Below, piece by piece: positions 1 through 64,000 of a DNA stretch of 64,000 nt. Both the position numbers and the translations under genes were made by a program. Origin of the DNA: Micrococcaceae bacterium Sec5.8 (GTDB lineage: Bacteria; Actinomycetota; Actinomycetes; Actinomycetales; Micrococcaceae); the NCBI GenBank assembly GCA_039636775.1, contig CP143429.1:620001-684000 (forward strand), in the 5' to 3' direction. The notes under the pieces were generated by a model. That model saw only the letters and a list, made by a program, of their open reading frames with translations, had not been told where the DNA came from and did no database searches. Positions within the stretch are counted from its first letter, which is position 1; the number at the start of each line of letters is the position of its first letter.

Positions 1-78
1 TACCGTGAAGTCACTTCAGCGAACGTCCGGATCGAAACAGTAGGAGTCGTGCGCCATGCAGAACCGCTTTCGGCTTAA
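1..78 (+). CDS. flhA: flagellar export apparatus protein FlhA, C-terminal end (partial)
   Basis: The window opens inside an open frame that reads YREVTSANVRIETVGVV and stops at 76-78. This resembles the extreme C-terminus of FlhA, whose last strand usually reads like 'LSYNEI..DV.VEVVG'. FlhA is the membrane and cytosolic platform of the flagellar type III export gate. The next gene is FlhF-like and then comes csrA, which fits the end of a flagellar operon. Only 25 residues are visible, so the identification rests on a short match plus context. The stop lies 23 nt inside the next gene, which suggests translational coupling. Confidence 0.6.
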   Translation, partial: YREVTSANVRIETVGVVRHAEPLSA

Positions 79-1174
79 GGGCGCCTCGCTTGAGGAGATC
101 CGCCGCAAGGCGGAGCAGCAGCACGGCCCCGCCGCCCGCATCGTGTCCGCGGAACGCGTCATCAGCCCCGGCATCGCCGGTCTCTTCGCCGGCGACCGCT
201 ACGAGGCGGTGGTCGAGGTGGGACCGGAGCCGGTGACCGGCGAGGTGGCGCCCGATCCGGACGTCCTGGCCAGGGCCGCCCGTCCGACTCCTGGTCCGGC
301 CAGCGCCGCCCGCGCTGCGGTGCCCGCCAACACTGCGGCTGCTGCGGTGCCCGCGGGTTCGGTGCCCGCCGCTGCGGTGCCTGCCCACAATTTGCAGGGC
401 GCCGCGATCGCTGCCCTGCTTGACGAAGCCGACGCGGCCGAATTGAGCCTGCACCGGCCCGGCAACCCCGGACTTTCGACGGAATCCCCGGATTTCGCCG
501 AACTGCTTGAACAGCTCGGCGCCGGGCTCCGCGGCCCGGCCGCCGTCGCTCCGGCCGAAACCATCGCTCCGGCCCGGCGCGGGCAGGCCGGGGAACGCGC
601 CGCCGGGGCCCGGCGCGTGGCGCCGGACCACCAGGCGCCGGACGCCCGGCAGACGGCGGCGCCGGCCCCCGCCGTCGTACGCATGCCGGCGCCGGCACCG
701 CTCAGCGGAACCGGGGACCTGGTGCTGCTCGTGGGACTTGGCGACGACGCGCTGGACACTGCCCTGGCCATGTCCACCGCAGCCGGCGGCGCCGACGTGC
801 GCACGGCGGGGAAGCTGTCCGCTTACGGTCACCTGCACGTGGAAGGCCGGCAGGGCGCGACGGCGGCCCGCGCCCACGCAGTCGTCACGGAACGGACCGC
901 TCTGGTGGCCTTCGGCTTGGGTAAGGCCCGCGACGCCCTCGCCCGGCTCCAACCGATCGGCGCTTTGTCCGCAGACCAGGTCTGGGTGGTGGTCGACGCC
1001 GGGCGGAAGCCGGAGGACACCGCGCGCTGGGTGGGCGTGCTCGCCGCGCAACTGGACATCGCTGCGGTGGCAGTGGTCGGGGCCACCGAGACCGCATCGC
1101 CGGAAACGGTTAATGCGCTGGGGCTGCCGGTGGGCTGGATCGACTCGGCTCCGGCACACCCGGCCAGGACCTGA
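56..1174 (+). CDS. FlhF-like protein lacking a recognisable P-loop
   Basis: A 372-residue protein. The start ATG at 56 has AGGAG at 42-46. Residues 1-55 (with 'HGPAARIVSAERV') resemble the N-terminal domain of the flagellar SRP-type GTPase FlhF, where 'LGPDAVILS' is typical. A Pro/Ala-rich linker follows to about residue 230. The C-terminal part keeps the skeleton of an SRP-GTPase core: a hydrophobic strand 'LVLLVGLG', a 'VVVDAGRKPEDTARW' segment where FlhF has DTAGR, and 'ETASPETVNALGLPVGWI' where FlhF has 'ETTSLG..LN.....LPLSY'. There is no GxxxxGK(S/T) Walker A motif, so GTP hydrolysis is doubtful. It sits between the flhA end and csrA. A role in flagellar placement or number is inferred; a lineage-specific hypothetical protein is the alternative. 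Confidence 0.6.
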   Translation: MQNRFRLKGASLEEIRRKAEQQHGPAARIVSAERVISPGIAGLFAGDRYEAVVEVGPEPVTGEVAPDPDVLARAARPTPGPASAARAAVPANTAAAAVPAGSVPAAAVPAHNLQGAAIAALLDEADAAELSLHRPGNPGLSTESPDFAELLEQLGAGLRGPAAVAPAETIAPARRGQAGERAAGARRVAPDHQAPDARQTAAPAPAVVRMPAPAPLSGTGDLVLLVGLGDDALDTALAMSTAAGGADVRTAGKLSAYGHLHVEGRQGATAARAHAVVTERTALVAFGLGKARDALARLQPIGALSADQVWVVVDAGRKPEDTARWVGVLAAQLDIAAVAVVGATETASPETVNALGLPVGWIDSAPAHPART

Positions 1175-1248
1175 GATGGCCGGCACTTACCGCGCAACTG
1201 CCGCCGGATTCGTCGGCCGCCCTGCACCGCGAAGGGTAGATTGAGAGA

Positions 1249-1521
1249 ATGCTGGTACTAACACGCAAGCCGGGCGAACAGATCATGATCGGCGACGGGA
1301 TCGTCATCACGGTTCTGGAAGGCCGTGGTGACGGTGTTCGGATAGGCATCGAGGCGCCCCGTGGGGTGCCGATCCAACGCCGCGAAGTCATCGAAGCCAT
1401 TGCCGCCGCGAACCTGGCGGCAGCGCAAGCCGGTGCGGAGGCCGGCCCGGGGGCCGAGGATGCGCTGCGCGGGCTGGTCCCGCCGGCGCCCGCCACCAAG
1501 CCCACCGCCGGCACGGACTGA
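1249..1521 (+). CDS. csrA: carbon storage regulator CsrA (RNA-binding translational regulator)
   Basis: A 90-residue protein beginning MLVLTRKPGEQIMIGD with 'VRIGIEAPRGVPIQRREV' after it, the hallmark of CsrA. CsrA dimers bind GGA in mRNA leaders, and in Gram-positive flagellar loci they repress flagellin translation and are antagonised by FliW. The usual core is about 60 residues; this one carries an extra Ala/Pro-rich tail from about residue 60. It lies 74 nt after the FlhF-like gene and converges with the FlgN-like gene. No fliW is visible in the window. Confidence 0.93.
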   Translation: MLVLTRKPGEQIMIGDGIVITVLEGRGDGVRIGIEAPRGVPIQRREVIEAIAAANLAAAQAGAEAGPGAEDALRGLVPPAPATKPTAGTD

Positions 1522-1554
1522 CAACCGGGCGGGGCCATTCCCGCCTGCGGGCGA

Positions 1555-2115
1555 TCAGTCGACGGTGCCGTCGAGGTAGCGGGCCAGCGCCGGCTGGGCC
1601 GTCCGGCCGATCACGGCGAGGGCGTACTCTATGGTGCCGGCCATCGTCAGCTGATCGAGCACCTGGGTTGTGTCAGCGGGCTGCCTGGCGCCGTCCTCGG
1701 CCCGGCCGCCGGACGTGGCGGCCGCGTGCCGTACCCCCAGGCCCCGCAGGGTGTCTTCGTTGGTGCGGGCAGCGGCGCTGAGCTTATCGAGCGAGATGCG
1801 CAGAGTATCCAAGTGATCCCGCAGGATTTCAGGCCAGGTCCCGGCGGGAGCCCCGCCGATGAGTTCAAGCAGCGTCGCGTGGTCCGGCAAGCCCCATTCG
1901 GCCGCGATTGCCGCCGACTCCACGCTCCGGGCGAGCGCTTCAAAGCGAAGGCGTTCCAGGACACCCTCCACTTCGGCGGCCGTAAAGCTCAGCCACTGAA
2001 GGTTTCCTGCCTCGAGATGGAGCCGCTGGGTTTCCAGCCTGAACAACAGCAGTTCCAACTGGCGGCGCTCCTGCCACAAAGCTGCCGAAAGATCACCTGC
2101 ACCCATGGGCCCCAT
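1555..2115 (-). CDS. FlgN-like flagellar chaperone (putative)
   Basis: A 186-residue, mostly helical protein with a leucine-rich N-terminus ('LWQERRQLELLLFRLETQRLHLEAG'-like pattern) typical of FlgN, the export chaperone of the hook-associated proteins FlgK and FlgL. It is transcribed away from fliA and convergent with csrA. The frame stays open to 2259, but the first stretch has no helical character, so the start is placed at the ATG ending at 2115; the ATG ending at 2106 is also possible. FlgN is poorly conserved in sequence, so the name relies on helical pattern, size and flagellar context. No flgK or flgL is next to it. Confidence 0.5.
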   Translation of the reverse strand: MGPMGAGDLSAALWQERRQLELLLFRLETQRLHLEAGNLQWLSFTAAEVEGVLERLRFEALARSVESAAIAAEWGLPDHATLLELIGGAPAGTWPEILRDHLDTLRISLDKLSAAARTNEDTLRGLGVRHAAATSGGRAEDGARQPADTTQVLDQLTMAGTIEYALAVIGRTAQPALARYLDGTVD

Positions 2116-2328
2116 TCCCGTTGCTGCCCCGGCCGAAGGCGTTACCGCAATTTCAGCCAAGCTTTGTCCTGAGATTACACGCAGAAAGTGCCTCGGGTGA
2201 TAAGTTTCGTTTTGGGTGCTGCGCCCGGGTTTTGAACACCGACTTCCTGGGGGAGGCACGGGGCCCGTTCAGGGTATGGCTCATCGTTTTCAAGGCTTCC
2301 GGATCCTGTCTCATGGGGGGACAAACTA

Positions 2329-3147
2329 TTGAATCGCGTGGAACGCAACGAGATGGTCACACAGCATCTTCCGCTGGTGGGCTACCTCGTTTCAGATTTG
2401 TGCTCGAAAGCGTCACATCTTTCCCGTGATGACTTGGCGTCTGCCGGCGCCATCGCCCTGATTACGTCAGCGGACTCCTTCGACCCGGACCTCGGTGTGC
2501 CCTTTGGGGCTTTCGCCCGGCGGCGGATTCTGGGGGCCTTCGCCGACGAGATGCGCGCCAGCGACTGGGCCACGCGCTCGGCGCGGCGCCGCATCAAAGA
2601 AACAATGTCGGTCCAGGAGACCCTTGCCGCGGCCCTCGGACGCACCCCCAGCGTTGATGAGATTGCCTCGGCCCTGGGCGTCCAGCAGAGCGTTGTGGAG
2701 GCAGCCCTCGCCGACGCGTCGCGCACCCTGACTCCGCTGGACGAAGCCGTGGTGGACACCTTGGCCGCCGAGACCCTGACCCCGGAACTCTCCGTTCTTG
2801 CGGACGAACGGCTCCAGTACCTCCGCGCGGCGGTCAAATCCCTGCCTGAACGGATGCGCTTCGTCGTCGAGGAGATCTACTTTGGCGACAGGACCGTCAA
2901 GGACCTTGCCGCCGAACTCGGCTCAACCCACGCAGCGGTGTCCCAACAGCGCGCCGAGGCGATCCGGCTGATGCGGGACGGGCTGACCGCCCACTACGCA
3001 GACGATCCCGGACAGGGCTTCAAGCCCCAGTCCCGGATAACGCCGAAACGCCGCAACGACTACCTCTCCCAGCTGGCGGAAGCCACAGCCGGGGGCATCA
3101 CGAAAGCCATCTTCCCGCAAGGTCCCCTGCTCAACAAGGCTGTGTGA
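2329..3147 (+). CDS. fliA: flagellar RNA polymerase sigma factor FliA/WhiG type (sigma-28)
   Basis: A 272-residue sigma-70 family protein with regions 2, 3 and 4. Region 2 includes 'LIT..DSFDPDLGVPFGAFARRRILGAFADEMR', close to the FliA pattern 'FDP.rg..F..YA..RIrGAmlDelR'. Region 3 carries 'RTPSVDEIASALGV', and region 4 carries 'LPERMRFVVEEIYFGDRTVKDLAAELG' with 'THAAVSQQRAEAIRLMR'. The start is a TTG preceded by a run of six G (2315-2320) at 8-nt spacing. The protein should direct RNA polymerase to late flagellar and motility promoters. A C-terminal extension of about 40 residues beyond region 4 is unusual. Confidence 0.85.
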   Translation: MNRVERNEMVTQHLPLVGYLVSDLCSKASHLSRDDLASAGAIALITSADSFDPDLGVPFGAFARRRILGAFADEMRASDWATRSARRRIKETMSVQETLAAALGRTPSVDEIASALGVQQSVVEAALADASRTLTPLDEAVVDTLAAETLTPELSVLADERLQYLRAAVKSLPERMRFVVEEIYFGDRTVKDLAAELGSTHAAVSQQRAEAIRLMRDGLTAHYADDPGQGFKPQSRITPKRRNDYLSQLAEATAGGITKAIFPQGPLLNKAV

Positions 3148-3175
3148 GCGCCTCCAGGGGAACCGCCCCGGCAGG

Positions 3176-3193
3176 TACTAAGCGGACTTAGTA
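3176..3193. promoter_or_regulatory. 18-bp palindrome upstream of dps (possible operator)
   Basis: The sequence TACTAAG-cgga-CTTAGTA is a perfect 7-bp inverted repeat in an AT-richer patch of the 177-nt gap between fliA and dps. It has no U-tract, so it looks more like a protein-binding site than a terminator. The binding regulator is unknown. Confidence 0.4.
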
Positions 3194-3324
3194 AGCTGAT
3201 CGAGAAATTCCCCGGGACCGTCGCCCGGCGTCGACGGCCTGCGGTAGCGTCGAGGCATCGGATTTGGCGATACCGGGCGCGGCAGCAATGTGCGCGGCCG
3301 GCCCGGACTTACTCAGGAGGACGC

Positions 3325-3804
3325 ATGAAAGCAACACCTACCCTCACAAAAAACCTGCAGGCCGTGCTCGTGGACCTGATCGAACTGCACCTCCAGGGCA
3401 AGCAGGCGCACTGGAACATCGTTGGAACGAACTTCCGCGACCTGCACCTTCAGCTGGATGAGATCATCGAAGCCGCCCGGGCCTTCGCGGACGACCTTGC
3501 CGAGCGCATGCGCGCCCTCCACGCCCTCCCGGACGGCCGCAGCTCCACCGTTTCCAAGTCGACCTCGCTGGCCGAGTTCCCGAACGGCTTGATCAACACC
3601 AAGGACGCCATCGAGCGGATCGTTGCGGCCCTCGAAGCTGCCGTCGGCACCATGCGCGAAGTCCACGACGCGGTGGACGAAGAAGATCCCACCACCGCTG
3701 ACCTGTTGCACGCCTTCATTGCCAAGCTGGAGCAGTACGCCTGGATGGTCAACGCCGAGACGATGCGGGCCACCGCCGACGTCACGACGGCGAAGGGCAA
3801 GTAG
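3325..3804 (+). CDS. dps: Dps family DNA-binding ferritin-like protein
   Basis: A 159-residue four-helix protein with the Dps ferroxidase signature: His in 'KQAHWNIVG', then 'FRDLHLQLDEI' with the conserved His, Asp and Glu. Dps dodecamers oxidise and store iron and protect DNA from Fenton chemistry in stationary phase or oxidative stress. The start ATG has AGGAGGA at about 3315-3321. It is a single-gene unit with a palindrome upstream and a strong hairpin downstream. The length matches the family. Confidence 0.93.
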   Translation: MKATPTLTKNLQAVLVDLIELHLQGKQAHWNIVGTNFRDLHLQLDEIIEAARAFADDLAERMRALHALPDGRSSTVSKSTSLAEFPNGLINTKDAIERIVAALEAAVGTMREVHDAVDEEDPTTADLLHAFIAKLEQYAWMVNAETMRATADVTTAKGK

Positions 3805-3834
3805 CCTTTCGGCTGCGCCCTACGGGATATGCAC

Positions 3835-3869
3835 AGCGCCCGGCACCGGTTTTCCCGGCGCCGGGCGCT
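3835..3869. terminator. bidirectional terminator hairpin between dps and the MFS gene
   Basis: A perfect 10-bp stem (agcgcccggc with gccgggcgct) closes a loop that itself can pair CCGG with CCGG. It lies between the convergent ends of dps and the efflux pump gene. There is no long U-tract. Confidence 0.7.
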
Positions 3870-3921
3870 CTGCAGTTAAGCAGCATCCAGCCTGCGTAGA
3901 CTTCCGGCTCCGGCGCCCGGG

Positions 3922-5532
3922 CTAGTTCGCGGTCGGCACTTTCCGCAGGACGACGCCAGCGAGCACCGACGCGCCGGCCATGAGCACCAGGGCGATGGTG
4001 GCCGTGATGTGCACGCCGGAATCGAAAGCGGTCCGCGCGGCTGTCATCACAGCCTCCGCCAGGGGCCCCGGCAGCGCCTGGGCCAGTTCCACGGCACCGG
4101 CCAGGGTCTCACCGGCCTGGGTGGTCACGGCAGCGGGGGCTGCTTCGGCGGCGCCGGCGGGGAGCCGAAGATTCCCCTGGTAGGAGGCTGTCAGGATCGA
4201 ACCCAGGATGGCGGTGCCCAGGAGGGACCCGACTTCGTAGCCGGTCTCGGAGATCGCGGCGGCTGCGCCGGACTTCTCGGCCGGCGCAGCCCCGAGGATG
4301 AGGTCGTTGGAGATGGTTTCGGCGGCACCGACGCCCAGGCACAGCACCAGCAGGGCAGCCAGCAACAGCGCCGGGCCGTGGCCATGATCGCCGAACGCCA
4401 CCAGGAAATAGCCGGCGGCGCTCAGCAGCAACCCGCCCGCCACTACGAACCCGGGGCGGACCTTCTTCACCAGAGGCACCACCAGCAGTCCAGCCAGTAC
4501 GGTGGCGATGAGGGCGGGGACCATGGCGACACCGGACTCCGACGGCGACTGCCCCTCGATCAGTTGCAGGTGCTGGGCGAGGAAAAGAATGAAGCCGTTG
4601 AAGGAGAACAGCGCCAGGACGTTCGCAATGATGGCGGTGCTGAAGACCCGGTTGCCGAAGAGGCTGAGGTCCAGCAAGGGGGCCGTGCGGTTCCGGGCAC
4701 CCGACGCCGCCAGGAGGTGCCGCTGGCGCCGGACGAAAACGTACCCCATGAGCAGGCCGAAGGCGATGGCCCCCAATGGTTCCGCCGCAGGACCATGCGT
4801 GGCCAGGACTTTGATGCCGTAGACCACCGGGACCATCACCAGCAGGGACAGAAGGATGCTCGGCAGATCCACCCGGCCCGGGTTGGGGTCGCGGGATTCC
4901 GGGATGAGGGCCGGGCCGAGCGCCAGCAGGGGCAGGATGATCGGCACGGCCACCAGGAGAACCGCGCCCCACCAGAAGTGTTCCACCAGCCAGCCGCCGA
5001 AGATCGGGCCCAGAGCCGCGCCACCGGAGAATCCGGCTGCCCAGATGGCCACTGCCAGCCGGCGCCGGTTGGGCTCGGGAAAGATGTTGCGGATCAGGGA
5101 CAAGGTGGAGGGCATCAGCATGGCCCCGAAGAACCCCAGCCCGGCGCGGCCAGCAATCAGCCACTCGGCGCTGGGGGCAAACGCTGTGACCGCCGAGACG
5201 GCAGCGAATCCGGTGCTGCCGATGAAAAGCAGCCGGCGGCGCCCGATCCTGTCGCCCAAGCTGCCCATCGCCACCAGGAGTCCCGCGAGGACCAGGGGAT
5301 AGGCGTCCACAATCCAGAGCAGTTCCACGCCGGAGGCGTCGAGGCTGCGCGCGATTGCCGGCAGCGCGAAGGTCAATGCGGTGTTATCGACGGCCACGAG
5401 CAGCACCGGGAACATCAACAGGGCCAGCGCCAGCCAGTCGCGCCAGGGCGCCCGCGTCGGCCGGGTCACCGTTGATCCGGCGTCCGGGCCGGGGGTGCCG
5501 GGGTGGCTGGTGGTGGCGGCAGTGTTGCTCAT
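3922..5532 (-). CDS. MFS drug efflux transporter, DHA2 (QacA/SmvA-like) family
   Basis: A 536-residue integral membrane protein with about 14 hydrophobic segments, the DHA2 topology. Motif A appears as 'GSLGDRIGRRRLL' after the second helix, and the acidic residue of DHA2 helix 1 is in 'LLVAVDNTALTFALP'. The family exports cationic dyes, biocides and antibiotics by proton antiport. It is divergent from a TetR repressor, with a perfect 26-bp palindrome in the shared promoter, so it is very probably the repressor's target. The palindrome lies just upstream of the ATG. Confidence 0.9.
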   Translation of the reverse strand: MSNTAATTSHPGTPGPDAGSTVTRPTRAPWRDWLALALLMFPVLLVAVDNTALTFALPAIARSLDASGVELLWIVDAYPLVLAGLLVAMGSLGDRIGRRRLLFIGSTGFAAVSAVTAFAPSAEWLIAGRAGLGFFGAMLMPSTLSLIRNIFPEPNRRRLAVAIWAAGFSGGAALGPIFGGWLVEHFWWGAVLLVAVPIILPLLALGPALIPESRDPNPGRVDLPSILLSLLVMVPVVYGIKVLATHGPAAEPLGAIAFGLLMGYVFVRRQRHLLAASGARNRTAPLLDLSLFGNRVFSTAIIANVLALFSFNGFILFLAQHLQLIEGQSPSESGVAMVPALIATVLAGLLVVPLVKKVRPGFVVAGGLLLSAAGYFLVAFGDHGHGPALLLAALLVLCLGVGAAETISNDLILGAAPAEKSGAAAAISETGYEVGSLLGTAILGSILTASYQGNLRLPAGAAEAAPAAVTTQAGETLAGAVELAQALPGPLAEAVMTAARTAFDSGVHITATIALVLMAGASVLAGVVLRKVPTAN

Positions 5533-5538
5533 GACAAT

Positions 5539-5564
5539 AACTATACCGTCTGGACGGTATAGTT
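5539..5564. promoter_or_regulatory. 26-bp palindromic TetR operator in the divergent promoter
   Basis: A perfect 12-bp inverted repeat, AACTATACCGTC with GACGGTATAGTT around a TG spacer. It begins 6 bp upstream of the MFS start codon and lies about 52 bp upstream of the preferred TetR start. It contains TATACCGTC/GACGGTATA, the type of site seen for QacR and TetR-class repressors. Binding would block both promoters. Confidence 0.85.
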
Positions 5565-5616
5565 AGGAAATGCAGTGTTTACCGGTCGGCGCCCGCAGCG
5601 GGGCAAGATAGGAGCC

Positions 5617-6156
5617 ATGGCCAGAAAACCCGTCGCCCGCGAAGCCGTCCTCGACGCGTTCGAATCCCTGTTGATTGAAGAGGGCGAACGCGCGGCGACG
5701 CTCGACGCCGTGGCCCGGCTCGCAGGCGTATCCAAGGGCGGGCTGCTCTACCACTTCCCCACCAAGGACGCGATGATCTCGGTCCTGCTGGAACGGCTGG
5801 ACCGGCTGCTCGCCGAGGACCTGGCAGCCATGGCCGCCGCACCGGAAGGCGCCGCGGCGTTCTTTATCAAGTCCTCTGTCTGGGCAGACACGCCGCTGGA
5901 TCGCGTTTTCGTCGCCGCGACCCGGCTCGCTGAAGTCGCCCACCAGGAGACCCTGCGCCGCATGGCCGCCGTCCAGGCGGCCTGGCTGGAGCTGCTGGCA
6001 ACCGATGTCGGCCCCGCCATGGCCAAGCCGGTCCTGTATATGGGGGACGGGCTCTACTTCAACGCCATGCTGGCCCGCGCGCCGGGCGGCTCACTCCCGG
6101 AGGTGGGCCCCGACGTCGAGGGCCTTCTCGCCGCACTCGACCGGCTCCGCGGTTAA
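5617..6156 (+). CDS. TetR/AcrR family transcriptional repressor of the divergent efflux pump
   Basis: A 179-residue protein. The N-terminal HTH (about residues 8-55) includes 'ATLDAVARLAGVSKGGLLYHFPTKDAMI', a textbook TetR recognition helix. The helical C-terminal domain should bind the inducer, and 'YMGDGLYFNAMLARAPGG' is typical of the QacR-like C-terminal family. The frame is open from a GTG at 5575, but the ATG at 5617 has AGGAG just upstream and removes a non-conserved basic extension, so it is preferred. The palindrome at 5539-5564 is the likely operator. Confidence 0.9.
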   Translation: MARKPVAREAVLDAFESLLIEEGERAATLDAVARLAGVSKGGLLYHFPTKDAMISVLLERLDRLLAEDLAAMAAAPEGAAAFFIKSSVWADTPLDRVFVAATRLAEVAHQETLRRMAAVQAAWLELLATDVGPAMAKPVLYMGDGLYFNAMLARAPGGSLPEVGPDVEGLLAALDRLRG

Positions 6157-6275
6157 GTCCGCGGGACGTGACGCTTCCGGACCCGCGCCCCGGGCGGAGG
6201 GTCCCTGTGTGTCATGCGAGAACAGGTTCCCGTCGCTGGTTTGCGGACGCAGCCCCGGCATAGGACAATGGAAGC

Positions 6276-6291
6276 TGTGACTGCGGTCACC
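6276..6291. promoter_or_regulatory. CRP/GlxR-like site upstream of the glycine cleavage operon
   Basis: TGTGACTGCGGTCACC matches the CRP/FNR-family pattern TGTGA-N6-TCACA at nine of ten consensus positions. It lies about 35 nt before the glycine riboswitch, so it would sit near the promoter. Assignment to a cAMP receptor-type regulator is inferred from the motif alone. Confidence 0.4.
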
Positions 6292-6311
6292 AGCAACTAA
6301 ATAGCCTTTGA

Positions 6312-6527
6312 TCTGCGGCGGGAGAGTCCTGCAAGTAGGTACAAGCAGGCGCCGTAGGAGCAAACCCTCCCCAGGAATCTCTCAGGCCCATGTACCGCCG
6401 CGGCAAGGCAACTCTGGAAAGCAGCAGGCACCCCAGCCGGGGTGCGGTGCTCACCGACGGTGCAAGCGGAGCCTCGCGAAAGCGGCTGCGCGGAAACTCT
6501 CAGGTCCAATACAGAGTGGGGAGGAAC
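6312..6527 (+). promoter_or_regulatory. tandem glycine riboswitch (gcvT element)
   Basis: Two consecutive aptamers are visible. The first starts 'GGCGGGAGAGTCC', contains 'GCCGTAGGAGCAAACCC' and ends with 'AATCTCTCAGGCCC' near 6376-6392. The second follows after a short linker, contains 'CACCGACGGTGCAAGC' and ends with 'GAAACTCTCAGGTCCA' near 6493-6508. The repeated CTCTCAGG blocks are diagnostic. It controls the glycine cleavage genes that start about 50 nt later. Members of this class usually switch genes on when glycine is abundant. I see no clear terminator between it and gcvP, so the mechanism may be translational. Confidence 0.93.
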
Positions 6528-6575
6528 CCGAATCAATGTGGCGTACCCTGCGCCGCCTTAGTTATGGAGTTCCTT

Positions 6576-9437
<2,862 letters not shown>

Positions 9438-9447
9438 GGATCACGAC

Positions 9448-10611
9448 ATGACTGAGAACTACACGGCCCTGTACGAAGAGCACAAAAAGCTCGGTGCGTC
9501 CTTCACGGACTTCGGCGGCTGGCAGATGCCGCTCAAGTACAGCTCCGAACTCGCCGAACACCACGCCGTCCGCAAATCCGCGGGCCTGTTCGATCTCTCC
9601 CACATGGGCGAAGTCTGGGTCACCGGGCCGGATGCCGCAGCGTTCCTGGACTACGCCCTCGTCGGCAGGATCTCCGCCATGGCGGTGGGCAAGGCCAAGT
9701 ACTCGCTGATCTGCAACGAGGACGGCGGCATCATCGATGACCTCATCACCTACCGCCGGCCGGCGGCGGCCGACGGCACCGATGCGTTTCTCGTGGTTCC
9801 CAACGCCGGCAACGCCAAGGCCGTGGCCGCGGCCCTGGCTGATCGTGCCCGTTCCGGCCAGGACGGCGGGTTCGACGTCACCGTCCGTGACGCCTCGGCC
9901 GAGATCTCGCTGATCGCGGTCCAGGGCCCCACAGCCGAGGCCATCCTGCTCCGCCTGGTTCCGGCCGCGCAGCACGAGCTGGTGACCGGTCTGAAGTACT
10001 ACGCCGCCGTCGAGGTCCCGTTCATGGTCGGCGGCGCCGGCCAGGAGCTGCTCCTGGCCCGCACCGGCTACACCGGTGAGGACGGCTTCGAAATCTTCGT
10101 GTCCAACGACGACGCCGCCGCCCTCTGGCAGGCGCTCATCGCCATCGCCGAGGACGGTGAGCTGACCCCTGCCGGTCTGGCCTCCCGCGACTCACTCCGG
10201 CTCGAGGCCGGCATGCCGCTCTACGGCAACGAACTCTCGCTCGAGGGGGACCCGTTCGCCGCCGGACTGGGTCCCGTCGTCGCGCTGTCCAAGGACGGCG
10301 ACTTCGTCGGCAAAACGGCGCTCGCCGCGAAGAAAGAAGCAGGGGCAGGGACAACCAGCGGCCGCAAGCTTGTCGGGCTCAAGGGTCTCGGCCGGCGCGC
10401 CGGCCGCGGCCACTACCCGGTCCTGAAGGACGGCAGCGTGGTTGGCGAAGTTACCTCCGGCCAGCCGAGCCCGACCCTCGGCTACCCGGTGGCGATGGCC
10501 TACGTCGCCGTCGAGCTCGCCGAACCGGGCACCGCCCTGGACATCGACCTGCGCGGCAAGACAGAGCCCTTCGAAGTCGTAGCATTGCCCTTTTACAAGC
10601 GCCAAAAGTAG
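9448..10611 (+). CDS. gcvT: aminomethyltransferase, T-protein of glycine cleavage
   Basis: A 387-residue tetrahydrofolate-dependent enzyme that releases ammonia from the aminomethyl-lipoyl arm and makes 5,10-methylene-THF. Characteristic segments are '[30 protein letters not shown]', '[14 protein letters not shown]' and '[16 protein letters not shown]'. The ATG at 9448 is preceded by AAGGA; an earlier in-frame ATG at 9427 lies inside gcvP. It lies 10 nt after gcvP and belongs to the riboswitch operon. Confidence 0.96.
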
Positions 10612-10669
10612 TTCCGCCCCGGCCACAATGGTTGTGGTCCACGACGTTCAACTCAAAAAGGAAAAACAC

Positions 10670-11065
10670 ATGGCAAAAGTTGCACCTGAACTGCAGTACT
10701 CCGAGGAACACGAGTGGGTTGCCCGGGACTCCGGTGACACCGGATCGAACATCGTGTCGATCGGCATCTCCGCCGTCGCCACGGACGCCCTGGGCGACAT
10801 CGTCTACGTTGACCTGCCGGAAGTTGGCTCCGTGGTAGCCGCGGGGGAGACGTGCGGCGAGGTCGAGTCGACCAAGTCGGTGTCCGACTTGTACGCCCCC
10901 GTCACCGGCGAGGTCACTGAAACCAACCCCGCCGTCGTCGAGGACCCCGCCCTGATCAACTCCGATCCTTACGGTGCCGGCTGGCTCTTCAAGGTGGCCG
11001 CGGTTTCCGAGGGCCCGTTGCTCTCGGCCGAGGAATACGCGTCCAAGAACGGTGGCGAGCTGTGA
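10670..11065 (+). CDS. gcvH: glycine cleavage system H protein (lipoyl carrier)
   Basis: A 131-residue lipoyl-domain protein. The lipoylated lysine is in '[15 protein letters not shown]', and 'YSEEHEW' at the start is family-typical. It shuttles the aminomethyl intermediate between P, T and L proteins. The ATG at 10670 has AAGGAA; the open frame from 10628 is not needed. Its stop overlaps the glyA GTG by 4 nt, so the two are translationally coupled. Confidence 0.96.
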
Positions 11066-12384
11066 GCGCGGCCGCTGGAACGGTCCCCTTCGAGCAGATA
11101 GTCTCCCCGTCCCTGGACGCGGAACTCGCAGCGTTGGATCCGGAGATTGCCGCGAAAATTGATGCCGAGCTGGCCCGCCAGCGCGACGGCCTGGAGATGA
11201 TCGCCTCGGAGAACCACACCGCGAAGGCCGTGATGCAGGCCCAGGGCTCGGTGCTGACCAACAAGTACGCCGAGGGCTACCCGGGCAAGCGTTACTACGG
11301 CGGCTGCGAACACGTCGACGTGATCGAACAGCTCGCGATCGACCGGGTTAAGGCACTGTTCGGCGCCGAGTACGCCAACGTCCAGCCGCACTCCGGCGCG
11401 CAGGCCAACGCCTCCGTCATGCATGCGCTGATCCGGCCCGGGGACACCATCATGGGCCTGAACCTGGCGCACGGCGGTCACCTCACCCACGGCATGAAGA
11501 TCAACTTCTCCGGCCGGCTGTACAACGTGATCCCGTACCAGGTCCGGGAAGATGACCACCGGATTGACATGGCCGAGGTCGAACGGCTGGCGCAGGAACA
11601 CAAACCGAAGCTGATCGTCGCCGGCTGGTCCGCGTACGCCCGGCAGCTGGACTTCGCTGAATTCCGCCGCATCGCCGACTCCGTGGGTGCCTTCCTCATG
11701 GTGGACATGGCCCACTTCGCCGGGCTGGTGGCCGCAGGGCTGCACCCGTCACCGGTGCCGCACGCGCACGTCACCACCTCCACGACGCACAAGACCCTCG
11801 CCGGTCCGCGCGGCGGCATCATCCTCTCCAACGATGCCGACATCGCCAAGAAGATCAACTCGGCCGTGTTCCCGGGACAGCAGGGCGGCCCGCTGGAGCA
11901 CGTGATCGCCGGCAAGGCGGTGGCGTTCAAAATCGCCGCGTCACCGGAGTTCAAGGAACGCCAGGAACGCGTGCTGGCCGGGGCCCGGATCCTCGCCGAG
12001 CGCCTCATGCAGCCGGACGTCACCGCCAAGGGAATCAACGTGATCTCCGGCGGCACTGACGTGCACCTGGTTCTCGTGGACCTGCGCACCTGCGTGCTGA
12101 ACGGTCAGGAAGCCGAGGACCGCCTCGCGGAAATCGACATCACCGTCAACCGCAACGCCGTGCCGTTCGACCCCCGCCCGCCGATGGTCACCTCGGGGCT
12201 GCGGATCGGAACCCCGGCTTTGGCCACCCGCGGGTTCGGCGAGGCCGCCTTCGCCGAAGTCGCGGACATCATCGCTGAGGCGTTGATCGCCGACGCCGGC
12301 GCGGACCTCTCCGCACTGCGCGGCAGAGTCGAGGCTCTCGCCGCCGCCCACCCGCTCTACCCCTCGGTAGCCAACCTCGGCTGA
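11062..12384 (+). CDS. glyA: serine hydroxymethyltransferase
   Basis: A 440-residue PLP enzyme that converts glycine plus methylene-THF to serine. The PLP lysine is in '[13 protein letters not shown]'; '[30 protein letters not shown]' is the family signature near residue 50. The GTG start overlaps the gcvH stop by 4 nt. Within this operon it consumes the methylene-THF made by GcvPTH, so two glycines give one serine. Confidence 0.96.
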
Positions 12385-12390
12385 CTGCCT

Positions 12391-12423
12391 CCGGAGCCGG
12401 ACCCCCTTTCGGGTTGGCTCCGG
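12391..12423 (+). terminator. hairpin terminator after glyA
   Basis: The 8-bp stem ccggagcc/ggctccgg lies 6 nt past the glyA stop, with a C-rich loop ending in TTTCGGG. A short CTTTTC follows at about 12438. It probably separates the gcv operon from sdaA, at least partly. Confidence 0.65.
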
Positions 12424-12458
12424 GCCCGGCGGACCGGACTTTTCATGCGTGCTACTCC

Positions 12459-12567
12459 CCACCGGCACCCTAGCCTCGCAAGCTCGGCCAGGGAACCCTG
12501 CCGGCGTGGGCGCTCGCCACCGGCACCCTAGCCTCGCAAGCTCGGCCGGGGAACCCTGCCGGCGTGG
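12459..12567. repeat. two near-identical 51-bp direct repeats, period 58 bp, between glyA and sdaA
   Basis: Copies at 12459-12509 and 12517-12567 differ at one position. Each contains CCGGCA ... TGCCGG ends and an inner CAGGG/CCCTG-type hairpin, so each can fold. They lie between the glyA terminator and the sdaA ribosome-binding site. This looks like a duplicated extragenic palindromic element or a recent tandem duplication. Confidence 0.85.
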
Positions 12568-12673
12568 CCCCTCGCGTAGACGCAACGCTCTCGAAACGTC
12601 CGGCTCCGCCGGCCCCCCGTGCACACGTCCGGACTCATCCGTCCGGACAGCATTCATTTAGTTAGGAACCACC

Positions 12674-14086
12674 ATGGCAGTCGGCGTGTTTGATCTCTTC
12701 TCTATCGGTATCGGGCCTTCGAGTTCGCATACTGTGGGGCCGATGCGGGCTGCCGCCGTGTTTGCGGGCGAGCTCAAGGATTCCGGTGTCTTGGAACGCG
12801 TCGCCGGGTTGCGCGTGGACCTTTACGGGTCCCTTGCCGCGACCGGGCACGGCCATGGCACCATGACCGCCATCCTGCTCGGCCTGGAGGGGTTTCATCC
12901 GGAACTGATCCTGCCCGACGAAGTTGAGGAACGCCTCGCGGCCATCGACGCGACGGGCACCCTCCGGCTGGCAGGATCGACGCCGTTGCCCTACGCGGTG
13001 AAGGACATGGTCCTGCGCCCGCTGACCATCCTGCCGCGACACACCAACGGCATGACCTTCACTGTCTCCGGCGCCGACGGCCAGGTCCTGCACAGCGCGA
13101 CGTTCTTCTCCGTCGGCGGCGGCTTCATTGTCCGCGAGGGTGAGGAGGACGCCGCGCTCAAAGAACTCGACGAATCCAAAAAGGAACTGCCCCTGCCGTT
13201 CCGCACCGCCGCGGAACTGCTGGGCCACTGCCAGTCCGAGGGTTTCTCAATCGGCGAGATCATGTTCATTAATGAGCGCGCCGCCCGGACCGAAGAAGAG
13301 ATCCGTGCGGGGCTCCTGCACATTTATTCGGTGATGGAAGGCTGCGTCGAGGTCAGCCTCAAGCGCGAGGGCCTGCTGCCGGGCGGGCTCAAAGTCCGCC
13401 GCCGGGCCCCTGACTGGCACGAACGCCTCCTGAAGGAAAACCCCGGCGAGGACCCGGGTTACCGGGACCCGAAGTACTGGCAGGAGTGGGTTAACCTGAT
13501 CGCCCTGGCCGTGAACGAGGAAAACGCCTCGGGCGGACGTGTTGTCACCGCCCCGACCAACGGCGCCGCCGGCATCATCCCCGCCGTGCTGTATTACGCC
13601 CTGCATTTCGCCCCCGGCATGGACAAAGCCAGCCAGGCCGACCGCGACGACGTGGTGGTCAAGTTCCTGCTCACTGCCGGGGCCATCGGGGTGCTCTACA
13701 AGGAGCAGGCCTCGATCTCCGGAGCCGAGGTGGGCTGCCAGGGCGAGGTGGGCTCGGCGTCGTCGATGGCCGCCGCCGGCCTGGCCGAAGTTCTGGGCGG
13801 AACACCCCAGCAGGTGGAAAACGCCGCCGAAATCGCGATGGAGCACAACCTCGGCCTGACCTGCGACCCGATCGGCGGGCTCGTTCAGATTCCCTGCATC
13901 GAACGAAACGCCATCGCCGCGGCCAAGGCGATTAACGCCGCCAAGATGGCCCTGTGGGGCGACGGCACGCACCGGGTCTCCCTCGACGAGGTCATCGTCA
14001 CGATGCGCGAAACCGGCAAGGACATGAGCTCCAAATACAAGGAGACCGCCATGGGCGGGCTCGCTGTTAACGTCGTGGAGTGCTGA
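12674..14086 (+). CDS. sdaA: L-serine ammonia-lyase (iron-sulfur type, single chain)
   Basis: A 470-residue enzyme that deaminates L-serine to pyruvate and ammonia. It begins '[22 protein letters not shown]', the signature of the beta domain, and the C-terminal catalytic half holds the Fe-S cysteines in '[20 protein letters not shown]' and '[13 protein letters not shown]'. Alpha and beta domains are fused, as in E. coli. It follows the gcv-glyA operon by 289 nt and should drain serine made from glycine into central metabolism. It converges with tspO, with 1 nt between the stops. Confidence 0.96.
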
Positions 14087-14087
14087 G

Positions 14088-14642
14088 TCAGTTGTTCAAG
14101 GCCGCCCACAGGTTCAGTGACGAAGCGAAAACCACCCACGCCAGGTAGGGAAGCAGCAACAGCCCGGCCGTCCGGCTGATCGGCCCGAAATGCAGCACGG
14201 TCACCGTTATGGCCACCGCCAGGGCGGCGATGACGCCGAAAGCGAGCCAGAGAGCCGGGGTGCCGAGCACGGGATACAGGCCGAAGAAAGCAGGCGTCCA
14301 CAGCAGATTCAGCGCGAGCTGGACGCCATAGACGGTCAGGGCGGCTCGTGCCGTTTTCTTCCCGCTCCGCCACACCAGCCAGCCGGCCGTTGCCATCGCA
14401 ATGTAGAGAACCGTCCAGACCGGGCCGAACAACCAGTTCGGCGGCGACCACGGAGCCTTGTTTGCGGTGGCATACCAGCCGTTGACGTTGTCAGCGGTGG
14501 CAAGCCCGCCGAGTCCCGCCACCAAGGCGGAAGCCGCGAGGAAGAGAAGGAGTCCCAGCAGCTGGGCGCCCCCTGCGCGCTTGCGGGGCTCCCGGTCGTG
14601 GCTCGCGGGTCCGGTGGCCAGTGGTTGCTGATCGGAGGGCAT
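14088..14642 (-). CDS. tspO: TspO/MBR family tryptophan-rich sensory protein
   Basis: A 184-residue membrane protein with five hydrophobic helices and the TspO hallmark 'APWSPPNWLFGPVWTVLY', followed by 'NLLWTPAFFG' and a last helix 'YLAWVVFASSLNLW'. TspO proteins bind porphyrins and are linked to stress and tetrapyrrole handling. An N-terminal extension of about 25 polar residues precedes helix 1. Monocistronic, facing sdaA. Confidence 0.92.
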   Translation of the reverse strand: MPSDQQPLATGPASHDREPRKRAGGAQLLGLLLFLAASALVAGLGGLATADNVNGWYATANKAPWSPPNWLFGPVWTVLYIAMATAGWLVWRSGKKTARAALTVYGVQLALNLLWTPAFFGLYPVLGTPALWLAFGVIAALAVAITVTVLHFGPISRTAGLLLLPYLAWVVFASSLNLWAALNN

Positions 14643-14741
14643 ACTTCCAGCGTAGCGGTCCGTTCCGGCCCGGAGCGAGGGGCCGGGCGGATAGACTTAA
14701 CGCTGCATGTCCGCATGCCGCCGACGCTCGTACCGCAATGA

Positions 14742-15830
14742 TTGGATGCCGCACCCTTGCGCGAATTCACTGCCCGCTTTGCCTCTGCCGAAGAGATCGC
14801 CAACTGGGACGCCCACGTCACTGCGAATCCCAATGGCGGCAATCTCCTGCAGTCGGAGGCTTTTGCCGAGGTCAAGCAGCACTTCGGCTGGAAGCCCCGG
14901 CACCTCGTATACGAAACCGCCGATTACACGAGCTACAACCTCGTTCTGGAAAAGTCCATTCCGCTGCTCGGCAAACTCTGGTACCTGATCAAGGGTCCTG
15001 ACGTGGCGTCCGTCGAGGACATCCCCGGCATCGCCGCCGCCAACGCCGAGTTCGTCAAGCGTGCCCGGCTGGGCGTCTTCGCCGTCAAGATCGAGCCCGA
15101 CATCGTGCTCACCGACACGGCCCGGCGGGTGCTCGAGGCTGCCGGCCTGGTTAAGACCCACAACCTGCAGCCCAACGACTCGACGGCCCTGCTGGACATT
15201 TCCCCGGATGAGAACCAACTGCTGCGCAACCTGCATTCGCGCGGCCGCAACGCCGTCCGGCGCGCGATCCGCGAAAGCGTGGAGGTCCACAACGCGGCAC
15301 CCACCGAAGAGAATTTCCGGGCCATGTATGCGCTGATGACCAACACTGTGGAGGCCAAGTCGCAGGTGCGGGTCCGCGAATACGGGTACTACCGGCAGTT
15401 CTGGACCAACTTCATCAACCGCGGCCAGGGACGGCTGCTGTTCGTCTATGAGAACGGCGAGCCCTCAGTGGGCGCCTTCGTCATCAACTACGGCCGCAAG
15501 GGCACCTACAAAGACGGCGGCTCACTGCAAAAGCGCAACCAGTACGGCGACTCGCACCTGGTGCAGTGGACGGCCATCGGCCAGTTCAAGGACCTCGGCT
15601 GCACGGAATACGATTTCTGCGGCACGCCCCCCAGCGACCAGCTGAAGGACACGTCCAACCCGTTCCACGGCCTGGGCCTGTTCAAAACCAGTTTCAGCAA
15701 GACCGTGACGGACTTTGTGGGCTGCTATGACCAAGTGCTCAGCCCGCTGAAGTACAAGGCGTGGATGGCCGCGGGAGAGCGCGTAGCCCGCCAGCTCTAC
15801 ACCCGCCGCACGGGCCGGCAGTTCTACTAA
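14742..15830 (+). CDS. FemAB/FemX-type aminoacyltransferase (peptidoglycan bridge formation)
   Basis: A 362-residue protein of the FemX/FemAB family, with two GNAT-like halves: 'NGGNLLQSEAFAEVKQHFGWKP' at the N-terminus and 'RLLFVYENGEPSVGAFVINYGRKGTYKDGGS' plus 'YDFCGTPP' at the C-terminus. The family uses aminoacyl-tRNA to add cross-bridge residues to lipid II. Arthrobacter relatives have A3-alpha type peptidoglycan with an interpeptide bridge, which fits. The start appears to be a TTG at 14742; no in-frame ATG or GTG lies near it. Followed 32 nt later by the ThrE-like gene. Confidence 0.88.
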   Translation: MDAAPLREFTARFASAEEIANWDAHVTANPNGGNLLQSEAFAEVKQHFGWKPRHLVYETADYTSYNLVLEKSIPLLGKLWYLIKGPDVASVEDIPGIAAANAEFVKRARLGVFAVKIEPDIVLTDTARRVLEAAGLVKTHNLQPNDSTALLDISPDENQLLRNLHSRGRNAVRRAIRESVEVHNAAPTEENFRAMYALMTNTVEAKSQVRVREYGYYRQFWTNFINRGQGRLLFVYENGEPSVGAFVINYGRKGTYKDGGSLQKRNQYGDSHLVQWTAIGQFKDLGCTEYDFCGTPPSDQLKDTSNPFHGLGLFKTSFSKTVTDFVGCYDQVLSPLKYKAWMAAGERVARQLYTRRTGRQFY

Positions 15831-15862
15831 ACCGGCTGCCAGGACAAGCGAGGACGCCGGAA

Positions 15863-17359
15863 ATGACCAAGGAAACCGACGGCCGCCAAAGGCCGCGCAC
15901 AGACGGACTGCCCAAGACGGCGCCGATGTCTCCCACCCAGGTGCGCCAGGACGCCGCCGCGAAGCGGATGCTGCGCCGGCTGGTGCAGGGGGAGAACCCG
16001 CCCACCGCGCCGATGAGCATCGTGGACCGCCTCGCCGGCAGCCCGTATGCCAACCCGATGATTCAGGTGGGCGGAGTGGACACCTCCGCCCGAAAGACCA
16101 TCGACTTTGCGCTGCATCTGGCGGAGTCGATGTTCCGGTATGGCGCCGGCGCCCTCGAAGTGGAAACGAGCATCATCGCCATTACCGCGGCGCTCGGCCT
16201 GAAGAACATCGAAGTGGACATCACCAACCAGTCGGTAGCCATCAACTACGCGCCCAAGGACCAGACACCGATCACGCTGTTGCGGGTGGTCCGGTCCTGG
16301 ACCAACAACTACGCCGGTCTGTCACAAGTCCACCAGCTGGTGACGGAAATAGTAACCGGCGGGGTAGGCCGGGACGAGGCCGTGCGCCGGTTGGAGGAGA
16401 TCACCCACCGCGCCAAGCCGTTCCCGCGCTGGATGGTCACGGTGGCGTTCGGGGTGTTCTCCGCCGCGTTCGTTGGAGTGCTCGGCGGAGGACCGGGCGC
16501 CTCCGCGGTGGCTTTCCTGTCCAACCTGCTCGTAAGCCTCCTGGCCCGGCAGCTGAGCCGCTGGCGTACCCCGGACTTCTTCATCACGGCATCCTGCTCG
16601 TTCCTGGTGACCTTCATCGCCCTGCTGCTGGGACGCTTCGGCGGTCCGGTAGGAATTCAGATCGCCCCCGAGATCGTGGTGGTGGGCGGGATCCTGCTGC
16701 TCCTGCCGACCGGCCGGCTCGTGTCCGCTGTGCAGGATGCTATCAACGGCTTCCCCGTCACCGCCGCCGGCCGCTTCCTCTCCACCATGCTCACGTTTGG
16801 TGCGCTGGTCGCCGGCATCGCCGTGGGGTTCGTGGTGGGAGACACGGTGGGAATGGAGGCCATCGACGTCAGTAAAACATTCCCCCCGGCGTATGAGTTC
16901 TGGGTGGTGGTGGTCCTGATCGCCATCGCGGTGCTGATGATCGGCATTACCGAACAAACCGGCTGGACCCTGCTGCTGCCGACAGCGGCCATTGGAGTGA
17001 TCGGCTACCTGGTGATGATTTGGGGAGAAGCGTTCGGCATCGGGCCGCGCTTCTCACCTGCGCTGGCAGCGGTTGTCATCGGGCTCCTGGCCCGGGTGGT
17101 GGCGCTGCGGATGGGGGCCCCGCAACTCGTGGTGGCCGTTCCGGCCGCCCTGATTCTGCTGCCCGGCCTCACTATATTCCGGTCCATGTACGTATTGACC
17201 GTCGAGGAGTCGGACAATCTGCTGGGCGTCGGCGGCATGATCAACGCCGGGGCCATCGTGCTGGGCGTCGCCGCGGGCATTGTCCTCGGGGATACACTCG
17301 CCCGGCCGGCGACCAGCGGCCTCGCCAGCAACGAACGGCGCCGGGCGCGGCGCCGGTAA
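15863..17359 (+). CDS. ThrE-type threonine/serine exporter
   Basis: A 498-residue protein. A soluble N-terminal domain (about residues 60-220, with 'FALHLAESMFRYGAGALEVETSI') matches the ThrE N-domain and is followed by about ten hydrophobic helices. Corynebacterium ThrE exports threonine and serine by proton antiport. The preferred ATG at 15863 has a GGA upstream; the frame is open further upstream, but that part overlaps the femX-like gene. It may share a transcript with that gene. A role in relieving excess serine, given sdaA nearby, is inferred. Confidence 0.88.
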   Translation: MTKETDGRQRPRTDGLPKTAPMSPTQVRQDAAAKRMLRRLVQGENPPTAPMSIVDRLAGSPYANPMIQVGGVDTSARKTIDFALHLAESMFRYGAGALEVETSIIAITAALGLKNIEVDITNQSVAINYAPKDQTPITLLRVVRSWTNNYAGLSQVHQLVTEIVTGGVGRDEAVRRLEEITHRAKPFPRWMVTVAFGVFSAAFVGVLGGGPGASAVAFLSNLLVSLLARQLSRWRTPDFFITASCSFLVTFIALLLGRFGGPVGIQIAPEIVVVGGILLLLPTGRLVSAVQDAINGFPVTAAGRFLSTMLTFGALVAGIAVGFVVGDTVGMEAIDVSKTFPPAYEFWVVVVLIAIAVLMIGITEQTGWTLLLPTAAIGVIGYLVMIWGEAFGIGPRFSPALAAVVIGLLARVVALRMGAPQLVVAVPAALILLPGLTIFRSMYVLTVEESDNLLGVGGMINAGAIVLGVAAGIVLGDTLARPATSGLASNERRRARRR

Positions 17360-17483
17360 GTCTGCCCTGCACCCTGCGCCGCCGGGTTTCCCCACCTGTG
17401 CCGGGCCCCCACGTCGTGGCGGGCCGCCGGGCCGGTGAGCCCCGGCGTCGTGATGGTGAAGGTGGGAAGACTCCGCGGGGTTG

Positions 17484-18323
17484 CTAGATCACACCGATGG
17501 GGAGCTTCTTCTCGGCCTGGAAATCATCCTCCACCCGTCCCTTTGCCCAATACCCGGACAAGGAGACCTGTGAGCGCTCCAGCCCGCGCCGGGTGAACAG
17601 AACCTCCCGCAGCTTCTTCATGTAGCCGCGCTCCCCGTGCGCAAAAACCTGTACCCGGCCCTCCAGCCAGACTGCCTCGCGCACAGCGTTGACCAGGAGT
17701 TCGCTGGCGCCGGCGGGCACACCGCCGCGCAGGAGCCAGTGCAGGCCCACGCCGGCCGGCGCGGCGATAGCCTGCATGTCGGCCTGGCTGTCCACTTCGA
17801 GGAAGGCGAGGCCCCGGGCGGCCGATGGCAATGATTCGATCGCGGCGCTGATCGCCGGCAGGGCGGATTCATCGCCCGCAAACAAGTGCCAGTCCGCGGC
17901 CGGGTCCGGGTTGTAGCCGCCGCCGGGGCCCGTAAAAATGAGGTCATCGCCGGGCTGCGCGGTTGCGGCCCAGGGGCCGGCAAGGCCGTCATCGCCATGG
18001 ATCACGAAGTCGATGGCAAGTTCGCCGGCTGCCTCGTTGACCCAGCGGACCGTGTATGTGCGGGTATACGGCCACTGGTCGCGCGGCATGGTCTCCCGGA
18101 TCTGCCAAAGGTCCAGTGGTTCCGGATAGCTGATTCCCGGCTGGGGGAAGACGATCTTGACGTAGCGGTCCACGAAGCCGTTATTCATGTAGCCGGCAAA
18201 GCCCGGGCCGCCGGCAATGATCCGGACCATGTGGGGTGAGAGCTGGTCGCGGCGCAGTACGGTGAGGTTGGTCTGCGGGCGCACCTTCCGGGTGGCCGAG
18301 GTGGCAGCGGGGACTGAAGTCAT
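17484..18323 (-). CDS. siderophore-interacting protein (ViuB/SIP family flavin reductase)
   Basis: A 279-residue protein with a FAD-binding barrel carrying 'RTYTVR' and a C-terminal NAD(P)H-binding-like domain with 'LFAGDESALPAISAAIE', the SIP signature. SIP enzymes reduce ferric siderophores in the cytosol to release iron. The start ATG lies next to a GGCTAGGCTTAGG sequence that loosely resembles a DtxR box. No siderophore transporter or biosynthesis gene is adjacent. Ung lies 34 nt upstream on the same strand. Confidence 0.9.
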   Translation of the reverse strand: MTSVPAATSATRKVRPQTNLTVLRRDQLSPHMVRIIAGGPGFAGYMNNGFVDRYVKIVFPQPGISYPEPLDLWQIRETMPRDQWPYTRTYTVRWVNEAAGELAIDFVIHGDDGLAGPWAATAQPGDDLIFTGPGGGYNPDPAADWHLFAGDESALPAISAAIESLPSAARGLAFLEVDSQADMQAIAAPAGVGLHWLLRGGVPAGASELLVNAVREAVWLEGRVQVFAHGERGYMKKLREVLFTRRGLERSQVSLSGYWAKGRVEDDFQAEKKLPIGVI

Positions 18324-18357
18324 GGCCTAAGCCTAGCCAACGCGGCAGCGCGTGGCC

Positions 18358-19158
18358 CTACGACGAAGGGGGCCCGGGCAGCGGCGGCAGCTGCCAATCC
18401 ACGGTGCCGCCGCCTTGTTCCTGGAGCAGTTTGTTGGCTTCGCTGAACGGCCGGGAACCGAAAAACCCCCGCGAGGCTGAGAGCGGGCTCGGATGGGCGC
18501 TCGCGATCACCGGCGCGGTTCCCAGCAGCGGCCGGACACTCTCCGCGTCCTTTCCCCACAAAATGGCCACCAGGGGTGCGGCGGAACCGTCGGTGGTGAC
18601 CCGGTTTGCGACGGCGCTGATCGCCGTCGCGGTGATGACCTCCCAGCCTTTGTTCCGGTGCGAACCGGCGTTGCCCGCCCGGACGCTGAGGACCCTGTTA
18701 AGCAGCAGCACACCCTGGTCCGTCCAGGCACTGAGGTCCCCATGCCTGCGTGCCGGCAGTCCCAGGTCGGCGTCGAGCTCCTTGAAGATATTGGTGAGGC
18801 TGCGCGGGATGGGCCGGGTGGCGCCGTCCACGGCGAAGGACAGGCCGACGGCGTGGCCGGGGGTGGGATACGGGTCCTGGCCGACAATGAGTACCCGGAT
18901 GCCCGCCAACGGCTGGCGGAAAGCCCGCAGCACCTTCGACGCTGCAGGGAGGACCTCGTGACCCCCGGTGGTTTCCCGGGCCAGAAACGCCAGCACGTCG
19001 CGCAACTGGCCCTCGACCGGAGCCAGCGCGGCGGCCCAGTCGGCGGCAACAAGTTCCTCCAGCGGCTGGCGTGCCAGGCTGGCGAAGCCGGCCGCCGCGC
19101 CCGGCGCGGGCTCCAGCTCAAAAAGGGCGGCGGGGTCAGCGGGATCGGTGATAGGCAC
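18358..19158 (-). CDS. ung: uracil-DNA glycosylase, family 1
   Basis: A 266-residue base-excision repair enzyme that removes uracil from DNA. The water-activating Asp is in '[16 protein letters not shown]' and the catalytic His is in '[15 protein letters not shown]'. The frame is open to 19401, but the conserved region starts after the GTG ending at 19158, which is taken as the start; the upstream extension would run antisense through the DUF3263 gene. It may be cotranscribed with the downstream SIP gene. Confidence 0.93.
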
Positions 19159-19252
19159 AGGCCCATTCTCGCAGGACGCGCAAATGACAACCCTGTTATT
19201 CGCCCGTAACATGGAAAAAGACTTTTCAGCCGAGCCAGCCAGGGAGTGTGTC

Positions 19253-19570
19253 ATGGCCGAACAAGCGCAAGAGCACCTGTCGACGGCGGGATCGCCTGCC
19301 GAAAGCGCCAGCGCCGAGTCGCCGCTGAGCAGCCGGGACCAGCAGATGCTGGCTCTGGAACGGCAATGGTGGAAGTACGCCGGCGCCAAGGAGCAAGCCA
19401 TCCGGGAGCTCTTCGACCTCTCGGCGACGCACTATTATCAAATCCTCAATGCCCTCATCGACACCGAGGATGCCCTGGCCCACGATCCCATGTTGGTTAA
19501 GAGATTGCGTAGACTACGTACGTCACGCCAGCGGGCCCGCACCGCCCGCCGCCTCGGCTCGGACGCCTAA
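19253..19570 (+). CDS. DUF3263 domain protein
   Basis: A 105-residue protein with '[46 protein letters not shown]', the DUF3263 signature, followed by a basic C-terminus '[17 protein letters not shown]'. The pattern suggests a small DNA-binding protein with an HTH-like core, but its function is unknown. The ATG at 19253 has AGGGAG upstream. In mycobacteria this family (Rv0430) also precedes a LytR_C protein, as here. Confidence 0.85.
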
Positions 19571-19646
19571 CAGCGCCGCTACATCTTGCGGGTTCGTGCA
19601 GCGATGCCGGCGTGGTAACCCCGTCAGAAATCAGCAAGGACCTCGT

Positions 19647-20321
19647 GTGACCATGACCAAATACGCTCGCGATGAATTCGATCGGGTCCCGGAGACTTCC
19701 GCACGCCAGGGTGTGCACCGGACAGCTGCCGAAATCCGCCGCCGACGCCGTCTGGGTCCGGTCCTGACTGCCGGCGCCGCGGCCCTCGCCGTTGGTGTGC
19801 TGGCCTTCCTGTTCCTCCCGCATCCCGGTCTGTCCTCCACCGGACAGACTCCGGCAGCTCCCGGCAGCAGTTCGGTGGCGTCGCCTGCACCGGCGGCGGC
19901 CGGCGGGCCTTCGGCCAGCCAGGCGGCCAGCGGAACGCCGTCCGCGCCCGCTCCGACCTCCTCCGCTCCGACCTCCTCAGCTCCGACCTCTTCAGCTCCG
20001 ACCTCCTCAGCTCCGACCTCCTCAGCTCCGCCGGATGATGCCCCCGTGGACAAGACCCAGCCGGTGGCCGTGTTCAATGGCTCCGTTACGGCCGGGCTGG
20101 CAACGCGGGTGGGCGCTACGGTATCCGCCGACGGCTGGACCCTCGGAGCGTTGGGAAACTGGGGCGGCGCCCCTCAACAGGCCTCGGTGATCTTCTACAG
20201 CGGCGCTGCGCAAAAGGGCAACGCCGAAGCGCTCGGCCAGCTCCTGGGCATCCCGAGCGTCGTGGACTCGGCGGAGTTCGAGGTGCCGCTCGTCGTGGTC
20301 CTCGCGCCTGGTTTCCGGTAA
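19647..20321 (+). CDS. VirR-like membrane protein with LytR C-terminal domain
   Basis: A 224-residue protein: a basic N-terminus, one transmembrane helix at about residues 39-58 ('LTAGAAALAVGVLAFLFL'), a Pro/Ser/Ala/Thr-rich linker with a repeated APTSS unit, and a LytR_C domain ('VAVFNGSVTAGLATRVGATVSADGW'). The layout and the DUF3263 neighbour match mycobacterial VirR (Rv0431), which affects vesicle release and works with LCP cell-wall ligases. The GTG at 19647 has AAGGA at 6-nt spacing; the ATG at 19653 is also possible. The APTSS linker is encoded by a 15-bp tandem repeat at about 19958-20030. Confidence 0.8.
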   Translation: MTMTKYARDEFDRVPETSARQGVHRTAAEIRRRRRLGPVLTAGAAALAVGVLAFLFLPHPGLSSTGQTPAAPGSSSVASPAPAAAGGPSASQAASGTPSAPAPTSSAPTSSAPTSSAPTSSAPTSSAPPDDAPVDKTQPVAVFNGSVTAGLATRVGATVSADGWTLGALGNWGGAPQQASVIFYSGAAQKGNAEALGQLLGIPSVVDSAEFEVPLVVVLAPGFR

Positions 20322-20482
20322 GTCATTTCGGTTACGCCTGAATAACTATTACCGGCCGGACCGGCCCGCCATCCCGCGCCGCGCACGGTGGCTGCGGGTA
20401 CAGTGTTCGCGGACTTCTTTTTGCATTCCGCGGCCCACATTGCGGTGGGGCGCCCGCACAGCCGACTGAAAGTGGAAAAGCC

Positions 20483-20689
20483 ATGGCATTGGGAACCGTC
20501 AAATGGTTTAACGCCGAGAAGGGCTACGGTTTCATCACCGTGGACAGCTCCGGAGCCGACGTCTTCGTGCATTGGTCCGCCATCGCGGGGGACGGCTACC
20601 GCGCCCTGGACGAGGGCCAGCGCGTGGAACTCGAGATCGGCGAGGGCGAAAAGGGCCCGCAGGCCGAAAGTGTCCGGCCCGCCCCGTGA
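20483..20689 (+). CDS. cold-shock domain protein (CspA family)
   Basis: A 68-residue OB-fold RNA chaperone with RNP1 'KGYGFI' and RNP2 'VFVHWSAI' and the start '[14 protein letters not shown]'. It binds single-stranded nucleic acids and melts RNA structure. The 161-nt leader is long enough for the cold-induced UTR typical of the family. Its TGA overlaps the GTG of the next gene by 4 nt, an unusual coupling for a csp gene. Confidence 0.95.
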
Positions 20690-22050
20690 CCCATGCCGCC
20701 GCCGCGCACCACTTACAGGACCCTGACGGAACAGGGCCGGCCGGGCCGGCCACCCAAAGCGCCACCCGCCGCCGCCGGACTGCTGCCCTGCCCCTGGTCC
20801 GGGCTGCCGCCATGGCGGCAGCGGCCGCACTGACCACCACCGCGTGCCTCGGCCCGTCCGGCGGAACACGCCTGGAACAGGCCGATGCGAGCGGTGACGG
20901 CACCCTGCGGATCGGGATGATCCTGGACAACACCGGACCCCAGGGCTTCCTCAACGCTCCGCAGCTGGCCGCTGCGAAGCTGGCTATCAGGGACATCAAC
21001 GCTGCCGGGGGGCACAAAGGCAAACCGGTGGAGCTGCTTCCGCCCACGATCGGTGATGACACATCGGCGCAGGCGACGGCGCTGGTTGCAGCCAACGCCG
21101 ATGTGGTCATTGGCCCCACAGACTCGAGCCGTGCGCCTGCCGCCATCGATGTCCTGGCCCATGCCAAGATCGCCGTAATTTCGCCCGCCAACTCGGCCAG
21201 CGGTCTCAGCAGCTATTCGAGCGAAGGCTATTATTTCCGCACTTCCGCGGCGGACATCGCGCAGGCCCCCGTCCTGGTCAAGCTCGCCAAGGACGGCGGC
21301 GCGGCAAGCATCGCCGTGGTCCACGAGGAGGGCAGTTACGGCAAGGATGTGTCCACCGCCGTGGCAGCCGCGGCCAAGGACTCGGGTCTCAAAGTCGTGG
21401 CCTCTGCCAGCTTCGCTCCGGGCCAGGCCCGGCAGGCGGCGGACGCTGTGAAAGCTGCGGTCCCCGACGCCGTCGTGCTGGTCTCCCGCGCAGGCGCCCA
21501 GGGCGCCATCGCCGAACTGAACAATGCCGGCGTCGCCGGGAAGAAGCTCCTCCTCAGCGACGGGGCCGTCAACGCCTACGGGTCGGGGCTCGGTTCCAGC
21601 GCCCTCGACGGCGCGCGGGGAATCCTTCCGGGGACGTTTGCTTCCGCACATTTCCAGGCTGAACTGGTCTCCGTGGATCCGCAATTGACGGATATGACGT
21701 TCGCCGCCGAGACGTACGACGCCGTGAATCTCGCCGCCATCGCCGCCGCCGCGGCACAGGACGATGCCGGGTCCTCCATTGCTGCGGGCCTGACCGCGGT
21801 CTCGGGCGGCAAAGCCCCGGCGTCCGGCGGTGCCGCGCCGGCCGGGGAGGCTGCCGTGTGCAAGAGCTACCAGGAATGCCTGGCTGTTCTCGGGACCGGT
21901 AAGCGCGCTGACTATGACGGTGAATCCGGGCGGATCAGTTTCGATGCCCATGGTGACGTCAGCTCGGCCAATTACGTCGTGTACAGCTACGGGGCGGACA
22001 ACTTGCCGACCAGAAGCGGTAGCGAAACAGCCGGCAGCAGCGGGAGTTAA
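20686..22050 (+). CDS. periplasmic-binding-protein-like lipoprotein (branched-chain amino acid type)
   Basis: A 454-residue type I solute-binding protein of the Peripla_BP_6/Leu-Ile-Val family. A twin-Arg-rich N-terminus, a hydrophobic stretch and the lipobox 'TTAC' (about residues 41-44) predict a lipid-anchored protein. The fold is seen in '[32 protein letters not shown]' and '[32 protein letters not shown]'. No permease or ATPase gene is adjacent, so it may be an orphan receptor or feed a distant transporter. The GTG start lies within the csp stop (4-nt overlap). Confidence 0.85.
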
Positions 22051-22122
22051 TCGCCCGTAGCGTATTGCGTCGGCATCCAGTGGCGCCAGCCCGCCGATAG
22101 CGGACTTCCAGCACCCCCACTG

Positions 22123-22149
22123 CTTGCACTCTCCCCGGGGGAGTGCTAA
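22123..22149. promoter_or_regulatory. CIRCE operator 1 (HrcA site) overlapping the groEL promoter
   Basis: CTTGCACTC-N9-GAGTGCTAA, one mismatch from the CIRCE consensus TTAGCACTC-N9-GAGTGCTAA. A -35-like TTGCAC at 22124 and a -10-like TAATTA at 22147, spaced 17 bp, overlap it, so HrcA would block the promoter. Confidence 0.9.
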
Positions 22150-22157
22150 TTATGGAG

Positions 22158-22184
22158 TTAGCACTCCTGCGTATTGACTGCTAA
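22158..22184. promoter_or_regulatory. CIRCE operator 2 (HrcA site)
   Basis: TTAGCACTC-N9-GACTGCTAA, one mismatch in the right arm (GAC for GAG). It lies 8 bp after operator 1. Two tandem sites suggest cooperative or very tight HrcA repression. Confidence 0.88.
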
Positions 22185-22268
22185 AACAACGCCCGGTTCG
22201 TCCGGCCGCGAAGTTGAGGCAGCCGTTCCTGGAGCGAAAGAAACACCTGGCTGGGGTGAGATCCCTGA

Positions 22269-24005
<1,737 letters not shown>

Positions 24006-24055
24006 CCACCCTGCTTCCCGGGTCTGGGAAACCAGTCCTGAACGTCCAGTTCAAC

Positions 24056-24089
24056 GGCGGCGGCTCCACCTTCGGGTGGGGCCGCCGCC
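24056..24089 (+). terminator. hairpin terminator after groEL
   Basis: A GC-rich stem (ggcggcggc..ccacc with ggtgg..gccgccgcc) around a TTCG loop, 50 nt past the groEL stop. There is no clear U-tract. Confidence 0.75.
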
Positions 24090-24155
24090 GGCGTTAAGCC
24101 GGTGCCGGCTCCGGCGGTGACAGCTATGCCGGCGGGTGTCTGGCAGGATGGTGCA

Positions 24156-25202
24156 GTGACAATTACAGCAGCAGCCGACGGTTCGGCATTAGGAAATCCC
24201 GGCCCGGCCGGTTGGGCCTGGTACGTCAACGATGACTGCTGGCGGGCCGGCGGATGGCCGCACGGCACCAACAACATGGGCGAGCTCATGGCCGTGCTGG
24301 ATCTCTTCCACGCCACCGCGCACCTGCCCGGCGAGGACCTGCACATCCTCTGCGACAGCCAGTACGTCATCAACTCGGTCACCAAATGGATGCCGGGCTG
24401 GAAGCGCAAAGGCTGGCGCAAGTCCGACGGCAAGCCCGTGATGAACGTCGAGCTGCTCAAGGAAATCGACAAGGCGCTGGCCGGCCGGAAATACACCTTC
24501 GAGTGGGTGCGCGGCCATGCCGGGCATGACCTCAACGAGGCAGCGGATGACCGCGCCCGTGCGGCCGCAACGTCCTACCAGCAGGGCGTGGCGGTGCGCC
24601 AGGGGCCCGGTTTCGGCACCGCTGCCCCTGCTTCCGTGGCCCTTGATTCCGCCGCGCCCGCGGCCCAGCCAGCCGCGGCAGCTCCTGCGCCCCGGCAGGC
24701 GGCGCCCCCGGCAGAACCGGAGCCGGTCCGCCGGCGGCAGTTGTTCGATGTGTACCCCAACGCCGCAGCGCCGTCCCTGTTTTCGGAGCCCTCGCTCTTC
24801 GACGAGCCGGACCTCTTCAGCGAACTCGACGAGGACACCACGCCGGCCCCCGGTATGGACGCAAGCCCCGAGGCAATCGTCGAGGCGCTCGAGCGTGAGC
24901 TCCTCCGCCCGGAGACCCGCGCCGACATCGGACGCACCGGGATCCTCCTGCACCCGGAGTTCACCGAAATCGGCAGCTCGGGCCGGATGTGGACCCGGGA
25001 CGCCGTAATGATGTCCCTGGCAGAGCAGCCCGGCGGCCCCGCAGACCTCGAGGTGATCGGCGCGGACCGGCTGGGTGAGCAGACCATCCTGCTTACCTAC
25101 CGCAGCCACACCCGGACTGGAACGGCCCTGCGCAGCTCTCTTTGGGTTCACGACGGGGCGCAATGGCGGCTTCGGTTCCACCAGGGCACCCCCGAGGTTT
25201 GA
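24156..25202 (+). CDS. rnhA: ribonuclease HI fused to a C-terminal NTF2-like (DUF4440) domain
   Basis: A 348-residue protein. The N-terminal ~150 residues are RNase HI, which cuts RNA in RNA:DNA hybrids: catalytic acids are in 'AADGSALGNPGPAGWAW', 'NNMGELMAVLDL', 'LCDSQYVINS' and 'LNEAADDRAR'. A disordered Ala/Pro linker (about 155-230) leads to a domain of about 110 residues ('ALERELLRPETRADIGRTGILLHPEFTEIGSSGRMWTRD') that matches the DUF4440/SnoaL-like NTF2 fold. The GTG at 24156 follows AGGATGG; in-frame ATGs at 24102 and 24126 are less likely. The fusion is unusual compared with the 155-residue E. coli enzyme. Confidence 0.88.
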   Translation: MTITAAADGSALGNPGPAGWAWYVNDDCWRAGGWPHGTNNMGELMAVLDLFHATAHLPGEDLHILCDSQYVINSVTKWMPGWKRKGWRKSDGKPVMNVELLKEIDKALAGRKYTFEWVRGHAGHDLNEAADDRARAAATSYQQGVAVRQGPGFGTAAPASVALDSAAPAAQPAAAAPAPRQAAPPAEPEPVRRRQLFDVYPNAAAPSLFSEPSLFDEPDLFSELDEDTTPAPGMDASPEAIVEALERELLRPETRADIGRTGILLHPEFTEIGSSGRMWTRDAVMMSLAEQPGGPADLEVIGADRLGEQTILLTYRSHTRTGTALRSSLWVHDGAQWRLRFHQGTPEV

Positions 25203-25258
25203 GGCTTTCTCCGGCGGACAGGGCATGCCCGAGGTTTGCGGCGGTCTCCGGCGGACAG
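25191..25258. repeat. imperfect 37-bp tandem duplication at the end of the RNase HI gene
   Basis: CCCGAGGTTT...CTCCGGCGGACAG occurs at 25191 and again at 25228. The first copy includes the last codons and stop of the gene. It suggests a small duplication of the 3' end. Confidence 0.6.
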
Positions 25259-25263
25259 GCGGA

Positions 25264-25551
25264 TCAGCTGAAACGCTGCGTGTTGCCCAGCTCTGCCTGG
25301 GCGTAGCTCGCCGCCGCGGAGGTCAGCGCGAGGTTGATTGACGCCAGGGACGCCTCAACTTTTCCCTGGGTCAGGGTCCACTCGGACACCAGGGCGTGAA
25401 AGTTGGTGGCCGCCGAGCCCCGCCAGGTGGCTTGTAGCTCGTCGAGCCCGCGTTTCATGGCCTGGACGTCGGCGCTGATCCGGTCCACGGTGGCCTTGAC
25501 GTTGGCCGATTTGAGCTCGAGGAGTTCTGTATCGACGGTGATGATGCTCAT
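25264..25551 (-). CDS. WXG100 family (ESAT-6-like) protein
   Basis: A 95-residue helical hairpin protein with the WXG turn as 'TWRGSAA' near the middle. Members are substrates or partners of type VII (ESX) secretion. The ATG ending at 25551 has AAAGG upstream; the longer frame to 25599 is less likely. The usual YxxxD/E tail signal is not evident: the C-terminus reads 'YAQAELGNTQRFS'. No EccC, EccD or other ESX gene is in the window, so it is an orphan here. Confidence 0.85.
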   Translation of the reverse strand: MSIITVDTELLELKSANVKATVDRISADVQAMKRGLDELQATWRGSAATNFHALVSEWTLTQGKVEASLASINLALTSAAASYAQAELGNTQRFS

Positions 25552-25678
25552 GGGCTGGCCTTTCTCTGCAATATCGCTGGTCCGGGTTTTCCGGTTCATT
25601 GCGAGCCTAGTCAGGCGCCCGGGTGCGGGGGAGCGAGGGCCGCGCTATGTGGAAAAAGCCGGTGCTGCCACGAACCGG

Positions 25679-27226
25679 TCAGCTCCTGGCAGCGTCACCT
25701 GCACCTGCACCTGCACCGGCACCTGCACCGGCGCCGGCGCCGGCACCTGAACCTGCACCGGAGCCGGCCTCGTCGTCCCGGGCGTCGTCCGGAGCCTCAT
25801 CCAGGAACGGCAGGCTGACCACGAGCGTGGCCCCGCCGCCGTCCGTCCGTGCAACCCGAACGCTGCCGGCATGCGCGCCGACGATGGCTGCCACGATCGC
25901 CAGTCCCAGCCCGCTGCCGCCGGTCTCCCGGGTGCGGGACGTGTCCGCCCGGTAGAACCGCTCGAAGATCCGTGCGGCCTCCTCGTCCGGGACGCCGGGA
26001 CCGTGGTCGCGGACCTCAATAACGGACCGCCGGGCGCCGTCCTGGCCGGTCCGGACCCCGACGGCCAGTTCGATCGGGGTGCCGGCAGGGGTGTAGCGCA
26101 ACGCGTTGCCTACCAGGTTGCCCACCACCTGCCGGAGTTTGGCCTCCTCGCCCAGCACAGGCGCCGGAGCCGGGGGACCGCCGTCGAACCCGGTCAGGGT
26201 GATGGCGCGGCTGCGGTCACTCGCCTGGGTATCGACCACGGCGTCGTTGGCCACCAGCAGCAGGTCGGCGGGTTTTTGCTGCAGCGGCCTCTGCTCGTCG
26301 ATCCTTGCCAGCAGCAACAGGTCCTCCACCATGGTGCCCATCCGCTTGGCCTCGCTTTCGATCCGGCTCATGGCCGTGGCGACGTCTTCGGGCGTGGACA
26401 GGGCGCCGTGCCGGTACAGCTCGGAGAAACCCCGAATCGTCACGAGGGGGGTCCGCAGCTCGTGGGAGGCGTCGGCGGCGAAGCGCCGCATCCGCTCCTC
26501 GGACGCCATCCGGGCGGCAAAGGCAGTCTCGATGTGGGCGAGCATGGCGTTGAGGGAGCTGCCCAGCCGGCCCACCTCGGTGTTGGGGTTCTCCAGTTCC
26601 ACGCGACGGGAGAGGTCACCGGCGGCAATTGCCGCGGCCGTCCTTTCGACCCGTGCCAGGGGCCGGAACGACCGGGAAATGCTCCAGGTGGCGATGAAGA
26701 AGGCCAAAACCAGCGTCAGCAGCCCGACGCCGACGACCACCAGCACGGCATGTTCCATCACCGAATCCACCGGCCACAAGGGCAGCCCGATCACCACCAC
26801 GGAACTGCGCTCGTTGCTGTCGACGACGTTGAGCGCGACCACCCGCCAGTTGCGCCCGTCCGTGCCGCGGACCAGGAACGGGGCCAGCTGGCGCTCTGCG
26901 GCGTCCGTGGCGCTGATGCTGGCGATGTCCGGGTGGACGTCCTTGTTGCCGCCAAACGGCCGCGGCGGCTGTCCCGGTGTGAAGAGCATCAGCGAGTAGT
27001 CGGTGGGGATGCTCTGGTTCTGTTCCTGCAACTGGCTAAATGACTGCTGCTGCCGGACGGAGGCCACGGCGGCACGGAGCTTGTCGTCTACCTGCCCCTG
27101 CAGGTAGCTGTGCAGCAGGGTCAACGTTCCCGCGCCGGTGACGGTGAGCGCCACCAGCATCAGGGCGGTCATGATGGCGACAAGCTGCGACCTCAGGGAC
27201 GCCGACTTCCAACGGTGGAGCAACAA
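25679..27226 (-). CDS. two-component sensor histidine kinase
   Basis: A 515-residue membrane kinase. TM1 is at about residues 15-38 and TM2 at 158-181, with an extracytoplasmic sensor of about 120 residues between them. A HAMP domain follows, then HisKA with phospho-acceptor H255 in 'ADASHELRTPL', and HATPase_c with 'NLVGNALRYTP' (N box), 'DHGPGVP' (G1) and 'GGSGLGLAIV' (G2). Residues 485-515 are an odd Gly/Ala tail encoded by a 6-bp tandem repeat. The response regulator lies upstream with a 2-nt gap. The signal is unknown; the layout is like MprB/TrcS-type kinases. Confidence 0.93.
   Translation of the reverse strand: MLLHRWKSASLRSQLVAIMTALMLVALTVTGAGTLTLLHSYLQGQVDDKLRAAVASVRQQQSFSQLQEQNQSIPTDYSLMLFTPGQPPRPFGGNKDVHPDIASISATDAAERQLAPFLVRGTDGRNWRVVALNVVDSNERSSVVVIGLPLWPVDSVMEHAVLVVVGVGLLTLVLAFFIATWSISRSFRPLARVERTAAAIAAGDLSRRVELENPNTEVGRLGSSLNAMLAHIETAFAARMASEERMRRFAADASHELRTPLVTIRGFSELYRHGALSTPEDVATAMSRIESEAKRMGTMVEDLLLLARIDEQRPLQQKPADLLLVANDAVVDTQASDRSRAITLTGFDGGPPAPAPVLGEEAKLRQVVGNLVGNALRYTPAGTPIELAVGVRTGQDGARRSVIEVRDHGPGVPDEEAARIFERFYRADTSRTRETGGSGLGLAIVAAIVGAHAGSVRVARTDGGGATLVVSLPFLDEAPDDARDDEAGSGAGSGAGAGAGAGAGAGAGAGDAARS
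25692..25770. repeat. hexanucleotide tandem repeat in the 3' end of the kinase gene
   Basis: Repeated CACCTG/CACCGG/CGCCGG hexamers (Gly-Ala codons on the minus strand), about a dozen units. The period of six preserves the reading frame, so copy-number change would lengthen or shorten the tail rather than switch the gene off. Confidence 0.8.
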
Positions 27227-27228
27227 GG

Positions 27229-27948
27229 TCAGCGCTTCTCGGCCGTCCGCAGCACGTAACCCACGCCCCGCTTGGTTTGGATCAGCGCCGGGGCATCGGC
27301 ATCAATGTCCACTTTGCGGCGGAGGTAGGAGATGTAGGACTCCACGATGGAGGCGTCGCCGTTGAAGTCGTACTCCCACACGTGGTCCAGGATCTGTGCC
27401 TTGGACAGCACGCGGTTGGGGTTGAGCATGAGGTAGCGCAGCAGCTTGAATTCGGTGGGGGACAGCTCAATCACCGTGCCGCCGCGGCGGACCTCGTGGG
27501 CGTCATCGTCGAGTTCCAGGTCATCGACGCGGATAACGGCGTCGTCGTCCTGCAGGGGCTGGGTGCGGCGGAGCACGGCGCGGATGCGGGCCACAACCTC
27601 GTCGAGGCTGAACGGCTTGGTGACGTAGTCGTCGCCACCCACGGTCAATCCCATCACCTTGTCCTCGGTGTCATCCTTGGCGGTCAGGAAGAGCACGGGG
27701 AAGTGTTTACCGGCGGCGCGCAGCCGGCGGGTGACGGTGAAGCCGTCCATATCAGGCAGCATCACGTCAAGCACGGCAAGATCGGGGGAGTGCAGATCCA
27801 CCGCTGCCAGTGCCTCACGCCCGTTGGAGGCAGAGACGACCTCAAAGCCGGCGAAGCGCAACGAGGTGGACAGCAGCTCGCGGATGTTCGGTTCATCGTC
27901 AACGACGAGCAGCTTGGCTTCCGGACCGTTCTTTTTCATAGTTCCCAT
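27229..27948 (-). CDS. OmpR-family response regulator
   Basis: A 239-residue regulator: a receiver domain with the phospho-acceptor Asp in 'LAVLDVMLPDMDG', the acidic pair in 'LLVVDDEPN' and the Lys in 'VTKPFSLDE', then a winged-helix DNA-binding domain with 'LSPTEFKLLRYLMLNPNRVLSKAQIL' and 'SYISYLRRKVD'. It is the partner of the downstream kinase. The ATG ending at 27948 has GGGAG 5 nt upstream; that GGGAG can pair in a leader hairpin. Divergent from the small protein and FHA-like genes. Confidence 0.93.
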   Translation of the reverse strand: MGTMKKNGPEAKLLVVDDEPNIRELLSTSLRFAGFEVVSASNGREALAAVDLHSPDLAVLDVMLPDMDGFTVTRRLRAAGKHFPVLFLTAKDDTEDKVMGLTVGGDDYVTKPFSLDEVVARIRAVLRRTQPLQDDDAVIRVDDLELDDDAHEVRRGGTVIELSPTEFKLLRYLMLNPNRVLSKAQILDHVWEYDFNGDASIVESYISYLRRKVDIDADAPALIQTKRGVGYVLRTAEKR

Positions 27949-27952
27949 AATG

Positions 27953-27969
27953 CTCCCGGAATCTGGGAG
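27953..27969 (-). promoter_or_regulatory. leader hairpin that includes the response regulator ribosome-binding site
   Basis: On the minus-strand transcript CTCCC-N7-GGGAG lies directly before CATT-ATG. The 3' arm GGGAG is the Shine-Dalgarno sequence, so the fold would hide it. Confidence 0.4.
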
Positions 27970-28156
27970 TTTTCTGTATGGGAGATGTGTGTTGGATGGA
28001 CCAGGGCGGCCGCCGGCCGCGGCGGTCGACCGTACGGGAAATCAAGGGGCCCCGCCCAAGGCATTCCCCTCCGCGCAGGCCGCTACTAGAGTGGCCATAT
28101 CGAACCCACTTTGCCGCGGCGGTACGAGCGACCGGCAGCCAACAAGGAGCACACAA

Positions 28157-28417
28157 GTGACGACTGAGAGCAATGCAGCCAGCAGTGCGGGATCCGCTGA
28201 CCGGAGCATCCGGGACTGGGCGGACCTGGCCGAAGAGATGTGGTCCTACCTGACCGGCAAGGGCGCCGCGATCAATTACAACTTCGTCGACATGACGATC
28301 GAAGTTCCCCGTGACATTGGCCCGGACGCGCCGCGCGCCACCTGGAAGCTGAATGGAAGCCTCCGTGTGACCACCAGCGACAAGGATGCAGCGGGTTCAG
28401 ACGAGAACAGAAGCTGA
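28157..28417 (+). CDS. small conserved-looking protein of unknown function
   Basis: An 86-residue acidic protein; GTG start with AAGGAG at 7-nt spacing. A central ordered part runs 'IRDWADLAEEMWSYLTGKGA' then 'FVDMTIEVPRD', suggesting a helix followed by strands; both ends are polar and probably disordered. I do not recognise a family. It lies 2 nt before the FHA-like gene, so the two are almost certainly cotranscribed. Confidence 0.75.
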   Translation: MTTESNAASSAGSADRSIRDWADLAEEMWSYLTGKGAAINYNFVDMTIEVPRDIGPDAPRATWKLNGSLRVTTSDKDAAGSDENRS

Positions 28418-28419
28418 CC

Positions 28420-29295
28420 TTGGCCCCGCGATTCAGGGCCGATATCAATCTGGACTTCTCGCTCCAGGAGCCGTCCGGGGAAGAGGTCCGCGGATCGGTG
28501 CAGGCGTCCGGGTCCGAGGTGGTGGTCTCCTTGGAGAGCATGGGCGCCCTGCTGTCCCAGCGGATGCCGTCTCTGGGCGATATGCGGCCGCTGGCCCAAA
28601 CCTTGTCCGACCAGGGCCTGACAGTGGCTGTGGATGGGCCCGATGGCAGAATCATCAGCCTCGGCGCCGTCGCGGCTCCTGCCTCCCAGCGCGTGATTAC
28701 CAGGTCACCGCACATCAAACTGGGAAAGTTGGGTGCGCTGGCGCCCATGCTGAAGCGGGGCAGGCGCGCTCCGGCACGGGGGTTCTCCCTGCTTCCACCA
28801 GGCACGCTGTTGCCGCTGCTGCCCACGGTGAAGCGCAAGATCCCCCGGCGCATCACCACCACGCACTACACGCGCGGCGGCGGCTCTCCGCGATTGATTT
28901 TCGTCCAGGACTCGGAATCCTGGAACGGACAGGTCCCGCGGGTATTCAGCCTTGCTGCCGAGCGTGTAAGCATCGGCAGCGACCCCGCTGTAGACCTGCA
29001 ACTGCCCGGCCTCGAAGGGATCCACGCGGAAATCGTCCATAACGAGCAGGACGAATATGTCCTGGTCCGGCACGGCAAAGTCACGGGCAGCTTCGCTCCC
29101 GGATCCTCGTCTGTGTTGCGCACCGGCGCCCGGCTCCAAATGGGTCAGTGGTGCCTGGCTTTCTTCCGGGAGGAATACGCAGACCACGGGCGTCCCTTCG
29201 GCGGGCGCAGCGGCGGCGAATTTGCCTACCAGCGGCCCCAGCGGGATCCGCGCACCGGGGCGCTGGAACGGGACAGTTCGACGTATATCCGCTGA
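28420..29295 (+). CDS. FHA-domain-like protein with altered phosphopeptide site
   Basis: A 291-residue protein; TTG start 2 nt after the preceding stop. Residues 170-245 follow the FHA beta-sandwich pattern ('VFSLAAERVSIGSDPAVDLQLPGLEGIHAEIVHNEQDEYVLV'). Canonical FHA domains read GR ... SR.H around the phosphothreonine pocket; here the positions read GS and GIH, so the Arg and Ser ligands are missing. The N-terminal 110 residues are strand-rich and unrecognised, and a basic Pro-rich linker joins the two parts. No kinase is adjacent, apart from the divergent His kinase. Confidence 0.75.
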   Translation: MAPRFRADINLDFSLQEPSGEEVRGSVQASGSEVVVSLESMGALLSQRMPSLGDMRPLAQTLSDQGLTVAVDGPDGRIISLGAVAAPASQRVITRSPHIKLGKLGALAPMLKRGRRAPARGFSLLPPGTLLPLLPTVKRKIPRRITTTHYTRGGGSPRLIFVQDSESWNGQVPRVFSLAAERVSIGSDPAVDLQLPGLEGIHAEIVHNEQDEYVLVRHGKVTGSFAPGSSSVLRTGARLQMGQWCLAFFREEYADHGRPFGGRSGGEFAYQRPQRDPRTGALERDSSTYIR

Positions 29296-29399
29296 CCGGG
29301 GACGCCCCGGTGCCGCGCGTCGGCCCGGTCCGGGTGCGGACCGGGCCGACGTGCGCCGGGCAGCTTGCGGACCGCAAGGCCCGCGTGCGGGCGCTGCGG

Positions 29400-31055
29400 T
29401 CATTCGGTCGGCGAACCCGTGCCGACGTCCCTGGCGTCCATGATCCGGTAGGCGTAGCCCTGCTCGGCCAGGAACCGTTGGCGCTTAGCCGCGAAGTCCT
29501 GGTCCAGGGTGTCCCGGGCCACCAGGGAGTAAAAGCGCGCAGCGCGGCCGTCCTTCTTGGGACGCAGCAGCCGGCCAAGGCGCTGGGCCTCCTCCTGCCG
29601 GGAGCCAAAGGATCCGGACACCTGGATGGCCACCGACGCCTCCGGCAGGTCGATGGAGAAGTTGGCCACCTTGGACACCACCAGGGTGTGCACCTCCCCG
29701 GCGCGGAAGGCATCGAAAAGCTTCTGGCGTTCCTTGACGGACGTGTCGCCCTTGATCACCGGCGCCTGCAGGCGCTCGCCGATCTCATCGAGCTGGTCGA
29801 TGTATTGTCCGATCACCAGCAGTTGCTCACCGGCATGCTCGGCCACGAGTCGCTCCACCACCAGGGTCTTGGACTCGGACGTGGCGCAGAGCCGGTACTT
29901 GTCCGCGTCCTCGGCCATCGCGTAGGCCACACGTTCATCGCGGGGCAGATCAATCCGCACCTCGACGCAGTCCGCCGGCGCAATGTAGCCCTGCGCCTCG
30001 ATGTCCTTCCACGGCGCGTCGTAGCGCTTGGGCCCGATCAGGCTGAAGACCTCGCCCTCTCGGCCGTCCTCACGGATCAACGTGGCGGTCAGGCCGAGCC
30101 TGCGGCGGGCCTGCAGGTCCGCGGTCATTCGGAAGATCGGGGCAGGCAGGAGATGGACCTCGTCGTAGATGATCAGCCCCCAGTCGTTGCCGTCCACGAG
30201 CTCAAGGTGGGGGTAGAGGCCGCCGCGCTTGGTGGTCAGCACCTGGTAGGTGGCGATGGTGACGGGGCGTACTTCCTTCACGGACCCCGAGTACTCGCCG
30301 ATTTCCTCCTCGGTGAGCGACGTGCGCTTAAGCAGTTCCTCCTTCCACTGCCGGGCAGAGACCGTGTTGGTCACCAGGATCAGCGTGGTGGTGGAGCTGG
30401 TGGCCATCGCGGCGGCTCCCACGAGCGTCTTGCCGGCGCCGCACGGCAGGACGACGACGCCGCTGCCGTCGGCCCAGAAGTTCTCCATCGCCAGCTGCTG
30501 GTACGGGCGCAGCTTCCAGCCGGTCTCGTTAAGTACGATCGGGTGCGGCGTGCCGTCAACGTACCCGGCGAGGTCCTCCGCCGGCCAGCCGATCTTCAGC
30601 AGCAGCTGCTTGAGCTGGCCGCGCTGGGAGGAGTGCACCACCACGGTTTCAGCGTCAATCCTCGGACCCAGCAGGGGCGCGATCTTCTTGGCGCGGCTGA
30701 CCTCCTCCAGAACCGGATAGTCCGAGGTGCGCATCACGAGCCCGTGCTGGGGATCTTTTTCGAGCCGCAGCCGGCCATACCGGGACATGGTTTCCTCGAC
30801 ATCGATCAGCAGGGAATGCGGCACCGGGAAACGGGAGTACTTCAGCAGGGTATCGAGTACCTTTTCGGCATCCAGGCCGGCGGCCCGCGCGTTCCACAGG
30901 CCCAACGGCGTGAGCCGGTAGCTGTGGATGTGCTCGGGGGCGCGCTCAAGTTCGGCGAAGGCGGCGATGGCGTGACGGGCCTCGGTGGCGAGCTCGTGAT
31001 CCACTTCGAGCAGGATGGTTTTATCACTCTGGACGATCAGCGGTCCATCGTTCAC
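29400..31055 (-). CDS. bacterial XPB/Ssl2-type DNA repair helicase
   Basis: A 551-residue SF2 helicase. Walker A is 'PCGAGKT' (204-210), the DEAH-type box is 'YDEVHLLP' (298-301 DEVH), motif III 'LTATLIRED', and motif VI lies in 'QRLGRLLRPKKDGRAARFY'. An N-terminal damage-recognition-like domain (about 1-170) precedes the motor, as in archaeal and mycobacterial XPB. It should translocate on DNA and open damaged duplex. Its start overlaps the end of the partner gene by 4 nt. The order XPB plus partner matches mycobacterial Rv0861c-Rv0862c (from memory). Confidence 0.93.
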   Translation of the reverse strand: MNDGPLIVQSDKTILLEVDHELATEARHAIAAFAELERAPEHIHSYRLTPLGLWNARAAGLDAEKVLDTLLKYSRFPVPHSLLIDVEETMSRYGRLRLEKDPQHGLVMRTSDYPVLEEVSRAKKIAPLLGPRIDAETVVVHSSQRGQLKQLLLKIGWPAEDLAGYVDGTPHPIVLNETGWKLRPYQQLAMENFWADGSGVVVLPCGAGKTLVGAAAMATSSTTTLILVTNTVSARQWKEELLKRTSLTEEEIGEYSGSVKEVRPVTIATYQVLTTKRGGLYPHLELVDGNDWGLIIYDEVHLLPAPIFRMTADLQARRRLGLTATLIREDGREGEVFSLIGPKRYDAPWKDIEAQGYIAPADCVEVRIDLPRDERVAYAMAEDADKYRLCATSESKTLVVERLVAEHAGEQLLVIGQYIDQLDEIGERLQAPVIKGDTSVKERQKLFDAFRAGEVHTLVVSKVANFSIDLPEASVAIQVSGSFGSRQEEAQRLGRLLRPKKDGRAARFYSLVARDTLDQDFAAKRQRFLAEQGYAYRIMDARDVGTGSPTE

Positions 31056-33538
31056 TGGAGCAATTCCTCTGCGGCTTCTACGTCAATAATCCGGTGGATG
31101 GACAGTACGCGTTCGGTTTCCTTCGCCGGGTCGAAGACCCGGACCCGTCCGCCAGTTACAGCTACCGGAACAACCGTTTCCCGCACCGCATTCCCCATGC
31201 CGTCGACGACGTTCATCACCACCCGTTGTTTGAGCCGGATCGCTTTCTGCAGGGTTTCCAGACCGATCTGGGTCGCTTCCTCGCTGCCGGGGGCCAGCGC
31301 GGGATGGCCGCCGCCCGCGGCGGCGGTTTCGTTGCGCAGCACTGCCAGCTGGGCATCGACGTCGGCCTCCGGCGGGGCTGTGCGCGGGGCGCTGTAGACC
31401 GGCCGGACACTTCCGGGCGCCGCGACGGTGCGGCGCAGCCGGACCCCGGCGGCCTCCGATTCGTCCACGGCGGGCGCGAGGCCCAGGCTCCGGAGCAGCT
31501 GCGCTGTTTCCCGCGGTGCGGCGTGCGAGAGAAGCACAGTGGGTGCGATCCGAACCAGTCCCAGGCCGGCGGCGCCGGGGGTGTTGAGGAGTTCCAGGAG
31601 GGCCGTTTCGTCGTCGCTCTGGATGAAACTCGCCGCGGAGCCGACGCGCAGCCGGGCATGCCGGGCGGCGGTGTCCTCAATCAGGTACTTTAACGGCTGC
31701 GGGATCGCGGTGGCCGAGTGCTGGCTGAGGAAGTCCAGCAAGGCGTGGGCATCGTGGCCGGCATCGAGTGCGCGCCGGACGGAAGCGACCGAGAACCGGT
31801 AGATCGTGGCTGGTCCCTGGCCCTCGGCGTCGGCCATGGTGAGGAGCTTCTCGGTCAGTTCCGGTGCGAGGTACCCCGGGGCCACCGCCGTAAGGTCGGC
31901 CTGAAGCAGCACATGGTTCAAGGCCGCTGGCAGGTGTTCGCCCAGGATTCCCATCGCCTCGTCGGGCTGCTCGGCGGCGATGGCCGCGCCGATCTGGCTG
32001 AGCGCGCCGGAGCCGATGAGGCCCAGGAGCTCTGCCTCCGCCAGGACTCCCTGGATCAGTGAGCTGAAACGCCGTGCCATCCGGGGCTGGGCCCAGTCGG
32101 CGCGCTCCAGCACGGCCGCGGCATCCAGAACCGGTGCCTGCCCGTCGGCGGCAGCGGCCTCCGCGGTCAGTTCGGCCAGGATTTCAAGGATCCGTTTCCG
32201 GACGACCGGGGCGTCCGGACGCTGGGCTTCGGCCGAGAGCGCATTGATGGTGGTGCCGGCCACGCCGCGGTGAAGGGCGGGGACCGCCGACTGGCCGGAG
32301 ACCGGCTGGCCCACGAGGGAGGGCGCCCGCTCGCTGGCGAGCCAGGCGTTGACCAGCCAAAGCCACTGTTCCTGCCGCGGCAGCGTCAGCCACTCAAGCT
32401 GAGCAGGCTGGACCCAGGCCGAACTGTCAACGTCGAGGCGGATCAGGCCGGCAAGAGCACATAATTCCGCCAGCACGCCGGCCTCGGGCAGCTGAACCCG
32501 CAGCGCGTCCGCCAAACGCTTGAGCTCCCGGACGCCCACCCCGCCGCTGCGCAGGGTAACGAGGGGCTGTCCCCGCAGGACGTGCAGCAATTCGCCCACC
32601 AACCGCAGCGTCTCGGCGATCGCGCCCAGCGCGGCGTTGCGGCGCAATCCGGCTGAGGTCCATCCCAGCTGCGGGACCGGGGGAGTCAACGCAAAGTTCT
32701 CGATGATATGCCCGCCGCGCAGGGACACCCCCACGCTGTGCGGGAGTTCGACGTGGGCGGCGTCCAGCGGCACCAGCAGCCCGCGCGCGAGAAGCCAGTC
32801 CACCGGCCCTACGTCGGCCGGCTCGTGCAGCACGCACGCGCGCCGTTGCGCCTGTGGAACCGCGCCCATGGCCCAGTTCCCGAAACGTGCCAGCAACGCC
32901 GTGGTGCGCTCAGGTGCGGTCTCCAGGATTTGCCGGAGCGACTCCGGTGTGTCCGTCCAGTGCTGCAGCGACAAGGCAGCTTCCATCGGGGTGGCTGCGG
33001 GCGAGATGGCCGCACCGTGGTGGTGCAGTTCCCCGACCAGTTGCACGGCGCGCTGGGCGAAGGCCGGCTGGAGCCGCACGAGTTCGGTGTAGCTGCGCCC
33101 CAGCCCGGCCGGGTAAATCCCGATCACATCCTTGAGGCTGCCCACCGGCAGGTAGTAGCGGTGCTTTGCGGCGGCCGGGGCGGTGCCGTGCGGGGGTTCG
33201 GCGCGGTGGACCAGCGCCAGGTCCTGCAGCGACTGCAGCATCCTTTCAATGGCCGCGAGGGAGGCGCCGTTGATCAGCTTCTTCAGCGGCGGGGCCGAGG
33301 CGCTGTGCCCGGTGTCCGTGTTGGTGCACAGGTGCAAAGTTTCCAGGACCTGCATTTGTGGTCGGTTGAGTCGCTCCAAGGCGCGCTGGACGCTGACGCG
33401 GCCGCTGGCGCGGGCCGCGAGGGCGGCAAAATCCGGCACGCCGGGGGAAATGAGGTCCGGCCGCGCAGCGAACAGGGCCCGCAACGAGTCATCGCTTCGT
33501 GCCTGCAGGTCTTTGCTTAGCGCGCGGATAAGGGACAT
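31052..33538 (-). CDS. XPB-associated protein with helicase_C_3 / XPB N-terminal-like domain
   Basis: An 828-residue protein without Walker motifs. The C-terminal part ('AIRLKQRVVMNVVDGMGNAVRETVVPVAVTGGRVRVFD') resembles a WYL/SH3-like module, and the middle part resembles the helicase_C_3 or XPB/Ssl2 N-terminal domain. It lies first in a two-gene operon with XPB, with a 4-nt overlap, so the two probably form a complex. The many short helices ('LLRSLGLAPAVDESEAAGVRLRR') look like winged-helix repeats. A role in DNA repair or transcription-coupled processes is inferred. Confidence 0.82.
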   Translation of the reverse strand: MSLIRALSKDLQARSDDSLRALFAARPDLISPGVPDFAALAARASGRVSVQRALERLNRPQMQVLETLHLCTNTDTGHSASAPPLKKLINGASLAAIERMLQSLQDLALVHRAEPPHGTAPAAAKHRYYLPVGSLKDVIGIYPAGLGRSYTELVRLQPAFAQRAVQLVGELHHHGAAISPAATPMEAALSLQHWTDTPESLRQILETAPERTTALLARFGNWAMGAVPQAQRRACVLHEPADVGPVDWLLARGLLVPLDAAHVELPHSVGVSLRGGHIIENFALTPPVPQLGWTSAGLRRNAALGAIAETLRLVGELLHVLRGQPLVTLRSGGVGVRELKRLADALRVQLPEAGVLAELCALAGLIRLDVDSSAWVQPAQLEWLTLPRQEQWLWLVNAWLASERAPSLVGQPVSGQSAVPALHRGVAGTTINALSAEAQRPDAPVVRKRILEILAELTAEAAAADGQAPVLDAAAVLERADWAQPRMARRFSSLIQGVLAEAELLGLIGSGALSQIGAAIAAEQPDEAMGILGEHLPAALNHVLLQADLTAVAPGYLAPELTEKLLTMADAEGQGPATIYRFSVASVRRALDAGHDAHALLDFLSQHSATAIPQPLKYLIEDTAARHARLRVGSAASFIQSDDETALLELLNTPGAAGLGLVRIAPTVLLSHAAPRETAQLLRSLGLAPAVDESEAAGVRLRRTVAAPGSVRPVYSAPRTAPPEADVDAQLAVLRNETAAAGGGHPALAPGSEEATQIGLETLQKAIRLKQRVVMNVVDGMGNAVRETVVPVAVTGGRVRVFDPAKETERVLSIHRIIDVEAAEELLQ

Positions 33539-33548
33539 CAGTGTCAGG

Positions 33549-33782
33549 TTACCTTCCGTCTGGCTCTCGCGTCCGTCGCCGGGATGCGGCGCCGTCGATC
33601 ACGAGCAGGAGCATCAACAAGAACGCCACCGGAAGCCCGTAGAGGGCGGTGGACGTCACCCACACAGGCGGCACGGCATGGTTGAACGCCAGCGCCATCA
33701 CGAGGCCGACAGCAGCGAGCGACAGCATGGCGGCTGCTGCCGCAGCGATCAACAGTGGCCGCCGGAAACGCAGTTCAGTCAT
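33549..33782 (-). CDS. small two-helix membrane protein
   Basis: A 77-residue protein with helices at about 8-32 and 44-63 and basic ends ('RFRRP', 'SRRRTREPDGR'). The ATG ends at 33782. It lies 10 nt upstream of the helicase partner gene, so it may be the first gene of that transcript. No family recognised. Confidence 0.65.
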   Translation of the reverse strand: MTELRFRRPLLIAAAAAAMLSLAAVGLVMALAFNHAVPPVWVTSTALYGLPVAFLLMLLLVIDGAASRRRTREPDGR

Positions 33783-33960
33783 GGGGCTAACGCTAACAGT
33801 CCGGCCCGCACCGTGCCCCGAACGGCCAAAGTGGGCTCGGCACGATAACCTTGGGGGAACAGACCAACACGGTCAAGGCAGTCATCCCTTGAACCCGCAT
33901 ATCCATGCGGATGCGGTGGCCGTCGGCCGCGTCACCAGCAGAACGAAGAGGGTTGATTAC

Positions 33961-34344
33961 GTGCCTACCGGCAAGGTCAAGTGGTATGACAAGGACAAGG
34001 GCTTCGGATTTCTCGCGGGCGAGGACGGCCAGGAAGTCTTCCTTCCCAAGTCCGCGCTGCCCGAGGGCGTAACCGAGCTCAAGGCCGGCACGAAGGTCGA
34101 ATTCGGCGTGGCCGACGGCCGCAAGGGCGCCCAGGCCCTGGGCCTGCGGGTGCTCGAGAAGACCCCGTCCATCGCAAAGGCCAAGCGCCCCAGCGCGCGA
34201 GATCTCGCCCCGCTGGTGCAGGATCTCGTCAGCGTCCTGGACAACCTTTCCGGAACGCTGTCCGCGGGCAAGTACCCGGAAGGCAACAAGGGCAAGGCGA
34301 TCGCCGTCGCCCTGCGTAAGGTTGCCGACGAGCTGGACGCGTAG
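33961..34344 (+). CDS. cold-shock-like protein with C-terminal extension (actinobacterial CspB type)
   Basis: A 127-residue protein. The OB fold starts 'GKVKWYDKDKGFGFL' with intact RNP1, but RNP2 reads 'EVFLPKSAL' instead of VFVHxSA. A helical 55-residue extension ('SARDLAPLVQDLVSVLDNLSGTL') follows. This is the divergent type next to helicase and DUF3027 genes in mycobacteria (Rv0871). GTG start after GAAGAGGG; an upstream open frame has no support. Followed 8 nt later by DUF3027. Confidence 0.88.
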   Translation: MPTGKVKWYDKDKGFGFLAGEDGQEVFLPKSALPEGVTELKAGTKVEFGVADGRKGAQALGLRVLEKTPSIAKAKRPSARDLAPLVQDLVSVLDNLSGTLSAGKYPEGNKGKAIAVALRKVADELDA

Positions 34345-34352
34345 GTTCGGCG

Positions 34353-35060
34353 ATGACTCCGGAAACTGACCAGACCGACGCCGGGGAGCAGACCGCCGCC
34401 GGGGCCGGAAATGCCGGAACGAAAGAGGGCTCCAAACCGCGTGCGGGGGTTCCCGTCTGGCGCACCGGCAAGCCTGACGTCTTCCTCGCCGACGCCGTCG
34501 ACGCCGCACGTACCGCCCTTGAAGGCATCGCCCCCGCCGGGCAGATCGGCCGGCACCTGGCAGCCAAGAGTGAGGGCGACCGTCTGGTCACCCACCTCTT
34601 CGAATCTAAGCTGGCCGGTTACGGCGGGTGGCAGTGGTACGCCGTGCTGACCCGGAACTCCAGGTCCAAAGTGGTGACAGTCGACGAGCTCGGCCTGCTG
34701 CCCTCTGAGGACTCGGTCCTGGCGCCGGAGTGGATTCCCTGGGCCGAGCGGGTCCGGCCGGGAGATGAGCAGGGCGATGACATTCCTGAAGCCGCCGGCG
34801 CTGTCCCCCTGGCGGACGTGATCGAGCCCGAGCCCGCCGCCGGCGCGGATTACGAAAACGAAGACGACGACGGCTCGGCGGAAGACGATGCGCCGGAGGA
34901 CGACTCCGATGACGCAGACGGCAACGCGGACGGCGCCGGCGACGAGTACGACGCCGATGACGTTGACGACGACGATAACGATGACGATAACGATGACGAC
35001 TCGGAAGCGGCCGCAAGTGACGGTCCGGACGACGAGCTCCCCGCGGCACAGGCTGACTAG
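34353..35060 (+). CDS. DUF3027 domain protein with a polyacidic tail
   Basis: A 235-residue protein. The conserved part (about 30-135) has 'FLADAVDAARTALEGIAPAGQIGRHL' and 'YGGWQWYAVLTRNSRSKVVTVDELGLLP', the DUF3027 signature. From about residue 160 the chain is almost all Asp/Glu, encoded by GAC/GAT-rich DNA. Function unknown; the family is actinobacterial and travels with the cold-shock gene and serC. Probably cotranscribed with the csp-like gene. Confidence 0.88.
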   Translation: MTPETDQTDAGEQTAAGAGNAGTKEGSKPRAGVPVWRTGKPDVFLADAVDAARTALEGIAPAGQIGRHLAAKSEGDRLVTHLFESKLAGYGGWQWYAVLTRNSRSKVVTVDELGLLPSEDSVLAPEWIPWAERVRPGDEQGDDIPEAAGAVPLADVIEPEPAAGADYENEDDDGSAEDDAPEDDSDDADGNADGAGDEYDADDVDDDDNDDDNDDDSEAAASDGPDDELPAAQAD

Positions 35061-35101
35061 CGGTTGAAACCATCAGGGTCGCGGCAGAGTGAGGGCTGGA
35101 G

Positions 35102-36469
35102 ATGATGTCCACCTTCAAGTCCCTGCATATCCTGAACTACCGGATCTGGTTCATTGGGGCAATGGTCTCGAACATCGGGACCTGGATGCAGCGCACGGCC
35201 CAGGATTGGCTGGTCTTTGACCATCTGACCGAGCATGATGCCAGCGCCATGGGGATCACGATGGCCTTGCAGCTCGGTCCCCAGCTCTTCCTCGCCCCCG
35301 TGGCCGGGCTGATGGCCGACCGCTTCAACCGCAAACAACTGCTGGTCATGACCCAGTCCGCCATGGCGCTGCTGAGCGCCGGCCTGGGTATTCTGGTGAT
35401 CTCCGGCGCGGCCCAGCTCTGGCACGTCTACGGCTTTGCCCTGTTGTTGGGCCTCGTGTCCGCCCTCGATGCTCCGGTGCGCCAGACGTTCGTCTCCGAA
35501 CTGGTCCACGACGAGTTCCTGCCCAATGCCGTGGCCCTGAACAGCGCCTCCTTCAATGTGGCACGGATGATCGGACCCGCAGTGGCCGGTATCCTCACGG
35601 TCGCGGTAGGGCCCGGTTGGGTCTTCCTGATTAACACCCTGACCTTTGTGGCATTGCTGCTGAGCCTGTGGAAGATTCCCACCAGTTCGCTGCGCCAGCT
35701 GCCCCGGGCCGCGCCCGGGAAAGGCCGGATCCGGGAAGGCCTGCGCTACGTGCAGTTCCGGCCGGACATCGTCGTGGTGTTGGTGGCAGTCTTTATCGTG
35801 GGGACCCTCGGACTGAACTTCGTACTGTTTATCGCGGCCATGGTCGGCACGGAGTTCGGCCTGGATGCCAGTGCGTTCGGGCTCATGAACTCCATCATGG
35901 CGATCGGCTCCGTCGCCGGTGCCTTGCTGTCCGCCGGCCGCCAAAAGCCGCGGCTGCGGATTATCTTCGGAGCTGCCGGAGCTTTCGGCGTGGCGTCCGG
36001 CGTCGCCGCATTGGCCCCCAGCTACTTCTGGTTCGGTGTGGCGCTGGTTCCGGTGGGGCTCTTCGCCATCACGATGATGACGAGCGCCAACGGGTACGTG
36101 CAAACCACCACGGACCCGGTGATGCGCGGGCGGGTGATGGCGCTCTACATGGCGATCTTCATGGGCGGTACCCCCATCGGGGCGCCGTTCGTGGGCTGGG
36201 TGGCGAATGTCGCCGGTCCACGCTGGTCCCTGGGTGTAGCTGCTGCCTCAGGCATCATCGCTGCCCTGATCGGGCTGGGGTGGATTGTTCGGGCTAAACA
36301 CCTGCGGATCAGGTTCGACCGCCGGGCCCGCGGAATCCGGCATTTCCGCGTCGAGTCCGCCGGCGCGCCGGGACCAACCGGCCCGCACACCGCAGCGCCC
36401 GGGCTCGGCCGCCCCGACGCAGACGGCGCCGCCCGGGATTCCAACCCGGACGACGCCGTCGAACGCTGA
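35102..36469 (+). CDS. MFS transporter, enterobactin-exporter-like (MFS_3) family
   Basis: A 455-residue protein with about 12 hydrophobic helices. Features of the MFS_3 family are 'NYRIWFIGAMVSNIGTWMQRTAQDWLVF', 'GLMADRFNRKQLLV' (motif A) and 'ALDAPVRQTFVSELV'. The family exports siderophores and drugs. An ATG at 35105 is an alternative start. It follows DUF3027 by 41 nt, and the tail from about residue 400 is polar and Pro-rich. The substrate is not evident. Confidence 0.88.
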   Translation: MMSTFKSLHILNYRIWFIGAMVSNIGTWMQRTAQDWLVFDHLTEHDASAMGITMALQLGPQLFLAPVAGLMADRFNRKQLLVMTQSAMALLSAGLGILVISGAAQLWHVYGFALLLGLVSALDAPVRQTFVSELVHDEFLPNAVALNSASFNVARMIGPAVAGILTVAVGPGWVFLINTLTFVALLLSLWKIPTSSLRQLPRAAPGKGRIREGLRYVQFRPDIVVVLVAVFIVGTLGLNFVLFIAAMVGTEFGLDASAFGLMNSIMAIGSVAGALLSAGRQKPRLRIIFGAAGAFGVASGVAALAPSYFWFGVALVPVGLFAITMMTSANGYVQTTTDPVMRGRVMALYMAIFMGGTPIGAPFVGWVANVAGPRWSLGVAAASGIIAALIGLGWIVRAKHLRIRFDRRARGIRHFRVESAGAPGPTGPHTAAPGLGRPDADGAARDSNPDDAVER

Positions 36470-36495
36470 CGCAGCGGCATCCGGCGCGGGGCGGG

Positions 36496-37743
<1,248 letters not shown>

Positions 37744-37876
37744 TCATTGAGATTATCCGGAGTAATTCAAATTAGACTAAGCTGGCCTGCGAACGTACGG
37801 CGGACCCGGCCAGGGCGCCAGCAGCAGGCGGTACGGTGGAAAGCACGCAGGGACGGCGCTTGAGGAGCGGAGCTGA

Positions 37877-38575
37877 ATGACGGATCTGATCGACACAACC
37901 GAGATGTATCTCCGGACCATTCTGGAACTCGAAGAAGAGAACATCGTGGCTCTTCGCGCCCGTATTGCGGAACGGCTGCGCCACTCCGGTCCCACTGTGT
38001 CCCAGACCGTCGGCCGGATGGAGCGCGACGGGTTGGTGGTTGTCTCCGGTGACCGGCACCTTGAACTGACCGAAACCGGCCGGAGGCGGGCCATCGGAGT
38101 CATGCGCAAGCACCGGTTGGCCGAACGGCTCCTCGCAGACGTCATTGGGCTCGACTGGGCCTACGTCCATGAAGAGGCCTGCCGCTGGGAACACGTGATG
38201 AGCGAACGGGTGGAGCGGCGGATCTTCGAGTTACTCGACCACCCCACAGTCTCGCCGTACGGCAATCCGATTCCGGGACTCGTGGAGCTTGGCGGCCTGC
38301 CCTCTTCACCCTATTCCGACGGTGTGGTGAACCTGCTCGACGCCATGGCCGGCTACGGACCCGGTTCGGTGGTCAGAGTCAACCGGCTGGCGGAACCCAT
38401 CCAAGTTGAACCGGAACTGCTGGTTCAGCTCGATGAGGGCGGCATCCGGCCCGGGGCGCTGATCTCGTTGGAGCGCGTCGGTGAGTACATTTCCGTGCGC
38501 GTGCCGGACATCGAGGGTGCGCTGGAACTTCCTCCCGAGGTCGCCGCCCACGTTTTCGTTACCGTCGGGTCATAA
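37877..38575 (+). CDS. ideR: DtxR/IdeR-type iron-dependent repressor
   Basis: A 232-residue three-domain regulator. The winged helix has 'ALRARIAERLRHSGPTVSQTVGRMERDGLV'. The metal ligands fall at the same numbers as in DtxR: M10, H79, E83, H98, C102, E105 and H106 (in 'VHEEACRWEHVMSE'). The C-terminal SH3-like domain is present. With Fe(II) it should repress iron-uptake genes at TTAGGTTAGGCTAACCTAA-type boxes. The siderophore-interacting protein gene in this window is a possible target. Next gene is a riboswitch-controlled hydrolase. Confidence 0.92.
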   Translation: MTDLIDTTEMYLRTILELEEENIVALRARIAERLRHSGPTVSQTVGRMERDGLVVVSGDRHLELTETGRRRAIGVMRKHRLAERLLADVIGLDWAYVHEEACRWEHVMSERVERRIFELLDHPTVSPYGNPIPGLVELGGLPSSPYSDGVVNLLDAMAGYGPGSVVRVNRLAEPIQVEPELLVQLDEGGIRPGALISLERVGEYISVRVPDIEGALELPPEVAAHVFVTVGS

Positions 38576-38694
38576 CCGCCGCCCCAAGCTCGCGGACGCC
38601 CGCAGGTGGCGCACAAGCTGGGTAACGGATTTATCTCTGGACAGCTTCATCGCCTATAGTTGAAACAACCACCGATACCAAACCGTTACCTGAT

Positions 38695-38926
38695 CCGACG
38701 CCGAGCTCTGCCAGCGGATCAGTTGCAGTATCACTTTCTGGCAGGGGCGGGGGAACCACTTTTTGGCTGTTCGACAGCCTTGGGGTGAAGTCCGTCAGCG
38801 GCAATCACGTGTCACCAGAGGACTCCGCTGGAGCCCTCTCGTGTTTGCGTGCTTGTTCCGGCGGACCGGGTCTTTGATCACTCTGACCCGAATCCGACAG
38901 CTAACTCCGCAGGCTCTCCCGAGAGG
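38695..38926 (+). promoter_or_regulatory. cyclic-di-AMP riboswitch (ydaO-yuaA) upstream of the M23 peptidase
   Basis: The conserved blocks are 'GGCAGGGGCGGGGGAACC' at 38742-38759, 'TTGGGGTGAAGTC' at 38780-38792 and 'ACCCGAATCCGACAGCTAAC' at 38886-38905. A -10-like TATAGT lies at 38655-38660. The class binds c-di-AMP and in actinobacteria often leads cell-wall hydrolase and resuscitation genes such as rpfA; binding usually lowers expression. The Shine-Dalgarno GAGAGG for the M23 gene is at the 3' edge of the aptamer. Confidence 0.93.
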
Positions 38927-38934
38927 ATTCGTCT

Positions 38935-39756
38935 TTGACCACCCAGACCGCAAGGGGCCGCCGCCGCGCGACCGGCGCCGCTCCGGAGCCGCGCCGGGCC
39001 CTTGCTGCCCCAGCCGACCGCCCGCGTGAAACGCACCGTGACGATCGCCGGGTCCGCCGCAGCGCGTTCCGCCAGGTAACGGACTTGGCCGCCGCCAGCG
39101 GCGTTGGCCAGAAGGCCGGGATTGCACTGGCCGCCACGGGATTAATCCTCACGGTGATGGTCCCGGCAACCGGACCCGTGATGGCCACAGACACCGGCAC
39201 CGTGTCCGCTGCCGTCCCCGCCGCGGTCCAGCCCGCCATCACGGCCGCAGACGCAAAGATCGACTTCAACCGCAGCGCTGTCACCACCCAGAGCGATCCG
39301 GACGGGAAGCTCAAGCAACTGCTCAGCGCCCAGTCGGTCGGCTCCGTCACCCGCGCGGCTTCAACAGGAGTGCTCGGCGCGCCCCTGGACGATTTGAAAA
39401 CCGCGTCGCCGTTCGGCTACCGCGTCAGCCCGATCACCGGCGGCTCCGGCGAGTTCCACCGCGGCCAGGACTACGCGGCCCAGTGCGGCACAACCGTCCA
39501 CGCCGCGGCAAGCGGCACCGTGACCTTCACAGGCTGGCATCCCTACGGCGGCGGAAACCGGGTGGTGGTCGATCACGGCAACGGCCTGGAGACCACGTAC
39601 AACCACCTGTCCTCCGCCAGCGTCATCGTGGGCCAGACACTCGCCCGCGGCGATGTCCTGGCGCTGAGCGGCACCACCGGTGCCTCCACCGGCTGCCACC
39701 TCCACTTCGAAGTCATGGTCAACGGCGAAGTCGTTGACCCGACCGGCTGGCTGTAG
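38935..39756 (+). CDS. M23 family peptidase (peptidoglycan endopeptidase)
   Basis: A 273-residue protein: a basic cytosolic N-terminus, a helix at about 60-80, then a LytM/M23 metallopeptidase domain (about 150-273). Zinc ligands are visible as 'HRGQD' and 'HLHFEV', with 'NHLSS' between them. M23 enzymes cut peptide cross-links in peptidoglycan. TTG start, with GAGAGG at the edge of the c-di-AMP aptamer. The first of two neighbouring hydrolases each under a c-di-AMP riboswitch. Confidence 0.92.
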   Translation: MTTQTARGRRRATGAAPEPRRALAAPADRPRETHRDDRRVRRSAFRQVTDLAAASGVGQKAGIALAATGLILTVMVPATGPVMATDTGTVSAAVPAAVQPAITAADAKIDFNRSAVTTQSDPDGKLKQLLSAQSVGSVTRAASTGVLGAPLDDLKTASPFGYRVSPITGGSGEFHRGQDYAAQCGTTVHAAASGTVTFTGWHPYGGGNRVVVDHGNGLETTYNHLSSASVIVGQTLARGDVLALSGTTGASTGCHLHFEVMVNGEVVDPTGWL

Positions 39757-39799
39757 AAATCTGATGGGGTGCTCTCAAATTCTGGGAACACGCCGTGAC

Positions 39800-39816
39800 C
39801 CGAATGTGACATTCGG
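39800..39816. promoter_or_regulatory. 17-bp palindrome between the two hydrolase units
   Basis: CCGAATGT-g-ACATTCGG is a perfect 8-bp inverted repeat 44 nt after the M23 stop. It could be an operator for the second unit or a weak terminator. No U-tract follows. Confidence 0.4.
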
Positions 39817-39842
39817 TCCGCACTGCTGTACCGTTTGACCTA

Positions 39843-39865
39843 CGCCAACTTTTCCGAAGTTGGCG
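39843..39865 (+). terminator. hairpin after the M23 gene
   Basis: An 8-bp stem (cgccaact/agttggcg) with a 7-nt loop, followed by GCTCTTG. It lies about 85 nt past the M23 stop. It may end that transcript or be the first stem of the next leader. Confidence 0.5.
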
Positions 39866-39879
39866 CTCTTGAGTGGATT

Positions 39880-40060
39880 GCCTAGCTCTGCCACCGCTCA
39901 AGGTCCGTTCGCATGACATCGTCTGGCAGGGGCGGGGGAACCAATTTTGGTCTTCGCAAGAAGACCTTGGGGTTAAGTCGCAAAGCTTCCTACGGAAGCC
40001 GAGCGGCCGGGTGACTCCCATCCGAATCCGACAGCTCACCTCGCAGGCATTGGGAGAGGC
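39880..40060 (+). promoter_or_regulatory. second cyclic-di-AMP riboswitch, upstream of the NlpC/P60-like gene
   Basis: The same blocks recur: 'GGCAGGGGCGGGGGAACC' at 39926-39943, 'TTGGGGTTAAGTC' at 39967-39979 and 'ATCCGAATCCGACAGCTCAC' at 40020-40039. A strong inner hairpin (ggtcttc..gaagacc) is at 39950-39966. The aptamer ends with GGGAGAGG, which serves as ribosome-binding site for a small ORF rather than for the hydrolase gene itself. Confidence 0.92.
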
Positions 40061-40067
40061 TACTTTC

Positions 40068-40271
40068 GTGTCTTCACGCCACAATGCTGCGCTTCATCGC
40101 GCTTGCGCGGCTCCAACGAGCCCGCTGGAATCCAACGTTCGTGCCGCCCTTGCCGGCGCCCGGGCCGGATTCCGCACTGCCGACTCAATCTCTGCTGAGT
40201 CCGGCCCGCAGGCCATGCACCTGCAAGCAGTTCCCGCTTTTGGCGCGTCTTCGCAGTACACCCTTCGCTAA
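40068..40271 (+). CDS. small ORF directly behind the c-di-AMP riboswitch (possible leader peptide)
   Basis: A 67-codon frame from GTG at 40068, with GAGAGG 8 nt upstream inside the end of the aptamer, the same geometry as the M23 gene behind the first riboswitch. The product is Ala/Ser/Arg-rich ('HNAALHRACAAPTSPLESNV') with no known domain. It may be a translated regulatory leader, a small protein, or the relic of a gene once controlled here. The frame ends 101 nt before the NlpC/P60-like start. Confidence 0.45.
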   Translation: MSSRHNAALHRACAAPTSPLESNVRAALAGARAGFRTADSISAESGPQAMHLQAVPAFGASSQYTLR

Positions 40272-40372
40272 GTAACCCATTTCGGGGCGATCCGGCGTAC
40301 CCCCAAGATGCCGGAGCGTCCTCAGCCTGCGCCCAAAAAGCGCGGACCCAGGATCACGAAAGAGAGAACTTA

Positions 40373-41215
40373 ATGACTACTCGTGCAAACGCACGGCACC
40401 GCGGTGAGGTCACCAAGACCAACTCGCTGGCCGTTATTGCCAAGACCGTCGGCGGCAACGCCGGTGGCATGGGCCGCCAGGCCGCAGTCATCGCCGCAGC
40501 GTCGGGCCTCGTCCTGACCAGCGGTATCGCAGCCAACGCTGCTGAGACCAACGTCCAGCGCGAGTCCACGTCGGCTTCCACCTTCGACGTTCAGTCGGCC
40601 GCCCCGGCGACCATTTCCGCAGCTTCCACCATCGCGATCTCGTACGAGAAGCCGGCGGTCACCACCTCGCCGGCTCCGGTCGTCGAGGCCCCGAAGCCCG
40701 TCGTGAAGGTCCAGGAAGCCCCCGTTGCCCCGGTGGCCGCCGCCGTCGCAGCCGCTCCCGCCGTCGCAGCGGCTCCCGCTGCCAAGGCCGCCCCCGCCGC
40801 CAAGGCTGCCCCCGCCGCTACCCGCACCGCAGCAGCTGCCCCCGCCGCGGCCCCGGCCGCTACCCGGGCACCGGCCGCAGCCAGCGGCAAGGGCGCCACC
40901 ATCGCTGCCGCTGCCTACGCCCAGCTCGGCGTTGGCCAGGATTGCACCGCACTTGCCACGAACGCGCTGGCCGCTGCGGGTATCAACTACCACGGCTGGC
41001 CGGCAGGGTACCTGTCCCTCGGCCGCACGGTAAGCGCTGCCGAGGCACAGCCGGGCGACCTCGCCTACTACCAGAACGGTGGCTCCGGCATGGCCCACAT
41101 CGCTGTCTACGTCGGCAATGGCCGGGCAGTTCACGGCGGCTGGAACGGTGGAACCACCTCCCTGCAGAGCGTCAACGTCGGCTCCGGCCCCGTCTTCATC
41201 CGCGTCGGCGGCTAA
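40373..41215 (+). CDS. secreted NlpC/P60-like cell-wall hydrolase
   Basis: A 280-residue protein. A signal-like segment (about 36-58, 'AAVIAAASGLVLTSGIAANA') is followed by an Ala/Pro-rich spacer (about 100-170) and an NlpC/P60 domain. The catalytic Cys is in 'GQDCTALATNALAAAG', where most relatives have DCSGL or DCSGF, and the His is in 'MAHIAVYVGNGRAVHGG'. Such enzymes cut the gamma-D-Glu-DAP or D-Glu-Lys bond of peptidoglycan stems. The ATG at 40373 follows AGAGAG. Under the second c-di-AMP riboswitch. Confidence 0.87.
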   Translation: MTTRANARHRGEVTKTNSLAVIAKTVGGNAGGMGRQAAVIAAASGLVLTSGIAANAAETNVQRESTSASTFDVQSAAPATISAASTIAISYEKPAVTTSPAPVVEAPKPVVKVQEAPVAPVAAAVAAAPAVAAAPAAKAAPAAKAAPAATRTAAAAPAAAPAATRAPAAASGKGATIAAAAYAQLGVGQDCTALATNALAAAGINYHGWPAGYLSLGRTVSAAEAQPGDLAYYQNGGSGMAHIAVYVGNGRAVHGGWNGGTTSLQSVNVGSGPVFIRVGG

Positions 41216-41226
41216 GTAGCTCTGAA

Positions 41227-41273
41227 GCAACGCACAGGACCCTTGCCATTGTGGCGGGGGTCTTTTGCGTTGC
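41227..41273 (+). terminator. strong terminator after the NlpC/P60-like gene
   Basis: Stem gcaacgca/tgcgttgc with an inner gaccc..gggtc pair and a TCTTTT run in the 3' arm, 12 nt after the stop. Confidence 0.85.
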
Positions 41274-41434
41274 ATTGAACAATCCGGCCTTCGAACGGGG
41301 TCACTGCCGGGAAAAAACATTCGGCGAATTGCCATGTCCGTGTTTACTCTTATTTAGTCGATCCATAGCCCGACCATGCAGAGGGCAGCCGGCCCTCGTG
41401 CCCCTGGCGGGTGCGGCCGTGAAGAGGTATGCGG

Positions 41435-41935
41435 ATGCGCACTCTTGTACTGAATGCTGGATATGAACCGCTGGCGGTTGTAACCTTCCGCCGGGCGCTG
41501 GTCCTTGTGCTGACGGGTAAGGCCAGTGTTGTCGCGGAAGGTGAGGATCCCGTCGTCGGGCCGCAGGACGTCCTGGGTCGGCCTTCAGTGATCCTCCTTC
41601 ATCGCTACATCAGGCCCCGGTACAACACCGCGACGGCGGTGAGCCGCCGGGGAGTGCTGCGCCGGGACGGGCACCGCTGCGCGTACTGCGGCAAAGCCGC
41701 CCACACCATCGACCACGTCCAGCCCAAATCCCGGGGCGGGGCGGACTCGTGGGAAAACCTCGTCGCTGCCTGCCTGCGGTGCAACAACGCCAAGGGCGAC
41801 CACACTCCGGCGGAAATGGGGTGGAAGCTCAGCTTCTGCCCCGCGCCCCCCAAGGGCACCACCTGGCAGATCAAGGAGTTGGAGAAGCCGACGCCCGCAT
41901 GGGACCCGTTCCTGCTGCCGGAATCCGCCGCCTGA
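41435..41935 (+). CDS. HNH endonuclease family protein
   Basis: A 166-residue protein. The HNH core includes 'RRDGHRCAYCGKAAHTIDHVQPKSRGGADSWENLVAACLRCNNAKGDHTP', with two CxxC zinc pairs and the His-Asp-His and Asn residues. The start 'RTLVLNAGYEPLAVVTFRRALVLVLTGKA' is typical of a widespread actinobacterial chromosomal HNH family whose role is unknown. ATG at 41435 is favoured because GAGG lies 8 nt upstream; ATG 41429 is too close. No methylase is adjacent, so it is not an obvious restriction system. Confidence 0.9.
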   Translation: MRTLVLNAGYEPLAVVTFRRALVLVLTGKASVVAEGEDPVVGPQDVLGRPSVILLHRYIRPRYNTATAVSRRGVLRRDGHRCAYCGKAAHTIDHVQPKSRGGADSWENLVAACLRCNNAKGDHTPAEMGWKLSFCPAPPKGTTWQIKELEKPTPAWDPFLLPESAA

Positions 41936-41991
41936 CTCCGGCGCGTACCTCCGCGGTCCGGGCCGCCAGGCCGGGACCGCGCTAGGCTGGA

Positions 41992-42675
41992 GTGGTGGAC
42001 TTCGATGCTGTCATTCTCTCCGGGGGCCGGTCATCCCGGCTGGGAGGCGTTCCCAAATCCGGACTGACCCGCGGCGGCGCCACCCTCCTGGAGTTGGCGT
42101 TGCGGACGGCGCGCGGTGCCCTGGCCATCGCCGTGGTCGGGCCAGACCCGGGCATGCTGCCGGCCGGTGTGCTGAGCTGCCGCGAAGATCCACCCTTCGC
42201 AGGTCCCGCTGCGGCCGTCGCCGCCGGACTCGACGCCCTGGAACGCCATCATGGCCAGGATCCCCGGGAGGGCGGGGCCGCCCCCTACACCCTTGTCCTC
42301 GCCGTCGACATGCCCCGGGCGGAGTCCGCCGTCCAAGCGCTGCTGGCCGCGGCCGCGGAGGCGGCGGGCGGGGACGGGCTGATGGCGGTGTCGACGGACG
42401 GACGCCGGCAGCCACTGTCAGGGCTATATAGCACGGCTGCGCTACAGCGGGCGGTGGCCGGTGCCCGGCAAGGCGGCGCACTGGAGAATGCCTCCATATT
42501 CGGCCTTCTTGCTAGGCTGGAGGTGCGCGACGTCAGCGTTCCGGACGGGTCCACCGATGATGTGGATACATGGGACGATGCCGCCGCCTTAGGGGTGTGC
42601 GACCCGCCCGGAAGGCAGGGCCGGGCCGGCATCGGCCGTTCCGTCCCAGGCGCCGGCCCGGGACTCCCCAGCTGA
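41992..42675 (+). CDS. mobA: molybdenum cofactor guanylyltransferase-like protein (MobA)
   Basis: A 227-residue nucleotidyltransferase. 'ILSGGRSSRLGGVPKSGL' is the LxGGxSxRMGxxK-type NTP-binding loop, and 'LVLAVDMPRAE' corresponds to the metal-binding DxP segment. MobA joins GMP to molybdopterin. The start is GTG 41992 or 41995. It lies upstream of DUF6457, moeA and fdhD in one strand block, which suggests a formate dehydrogenase cofactor group. The C-terminal 30 residues look non-conserved. Confidence 0.85.
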   Translation: MVDFDAVILSGGRSSRLGGVPKSGLTRGGATLLELALRTARGALAIAVVGPDPGMLPAGVLSCREDPPFAGPAAAVAAGLDALERHHGQDPREGGAAPYTLVLAVDMPRAESAVQALLAAAAEAAGGDGLMAVSTDGRRQPLSGLYSTAALQRAVAGARQGGALENASIFGLLARLEVRDVSVPDGSTDDVDTWDDAAALGVCDPPGRQGRAGIGRSVPGAGPGLPS

Positions 42676-42696
42676 ACTCGACCTTGGAGGCAAACG

Positions 42697-42984
42697 GTGA
42701 AAAGCCAGGATGAAACATTGGAAGACTGGTGCCGCGCTTTGCTTCAGGCGCTGGAACTGGACGACGTCGACGTCGACGTCGACGCGGTCCTTTCCCTGGC
42801 AGGCGTGGCAGCGCACTCGATAGTGCGCCCGGCTGCCCCTCTGACGACTTTCATCGCCGGCTTCGCCGCCGGCCTTGCCTCCGGCTCCGGCCAGGCGAGC
42901 GATGCCGTCTCGATGCAGGCCGCCATGGCCGTGGCCCGCCGACTTGCCAAGGACTACGCAGCCCCCGAAGCCCCGGGAGCATGA
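42697..42984 (+). CDS. DUF6457 protein in the molybdenum cofactor operon
   Basis: A 95-residue helical protein: 'LEDWCRALLQALELDD', then an Asp/Val repeat, then 'APLTTFIAGFAAGLASG' typical of DUF6457. GTG start with TTGGAGG. Its stop overlaps the moeA ATG by 4 nt, so translation is coupled. Members recur beside mobA or moeA in actinobacteria, so a role in molybdenum cofactor use is inferred; biochemical function is unknown. The Asp/Val repeat is encoded by a GACGTC tandem run. Confidence 0.8.
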   Translation: MKSQDETLEDWCRALLQALELDDVDVDVDAVLSLAGVAAHSIVRPAAPLTTFIAGFAAGLASGSGQASDAVSMQAAMAVARRLAKDYAAPEAPGA

Positions 42985-44402
42985 CAGCTGCGCCTCCACA
43001 CAGCGGTGCAGCTGCCCGGCCGGCAATCGGTCCGTCGGCGGTGCCGGGTGACACCGAACCCACGGCGCACCGGCATCTCGCGCACACCTGGCTCGAAGCC
43101 AGGCAGCTCGCCTTCGATTGCGCCACGCCCATTCCCGCCGCGCCCGTGGTCCTCCGCGCGGCTTTGGGGCGCGTCCTCGCCGCTGACGTGGAAGCGCTCG
43201 TCGAGATGCCGCATTACGCTTCCTCCGCCATGGACGGATGGGCGGTCAACGGCAGCGGACCCTGGATCCTCGCAGAACCCGGCCAGCGGTTGGCTCCCCA
43301 CCAGGCCAGCCCGATCGTCACCGGCGGGCTGATCCCCTCCGGGGCGAAAGCCGTGCTGCGCAGCGAAAGCGGCCTGATTGCCGCCGACGAGGACGGGTTG
43401 CCCGTCCTAAAGCTCGCTGGCGCTGCCAAGCCCGGCGAGCCCCGAAACGGTGAACACATTCGAAAAGCCGCGGAGGAAGCCGCCGCCGGCGACGTGCTGA
43501 TGAGGAGCGGGGCCCGGCTCAACCCGGCGCACGTGGCCCTCGCCGCCCTGGCCGGCCACGACACGGTCCCGGTCCTGGGCAAACCCGTGGTCCGGCTGGT
43601 GTTGACCGGATCCGAGGTGGTCTCCGCGGGAATCCCGCAGCCAGGCCAGGTGCGCGACACCTTCGGTCCCCAGCTCGGGGCGGTGGTGGAAATGCTCGGC
43701 GGCACCTGTGCGGGCGAAGTGAAAATCGGCGACAGCTACGCAGCATGGCTCTCTGCCCTGGCGGACATCGACCCGGCGGAGGACAGCGGAGAGTTTCCCG
43801 GCGGATCCGGCGCTGAGCCGTTGCCCGCCGACGTCGTCATCACCACGGGCGGCACCGGACTGTCCGGAACTGACCACCTGCGGCGTTCGGTGGCCGAGCT
43901 CGGCGGCCGCCTGCTGATCGATGGGATCGCCATGCGCCCTGGCCACCCAGCCGTGCTGGCTGAACTGCCGGACGGCAGGTTCATCATCGGATTGCCGGGC
44001 AACCCGCTCGCTGCCATGATGGCACTGTCAACTATCGGTGCACCGCTCTTGGCCGCGCTGGGGCACCGGCCCCTGCCGCCCGTCACGGATGTCCCGTGCG
44101 GCTCCATCATCGGCCCCCTCCCCGGCCGGACCCGATTAATGCCGTTCCGGCTTGTCTACGGGATGGCCTCGCCGGCGCAACATACCGGTTCGGGCATGAT
44201 GCGCGGGCTGGCCGCAGCCGACGGCGTCCTCGTTGTCCCGCCGCACGGGGTTCAGCTGGGAGAACCGGTTCCCGCCTTCGCCCTTCCCTGGGGTGCGCCG
44301 CTGCCGGAGTCGGCGGTGAGGAAAGAACCCGCACCCAAACGAACGTCCCGCAAGTCCGCCGGTTCCGGCGGCCCTGTGGACTGGAGTGCGCTGCTGGGCT
44401 GA
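42981..44402 (+). CDS. moeA: molybdopterin molybdenumtransferase
   Basis: A 473-residue MoeA that inserts molybdate into adenylylated molybdopterin. Signature segments: 'MPHYASSAMDGWAV' early, 'VVRLVLTGSEVV', 'VVITTGGTGLSGTDHLR' and 'FIIGLPGNPLAAM'. The C-terminal domain IV is present. An N-terminal extension of about 35 residues is variable. ATG overlaps the DUF6457 stop. Adjacent genes mobA and fdhD support the pathway. Confidence 0.93.
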   Translation: MTAAPPHSGAAARPAIGPSAVPGDTEPTAHRHLAHTWLEARQLAFDCATPIPAAPVVLRAALGRVLAADVEALVEMPHYASSAMDGWAVNGSGPWILAEPGQRLAPHQASPIVTGGLIPSGAKAVLRSESGLIAADEDGLPVLKLAGAAKPGEPRNGEHIRKAAEEAAAGDVLMRSGARLNPAHVALAALAGHDTVPVLGKPVVRLVLTGSEVVSAGIPQPGQVRDTFGPQLGAVVEMLGGTCAGEVKIGDSYAAWLSALADIDPAEDSGEFPGGSGAEPLPADVVITTGGTGLSGTDHLRRSVAELGGRLLIDGIAMRPGHPAVLAELPDGRFIIGLPGNPLAAMMALSTIGAPLLAALGHRPLPPVTDVPCGSIIGPLPGRTRLMPFRLVYGMASPAQHTGSGMMRGLAAADGVLVVPPHGVQLGEPVPAFALPWGAPLPESAVRKEPAPKRTSRKSAGSGGPVDWSALLG

Positions 44403-44479
44403 AAACCCGGACCCGAACGTGCACTGGCCACCCGGCCCAGTGCTTGCCAGAATGAAACTATGTTGGTTAGGAGTACCTG

Positions 44480-45352
44480 ATGGGCCGCGTCACGCAGCGC
44501 CGCAAGGTGCACAAATATGTCCTGGACGGATCCCCCCAGGCCCTGGAGTTCCCGGTCCGCCACCGTGAAGACGTGCTCGCCGTTGAGGAGCCACTGGAAA
44601 TTCGAATTGGCAGCATGCAATTCTCCGTCACCATGCGGACTCCGGGGCACGACTTTGACCTCGTAGCGGGTTTCCTCGTCTCCGAAGGCGTCATCTGGCA
44701 CCCCGAACAACTCCTCTCGCTACGGTTTTGCGCAGGAGAGGACGAGGACGGCGTCCAGACGTTCAACGTCGTGGAAGCCCAGCTAAGGCCCGACGTCGTC
44801 CGCCCGGAAACGGGGCGGAACGTCTACACTTCGAGCTCGTGCGGCATCTGCGGCACGGACTCCATCGAGGCCGTCCACAAGTCTTCGCATTACAGCCCGG
44901 CGGAGGACCCGCTGGTGGTCCCCGTGGCCACCCTCGCGGCCCTTCCGGACCAGCTGCGGGAAGCCCAGGCCGTCTTTGACGTCACCGGCGGCGTGCATGC
45001 CGCGGGTCTGTTCCGCACGGCGGACGACGGCTCCGCCGAACTCCTCTGCCTGCGTGAGGACGTGGGCCGCCACAACGCCGTGGACAAGGTGGTGGGCTGG
45101 GCATTGCGCGAGGGCCTCCTGCCGCTGCGCGGAACCGTGCTGCAGGTTTCCGGACGGGCATCGTTCGAATTGGTCCAGAAGGCCGCACTGGCCGGGATTC
45201 CCGTGCTGGCCGCCGTGAGCGCGCCGTCGAGCCTGGCCGTCGAGCTCGCCGAGGCCAGAGGCATCACGCTGGCCGGCTTCAGCCGCCGCACGTCCCTGAA
45301 CGTGTACGCTGGCGCCCACCGCATAGCGGCGCCCGCTCCGGTGCAGCGGTAA
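44480..45352 (+). CDS. fdhD: formate dehydrogenase accessory sulfurtransferase FdhD
   Basis: A 290-residue FdhD. The essential cysteines are in 'SSSCGICGTDSIEAV', and 'REDVGRHNAVDKVVGWAL' is family-typical. FdhD moves sulfur from IscS to the molybdenum cofactor of formate dehydrogenase. ATG with TAGGAG upstream. The formate dehydrogenase structural gene is not in this window. Confidence 0.95.
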   Translation: MGRVTQRRKVHKYVLDGSPQALEFPVRHREDVLAVEEPLEIRIGSMQFSVTMRTPGHDFDLVAGFLVSEGVIWHPEQLLSLRFCAGEDEDGVQTFNVVEAQLRPDVVRPETGRNVYTSSSCGICGTDSIEAVHKSSHYSPAEDPLVVPVATLAALPDQLREAQAVFDVTGGVHAAGLFRTADDGSAELLCLREDVGRHNAVDKVVGWALREGLLPLRGTVLQVSGRASFELVQKAALAGIPVLAAVSAPSSLAVELAEARGITLAGFSRRTSLNVYAGAHRIAAPAPVQR

Positions 45353-45453
45353 TGTCGGCGGTTCGCAGCTTGGCTTGGGGCTGACGACGACGTAGATTTT
45401 AGCCATCGATTGGATGCATTTCGGCCATCCACGCCAGCGCTAAGAGGACCACA

Positions 45454-48400
45454 TTGCATGACGACCGCCGGCTTACGGAAATCCGCCTAGACCGCTTCGT
45501 CCGCGAACGCCTGGTCCCTGCGATCTATCCGCGCAGCGTGCCGCTGACCCTGAGCAGCTGGGACGCCCCGGGCGAGCCGGTTCCCGCGCTGGAGGCACTC
45601 CAGCAGGAGTTCACGCCGCAAGAGCACGGAGCGGCCTGGGGTAAGCCCTGGAGCACCAGGTGGTTGCGGCTCCAGGGTCAGGTTCCGGACTCGTGGGGCA
45701 CCGCAGCGGACACCTCCGTGGAAGTGATCGTGGACCTGGGATTCAGCAGCGATCTTCCTGGCTTCCAGTGCGAAGGTATCGCCTGGCGGCCGGACGGGAC
45801 CATCATTAAGGCCATCTCGCCCCGGAACCAGTACGTCCCGCTCAAGCTCCTGGGCAGCGGGATGTCCATCGACTTCTACGTCGAGGCGGCCGCCAACCCC
45901 GACCTGTCCCAGGGCTGGACATTCGCGGCCACCCCCTACGGTGACAAGGCGACCTCGGGTGAGGACCCGAAGTACCGGTTCGGCAGGATTGTCATCGCCG
46001 AACTCGACCAAACCGTGTGGGAACTGCACCAGGACGTGTGGACCCTTACCGGCCTCATGCACGAACTGCCGATGGAGCTGCCCCGCCGGCATGAGATCCT
46101 GCGCGCGCTGGAACGGATGCTGGACATTCTGGATCCTGAGGACGTGGCGGGCACAGCGTCCGCGGGGCGCGAGGCGTTGGCGGGGGTGCTGGCCCGGCCG
46201 GCCTATGCCTCAGCCCATCGCCTGCTCGCCACCGGCCACGCCCATATTGACTCCGCCTGGCTCTGGCCCGTCCGCGAAACCGTCCGCAAGTGCGCCCGCA
46301 CGTTTTCCAACGTCATCGCCCTGATGGACGAGGACCCCGACTTCGTCTTCTCCTGCTCCTCGGCCCAGCAGCTGGCCTGGATCAAAGAGCTGTACCCGGA
46401 GCTCTTCGGGCGGATCCGGGAAAAGGTCGCGACGGGCCAGTTCGTTCCCGTCGGCGGCATGTGGGTGGAGTCCGACACGAACATGCCCGGCGGCGAGGCC
46501 ATGGCACGCCAGTTCCTGGAGGGCAAGAGCTTCTTCCTGACTGAATTCGGGATCGACTGCGAGGAAGCCTGGCTCCCGGACACCTTCGGCTATTCGGCTG
46601 CCATGCCCCAGATCGTCAAGGCTGCCGGCAGCAAATGGTTCCTGACGCAGAAGATCTCCTGGAACCAGGTGAACCGGATGCCGCACCACACGTTCAACTG
46701 GGAAGGGATTGACGGCACCCGGTTATTTACGCACTTCCCGCCGGTGGACAGCTACAATTCCGAACTCAGCGGCCGCGAACTGGCCCACGCCGAGCGGAAC
46801 TACCGGGACCATGGCCGCGGCACCACCTCGCTGGTCCCGTTCGGCTATGGAGACGGCGGCGGCGGACCCACGCGCGAGATGCTTGCCGCAGCGCGCCGCA
46901 CCGCAGACCTGGAGGGCTCTCCGAAAGTGGAACTCGGCTCGGCCGCCACCTTCTTCACCCGGGCCGAGGCCGACTACGACGCCCTCCCGGTCTGGGTCGG
47001 TGAGATGTACCTCGAACTGCACCGCGGCACGTACACCAGCCAGGCAAAAACAAAACGCGGCAACCGCCGCAGCGAGCACCTTCTGCGGGAGGCTGAGCTG
47101 TGGTGCGCCACGGCCGCCGTCCGGGCCGGCTACCCGTACCCGGCCGCCGCGCTCAAGCGGCTCTGGCGACTGGTCCTCCTGCAGCAGTTCCACGACATCC
47201 TTCCCGGCAGTTCCATCGCCTGGGTTCACCAGGACGCCGAGCGCAATTACGCCGCCGTGGGCCAACAGCTTGAGGCGATCATCGCCGACGCCGGCAGTGC
47301 CTTGCTGGGCGCCGGGGACACCGACTTCCTCCTCAACGCCGCACCGCACAGCCGCTGCGGCGTTCCTGCCCTGGCGGCAGCCGCTCCGGTTGCCACCGCA
47401 CCGGCGGCGCTGGCCACCATCGCTGCCGGCAGCTTCATCCTGGACAACGGCATCATCCGCGCCGTCGTCAATGCCGACGGTCTGCTGGAATCTCTCGTTG
47501 ACTACGCCAGCGGCCGGGAGGCGATTGCTCCCGGACAGTTCGGCAACCTGCTTGAACTTCACCGCGACACCCCGAACGAGTGGGACGCCTGGGACATTGA
47601 CGCTTTCTACCGCCGCAACGTCGTCGCGCTGACCGACGCCCGCTCGGTGAGCCTGGAAGCCGGCGGAAGGGACGCCGTCGTGGTGGTGGAACGGCTGACC
47701 GGGTCCTCCACGGTCACCCAGCGGATCACGCTTGCGGCCGGCGCCGCCTCCCTGGCGATTTCGACAGTGGTTGACTGGCAGGAGAGCCAGAAGCTGCTCA
47801 AACTCGGGTTCGCCCTCGACGTCCGCGCGGACCGGTCAGCGTCGGAGACCCAGTTCGGCCACGTGTTCCGTCCGACCCATCTCAACACGTCCTGGGAAAC
47901 GGCCAAGTTCGAGATCTGCGCCCATCGGTGGATCCAGGTCGCCGAGCCGGGCTACGGGGTGGCCATTTCGAATTCAGCGACCTACGGCCACGACGTCACC
48001 CGGAACATTCGGGAGGACGACGGCGGAACCACCACCACTGTTCGGCTCTCACTGCTGCGGGCGCCCACGTTCCCGGACCCCGGTGCGGACCGCGGCCGTC
48101 AGGAGCTGGACGTCACCATCCGGCCCGGTGCCAGCATCGCCGATGCCGTCGAGGAGGGGTACCGGACAAACCTCGCACCCCGGCTACTCAAGGGCGGGCA
48201 CGGGGCGGAGCCGCTCATTGCGGTGTCCAACCCGGCTCTCGTTGTTGAGGCCGTGAAGCTCGCCGAGGACGGCTCCGGGGACGTGATCGTTCGGGTTTAC
48301 GAATCGCTGGGGGAGCGCTCCACCGGGCGCGTCACCGCCGATTTCGCGGTCACCGGCATCCGCAGCGTGGATCTGCTGGAGCGCGCTACGGCAGTTCCCG

Positions 48401-48477
48401 GGGTGGTGGTGGAAGGGAACTCGGCTGTCATGGCGCTGCGGCCTTTCCAGCTGGTGACCTTGAGGTTTGTGCGCTGA
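45454..48477 (+). CDS. alpha-mannosidase, glycoside hydrolase family 38
   Basis: A 1007-residue GH38 enzyme that removes alpha-linked mannose. The catalytic domain begins near residue 255 with 'GHAHIDSAWLWPVRET' (zinc-binding His and Asp), followed by the nucleophile region 'GGMWVESDTNMPGGEA' and 'LPDTFGYSAAMPQI'. Middle and C-terminal beta domains follow. TTG start at 45454, after TAAGAGGACC; the ATG at 45458 is out of frame. No sugar transporter or regulator is adjacent. An isolated gene of a type that may act on mannosylated glycans or glycolipids. Confidence 0.93.
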   Translation: MHDDRRLTEIRLDRFVRERLVPAIYPRSVPLTLSSWDAPGEPVPALEALQQEFTPQEHGAAWGKPWSTRWLRLQGQVPDSWGTAADTSVEVIVDLGFSSDLPGFQCEGIAWRPDGTIIKAISPRNQYVPLKLLGSGMSIDFYVEAAANPDLSQGWTFAATPYGDKATSGEDPKYRFGRIVIAELDQTVWELHQDVWTLTGLMHELPMELPRRHEILRALERMLDILDPEDVAGTASAGREALAGVLARPAYASAHRLLATGHAHIDSAWLWPVRETVRKCARTFSNVIALMDEDPDFVFSCSSAQQLAWIKELYPELFGRIREKVATGQFVPVGGMWVESDTNMPGGEAMARQFLEGKSFFLTEFGIDCEEAWLPDTFGYSAAMPQIVKAAGSKWFLTQKISWNQVNRMPHHTFNWEGIDGTRLFTHFPPVDSYNSELSGRELAHAERNYRDHGRGTTSLVPFGYGDGGGGPTREMLAAARRTADLEGSPKVELGSAATFFTRAEADYDALPVWVGEMYLELHRGTYTSQAKTKRGNRRSEHLLREAELWCATAAVRAGYPYPAAALKRLWRLVLLQQFHDILPGSSIAWVHQDAERNYAAVGQQLEAIIADAGSALLGAGDTDFLLNAAPHSRCGVPALAAAAPVATAPAALATIAAGSFILDNGIIRAVVNADGLLESLVDYASGREAIAPGQFGNLLELHRDTPNEWDAWDIDAFYRRNVVALTDARSVSLEAGGRDAVVVVERLTGSSTVTQRITLAAGAASLAISTVVDWQESQKLLKLGFALDVRADRSASETQFGHVFRPTHLNTSWETAKFEICAHRWIQVAEPGYGVAISNSATYGHDVTRNIREDDGGTTTTVRLSLLRAPTFPDPGADRGRQELDVTIRPGASIADAVEEGYRTNLAPRLLKGGHGAEPLIAVSNPALVVEAVKLAEDGSGDVIVRVYESLGERSTGRVTADFAVTGIRSVDLLERATAVPGVVVEGNSAVMALRPFQLVTLRFVR

Positions 48478-48561
48478 GGTACGTTCCGAAGGATGCCCTT
48501 CCCGGGTTCCGGCGCGGACGGCACGCCCGGCCCAGCCGCAGTCCGGGCCGTTAAACAGGCT

Positions 48562-48595
48562 GAGTGGGAGCGGTCCTTGCGGACCGCTACCACTC
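48562..48595 (+). terminator. hairpin terminator after the alpha-mannosidase gene
   Basis: Stem gagtgg..agcggtcc with ggaccgct..ccactc around TTGC, about 85 nt past the stop. It has no U-tract. The remainder of the 236-nt gap (48478-48713) shows no other clear element. Confidence 0.65.
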
Positions 48596-48713
48596 ATCCC
48601 CCCAATGGCGTTTGGGCGGCTGCCTGGCTCCGCACGGATCGTTCCCGTCCACGAAGTGATTGCCGCTTTCACACATTCATGATTCTCTCACGGTCTAATG
48701 ATTTTGTGAATGC

Positions 48714-49448
48714 CTAACGCTGCCTGTCACCGAATGTTGCCTGAGTGTTACTAGATTTAGTGACCAGCCCGGAGAACCAGAAGAGGGCGAGGCCAACGAC
48801 GTACCCCAGCACCGCGCCGTAATTGAGGAAGTCCTGCGCCGCGGACCAGGCCGCAGGTCCCAGTGACGCCGGAAGGCTCAGGACGGCGAAGCAAACGCCG
48901 AGCAGCACGGTGAGTGCGCCGGCCCGGACCAGGCGCGGCAGCCGGCCCCTGAAGGCTGCCAGCAGGGGTGGTATCAGGACCAGGGAGACATAGGCGGGAT
49001 ACGTTCGGCCGGCAGCGGCATAGAGAGATGCCAGGGCGGGGTTTCCGGCGCCGCCCGACGACCAGTCCTGCACCCCGGCCCGTGGCCCGTACACGAGGAA
49101 GAACGTTACCGTCACGGCCAGGCAACTCAGCCCCAGCGCCCACCAGCCGAGGCCTCCGGTGATGAGGCTGTGCTCCCGGGCAGCGCCCAGGCCCCGGGTG
49201 AGGCGACTGCCCACCAGCAGGACCGTCGCGAAGACGGTGTAGCGCAGGATCAGGCTCGTGACATCCTTGCCTCCGAGCGCACCATCCACCACTGCATAAA
49301 GCTCGGACACGGCGAGCAGGCTGCACAGCGTGGCCAGGAGAAGGATCCCGAACACGGTCCGGTTCCGGCCGCGCACTGCGTCCGGCAGCCGCAGGAGAAG
49401 CGCCGCGCAGCACACCGCCAGCGTTGCCCACTCCAGGGGTGAGGTCAT
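48714..49448 (-). CDS. polytopic membrane protein, paralogue B of the HTH-linked pair
   Basis: A 244-residue protein with about seven hydrophobic helices. It begins 'PLEWATLAVCCAALLLRLPDAVRGRNRTVFGILLLA', matching the next gene upstream ('LQWTTLAVC..ARIPSAIRGENRSIFGIFLLS'), so the two are paralogues. The pattern recalls the MAB_1135c-like (DUF6545) membrane proteins found with HTH regulators in actinobacteria; that link is from memory. Start 49448 lies 5 nt past the upstream stop; a longer open frame to 49811 is not supported. Confidence 0.75.
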   Translation of the reverse strand: MTSPLEWATLAVCCAALLLRLPDAVRGRNRTVFGILLLATLCSLLAVSELYAVVDGALGGKDVTSLILRYTVFATVLLVGSRLTRGLGAAREHSLITGGLGWWALGLSCLAVTVTFFLVYGPRAGVQDWSSGGAGNPALASLYAAAGRTYPAYVSLVLIPPLLAAFRGRLPRLVRAGALTVLLGVCFAVLSLPASLGPAAWSAAQDFLNYGAVLGYVVGLALFWFSGLVTKSSNTQATFGDRQR

Positions 49449-49453
49449 GAGGT

Positions 49454-50239
49454 CTATGCCCGTCGCTTCGCTGCGGCGCCTGCTTGATCTGTGTCCAGGC
49501 CGGTCGAAGAAGCCAGGGATGGCGCGCGGCGGGACGATCGCTTGGCCAACAGACCAGAGATCCAGACGCAGGCGAGTCCCAGCGCGAGGGATAGGACCGA
49601 AGCATAATTGATGATGTACTCCAGATAGCCGAGGTTTCCGGGAATCAGGGGGTACAAGGATCCGACCGCCATCGCAGCAAAGGCGATGGTCAGCAATAGG
49701 GCTCCGAACCGGATTGCGGCGGGCAGCCGCTGACTGACGGCCTGGTAGGTGGCAGGCAGGATGCAGGCCGCCACATAGGACGGGTACAGCCGCCCCGTCG
49801 CTGCGTACCACTCGATGAGTGCCGCGTTCCGAGGGCTCCGCGCGGGCAGCGTCGTTAGCCCGGTGGCGGTCCCTGCGGTGTCGGCCAGCAGGAAGAGCAC
49901 GAAAGTGGCGGCGCCCACGGCGGCCAGAACCGCCAGTCCCGTGGGGCCGGCAATAAACCGGATGCTGTTCGCCGCATTGAACGCCCTGGCGATCCGGTAC
50001 CCGGCCAGCAGCACCGTCGCATAAATAACAAAGCGAAGGATCAGGTTCGTGTAGTTAGCGGACCCCAGCCAGGTATCGATGGCAACATACATGGGATCGA
50101 TGCTGAGCAGAACTGCAACCGCCGAGAGCAGGAAGATGCCGAAGATTGACCGGTTTTCACCCCGAATCGCGCTTGGAATCCGGGCGATCGCGGCGAGAGC
50201 GCAGACCGCCAATGTGGTCCACTGCAGGATCGCGATCAT
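49454..50239 (-). CDS. polytopic membrane protein, paralogue A of the HTH-linked pair
   Basis: A 261-residue protein with about seven hydrophobic helices and a polar, basic C-terminal tail ('LAKRSSRRAPS'). Its ATG overlaps the stop of the HTH gene by 4 nt. Conserved with paralogue B are the RGxNRxxFGI loop after helix 1 and an (N/S)LILR segment before helix 3. No transport or enzyme motif is visible. Coupling to an XRE-like protein suggests a membrane partner in signalling, immunity or lysis control; this is inference. Confidence 0.75.
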   Translation of the reverse strand: MIAILQWTTLAVCALAAIARIPSAIRGENRSIFGIFLLSAVAVLLSIDPMYVAIDTWLGSANYTNLILRFVIYATVLLAGYRIARAFNAANSIRFIAGPTGLAVLAAVGAATFVLFLLADTAGTATGLTTLPARSPRNAALIEWYAATGRLYPSYVAACILPATYQAVSQRLPAAIRFGALLLTIAFAAMAVGSLYPLIPGNLGYLEYIINYASVLSLALGLACVWISGLLAKRSSRRAPSLASSTGLDTDQAGAAAKRRA

Positions 50240-50982
50240 CCGAGGTTCTCCAATATTGTCTTGGTTTGTTCGTTTTCCTGCTCCTGGCGGCGCAGGAATC
50301 TGCCCAGGGACTGTAGCCGCTCGCCGGCCAAGGCTGTAAGTTCGCCGTCCGACAGGGCATCCAGGGCGGCCTGCTTCGCCCCAGGGTGCCACCCGGCCTC
50401 GGCTTCGGAAATCAGACCGGTGGCGACCAGCCCGCCGGTAAATCCCACACCGGCGGCGCGGGAGGTGGCGACCGCCAGCTCCGCCGAGAGCCGGTTTGCG
50501 GTTAATTGAGCCGAATAGTTCTGCGGCGCGACCCCGGTGGCCGCGGACACCCGGTGCCGCAACTCGCCGTCGTCGATCGCGTCCACCCAGTTCCGGACCG
50601 AGGTGGCGTGCGGTGCGGGGCCAAGCGCCGGGGTCCGGGAGCTGCTTTCATCGCCAAAGCCGCCGTACGCCGGGGATGAACGGGAAATGACCGCGCGCAG
50701 CAGGTCCATGGTAGCGATCTGGCTCACCAGCTCGGCGGCAGTGGGTGGCCGCGGCTGGCCGGCCAGCTCCGGGTAACTCTCGAATGATCCGAGGTCTGCC
50801 AGCGGGCTTCGGTGCAGGGCCCGGCTGATGCTGACAAGGGTAATCTCTGCGACCTTCCCGCGAACCAGCTGCTGGGCGAGCGTGGTGCGTTTGATGCCGG
50901 AAATCCTGCAGATATCGGCTGTGCTCGCGGCGGGGGCGACCCGGTGGAGCCAGGCTTGAAACGCCTTGGCGGATAAGGGCAT
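50236..50982 (-). CDS. HTH (XRE-like) regulatory protein, first gene of the twin membrane protein operon
   Basis: A 248-residue protein. Residues 20-60 ('STADICRISGIKRTTLAQQLVRGKVAEITLVSISRAL') form an XRE-like helix-turn-helix. The rest is helical, with a second predicted globular part (about 125-248). No peptidase HExxH motif is seen, so it is not an ImmA/IrrE fusion. It is translationally coupled to paralogue A. The promoter region is the 236-nt gap shared with the ABC-F gene. Confidence 0.75.
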   Translation of the reverse strand: MPLSAKAFQAWLHRVAPAASTADICRISGIKRTTLAQQLVRGKVAEITLVSISRALHRSPLADLGSFESYPELAGQPRPPTAAELVSQIATMDLLRAVISRSSPAYGGFGDESSSRTPALGPAPHATSVRNWVDAIDDGELRHRVSAATGVAPQNYSAQLTANRLSAELAVATSRAAGVGFTGGLVATGLISEAEAGWHPGAKQAALDALSDGELTALAGERLQSLGRFLRRQEQENEQTKTILENLG

Positions 50983-51050
50983 TAATGGCTTCCTGCGGAG
51001 TCGAATGGAAGTGCGGCTGGGGTGGTGCCGAGTGCGTGGGGTGCATTGAT

Positions 51051-51132
51051 TTTACCCGAGGTGCTTCTTCAATTATGCTAAGTGTTCGAACCCGCTGGTC
51101 CGTACACCCCCCAAGTCCGGACCAGCGGGTTC
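51051..51132 (+). promoter_or_regulatory. possible promoter and attenuator in front of the ABC-F gene
   Basis: A weak promoter (TTTACC at 51051, TATGCT at 51074, 17-bp spacing) would start transcription near 51086. Immediately after comes a strong hairpin, 15-bp arms GAACCCGCTGGTCCG / CGGACCAGCGGGTTC at 51088-51132, followed by TTTC. It lies 86 nt before the ABC-F start. It could be an attenuator or a short stable RNA. Confidence 0.5.
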
Positions 51133-51218
51133 TTTCATGCCCGGAACCCGGTGGTTGCCAGAACCGGCAACCCCCACCCGTGGCTGGCCGTAACGGGCCG
51201 CGGTGAGAGAATGGATCA

Positions 51219-52889
51219 ATGACTGCAACCCTTGTTGCCAAGGACCTCTCCGGTGGCCACGACCACCGCACACTTTTTTCAAAACTCTCCCTGACGGTTG
51301 CGCCCGGCGACGTCGTCGGCGTCGTGGGAGCCAACGGCGCGGGCAAGTCCACCCTGCTCCGGCTGCTGGCCGGCGTCGATGAGCCGCAGGAAGGCACCGT
51401 CAGCCTGGCCCCGGCGGACGCGTTCGTGGGCTGGCTGCCCCAGGAACACGAACGGATCACCGGTGAAACGGTGGGCGGATACATCGCGAGGCGCACCGGC
51501 TGCGCCCAGGCCACCCTTGACATGGAATCCGCGGCGGAGGCCCTGGGCGGCGGCGCTCCCGGCTCCGACGACGCCTACTCCCTCGCGTTCGACCGCTGGA
51601 TGGCCTCCGGCGCCGCGGACCTGGACGAACGCGTCCCGGCCGTCCTGGCAGACCTCGGCCTGGAAGTGGGCCAGGACGCCGAGATGACGGGGCTCTCCGG
51701 CGGCCAGGCAGCCCGCGTGGCGCTCGCGGCATTGCTGCTTAGCCGCTTCGACATTGTGCTCCTGGACGAACCCACGAACGATCTCGACCTCAGTGGACTG
51801 GCCAAACTCGAGTCCTTCGTGCAGGGGCTCCGCGGCGGCGTCGTGCTGGTCTCCCATGACCGTGAGTTCCTCGCCCGCTGCGTGAGCACCATCGTGGAAC
51901 TGGACCTCGCGCAGAATTCCGTCGCTGTCTACGACGGCGGCTACGAGGCCTACCTGGAGGAACGGGCCGTCGCGCGCCGGCATGCCCGGGAACGCTACGA
52001 GGAGTTCGCCAACACCAAGGCCGATCTCGTCTCGCGCGCCCGGACCCAGCGGGAGTGGAGCTCCCAGGGGGTCCGGAACGCCATGAAGAAAAACCCGGAC
52101 AATGACAAGATCCGCCGCGCGGCCAGCACCGAGTCCTCGGAAAAGCAGGGCCAGAAGGTCCGCCAAATGGAATCCCGCATCGCCCGGCTCGACGAGGTCG
52201 AAGAACCCCGCAAGGAATGGCAACTGCAGTTCACCATCGGGGCGGCCCCCCGTTCCAGCGCCGTCGTGGCGACACTCCGCGACGCCGTACTCCAGCAGGG
52301 GGACTTCACGCTGGGACCGGTGAATCTGCAGCTCAACGCCGGAGAACGGATAGGGATCACCGGGCCCAACGGCGCCGGCAAATCCACCCTGCTGCGCCTG
52401 CTGCTGGGCATCCAGCGGCCCGACTCGGGGGATGCGTCCATGGGCGCCTCCGTCGCGGTCGGCGAGATCGACCAGGCCCGCGGGCTGCTGGCCGGCGGGT
52501 TAAAACTCGCCGACGCCGTCGAAGCCGTCCTGACGGACCAGACCCCTGCTGAGGTCCGGACCCTGCTGGCAAAGTTCGGCCTCAAGGCAGACCACACCTC
52601 ACGCCCGGTCGACTCGTTGTCGCCGGGGGAGCGGACCCGCGCCGCGCTTGCCCTGTTGCAGGCCCGCGGCGTGAACCTGCTGGTGCTCGACGAACCCACC
52701 AACCACCTGGATCTCCCCGCGATCGAGCAGCTGGAAGAAGCCCTGGAACACTACGAGGGCGCCCTGCTGCTCGTCACGCACGACCGCCGGCTCCTGGAAA
52801 ACGTACGTCTTGACGCACGCTGGAACGTCGAACACGGCGTCGTCACCGAACTGCTGGGCCACACCGCCCCGAAAGGCAACAACGCATGA
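51219..52889 (+). CDS. ABC-F family ATPase (translation factor or antibiotic resistance type)
   Basis: A 556-residue protein with two ABC domains and no membrane segment. Walker A: 'GANGAGKST' and 'GPNGAGKST'. Signatures: 'LSGGQAAR' and 'LSPGERTR', the second atypical. Walker B: 'IVLLDEPTNDLD' and 'LLVLDEPTNHLD'. The linker (about 250-330) is charged and helical, the P-site tRNA interaction motif. ABC-F proteins bind the ribosomal E site and rescue or protect it. Its stop overlaps the exporter start by 4 nt. A hairpin leader suggests attenuation. Confidence 0.92.
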   Translation: MTATLVAKDLSGGHDHRTLFSKLSLTVAPGDVVGVVGANGAGKSTLLRLLAGVDEPQEGTVSLAPADAFVGWLPQEHERITGETVGGYIARRTGCAQATLDMESAAEALGGGAPGSDDAYSLAFDRWMASGAADLDERVPAVLADLGLEVGQDAEMTGLSGGQAARVALAALLLSRFDIVLLDEPTNDLDLSGLAKLESFVQGLRGGVVLVSHDREFLARCVSTIVELDLAQNSVAVYDGGYEAYLEERAVARRHARERYEEFANTKADLVSRARTQREWSSQGVRNAMKKNPDNDKIRRAASTESSEKQGQKVRQMESRIARLDEVEEPRKEWQLQFTIGAAPRSSAVVATLRDAVLQQGDFTLGPVNLQLNAGERIGITGPNGAGKSTLLRLLLGIQRPDSGDASMGASVAVGEIDQARGLLAGGLKLADAVEAVLTDQTPAEVRTLLAKFGLKADHTSRPVDSLSPGERTRAALALLQARGVNLLVLDEPTNHLDLPAIEQLEEALEHYEGALLLVTHDRRLLENVRLDARWNVEHGVVTELLGHTAPKGNNA

Positions 52890-54799
52890 GCATGGACCGG
52901 GTAGCCTGGAGCTCCCTTTACAACATCACCCGCGCCTCGTCCGGCTCCAAGCCGTTCTCCAAGGCGACGCTCAAGCGGGTCTTCAGCTTCGCGCGCCCGC
53001 ACAAGACGCAACTGATCGCTTTTGTGCTGCTCTCGATCGTGATGGCTGTTCTGGCCGTCGCCACGCCCGTCCTCGCCGGCCAGGTGGTTGACGCGATCAT
53101 CGCCAAAGCGGGCACCGGGACGGTGGTGTGGCTGGCCGTGCTGATCGCTATTGTGGCGGTGGCCGAGGCCGGGTTGGGACTGGTGACCCGCTGGCTCTCC
53201 TCCACGATCGGTGAAGGCGTGATTGTGGACCTGCGGACCAAGGTCTTCGACCACGTGCAGAAGATGCCCATCGCCTTCTTCACCCGCACCCGCACCGGCG
53301 CCCTCGTGAGCCGGTTGAACAATGACGTGATCGGCGCGCAGTCCGCTTTCGCCGGAACCCTGTCCGGCGTGGTGAGCAACGTGGTGGCCCTGGCCCTGAC
53401 CCTCGTGGTGATGCTGGGCAAGTCCTGGCTCATCACCGTGCTCGCCATGATTCTGCTGCCGATCTTCCTGATTCCGGCCCGCCGGATGGGCTCCAAGCTC
53501 GCCGACCTGCGCCGTGAGGCCGCCGAGCACAACGCCTCGATGGGCACCCAGATGACGGAGCGTTTCTCCGCCCCCGGCGCCACCCTGGTGAAACTCTTCG
53601 GCCGCCCCGACGAGGAATCCCGCGAGTTCGCCCTCCGCGCCGGACGCGTCCGGGACATCGGCATCCGCACCGCCATGCTGCAATTCACCTTCGTCACGGC
53701 ACTGACGCTCGTCTCCGCCCTGGCCCTTGCCCTGGTCTACGGGCTCGGCGGTTTCCTGGCGCTGCAGGGCCAGCTGGCGGCCGGCGACGTCGTGGTGCTG
53801 GCGCTGCTGCTCACCCGCCTCTACGCCCCGCTCACCGCGCTCTCCAGCGCCCGGGTGGAGATCATGAGCGCCCTTGTCAGCTTCGAGCGGGTCTTTGAAG
53901 TCCTGGACCTCAAACCCCTCATTCAGCAAAAACCCGATGCGGTCTCATCCCCGGCCGGACCTCTTGCCGTGGAGTTCGACGACGTCCGCTTCTCCTACCC
54001 TGCCGCGGACAAAGTCTCTCTCGCATCGCTGGAGGACGTGTCCACGCTGGACACCCGCGGCGGCGAGGAGGTGCTGCACGGCATCAGCTTCCGGGTGGAG
54101 CCGGGACAGACCGTCGCCCTGGTCGGATCCTCCGGCGCCGGCAAGTCCACCATTGCCCAGCTCCTCTCACGCCTGTACGACGTCGACTCCGGCGCCGTGC
54201 GCTTCGGCGGGACCACAGCCGGAACCGGCGTGGACGTCCGGGACCTCACCTTCGACTCGATGCGGCAAAGCCTGGGCATGGTGACCCAGGACGGGCACCT
54301 GTTCCACGAGAGCATCGCCTCCAACCTGCGCCTGGCCCGCCCGGAAGCAACCGAGGATCTGATGTGGGACGTGCTGCGCCAAGCCCGGCTCGAAGACATG
54401 ATCCGTTCCCTCCCGGACGGCCTGGACACGGTGGTGGGGGAGCGCGGGTACCGGCTGTCCGGCGGTGAACGCCAGCGCCTTACCATCGCCCGGCTGCTCA
54501 TTGCCCAGCCGAGGATCGTGATCCTGGACGAAGCCACCGCAGCCCTGGACTCCACCAATGAGGCAGCTGTCCAGGAAGCGCTGGGCGCCGCACTCGAGGG
54601 CCGCACGGCAGTCGTGATTGCCCACCGGCTGTCAACGATCCGCGCCGCGGACGCCATCCTGGTGGTGGAGGACGGCAGCATCGTTGAACGCGGAACCCAC
54701 CCGGAGTTGCTGGCCGCAGAGGGCCGCTATGCGGAGCTGTACCGGACCCAGTTCGCCGAGGCCAGCGCCGCGGCGGACCAGGCCGTGCCCGGGCTCTAA
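52886..54799 (+). CDS. ABC exporter (fused membrane and ATPase domains)
   Basis: A 637-residue half-transporter: a type I exporter membrane domain of six helices (about 40-340), then an ATPase with Walker A 'LVGSSGAGKST', signature 'LSGGERQRL' and Walker B 'IVILDEATAALD'. A segment before Walker A ('KVSLASLEDVSTLDTRGGEEVLHG') carries an insertion of about 15 residues. It probably works as a homodimer exporting lipids or drugs. Translationally coupled to the ABC-F gene, which suggests shared antibiotic defence. Confidence 0.92.
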   Translation: MSMDRVAWSSLYNITRASSGSKPFSKATLKRVFSFARPHKTQLIAFVLLSIVMAVLAVATPVLAGQVVDAIIAKAGTGTVVWLAVLIAIVAVAEAGLGLVTRWLSSTIGEGVIVDLRTKVFDHVQKMPIAFFTRTRTGALVSRLNNDVIGAQSAFAGTLSGVVSNVVALALTLVVMLGKSWLITVLAMILLPIFLIPARRMGSKLADLRREAAEHNASMGTQMTERFSAPGATLVKLFGRPDEESREFALRAGRVRDIGIRTAMLQFTFVTALTLVSALALALVYGLGGFLALQGQLAAGDVVVLALLLTRLYAPLTALSSARVEIMSALVSFERVFEVLDLKPLIQQKPDAVSSPAGPLAVEFDDVRFSYPAADKVSLASLEDVSTLDTRGGEEVLHGISFRVEPGQTVALVGSSGAGKSTIAQLLSRLYDVDSGAVRFGGTTAGTGVDVRDLTFDSMRQSLGMVTQDGHLFHESIASNLRLARPEATEDLMWDVLRQARLEDMIRSLPDGLDTVVGERGYRLSGGERQRLTIARLLIAQPRIVILDEATAALDSTNEAAVQEALGAALEGRTAVVIAHRLSTIRAADAILVVEDGSIVERGTHPELLAAEGRYAELYRTQFAEASAAADQAVPGL

Positions 54800-55200
54800 C
54801 CGGAGCGGCCCCACAGGGCCGGCAGGACGTGGTCGGTGAGCAGCGGGGCGAGGTCGCCGGGCAGGTCCGCGGCCAGGTCCAGCCAGCGGATCTCGGCGAT
54901 TTCCGCGGACGGCCGGGCGTCCCAGACGCCCGGGGCTGTGAAGACTGTCGCCTGGATCTGCGTTGCGGCCTCATTCGCGGCGTCCGCGAACCAGAGCCCC
55001 AGGAACACGAGATCATTGGCCGGGAGCACGATTCCGACTTCCTCCGCGAGTTCCCTCGCGGCTGTCTGGGCGGGGGTCTCACCCGGCTCCGGTTTGCCGC
55101 CGGGGTGCATGAACTTGTCCGTACCCCGTTTGCGGACGGTGAGGAGCCGGCCTGCCTGGTCAAAGACGCAGACGGCGGAGACGACAATGAGCGGGTTCAC
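54796..55200 (-). CDS. Nudix hydrolase
   Basis: A 134-residue protein with the Nudix box 'GGKPEPGETPAQTAARELAEEVGI' pattern Gx5Ex7REUxEExGU. The substrate is probably a nucleoside diphosphate derivative, not determinable here. GTG ending at 55200 overlaps the stop of the DUF6314 gene by 4 nt. It converges with the ABC exporter, overlapping its stop by 4 nt. Confidence 0.92.
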   Translation of the reverse strand: MNPLIVVSAVCVFDQAGRLLTVRKRGTDKFMHPGGKPEPGETPAQTAARELAEEVGIVLPANDLVFLGLWFADAANEAATQIQATVFTAPGVWDARPSAEIAEIRWLDLAADLPGDLAPLLTDHVLPALWGRSG

Positions 55201-55694
55201 GACGGCCGGTCCGTGGCGCGCCGCAGGACTGAGGTAAGCAGTTGGTCCTTGGCCGGACCGGTGACATCCCACTGGTAGCGGAAACCGTCCCGGCCCGTTT
55301 TCGTGTAGTTCACGCGGTAGGTGTCCGGATCGCACCAGTGCCGGGCCTGGCTGTTCTGCGGGCCGAAGCCCATGCGGTGGAACGGCCGTCCGTCGGCGAA
55401 GAGCATGTCCATCGTGTCCGCCGCGCCCGTGGGCCGCAGCAGGTACTCGCGGCTGGCCGGGCCGGTGAAGGGGGCGGACGCCGGTCCGCCGGGTACGGAG
55501 GCCCAGGACACGGTGCCTTCTTCGCGGAAGTGGAGGCCGCCGTCGTCCTCCGTTGGGGTCAACCGCACGACGCCGGTGAACGTTCCCCGGGTGCCGGTGC
55601 TCCGGTCCAGCAGCGTCCGCTCCACTTTCCAGTTGCCCAGCAGGTAAGCGCGGAGGTCGAAATCGGGTGCGTGGTCCGGGGGCTGGGGGTTCAA
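55197..55694 (-). CDS. DUF6314 family protein
   Basis: A 165-residue beta-rich protein with 'YLLGNWKVERTLLDRSTGTRGTFTGVVRLTP' and 'PFHRMGFGP' and 'CDPDTYRVNYT', typical of DUF6314 (calycin-like). Function unknown. The only in-frame start is a TTG ending at 55694, one nucleotide after the 3' end of tRNA-Arg, so the mRNA must be leaderless or come from a tRNA-containing precursor. Coupled to the Nudix gene. Confidence 0.82.
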   Translation of the reverse strand: MNPQPPDHAPDFDLRAYLLGNWKVERTLLDRSTGTRGTFTGVVRLTPTEDDGGLHFREEGTVSWASVPGGPASAPFTGPASREYLLRPTGAADTMDMLFADGRPFHRMGFGPQNSQARHWCDPDTYRVNYTKTGRDGFRYQWDVTGPAKDQLLTSVLRRATDRPS

Positions 55695-55695
55695 G

Positions 55696-55768
55696 TGCCC
55701 TCGATTGGAATCGAACCAACGACACCGGCTTTAGGAGAGCCGTGCTCTATCCACTGAGCTACGAGGGC
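55696..55768 (-). tRNA. tRNA-Arg (anticodon CCU)
   Basis: A 73-nt cloverleaf on the minus strand: acceptor GCCCTCG/CGAGGGC, D-arm GCTC..GAGC, anticodon stem CGGCT/AGCCG with loop CTCCTAA (anticodon CCU, reading AGG), T-arm TTGG-TTCGATT-CCAA, discriminator A. CCA is not encoded. Promoter sequence should be in 55769-55850, shared with the divergent DUF998 gene. Confidence 0.96.
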
Positions 55769-55853
55769 GGGCGTCCGAGCCGGCCGGCCGGGGCCGGTCC
55801 GTTGGGACACGGGTACAAGCATACAAGGTAAGGCGGCGTACTACGCTCTTGGG

Positions 55854-56615
55854 ATGACCGCCGCAGCTGATTCCCCGTCCAGGGACGCCGTCTTCTTTCC
55901 CGATGTGCCGTCCACCCGGTTCTACGCCGGCGCCCTGGCGCTGCTCAGTGTGCTGCAATATTTCGTGGCGGAGACGGCCGTGATCGGCGCGTGGACAGGG
56001 CAGCAGCCGTACAGCCGCCGGACCGGGTACATCAGTGATCTGGGCGCCCTGGGCTGTGGGAGTTACGCCGGCCGGGATGTCTGCTCACCGGCGCATGTAC
56101 TCATGAACGCCTCCTTTGTGGTCCAGGGCGTCGCCATGATGGTCGGGGCACTGCTGCTGAGCGCCGCGCTGCTGTGTACGGCGGGGGTGCCCGGCTCCAC
56201 ACCCCCGGCCACCCGGATCCAGCAGGGAGCCGCCGTCGCTGCCCGCGCCCTCACCGCGGCAGCCGGCGCCGGAACGGCCCTGGTGGGGCTGGTCCCCGAG
56301 GATGCCGGCTCCCCATGGCATGTGGCCGGCGCCATCGGGTACTTCGCGGCCGGGGCCCTGGCGCTGGTGTTGCTGGGCTGGCTCTGGCTCCGGCAAACTC
56401 CGCTGGGCTGGATTATCCTCGCCTGCGGCCTGCTGTCCCTGGGCGCCCTCGTTACCGGCGGCATCACGGGGATGGACGTGCCGGAACCGGGCACCCTGGA
56501 ACGGGTGATGGGCTACCCGATCACCCTCGGCACCGCCGTCGTCGGGCTGGTGGTCGCCCAACGGATCGGGCGGCACCGCGCTGCCGTGCGGCGTTCGCGG
56601 GCGGCGGCGCGCTGA
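55854..56615 (+). CDS. DUF998 family membrane protein
   Basis: A 253-residue protein with about six to seven hydrophobic helices and the DUF998 pattern ('YSRRTGYISDLGALGCG', 'NASFVVQGVAMMVGA'). The ATG has no strong Shine-Dalgarno sequence. The family's role is unknown. Divergent from tRNA-Arg, monocistronic. Confidence 0.85.
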   Translation: MTAAADSPSRDAVFFPDVPSTRFYAGALALLSVLQYFVAETAVIGAWTGQQPYSRRTGYISDLGALGCGSYAGRDVCSPAHVLMNASFVVQGVAMMVGALLLSAALLCTAGVPGSTPPATRIQQGAAVAARALTAAAGAGTALVGLVPEDAGSPWHVAGAIGYFAAGALALVLLGWLWLRQTPLGWIILACGLLSLGALVTGGITGMDVPEPGTLERVMGYPITLGTAVVGLVVAQRIGRHRAAVRRSRAAAR

Positions 56616-56707
56616 CCGGGCGGGTTTCCAGGGGGCAGGTTTGCGCGGGCAGGTTTGCGCGGCCGGTTTGCCCGGGCCGGTTTCCACGGGCCGGACGCCG
56701 GGACCGC

Positions 56708-57109
56708 CTATTTGCCGAGGAACGTCCGGTAACTGTTCAAGGCTCCAGAGCCGGAATAGCCCAGGTCGGCGGGCGAAACGGCCGATGCTCCGTCCGCGGA
56801 TATGACCTGGATGGCCAGGTTCACTTCCGGATCGCCCGCCGCGGCGTCCACAATCGCCGGGAAAGCGTCCCGGAGGACGCCCAGCAAGGTTTCCCGGTCC
56901 GAGGTATCCGCGTGCAGAAAGACATCCCCGCTGCGGCCCATGCCGGAGGATTTGTAGCTGGCGCTCACGCTGGCCACGTGGGCCAGCGGCTCGGCCGCCG
57001 CTTGGTACTTGGCGGCGTAATCGGCGTCCGGGGTTCCCGGGTGCGCCCCGCACCCCGCCAGCACCAGCACCAGCAGGACCATGGCCACTGCGGTGACAAT
57101 TCTTCGCAT
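56708..57109 (-). CDS. small lipoprotein of unknown function
   Basis: A 133-residue protein with a signal sequence 'IVTAVAMVLLVLVLAGCG' whose lipobox LAGC places the acylated Cys near residue 20. The mature part is mixed alpha/beta with a repeated 'YAAKYQAAAEPLAHVASVSASY' pattern; it might be a small binding domain. ATG ending at 57109 with AAGGAG; a longer frame is unlikely. Downstream of the chitinase-like gene on the same strand. Confidence 0.8.
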   Translation of the reverse strand: MRRIVTAVAMVLLVLVLAGCGAHPGTPDADYAAKYQAAAEPLAHVASVSASYKSSGMGRSGDVFLHADTSDRETLLGVLRDAFPAIVDAAAGDPEVNLAIQVISADGASAVSPADLGYSGSGALNSYRTFLGK

Positions 57110-57189
57110 CCTCAAAGACTCCTTTTCCGGCCGGCACCGGGCGCCATCCGCGGCCCGGACCACCCACCCGCACAGCGCGACACGCTCCC

Positions 57190-57253
57190 GCGCTGACTGC
57201 GGGGGAGGGGGTGGGGCCGTAGGGACAACGTCCCCACGGCCCCCTGTCAGCGC
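57190..57253 (-). terminator. long hairpin after the chitinase-like gene
   Basis: Arms gcgctgac/gtcagcgc enclose a second stem ggggccgt..aggga / tcccc..acggcccc. It lies just past the stop of the GH18 gene (28 nt) on the minus strand and should end that transcript before the lipoprotein gene. Confidence 0.75.
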
Positions 57254-57280
57254 TGCGTGCTGCGTGCCGCGTGCTGCCGG

Positions 57281-58966
57281 CTAAGGCGTCGGCGCCGGCG
57301 TCGGTGTTGCGGCCGGCGACGCAGGCGCCGTCGCTGCAGGCGCCGTCGCTGCGGGCGCCGTGGCGGGGGACGCAGGCGCCGTCGTGGCGGACGTCGTGGC
57401 GGGCGCCGTCGCCATCAGCTTCAGCAGTTCCTCATCGCGCAGCCTGGTCCACGGCGATTCCGGGGCACCCTGCATGGCCGCCTCGGGGCTGTCCGTCTGG
57501 GTCCACCACTTTGCTTCATAAACCCGGCCTCCGAAGAGCACCCGGTCGCTCTTGCGGTAAACCTTGGCCGGTTCCCACTCCGGGGCGGTGCCGGCGGGGG
57601 CGGTGAGTTGCGGGGTGGGCTTATCGCCGGGCAGTACCGGGCCGATGATGCGCCAAGGCGTCGCGGCCCCCTGGAGTACCGGGTTGTCCGGGGCTTCGTT
57701 CCGCGTCCACCATTTAGCCTCATAGACGTTGGCGTGCCAGACGATCCGTTCGCTGGTGGTGTAGGCGGTTTCCTCATTCCAGACCGGATACGGGCTGGTG
57801 GAAGGATCATCGACGGCGGCGGCTCCCCGGGTGGCGTTGCCGGACGGCGGCGAGGCTGCCGCGCTTCCCGTGGCGTCCGGGGAAACTGCGACCCCGGCGC
57901 CCAGGATGGTGGCGAACGTGGAAGAGCCTTGCTCGATGCCGCTGCAACCGTCCGAGACCTTCTTGACGTCGGGGTAGTTGGGGCTGCAGGTCCGGTCCCG
58001 GTTCAGCGACCACATCGACAGCCGGCCCACACCCTTGGCGCTGGCATATGTGCTCAGTTCCTCCGCGTCCTTGAGCGTGAAGATCTCGCCGACGATGTCG
58101 TTCTGGCCGATCATCGGGGTCAACCCGATCTTGCGCCACACCGTTTCACTGCCCAGCTCGCTGCCGGCATCCTTGTACAGGCCGGTGACCTGCCGGTGCG
58201 TGGCTTCCGCCGCCGAGACGGCGTTCTCGTACATCGACCGGTCCATGAGCCGGCTTCCGCCGTAGTCCATGGTCATGATGTTGACCCCGCCGAGGTCGGT
58301 CCCCGACGCGATAGTCCGGCGTACCGCGTCGGTGCCCGCCGCCGTCAGCCCGTTGGGATCGGCCGGGAGCGTCAGCCACACGTCAAGGTTCTTTCCGCTT
58401 TCGCGGCGGTCCTTCTGGAGGGCGGTGACCGCCGCGGCGCGCCGGTCGAGGGAAGCGACATCGCTGAGGGCCCCGCCTTCGATGTCCAGGTCAATGCTGC
58501 TGACGTTGTACCGCTCCACTACGGCGCGGTAGGCGTCTTCAAGCTTGCCCGCATCGGTGCAGCCCGTGGCCAGCTCGTTGTTGATCAGGCCGCCGAAGGA
58601 GATGGACACTGTTCCACCCAGCTGCTGGAGGCGGGCGACCCTCCGGTCCAGGTCCAGGGCCGAACCGGCCTCGTCGAGGGAATAGGCGGCACCCCACGTC
58701 GGCGTGCACGGGTCTTTGGAGTCCGCGACGATGAAGGACAGCTGAACCTTCTGCGCTTCCTTGGATACCGGGTCTTCGAAGGCGTAGCGGGGCGTCGCTG
58801 TAACATCCACGTAACCGGAGAAGATGGACGGGATGGCCTCGGCCGCCCTGCCATCGTTGAAGTTGCCCCATGCGGCCACGCCACCGGCAGTGACGGCCAC
58901 AACAACTCCGGTGAGAACGCCCAGCCGGGCAAGCGATAATTTACGGCCTGGGAATCTTGCGGACAC
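57281..58966 (-). CDS. chitinase-like GH18 hydrolase with two CBM5/12-type modules
   Basis: A 561-residue protein: a membrane-anchor or signal helix at 10-33, a GH18 TIM barrel (about 48-370) with catalytic D159, D161 and E163 in 'SIDLDIEGG', a linker, two CBM5/12-like modules (about 395-450 and 460-515, each with 'VYEAKWWT'), and a Thr/Ala/Pro tail from about 520. The first Asp of the DGxDxDxE motif is Ser here. It should cleave beta-1,4-linked N-acetylglucosamine polymers. GTG start. Divergent from the GT2 operon, so it may trim or release the polymer made there. Confidence 0.9.
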   Translation of the reverse strand: MSARFPGRKLSLARLGVLTGVVVAVTAGGVAAWGNFNDGRAAEAIPSIFSGYVDVTATPRYAFEDPVSKEAQKVQLSFIVADSKDPCTPTWGAAYSLDEAGSALDLDRRVARLQQLGGTVSISFGGLINNELATGCTDAGKLEDAYRAVVERYNVSSIDLDIEGGALSDVASLDRRAAAVTALQKDRRESGKNLDVWLTLPADPNGLTAAGTDAVRRTIASGTDLGGVNIMTMDYGGSRLMDRSMYENAVSAAEATHRQVTGLYKDAGSELGSETVWRKIGLTPMIGQNDIVGEIFTLKDAEELSTYASAKGVGRLSMWSLNRDRTCSPNYPDVKKVSDGCSGIEQGSSTFATILGAGVAVSPDATGSAAASPPSGNATRGAAAVDDPSTSPYPVWNEETAYTTSERIVWHANVYEAKWWTRNEAPDNPVLQGAATPWRIIGPVLPGDKPTPQLTAPAGTAPEWEPAKVYRKSDRVLFGGRVYEAKWWTQTDSPEAAMQGAPESPWTRLRDEELLKLMATAPATTSATTAPASPATAPAATAPAATAPASPAATPTPAPTP

Positions 58967-59170
58967 AGGGCCCCCTAATGTCTTTTATTGTGAACTGCCG
59001 GGCACGCGCCGGCCATCGCGATCAGCTCGTGATATTCCGGAGTGTCTGATGTCCGGCAACGGTCTGACCTTGCATTATCCTAAGGGCACTCACCGAAACA
59101 TTCCGGTGCGCCGGGCGCTTTGGAACAAATGCGCACGCTCAAACAGCGAATTTGCAGTCTATGGGGACTA

Positions 59171-61516
59171 ATGTCTGATCAGCTTGTCTTGCCGCGCCCT
59201 GACGCAGAGAGCGTCTCCACCGAGGTCAAAGACGTGGTGCGCCGACGCCAGTGGGGCGCTGAGCGTCGCTCGGAGCCGCTGTCAATCGTGCACCCGCGGC
59301 CGTCCCGCCGGAAAATAATACTGGGAAGACTGGGAATTCTCACCACCCTGCTTGCGTGGGTGACCTACGTCATAACCACCATCCTTCGGGAGTTGGCGGA
59401 CAACCCAAACGCAGGTTTTAGGTTTCAATTTGAAACGGCGTCATACCTGATTGTCGTAACATTCCTGACTTTTTCGGCGTTGATGTACTTGATGGCCCGG
59501 CAGGGAGCCCTTTACCGGTTCCGGGACCATTCACGGGTACCGCGCGGGGAATTGGATCGCCACTTCGCCGAATACGACGAGGGGATCACCGTGCTGGTGC
59601 CGTCCTACGCCGAAGAGCCGCAGGTGGTCCGGGCCACGCTGTGGTCCGCCGCGCTGCAGGAATTCCCTGCCCTTAAAGTTGTGCTGCTCGTTGACGATCC
59701 GCCCAATCCCAAAGATCCCGGCGAACTCGCAAAGCTGGAAAAGACCCGTGCACTGTCGGCCGAAATTGCCGCAGCGATGGGCGTTCCGGCCGCACGCTTC
59801 AACGCCGCCCTGGCAGACGTCCGCCGGCGGTCCCAGGCAGGCCCGCTGAACGAGGCCGCTGAACTCGCATTGCTGATAACCGAGTACCAGGCCGCCGCGG
59901 ACTGGTTGGAAACCATGGCAGCCGCAGAGCAGGTGGAGGACCACGTCGACGAGTTCTTCGTGGACCTTGTCCTCATGGGCCTGGCCCGGGAACTGCGGCT
60001 CGTCCTGGTCGGCCTGAACGCTGCTCTGGCGCAGAAAACCTCGCCGTCCGCGACGCGGCGCGAGGAACTGTACCTCCGCCTGACCTGGATTTTTAACGTC
60101 ACCACCGAAACGTTTGAGCGCAAGAAGTACGCAAGCCTCTCGCACGAGGCCAACAAGGCGATGAACCTCAACGCCTACATTTCCCTGATGGGAAATTCAT
60201 GGCGCGAAGAAGCCACCGCCGACGGCGTGGTGCTGCGCAAAATCGAGGGCGACGCGGAGCTCGAAGGAACTGGCCGGGTCCTGGATTTCCCGGATACCAC
60301 CTACCTCCTGACGCTCGACGCCGATTCCCTCCTGTTGCGCGACTACTGCCTGCGCCTGGTCTATTTCCTGGAATCGGCCGGCAACGAGCAGGTCGCCGTA
60401 ACGCAGACCCCCTACTCCTCGTTCCGCGGGGCACCCACCCGGATCGAGCGCGTGGCCGGGGCAACCACCGACCTCCAGCACATCCTCCACCAGGGCATGT
60501 CCTACTACGGTGCCACTTTCTGGGTGGGTGCGAATGCCGTCATCCGTAAGCGGGCCCTCGAGGACATTGTTGAGGTGGAGTCCAACGGCGCCTTCGAAAT
60601 CCGGACCTACATCCAGGACCGCACGGTGATTGAGGATACCGAGTCCAGCATCGACCTCGGCCAGCATGGCTGGACCCTGGTGAACTACCCGGAACGCCTC
60701 AGCTACAGCGCCACGCCGCCGGACTTCGGCTCGCTCGTGGTCCAGCGCCGTCGCTGGGCCAACGGCGGGCTTCTGATCCTGCCCAAGCTGTGGGCCCAGC
60801 TCCTCCAAAACCGGTCCGACCGCCGCAAGATTCTGTTCCGGGAAGTCCTCCTGCGCGTGAACTACATGGCGTCCATCGCCTGGGCCAGCTTTGGCCTGCT
60901 GTTCCTGCTGGCATACCCCTACGACAGCCGGCTGCTGAGCCCCATCGTCTTCCTCGCCGCCCTGCCGTACTTCCTGGCCATGGGCAGCGACTTGCGGGAC
61001 TGCGGGCACCGCTTCAGTGACATCCTGCGGATCTATGGCTTCAACCTTGTGCTGCTTCCGGTGAACCTTGCCGGCGTCCTCAAGTCGTTGCAGCAGGCTG
61101 TCACCGGCGACAAAATTCCGTTCGCCCGCACCCCGAAGGTCAAGGACCGCACAGCAGCCCCGGCCATCTATGTCCTGACCCCTTACGCGATTGTTGCCTT
61201 CTCGCTGCTGACCGTCTGGCGCGACGCCCAGCTGGGGAACTGGGGCAACGTGGCCTTTGCCACGCTGAACGCCGTCCTCGCCGCTGGCGCTATCCGGGCC
61301 TACATCGGCGTTCGCAACTCGGTGGTGGATGTGTTCCTCGGTATGGTCAACTGGCTCTATATCAGTCCGCGCCCCAAGCAAGTGAAGGAGAGCCCCGTGG
61401 TGGAGAAGACGGCCGAGGAGGCCGACTGGGAGACGATCCTCTACCACGGCGACCGCCGGCTCAACCGGGACCTTCGTGGCACTACTGACCGCCGTCGTCG
61501 AATCGCCATTCGGTGA
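59171..61516 (+). CDS. cellulose-synthase-like processive GT2 glycosyltransferase
   Basis: A 781-residue protein with N-terminal helices (about 50-75 and 90-110), a GT2 core and four or more C-terminal helices (about 560-720). The synthase motifs are present: first Asp in 'LLVDDPPNP' (about 174-176), DxD in 'LTLDADSL' (382-386), TED-like 'VIEDTESS' and QxxRW as 'QRRRWANGG' (525-529). An insert of about 150 helical residues lies between the first two motifs. No PilZ domain is visible. ATG at 59171 after GGGGA. Its stop overlaps the next start by 4 nt. Confidence 0.88.
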   Translation: MSDQLVLPRPDAESVSTEVKDVVRRRQWGAERRSEPLSIVHPRPSRRKIILGRLGILTTLLAWVTYVITTILRELADNPNAGFRFQFETASYLIVVTFLTFSALMYLMARQGALYRFRDHSRVPRGELDRHFAEYDEGITVLVPSYAEEPQVVRATLWSAALQEFPALKVVLLVDDPPNPKDPGELAKLEKTRALSAEIAAAMGVPAARFNAALADVRRRSQAGPLNEAAELALLITEYQAAADWLETMAAAEQVEDHVDEFFVDLVLMGLARELRLVLVGLNAALAQKTSPSATRREELYLRLTWIFNVTTETFERKKYASLSHEANKAMNLNAYISLMGNSWREEATADGVVLRKIEGDAELEGTGRVLDFPDTTYLLTLDADSLLLRDYCLRLVYFLESAGNEQVAVTQTPYSSFRGAPTRIERVAGATTDLQHILHQGMSYYGATFWVGANAVIRKRALEDIVEVESNGAFEIRTYIQDRTVIEDTESSIDLGQHGWTLVNYPERLSYSATPPDFGSLVVQRRRWANGGLLILPKLWAQLLQNRSDRRKILFREVLLRVNYMASIAWASFGLLFLLAYPYDSRLLSPIVFLAALPYFLAMGSDLRDCGHRFSDILRIYGFNLVLLPVNLAGVLKSLQQAVTGDKIPFARTPKVKDRTAAPAIYVLTPYAIVAFSLLTVWRDAQLGNWGNVAFATLNAVLAAGAIRAYIGVRNSVVDVFLGMVNWLYISPRPKQVKESPVVEKTAEEADWETILYHGDRRLNRDLRGTTDRRRRIAIR

Positions 61517-61974
61517 GCATCGACTTTTGCGCCTTGCCCACTGGGCAAATTCCCGCGGCGCCCGGGGCCCCTGATCTGCCGGCCGCGGTGCCGGCGTCGG
61601 GGCCGGAAGCTCCCGCTCCGATCGGTGTCCGCCTGCTCGACGGCAGCATCATCGAGGTGGTGCTTCCGGGCACGGGGGACCTTGGGGGTCCCGAGGCGCG
61701 TACGGCGGGCGCCACCGTACGGACACTCGCGGCCGGCCGGCGCCTTCCGGTCCTGCTGGTCATCACGGGAGTCGAGGGCGTCAGCGTCGACGCCCGGCAT
61801 GTCTACGCCACCACCATCGCGGCGTCCGCATTTGCGCTCGTCGGCGAAAGCCCGGTGGACCGGGTGATCGCCCATTATCTGCTGCGCTCCAAGACCGAGA
61901 ATATCCCTGCGCGGTTCTTCACCTCCAAGGCGGAGGCCATCGAATGGTTAGGGCAATACTCGAGTGAAGACTGA
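61513..61974 (+). CDS. small STAS-like (DUF7793/SpoIIAA-type) protein
   Basis: A 153-residue protein. After a Pro/Ala-rich start, residues 45-150 fit a STAS/SpoIIAA-like fold: 'GVRLLDGSIIEVVLP', 'LPVLLVITGVEGVSVDARHVYATTIAASAFALVGESPVDRVIAHYLL' and 'PARFFTSKAEAIEWL'. Such domains act as anti-sigma antagonists or protein switches. GTG overlaps the GT2 stop by 4 nt; its own end overlaps the GGDEF-EAL start by 11 nt. A signalling link between the two enzymes is inferred from this position. Confidence 0.78.
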   Translation: MSIDFCALPTGQIPAAPGAPDLPAAVPASGPEAPAPIGVRLLDGSIIEVVLPGTGDLGGPEARTAGATVRTLAAGRRLPVLLVITGVEGVSVDARHVYATTIAASAFALVGESPVDRVIAHYLLRSKTENIPARFFTSKAEAIEWLGQYSSED

Positions 61975-63490
61975 TCCTCCCGACCCCCGTCTGCACGCCC
62001 TCGTCGAAGGCATCGTCCGGATCGCCGGCGGCGATTTGACCACCAGGATCGCGCCCTCCGGCGCCAGGGACGACGTCGCGGCGGTCATTGCCGGGATCAA
62101 CCTGATGGCTGATGACCTGCAGACCATTTACCAGGAACTGGAAGAACGCGTGGAAAGCCGGACGGCGATGCTGCGTGATGCCCAGGTGGAGCTGGAGCGG
62201 ATGGCCCTGACCGACCCGTTGACCCAGCTGGCCAACAGGACCGCACTGAACTCGGTCCTCAGCCACGCCCTAGCAGAGACCTCCCGGGGCGAAATGCCGC
62301 CGGCGCTGCTGGTCCTGGACCTTGACTCTTTCAAGGGCATCAACGACACGCTGGGACACAGCGCCGGCGATGACGTCCTCCGGGTGATTTCGCGGCGCCT
62401 TGAGGCGGCCGTCCGGGATACGGACACCGTCGCCCGCCTCGGCGGCGACGAATTCGCCGTCATGTTGCCGAAATCCAATTTGGTCCGGGCCCGACGGGTG
62501 GCCAACCGGATCCTGAAGGCCCTCAGCGAGAGCCTGGAGGTAGGGGACCTCCGCATCACTTGCGGGACCAGCATCGGCCTGCGAGTCGCGGAGGCCGGAC
62601 AGTCCGTCGATGACCTGGTCATGGAGGCCGACACCGCGATGTACGCTGCCAAGGCCCAGCCGCACAGCAGCATCAAAGTGTTCGAGCCAGCTTTGCTCTA
62701 TGCCCGCCGACTGCAGAGCGTCATGGTTACCGAGATGCGCGAGGCCATCCGCCAGGACCAGCTCACGCTGCACTACCAGCCGGTGGTGGACCTGGCCACC
62801 GGCCGGATTGAAGGTGTGGAAGCGCTGGTGCGCTGGAACCACCCGGAGCGGGGGCTCCTGATGCCCGATTCGTTTATCCCGCTGGCGGAAGAGACCGGGA
62901 TGATCGTGGAGCTCGGCCACTGGGTCCTGAAGCATGCGGTGCGTCAATTGCGGCACTGGCAGCAAGGGCTGGACGTGGACGCGAAGTTCAACATTCGGGT
63001 CAACATTTCTACCACCGAGCTGCAAAACCTCGACCTGATCGAGAACGTCCGCGACATTCTCCGAGAGACAGGTCTGGACGCCGCCAACCTCGTGGTGGAG
63101 TTGACGGAATCCATGGCTGTCAACGGCGGGGACGTGGACAAATACTCCCTCAGCGGCCTGCGGCGCCTGGGCGTCCAGCTGGAGATTGACGACTTCGGCA
63201 CCGGATATTCGTCCATCAGCTATTTGCGGCAGCTGCCGGTCAATGTGGTCAAAATCGACAAGAGCCTGATCGACGGGCTGGGCAGCGACGCGAAGGAGAG
63301 CGCGTTTGTGGAGGCGGTCCTGCACCTCATCCACGCCTGCGGGCTCACGGCCGTCGCCGAGGGTATCGAGACGGCGGAGCAGGCAGCTGAGCTGATCCGG
63401 TTGGGATGCTCGAGTGGCCAGGGCTACTATTTCGGCCGGCCTGTCCCGGCGGCGGAGCTTGAGGCAATGCTCCGCCGCCGCGTGCTATAG
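61964..63490 (+). CDS. bifunctional GGDEF-EAL c-di-GMP enzyme
   Basis: A 508-residue cytosolic protein. HAMP-like and coiled-coil helices (about 10-80) precede a GGDEF domain with intact GGDEF (160-164) and an inhibitory RxxD site (151-154) exactly five residues before it, then an EAL domain with 'EALVRWNHP' (286-288), 'NISTTELQ', 'ELTES', 'DDFGTGYSS', 'KIDKSL' and 'AEGIET'. All key residues look intact, so both synthesis and hydrolysis are possible. No membrane helix is seen. Last gene of the GT2 operon. Confidence 0.93.
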   Translation: MKTDPPDPRLHALVEGIVRIAGGDLTTRIAPSGARDDVAAVIAGINLMADDLQTIYQELEERVESRTAMLRDAQVELERMALTDPLTQLANRTALNSVLSHALAETSRGEMPPALLVLDLDSFKGINDTLGHSAGDDVLRVISRRLEAAVRDTDTVARLGGDEFAVMLPKSNLVRARRVANRILKALSESLEVGDLRITCGTSIGLRVAEAGQSVDDLVMEADTAMYAAKAQPHSSIKVFEPALLYARRLQSVMVTEMREAIRQDQLTLHYQPVVDLATGRIEGVEALVRWNHPERGLLMPDSFIPLAEETGMIVELGHWVLKHAVRQLRHWQQGLDVDAKFNIRVNISTTELQNLDLIENVRDILRETGLDAANLVVELTESMAVNGGDVDKYSLSGLRRLGVQLEIDDFGTGYSSISYLRQLPVNVVKIDKSLIDGLGSDAKESAFVEAVLHLIHACGLTAVAEGIETAEQAAELIRLGCSSGQGYYFGRPVPAAELEAMLRRRVL

Positions 63491-63541
63491 GCCGCACTTT
63501 CAACCGTTTGGTGCCCCTGTTCCGGTGAACGGCGGCACGAA

Positions 63542-63580
63542 AAAGGCGGGCACCGGACCCTAGGTCCGCTGCCCGCCTTT
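63542..63580. terminator. bidirectional terminator after the GGDEF-EAL gene
   Basis: A perfect 11-bp stem (aaaggcgggca/tgcccgccttt) with an inner GGACC..GGTCC stem and U-tracts on both strands. It serves both the GGDEF-EAL gene and the convergent secreted-peptide gene. Confidence 0.9.
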
Positions 63581-63591
63581 CGTTGACCCGA

Positions 63592-63744
63592 CTAGTTCTT
63601 CGGGGTGGAGTTCGGCCACCAGCCCACTGCCACGGCTGAGCCCTGGCCACCGTTTTCGCCGGAAGCAGAAATTGCCGAGGTGGCGGAAAGGCCTGCGGCT
63701 GCCAGCGCACCGGCGACGAGAAGGGCTGCGAGGGTCTTTTTCAT
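63592..63744 (-). CDS. 50-residue secreted peptide (unrecognised)
   Basis: A short gene: ATG ending at 63744 with AGGAG 6 nt upstream, stop TAG at 63592. It begins MKKTLAALLVAGALAAAGLS, a classic signal peptide; cleavage after 'SAISA' would leave about 23 residues, 'SGENGGQGSAVAVGWWPN' plus STPKN. It has a -10-like TATACT at 63796-63801 (minus strand) and a shared terminator, so it looks like a complete gene. Mature part is Gly-rich with a WW pair. Function unknown; a peptide signal or surface peptide is possible. Confidence 0.72.
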   Translation of the reverse strand: MKKTLAALLVAGALAAAGLSATSAISASGENGGQGSAVAVGWWPNSTPKN

Positions 63745-63795
63745 GGGGGACTCCTGATACGTAAGGGGCTGATGTGACTTGTGTGATACGAGTTC

Positions 63796-63801
63796 AGTAT
63801 A
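63796..63801 (-). promoter_or_regulatory. -10 element of the secreted-peptide gene
   Basis: TATACT on the minus strand, about 50 nt upstream of the start codon; no good -35 hexamer at 17 bp. The whole 210-nt gap 63745-63954 is AT-richer than its surroundings and shows no further clear element. Confidence 0.4.
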
Positions 63802-63954
63802 GGGGCTTAAGACACGCCGAATACCAACTATTGGGTGATTATTTTTGAATCTGTGTTATCACGCGAAGCCTGGCTGATGCCGGCACCGAATGTTCACCCC
63901 GCCCAAAAGAGCGTGCCGTGCGGCAGCCCAGCCGCGGCAACAGATAATGAAGTC

Positions 63955-64000
63955 ATGACATTGCACTCCGCCTCGCCTGCGTACGCTGCAGCTGAACTCA
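63955..64000 (+). CDS. possible start of a further gene (partial)
   Basis: An ATG at 63955 begins an open frame (MTLHSASPAYAAAEL) that runs off the window end. There is no strong ribosome-binding site. It is recorded because nothing else explains the stretch; no family can be named. Confidence 0.3.
   Translation, partial: MTLHSASPAYAAAEL

Follow-up and report, generated by a model that had tools for sequence, protein, structure and literature searches.

The window analysed here, a 64,000-nucleotide stretch of contig CP143429.1 of Micrococcaceae bacterium Sec5.8, carries on its plus strand three genes that overlap end to end. They encode a BcsA-like GT2 synthase of 781 aa (59171..61516; Pfam, motif counts and structure model), a STAS-fold DUF7793 protein of 153 aa (61513..61974; Pfam and structure model) and a 508-aa protein with a HAMP-like stalk followed by GGDEF and EAL domains (61964..63490; Pfam and motif counts). 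Both junctions were read in the sequence: GT2 and DUF7793 share 4 nt, the start codon of the latter overlapping the stop codon of the former, and DUF7793 and GGDEF-EAL share 11 nt. Facing them on the minus strand is the gene for a GH18 chitinase-like hydrolase of 561 aa (57281..58966), recognised from the ORF list, Pfam, phmmer and its relatives. A first-pass annotation had described the same overlaps and a divergent GH18 gene, and ORFs, strands and junctions agree with it, but it had placed the hydrolase with the interval 59171..63490, outside of which that gene lies. The divergent promoter region contains a block, TTGCATTATCCTAAGGGCACTC (59070..59091, plus strand), which is conserved in an alignment of 11 close relatives and is perhaps a promoter or operator; TAAGGGCA was present in 24 of 103 intergenic regions. 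A Pfam scan of four neighbours of the locus returned DUF6314, DUF998, an inositol monophosphatase and one protein with no family. The arrangement GH18/GT2/DUF7793/GGDEF-EAL was found again in dozens of relatives.

The synthase matched Pfam Glyco_trans_2_3 with 123.8 bits and combines the GT-A catalytic motifs (DD at residues 175-176, DAD at 383-385, ED at 488-489, QRRRW at 525-529) and a gating-loop-like FARTPK (651-656) with a modelled BcsA-like fold. NCBIfam profiles scored below their cut-offs, with 70.2 bits against 699.1 for TIGR03030 (BcsA/CelA), 45.1 against 422.3 for TIGR03937 (PgaC/IcaA), the second-best match, and 15.2 against 550 for TIGR04242 (NodC). BcsA, CesA and hyaluronan synthases headed the structure lists; chitin synthase 8k3v stood low in the Foldseek list, a position to which we give no weight for or against chitin. 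In the AlphaFold2 model the GT-A domain contains a helical insert (residues 183-308; 59717..60094, plus strand) that separates the first Asp motif from DxD. The basic C-terminal tail, which starts at ADWETILYHGDRRLNRDLRG (61421..61513, plus strand), was modelled with low confidence and would be cytosolic. Its motif GDRRLxRD was found in 61 of 81 GT2 proteins (rows above 600 bits from the first 84 loci), including 60 of the 64 with a divergent GH18 gene and 0 of the 15 with a downstream one. Resemblance of this tail to what we take to be the c-di-GMP motif of BldD was too weak, and that reading was dropped. The description of the enzyme as cellulose-synthase-like and devoid of PilZ holds: Pfam detected no PilZ domain in GT2, and a profile search detected none at E <= 1 in the whole 3.87-Mb genome, which speaks against a PilZ protein encoded elsewhere.

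The small protein scored 54.1 bits with Pfam PF25056 (cut-off 26) and matched solved 3bl4 (arth_0117 of Arthrobacter sp. FB24), titled in its record a protein of unknown function, with a profile E of 1.9e-33. Its model has a STAS fold, as had been suspected; Ser91 begins helix alpha-2, and a conserved GESPVDRV occupies residues 111-118. At the position equivalent to Ser91, 38 GT2-linked relatives carry S/T in 25 cases, D/E in 8 and K/A in 5. Pfam recognised GGDEF (144.5 bits), EAL (257.4 bits) and HAMP (29.6 bits, cut-off 25) in the third protein, whose GGDEF, RxxD (151-154) and EAL motifs are intact, as had been claimed. These features are also kept in relatives: among 53 distinct rows above 400 bits, 44 were GT2-linked, and of these all 44 retain RxxD and the acidic and Lys positions of the EAL domain and 43 retain GGDEF or GGEEF, the EAL letters being replaced in 13 of them by E-x-L with a different central residue. 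The sequence has no N-terminal membrane helix and begins with a HAMP-like and coiled-coil region, which is also seen in a GT2-free pair (L046). We propose that the HAMP-like segment (residues 9-53; 61988..62122, plus strand) is the start of a stalk that receives DUF7793.

In the hydrolase, Pfam detected CBM5/12 with 43.6 bits and GH18 (PF00704) with 22.3 bits, below the cut-off of 29.6. Its nearest solved relatives are chitinases, one of them matched by phmmer with an E of 2.7e-49, and the catalytic DLDIE lies at residues 159-163. Both the DxDxE motif and a hydrophobic N-terminal stretch, either a membrane anchor or a signal, were present in 125 of 125 GH18 relatives, after exclusion of duplicates and rows below 500 bits.

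Removal of identical GT2 stretches reduced 164 actinobacterial loci to 130, of which 128 entered the GT2 tree after omission of two short GT2 rows. GH18 adjoins GT2 in 124 of these 130 loci, so the hydrolase partner assigned to the synthase is a conserved one. Moreover, all 120 matches listed for a fused query were single GT2-GH18 fusion proteins, giving at least 120 of them. Within the family, 76 GT2 matches were obtained and 71 fetched, as 70 loci; the neighbourhood check that had been suggested found DUF7793 and GGDEF-EAL together directly downstream of GT2 in 31 of these 70, and in 0 of 14 loci from the class sample that lie beyond the family. The three genes recur together in a sizeable share of the family, contrary to the lack of joint conservation that the first-pass annotation had named as refuting its idea. 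Of 44 DUF7793 matches, all 40 GT2-free ones were read, as 39 loci, and 14 of these carried the DUF7793-GGDEF-EAL pair (including L255, whose upstream side ends at the contig end). The conserved unit is thus not the three-gene operon that had been proposed: the core is GT2 plus GH18, and DUF7793 with GGDEF-EAL is a separate two-gene module. Treating the three genes as one indivisible system was abandoned, as the pair occurs alone and GT2 plus GH18 occurs without it. Neighbour genes of the 130 loci were also clustered with a simple gene caller and the 28 most frequent clusters named by eye, which gave GH18 in 99 loci, GGDEF-EAL in 50, DUF7793 in 20 and a LytTR response regulator in 17. The last, little below DUF7793, was the next cluster in a search for further core genes, none of which was accepted. 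Since the caller missed many small genes, HMM counts were preferred; by HMM, DUF7793 was found in 41 of 130 loci.

A phospho-switch of the classical RsbV/RsbW/RsbU type was also considered for the STAS-fold protein. No clear RsbW/SpoIIE-type partner was found in the genome; its single SpoIIE match scored 21.9 bits, below the cut-off of 25, and its nine HATPase_c_2 matches all lie in open frames of at least 446 aa, which weakens this candidate; an unconventional kinase is conceivable. Neither a SiaB-type kinase nor a SiaA-type phosphatase was present among the four Pfam-scanned neighbours.

The explanation that we prefer, and to which we give about an even chance, is a minimal synthase-dependent exopolysaccharide system, likely chitin-like, with an anchored GH18 hydrolase and, in Micrococcaceae, a c-di-GMP input that resembles SiaC/SiaD. 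We infer that the GT2 builds a chitin-like chain from a UDP-sugar, most probably UDP-GlcNAc, and passes it across the membrane by a channel of its own. The GH18 protein, which in other actinobacteria is fused to GT2, would be tethered on the outside of the membrane, where it would hold the emerging chain with its CBM5/12 modules and cut, trim or release it. In Arthrobacter-related soil bacteria the GT2-GH18 pair probably makes a chitin-like polymer, which is trimmed extracellularly. A product of cellulose or another glucan, with the GH18 acting on something else or having altered specificity, appears unlikely: GT2 is closest in sequence and model to BcsA and plant CesA, and CBM5/12 modules can also bind cellulose, but the chitinase-type motif is invariant in the GH18 proteins, these are tightly linked to and even fused with GT2, and no cellulase was noticed by eye in the 28 commonest neighbour clusters. 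The first-pass annotation had left the choice between a chitin-like and a PNAG-like polymer. Its GlcNAc chemistry stands as probable, but the beta-1,6-linked PNAG-like form, in which the GH18 would play the role of the PgaB hydrolase domain, we regard as very unlikely. PgaC's place as second-best NCBIfam match and the distant relationship of the PgaB hydrolase domain to GH18 speak for it; the score far under the PgaC cut-off and the lack of any deacetylase noticed by eye in those 28 clusters speak against it, and a chitin-like product is favoured because the solved structures closest to the GH18 are those of chitinases.

As for control, the two-gene module may have joined the GT2 operon in Micrococcaceae. 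We infer that DUF7793 docks on the HAMP/coiled-coil stalk and thereby shifts the soluble GGDEF-EAL enzyme between synthesis and degradation of c-di-GMP, similar to the action of SiaC on the stalk of SiaD; the altered c-di-GMP level, or the DUF7793/GGDEF-EAL complex itself, would then gate GT2 from the cytosolic side, possibly, as PilZ is absent, at the basic tail. A serious competitor, although we think it the less probable, is that the pair is merely co-transcribed with GT2 and tunes the general c-di-GMP pool without acting on the synthase. Its occurrence without GT2, the roughly half of family GT2 loci with no GGDEF-EAL gene directly downstream and the lack of a known c-di-GMP domain in GT2 fit such a view. 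However, the pair is kept directly downstream of GT2 in Arthrobacter, Paeniglutamicibacter and Specibacter, is placed differently in Glutamicibacter yet still adjoins the locus, and has a counterpart in Agromyces, Leifsonia and Microterricola, where a distant type of GGDEF-EAL is encoded on the far side of GH18. Moreover, GT2 linkage changed more than once on the GGDEF-EAL tree, which, being unrooted, gives no direction (a quick IQ-TREE run, the GT2 tree being an equally unrooted FastTree; both gave long-branch warnings). It is distinctly unlikely that DUF7793 is instead an effector on GT2 that the GGDEF-EAL stalk just sequesters: STAS proteins often work through partner switching and the start codon of DUF7793 overlaps the stop codon of GT2, but DUF7793 pairs with GGDEF-EAL where GT2 is absent, and 89 of 130 GT2 loci have no detected DUF7793 directly downstream.

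Polymeric chitin is generally regarded as coming from eukaryotes, and bacteria are known for the chito-oligosaccharides that NodC makes. A bolder reading, which we hold only tentatively and consider rather doubtful, is that actinobacteria produce and export genuine chitin, or a GlcNAc polymer close to it, by a dedicated synthase-chitinase machine, fused in some lineages and, in Arthrobacter and its kin, placed under c-di-GMP control without PilZ by DUF7793 acting on a GGDEF-EAL stalk. If true, a widespread bacterial synthase linked or fused to a chitinase of its own would add a new origin for GlcNAc polymers and a model for studying how hydrolysis shapes a chain while it is being secreted; it would also offer a candidate c-di-GMP output in a genome without PilZ and a testable role for DUF7793, a solved fold without function.

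The candidate system has no described counterpart in the literature searched, where queries for such a polysaccharide system, for GT2-GH18 and for DUF7793 showed none. As in Bcs (BcsA, BcsZ), a membrane GT2 with DxD, ED, QxxRW and a gating-loop-like F-x-R-T-P-K is accompanied by a partner hydrolase and nearby c-di-GMP enzymes; unlike Bcs, whose hydrolase is a GH8, it has a GH18, a helical insert in GT2 and no PilZ in the synthase or the genome. With PNAG systems (PgaC/PgaB, IcaA/IcaB) it shares a membrane GT2, a hydrolase partner and the proposed GlcNAc chemistry, and differs in the low PgaC score and in the lack of a recurrent deacetylase noticed by eye. SiaC and HsbA are, we presume, STAS-like proteins. 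A term search of PMC7112194 gave neither GH18 nor chitin. The clostridial Ccs operon, with its GH5 hydrolase CcsZ (PMC7710045), likewise pairs a synthase of Gram-positive type with a hydrolase that is encoded in the operon and belongs to a family other than that of BcsZ, but hydrolase family and accessory genes differ and the Ccs product is cellulose-type. The earlier statement that no known system has a STAS-like switch overlooked two cases: SiaD of Pseudomonas aeruginosa, whose N-terminal helical stalk is bound by SiaC (PMC8457831), and HsbA-HsbD, a small protein paired with a diguanylate cyclase (PMC5085249). As in SiaC-SiaD, a small STAS-fold protein here adjoins a cyclase with an N-terminal helical stalk (predicted from its sequence); in contrast to that system, no SiaA/SiaB-type genes were noticed next to the pair, the small protein belongs to DUF7793 and not to the SiaC family, the enzyme is a GGDEF-EAL protein and not a GGDEF protein alone, and the pair is part of a synthase operon.

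The genome analysed here is a single contig of 3.87 Mb, of which the window represents positions 620001-684000 (G000:C1), and its closest named relatives by GT2 sequence, among the matches listed, are Arthrobacter strains (91% identity). Reading of the open reading frames placed the GT2 gene, encoding the putative polymer synthase, at 59171-61516, the DUF7793 gene at 61513-61974 and the GGDEF-EAL gene at 61964-63490, all on the plus strand. These coordinates reproduce the overlaps of 4 nt (GT2/DUF7793) and 11 nt (DUF7793/GGDEF-EAL) reported in the first-pass annotation. The GH18 gene (57281-58966, minus strand), also at the right end of the window, is divergent from the GT2 operon. A small open reading frame of 50 amino acids with a signal-peptide-like N-terminal start was also observed at 63592-63744 on the minus strand, convergent with the end of the operon.

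Searches of Pfam and NCBIfam assigned the GT2 to the cellulose-synthase superfamily, and when it was compared with the named equivalogs of NCBIfam the cut-off was reached for none of them. The same searches identified PF25056 (DUF7793) in the small protein, a HAMP-GGDEF-EAL arrangement in the third protein of the operon, and a GH18 domain accompanied by CBM5/12 in the neighboring hydrolase. A membrane helix ahead of the HAMP-like segment of the GGDEF-EAL protein was looked for by hydrophobicity and none was seen; the peak in a 19-residue window fell at residue 447, within the EAL domain. Elsewhere in this genome, three consecutive EAL-domain matches (L006-L008) are found on the minus strand at G000:C1:898930-903918.

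Relatives of the GT2 were searched at E <= 1e-60, giving matches in 73 of 395 Micrococcaceae (family) genomes and in 16 of 394 genomes of the class sample. Neighborhoods were examined for 70 family loci, 14 class-sample loci from outside the family and 80 named loci, the latter taken from 578 confirmed matches. A GH18 gene adjoined the GT2 in 66/70, 13/14 and 78/80 of these loci, respectively, and in 124 of 130 loci once identical GT2s had been removed. The phylum sample comprised 296 genomes and yielded GT2 matches in seven, five of them outside the class; in three of these five the GH18 was again adjacent, with one of the two misses located near a contig end. The core of the system is the GT2 plus the GH18. 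Within the family the GH18 was mostly divergent from the GT2; it was found downstream on the same strand in seven of the 70 family loci and in eight of the 14 class-sample loci from outside the family. As a side observation, the GT2 match of a distant actinobacterium (L310:7689-9707) is divided between two overlapping frames, the second of which ends in a stretch weakly similar to EAL (52 bits).

At one locus (L042) GT2 and GH18 form a single reading frame. A protein search with this fusion as query returned 4355 proteins, and in all of the best 120, which were examined, a GT2 was followed by a GH18 with the D-x-D-x-E-G motif, the two domains being separated by a hydrophobic segment in 116. 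Microbispora, Actinoallomurus and Streptosporangiaceae are represented among the matches listed. The fusion is therefore widespread, but as the figures come from the best 120 of 4355 proteins they are no measure of its frequency.

As for the signaling genes, directly after the GT2 a GGDEF-EAL gene was found in 36 of the 70 family loci, a DUF7793 gene in 33 and both in 31. When mapped onto a 128-row tree of the GT2s, the presence of GGDEF-EAL required six changes and was confined to one clade of 84 rows, composed mainly of Arthrobacter-like rows plus some from Cryobacterium and Homoserinimonas. In two Glutamicibacter loci (L121 and L132) the pair is located on the far side of the GH18 with GGDEF-EAL first, and a distant kind of GGDEF-EAL occupies the far side of the GH18 in Agromyces, Leifsonia and Microterricola. 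Three loci (L117, L118 and L188) were seen to carry, after the GT2, a DUF7793 resembling the unpaired type, with no GGDEF-EAL directly downstream. An Arthrobacter-type locus with 75% GT2 identity also appeared under the title Vibrio cholerae strain 35D (L169, WNZI01000005.1). The contig of this record has the same length (157236) as G740:C5, a contig assigned to the window's family in the genome set, and the record is probably a mislabelled or contaminated assembly.

The pair was also detected away from the synthase. With a cut-off of E <= 1e-5, DUF7793 gave 44 matches spread over 19 of the 61 family genomes, a lower bound because diverged GT2-linked copies, such as those of Paeniglutamicibacter, score below this threshold. 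A GGDEF-EAL gene directly followed DUF7793 on the same strand in 14 of 39 GT2-free DUF7793 loci, among them a second pair of this genome (3471506-3473443). As there are 10 EAL matches in its 3.87 Mb, chance adjacency of the two genes should be rare. This second pair (L046, G000:C1:3466598-3473443) is preceded by ribose-type genes, encoding members of the RbsD family and of the DeoC aldolase family by Pfam, and by transporter-like genes, a setting that suggests sugar-linked contexts for DUF7793 plus GGDEF-EAL pairs. On the GGDEF-EAL tree, GT2-free pairs were interspersed with GT2-linked ones, and four changes of linkage to a GT2 locus were needed, three of them forced by starred branches; on more than one occasion, then, the pair was either brought to the synthase locus or split off from it. 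At another locus (L145:6998-12345), a lone DUF7793 gene adjoins an RpiR-type SIS regulator, and genes resembling nagB, murQ and anmK by eye are also beside it.

A literature search found no description of such a system; subscription papers were mostly beyond its reach, so an earlier report is possible. Judged from the membership tests applied, the system falls outside the Bcs, PNAG and NodC families. In its mode of action the locus is predicted to resemble synthase-dependent exopolysaccharide systems that have a hydrolase of their own, and DUF7793 and GGDEF-EAL would provide an input similar to that of SiaC-SiaD of Pseudomonas.
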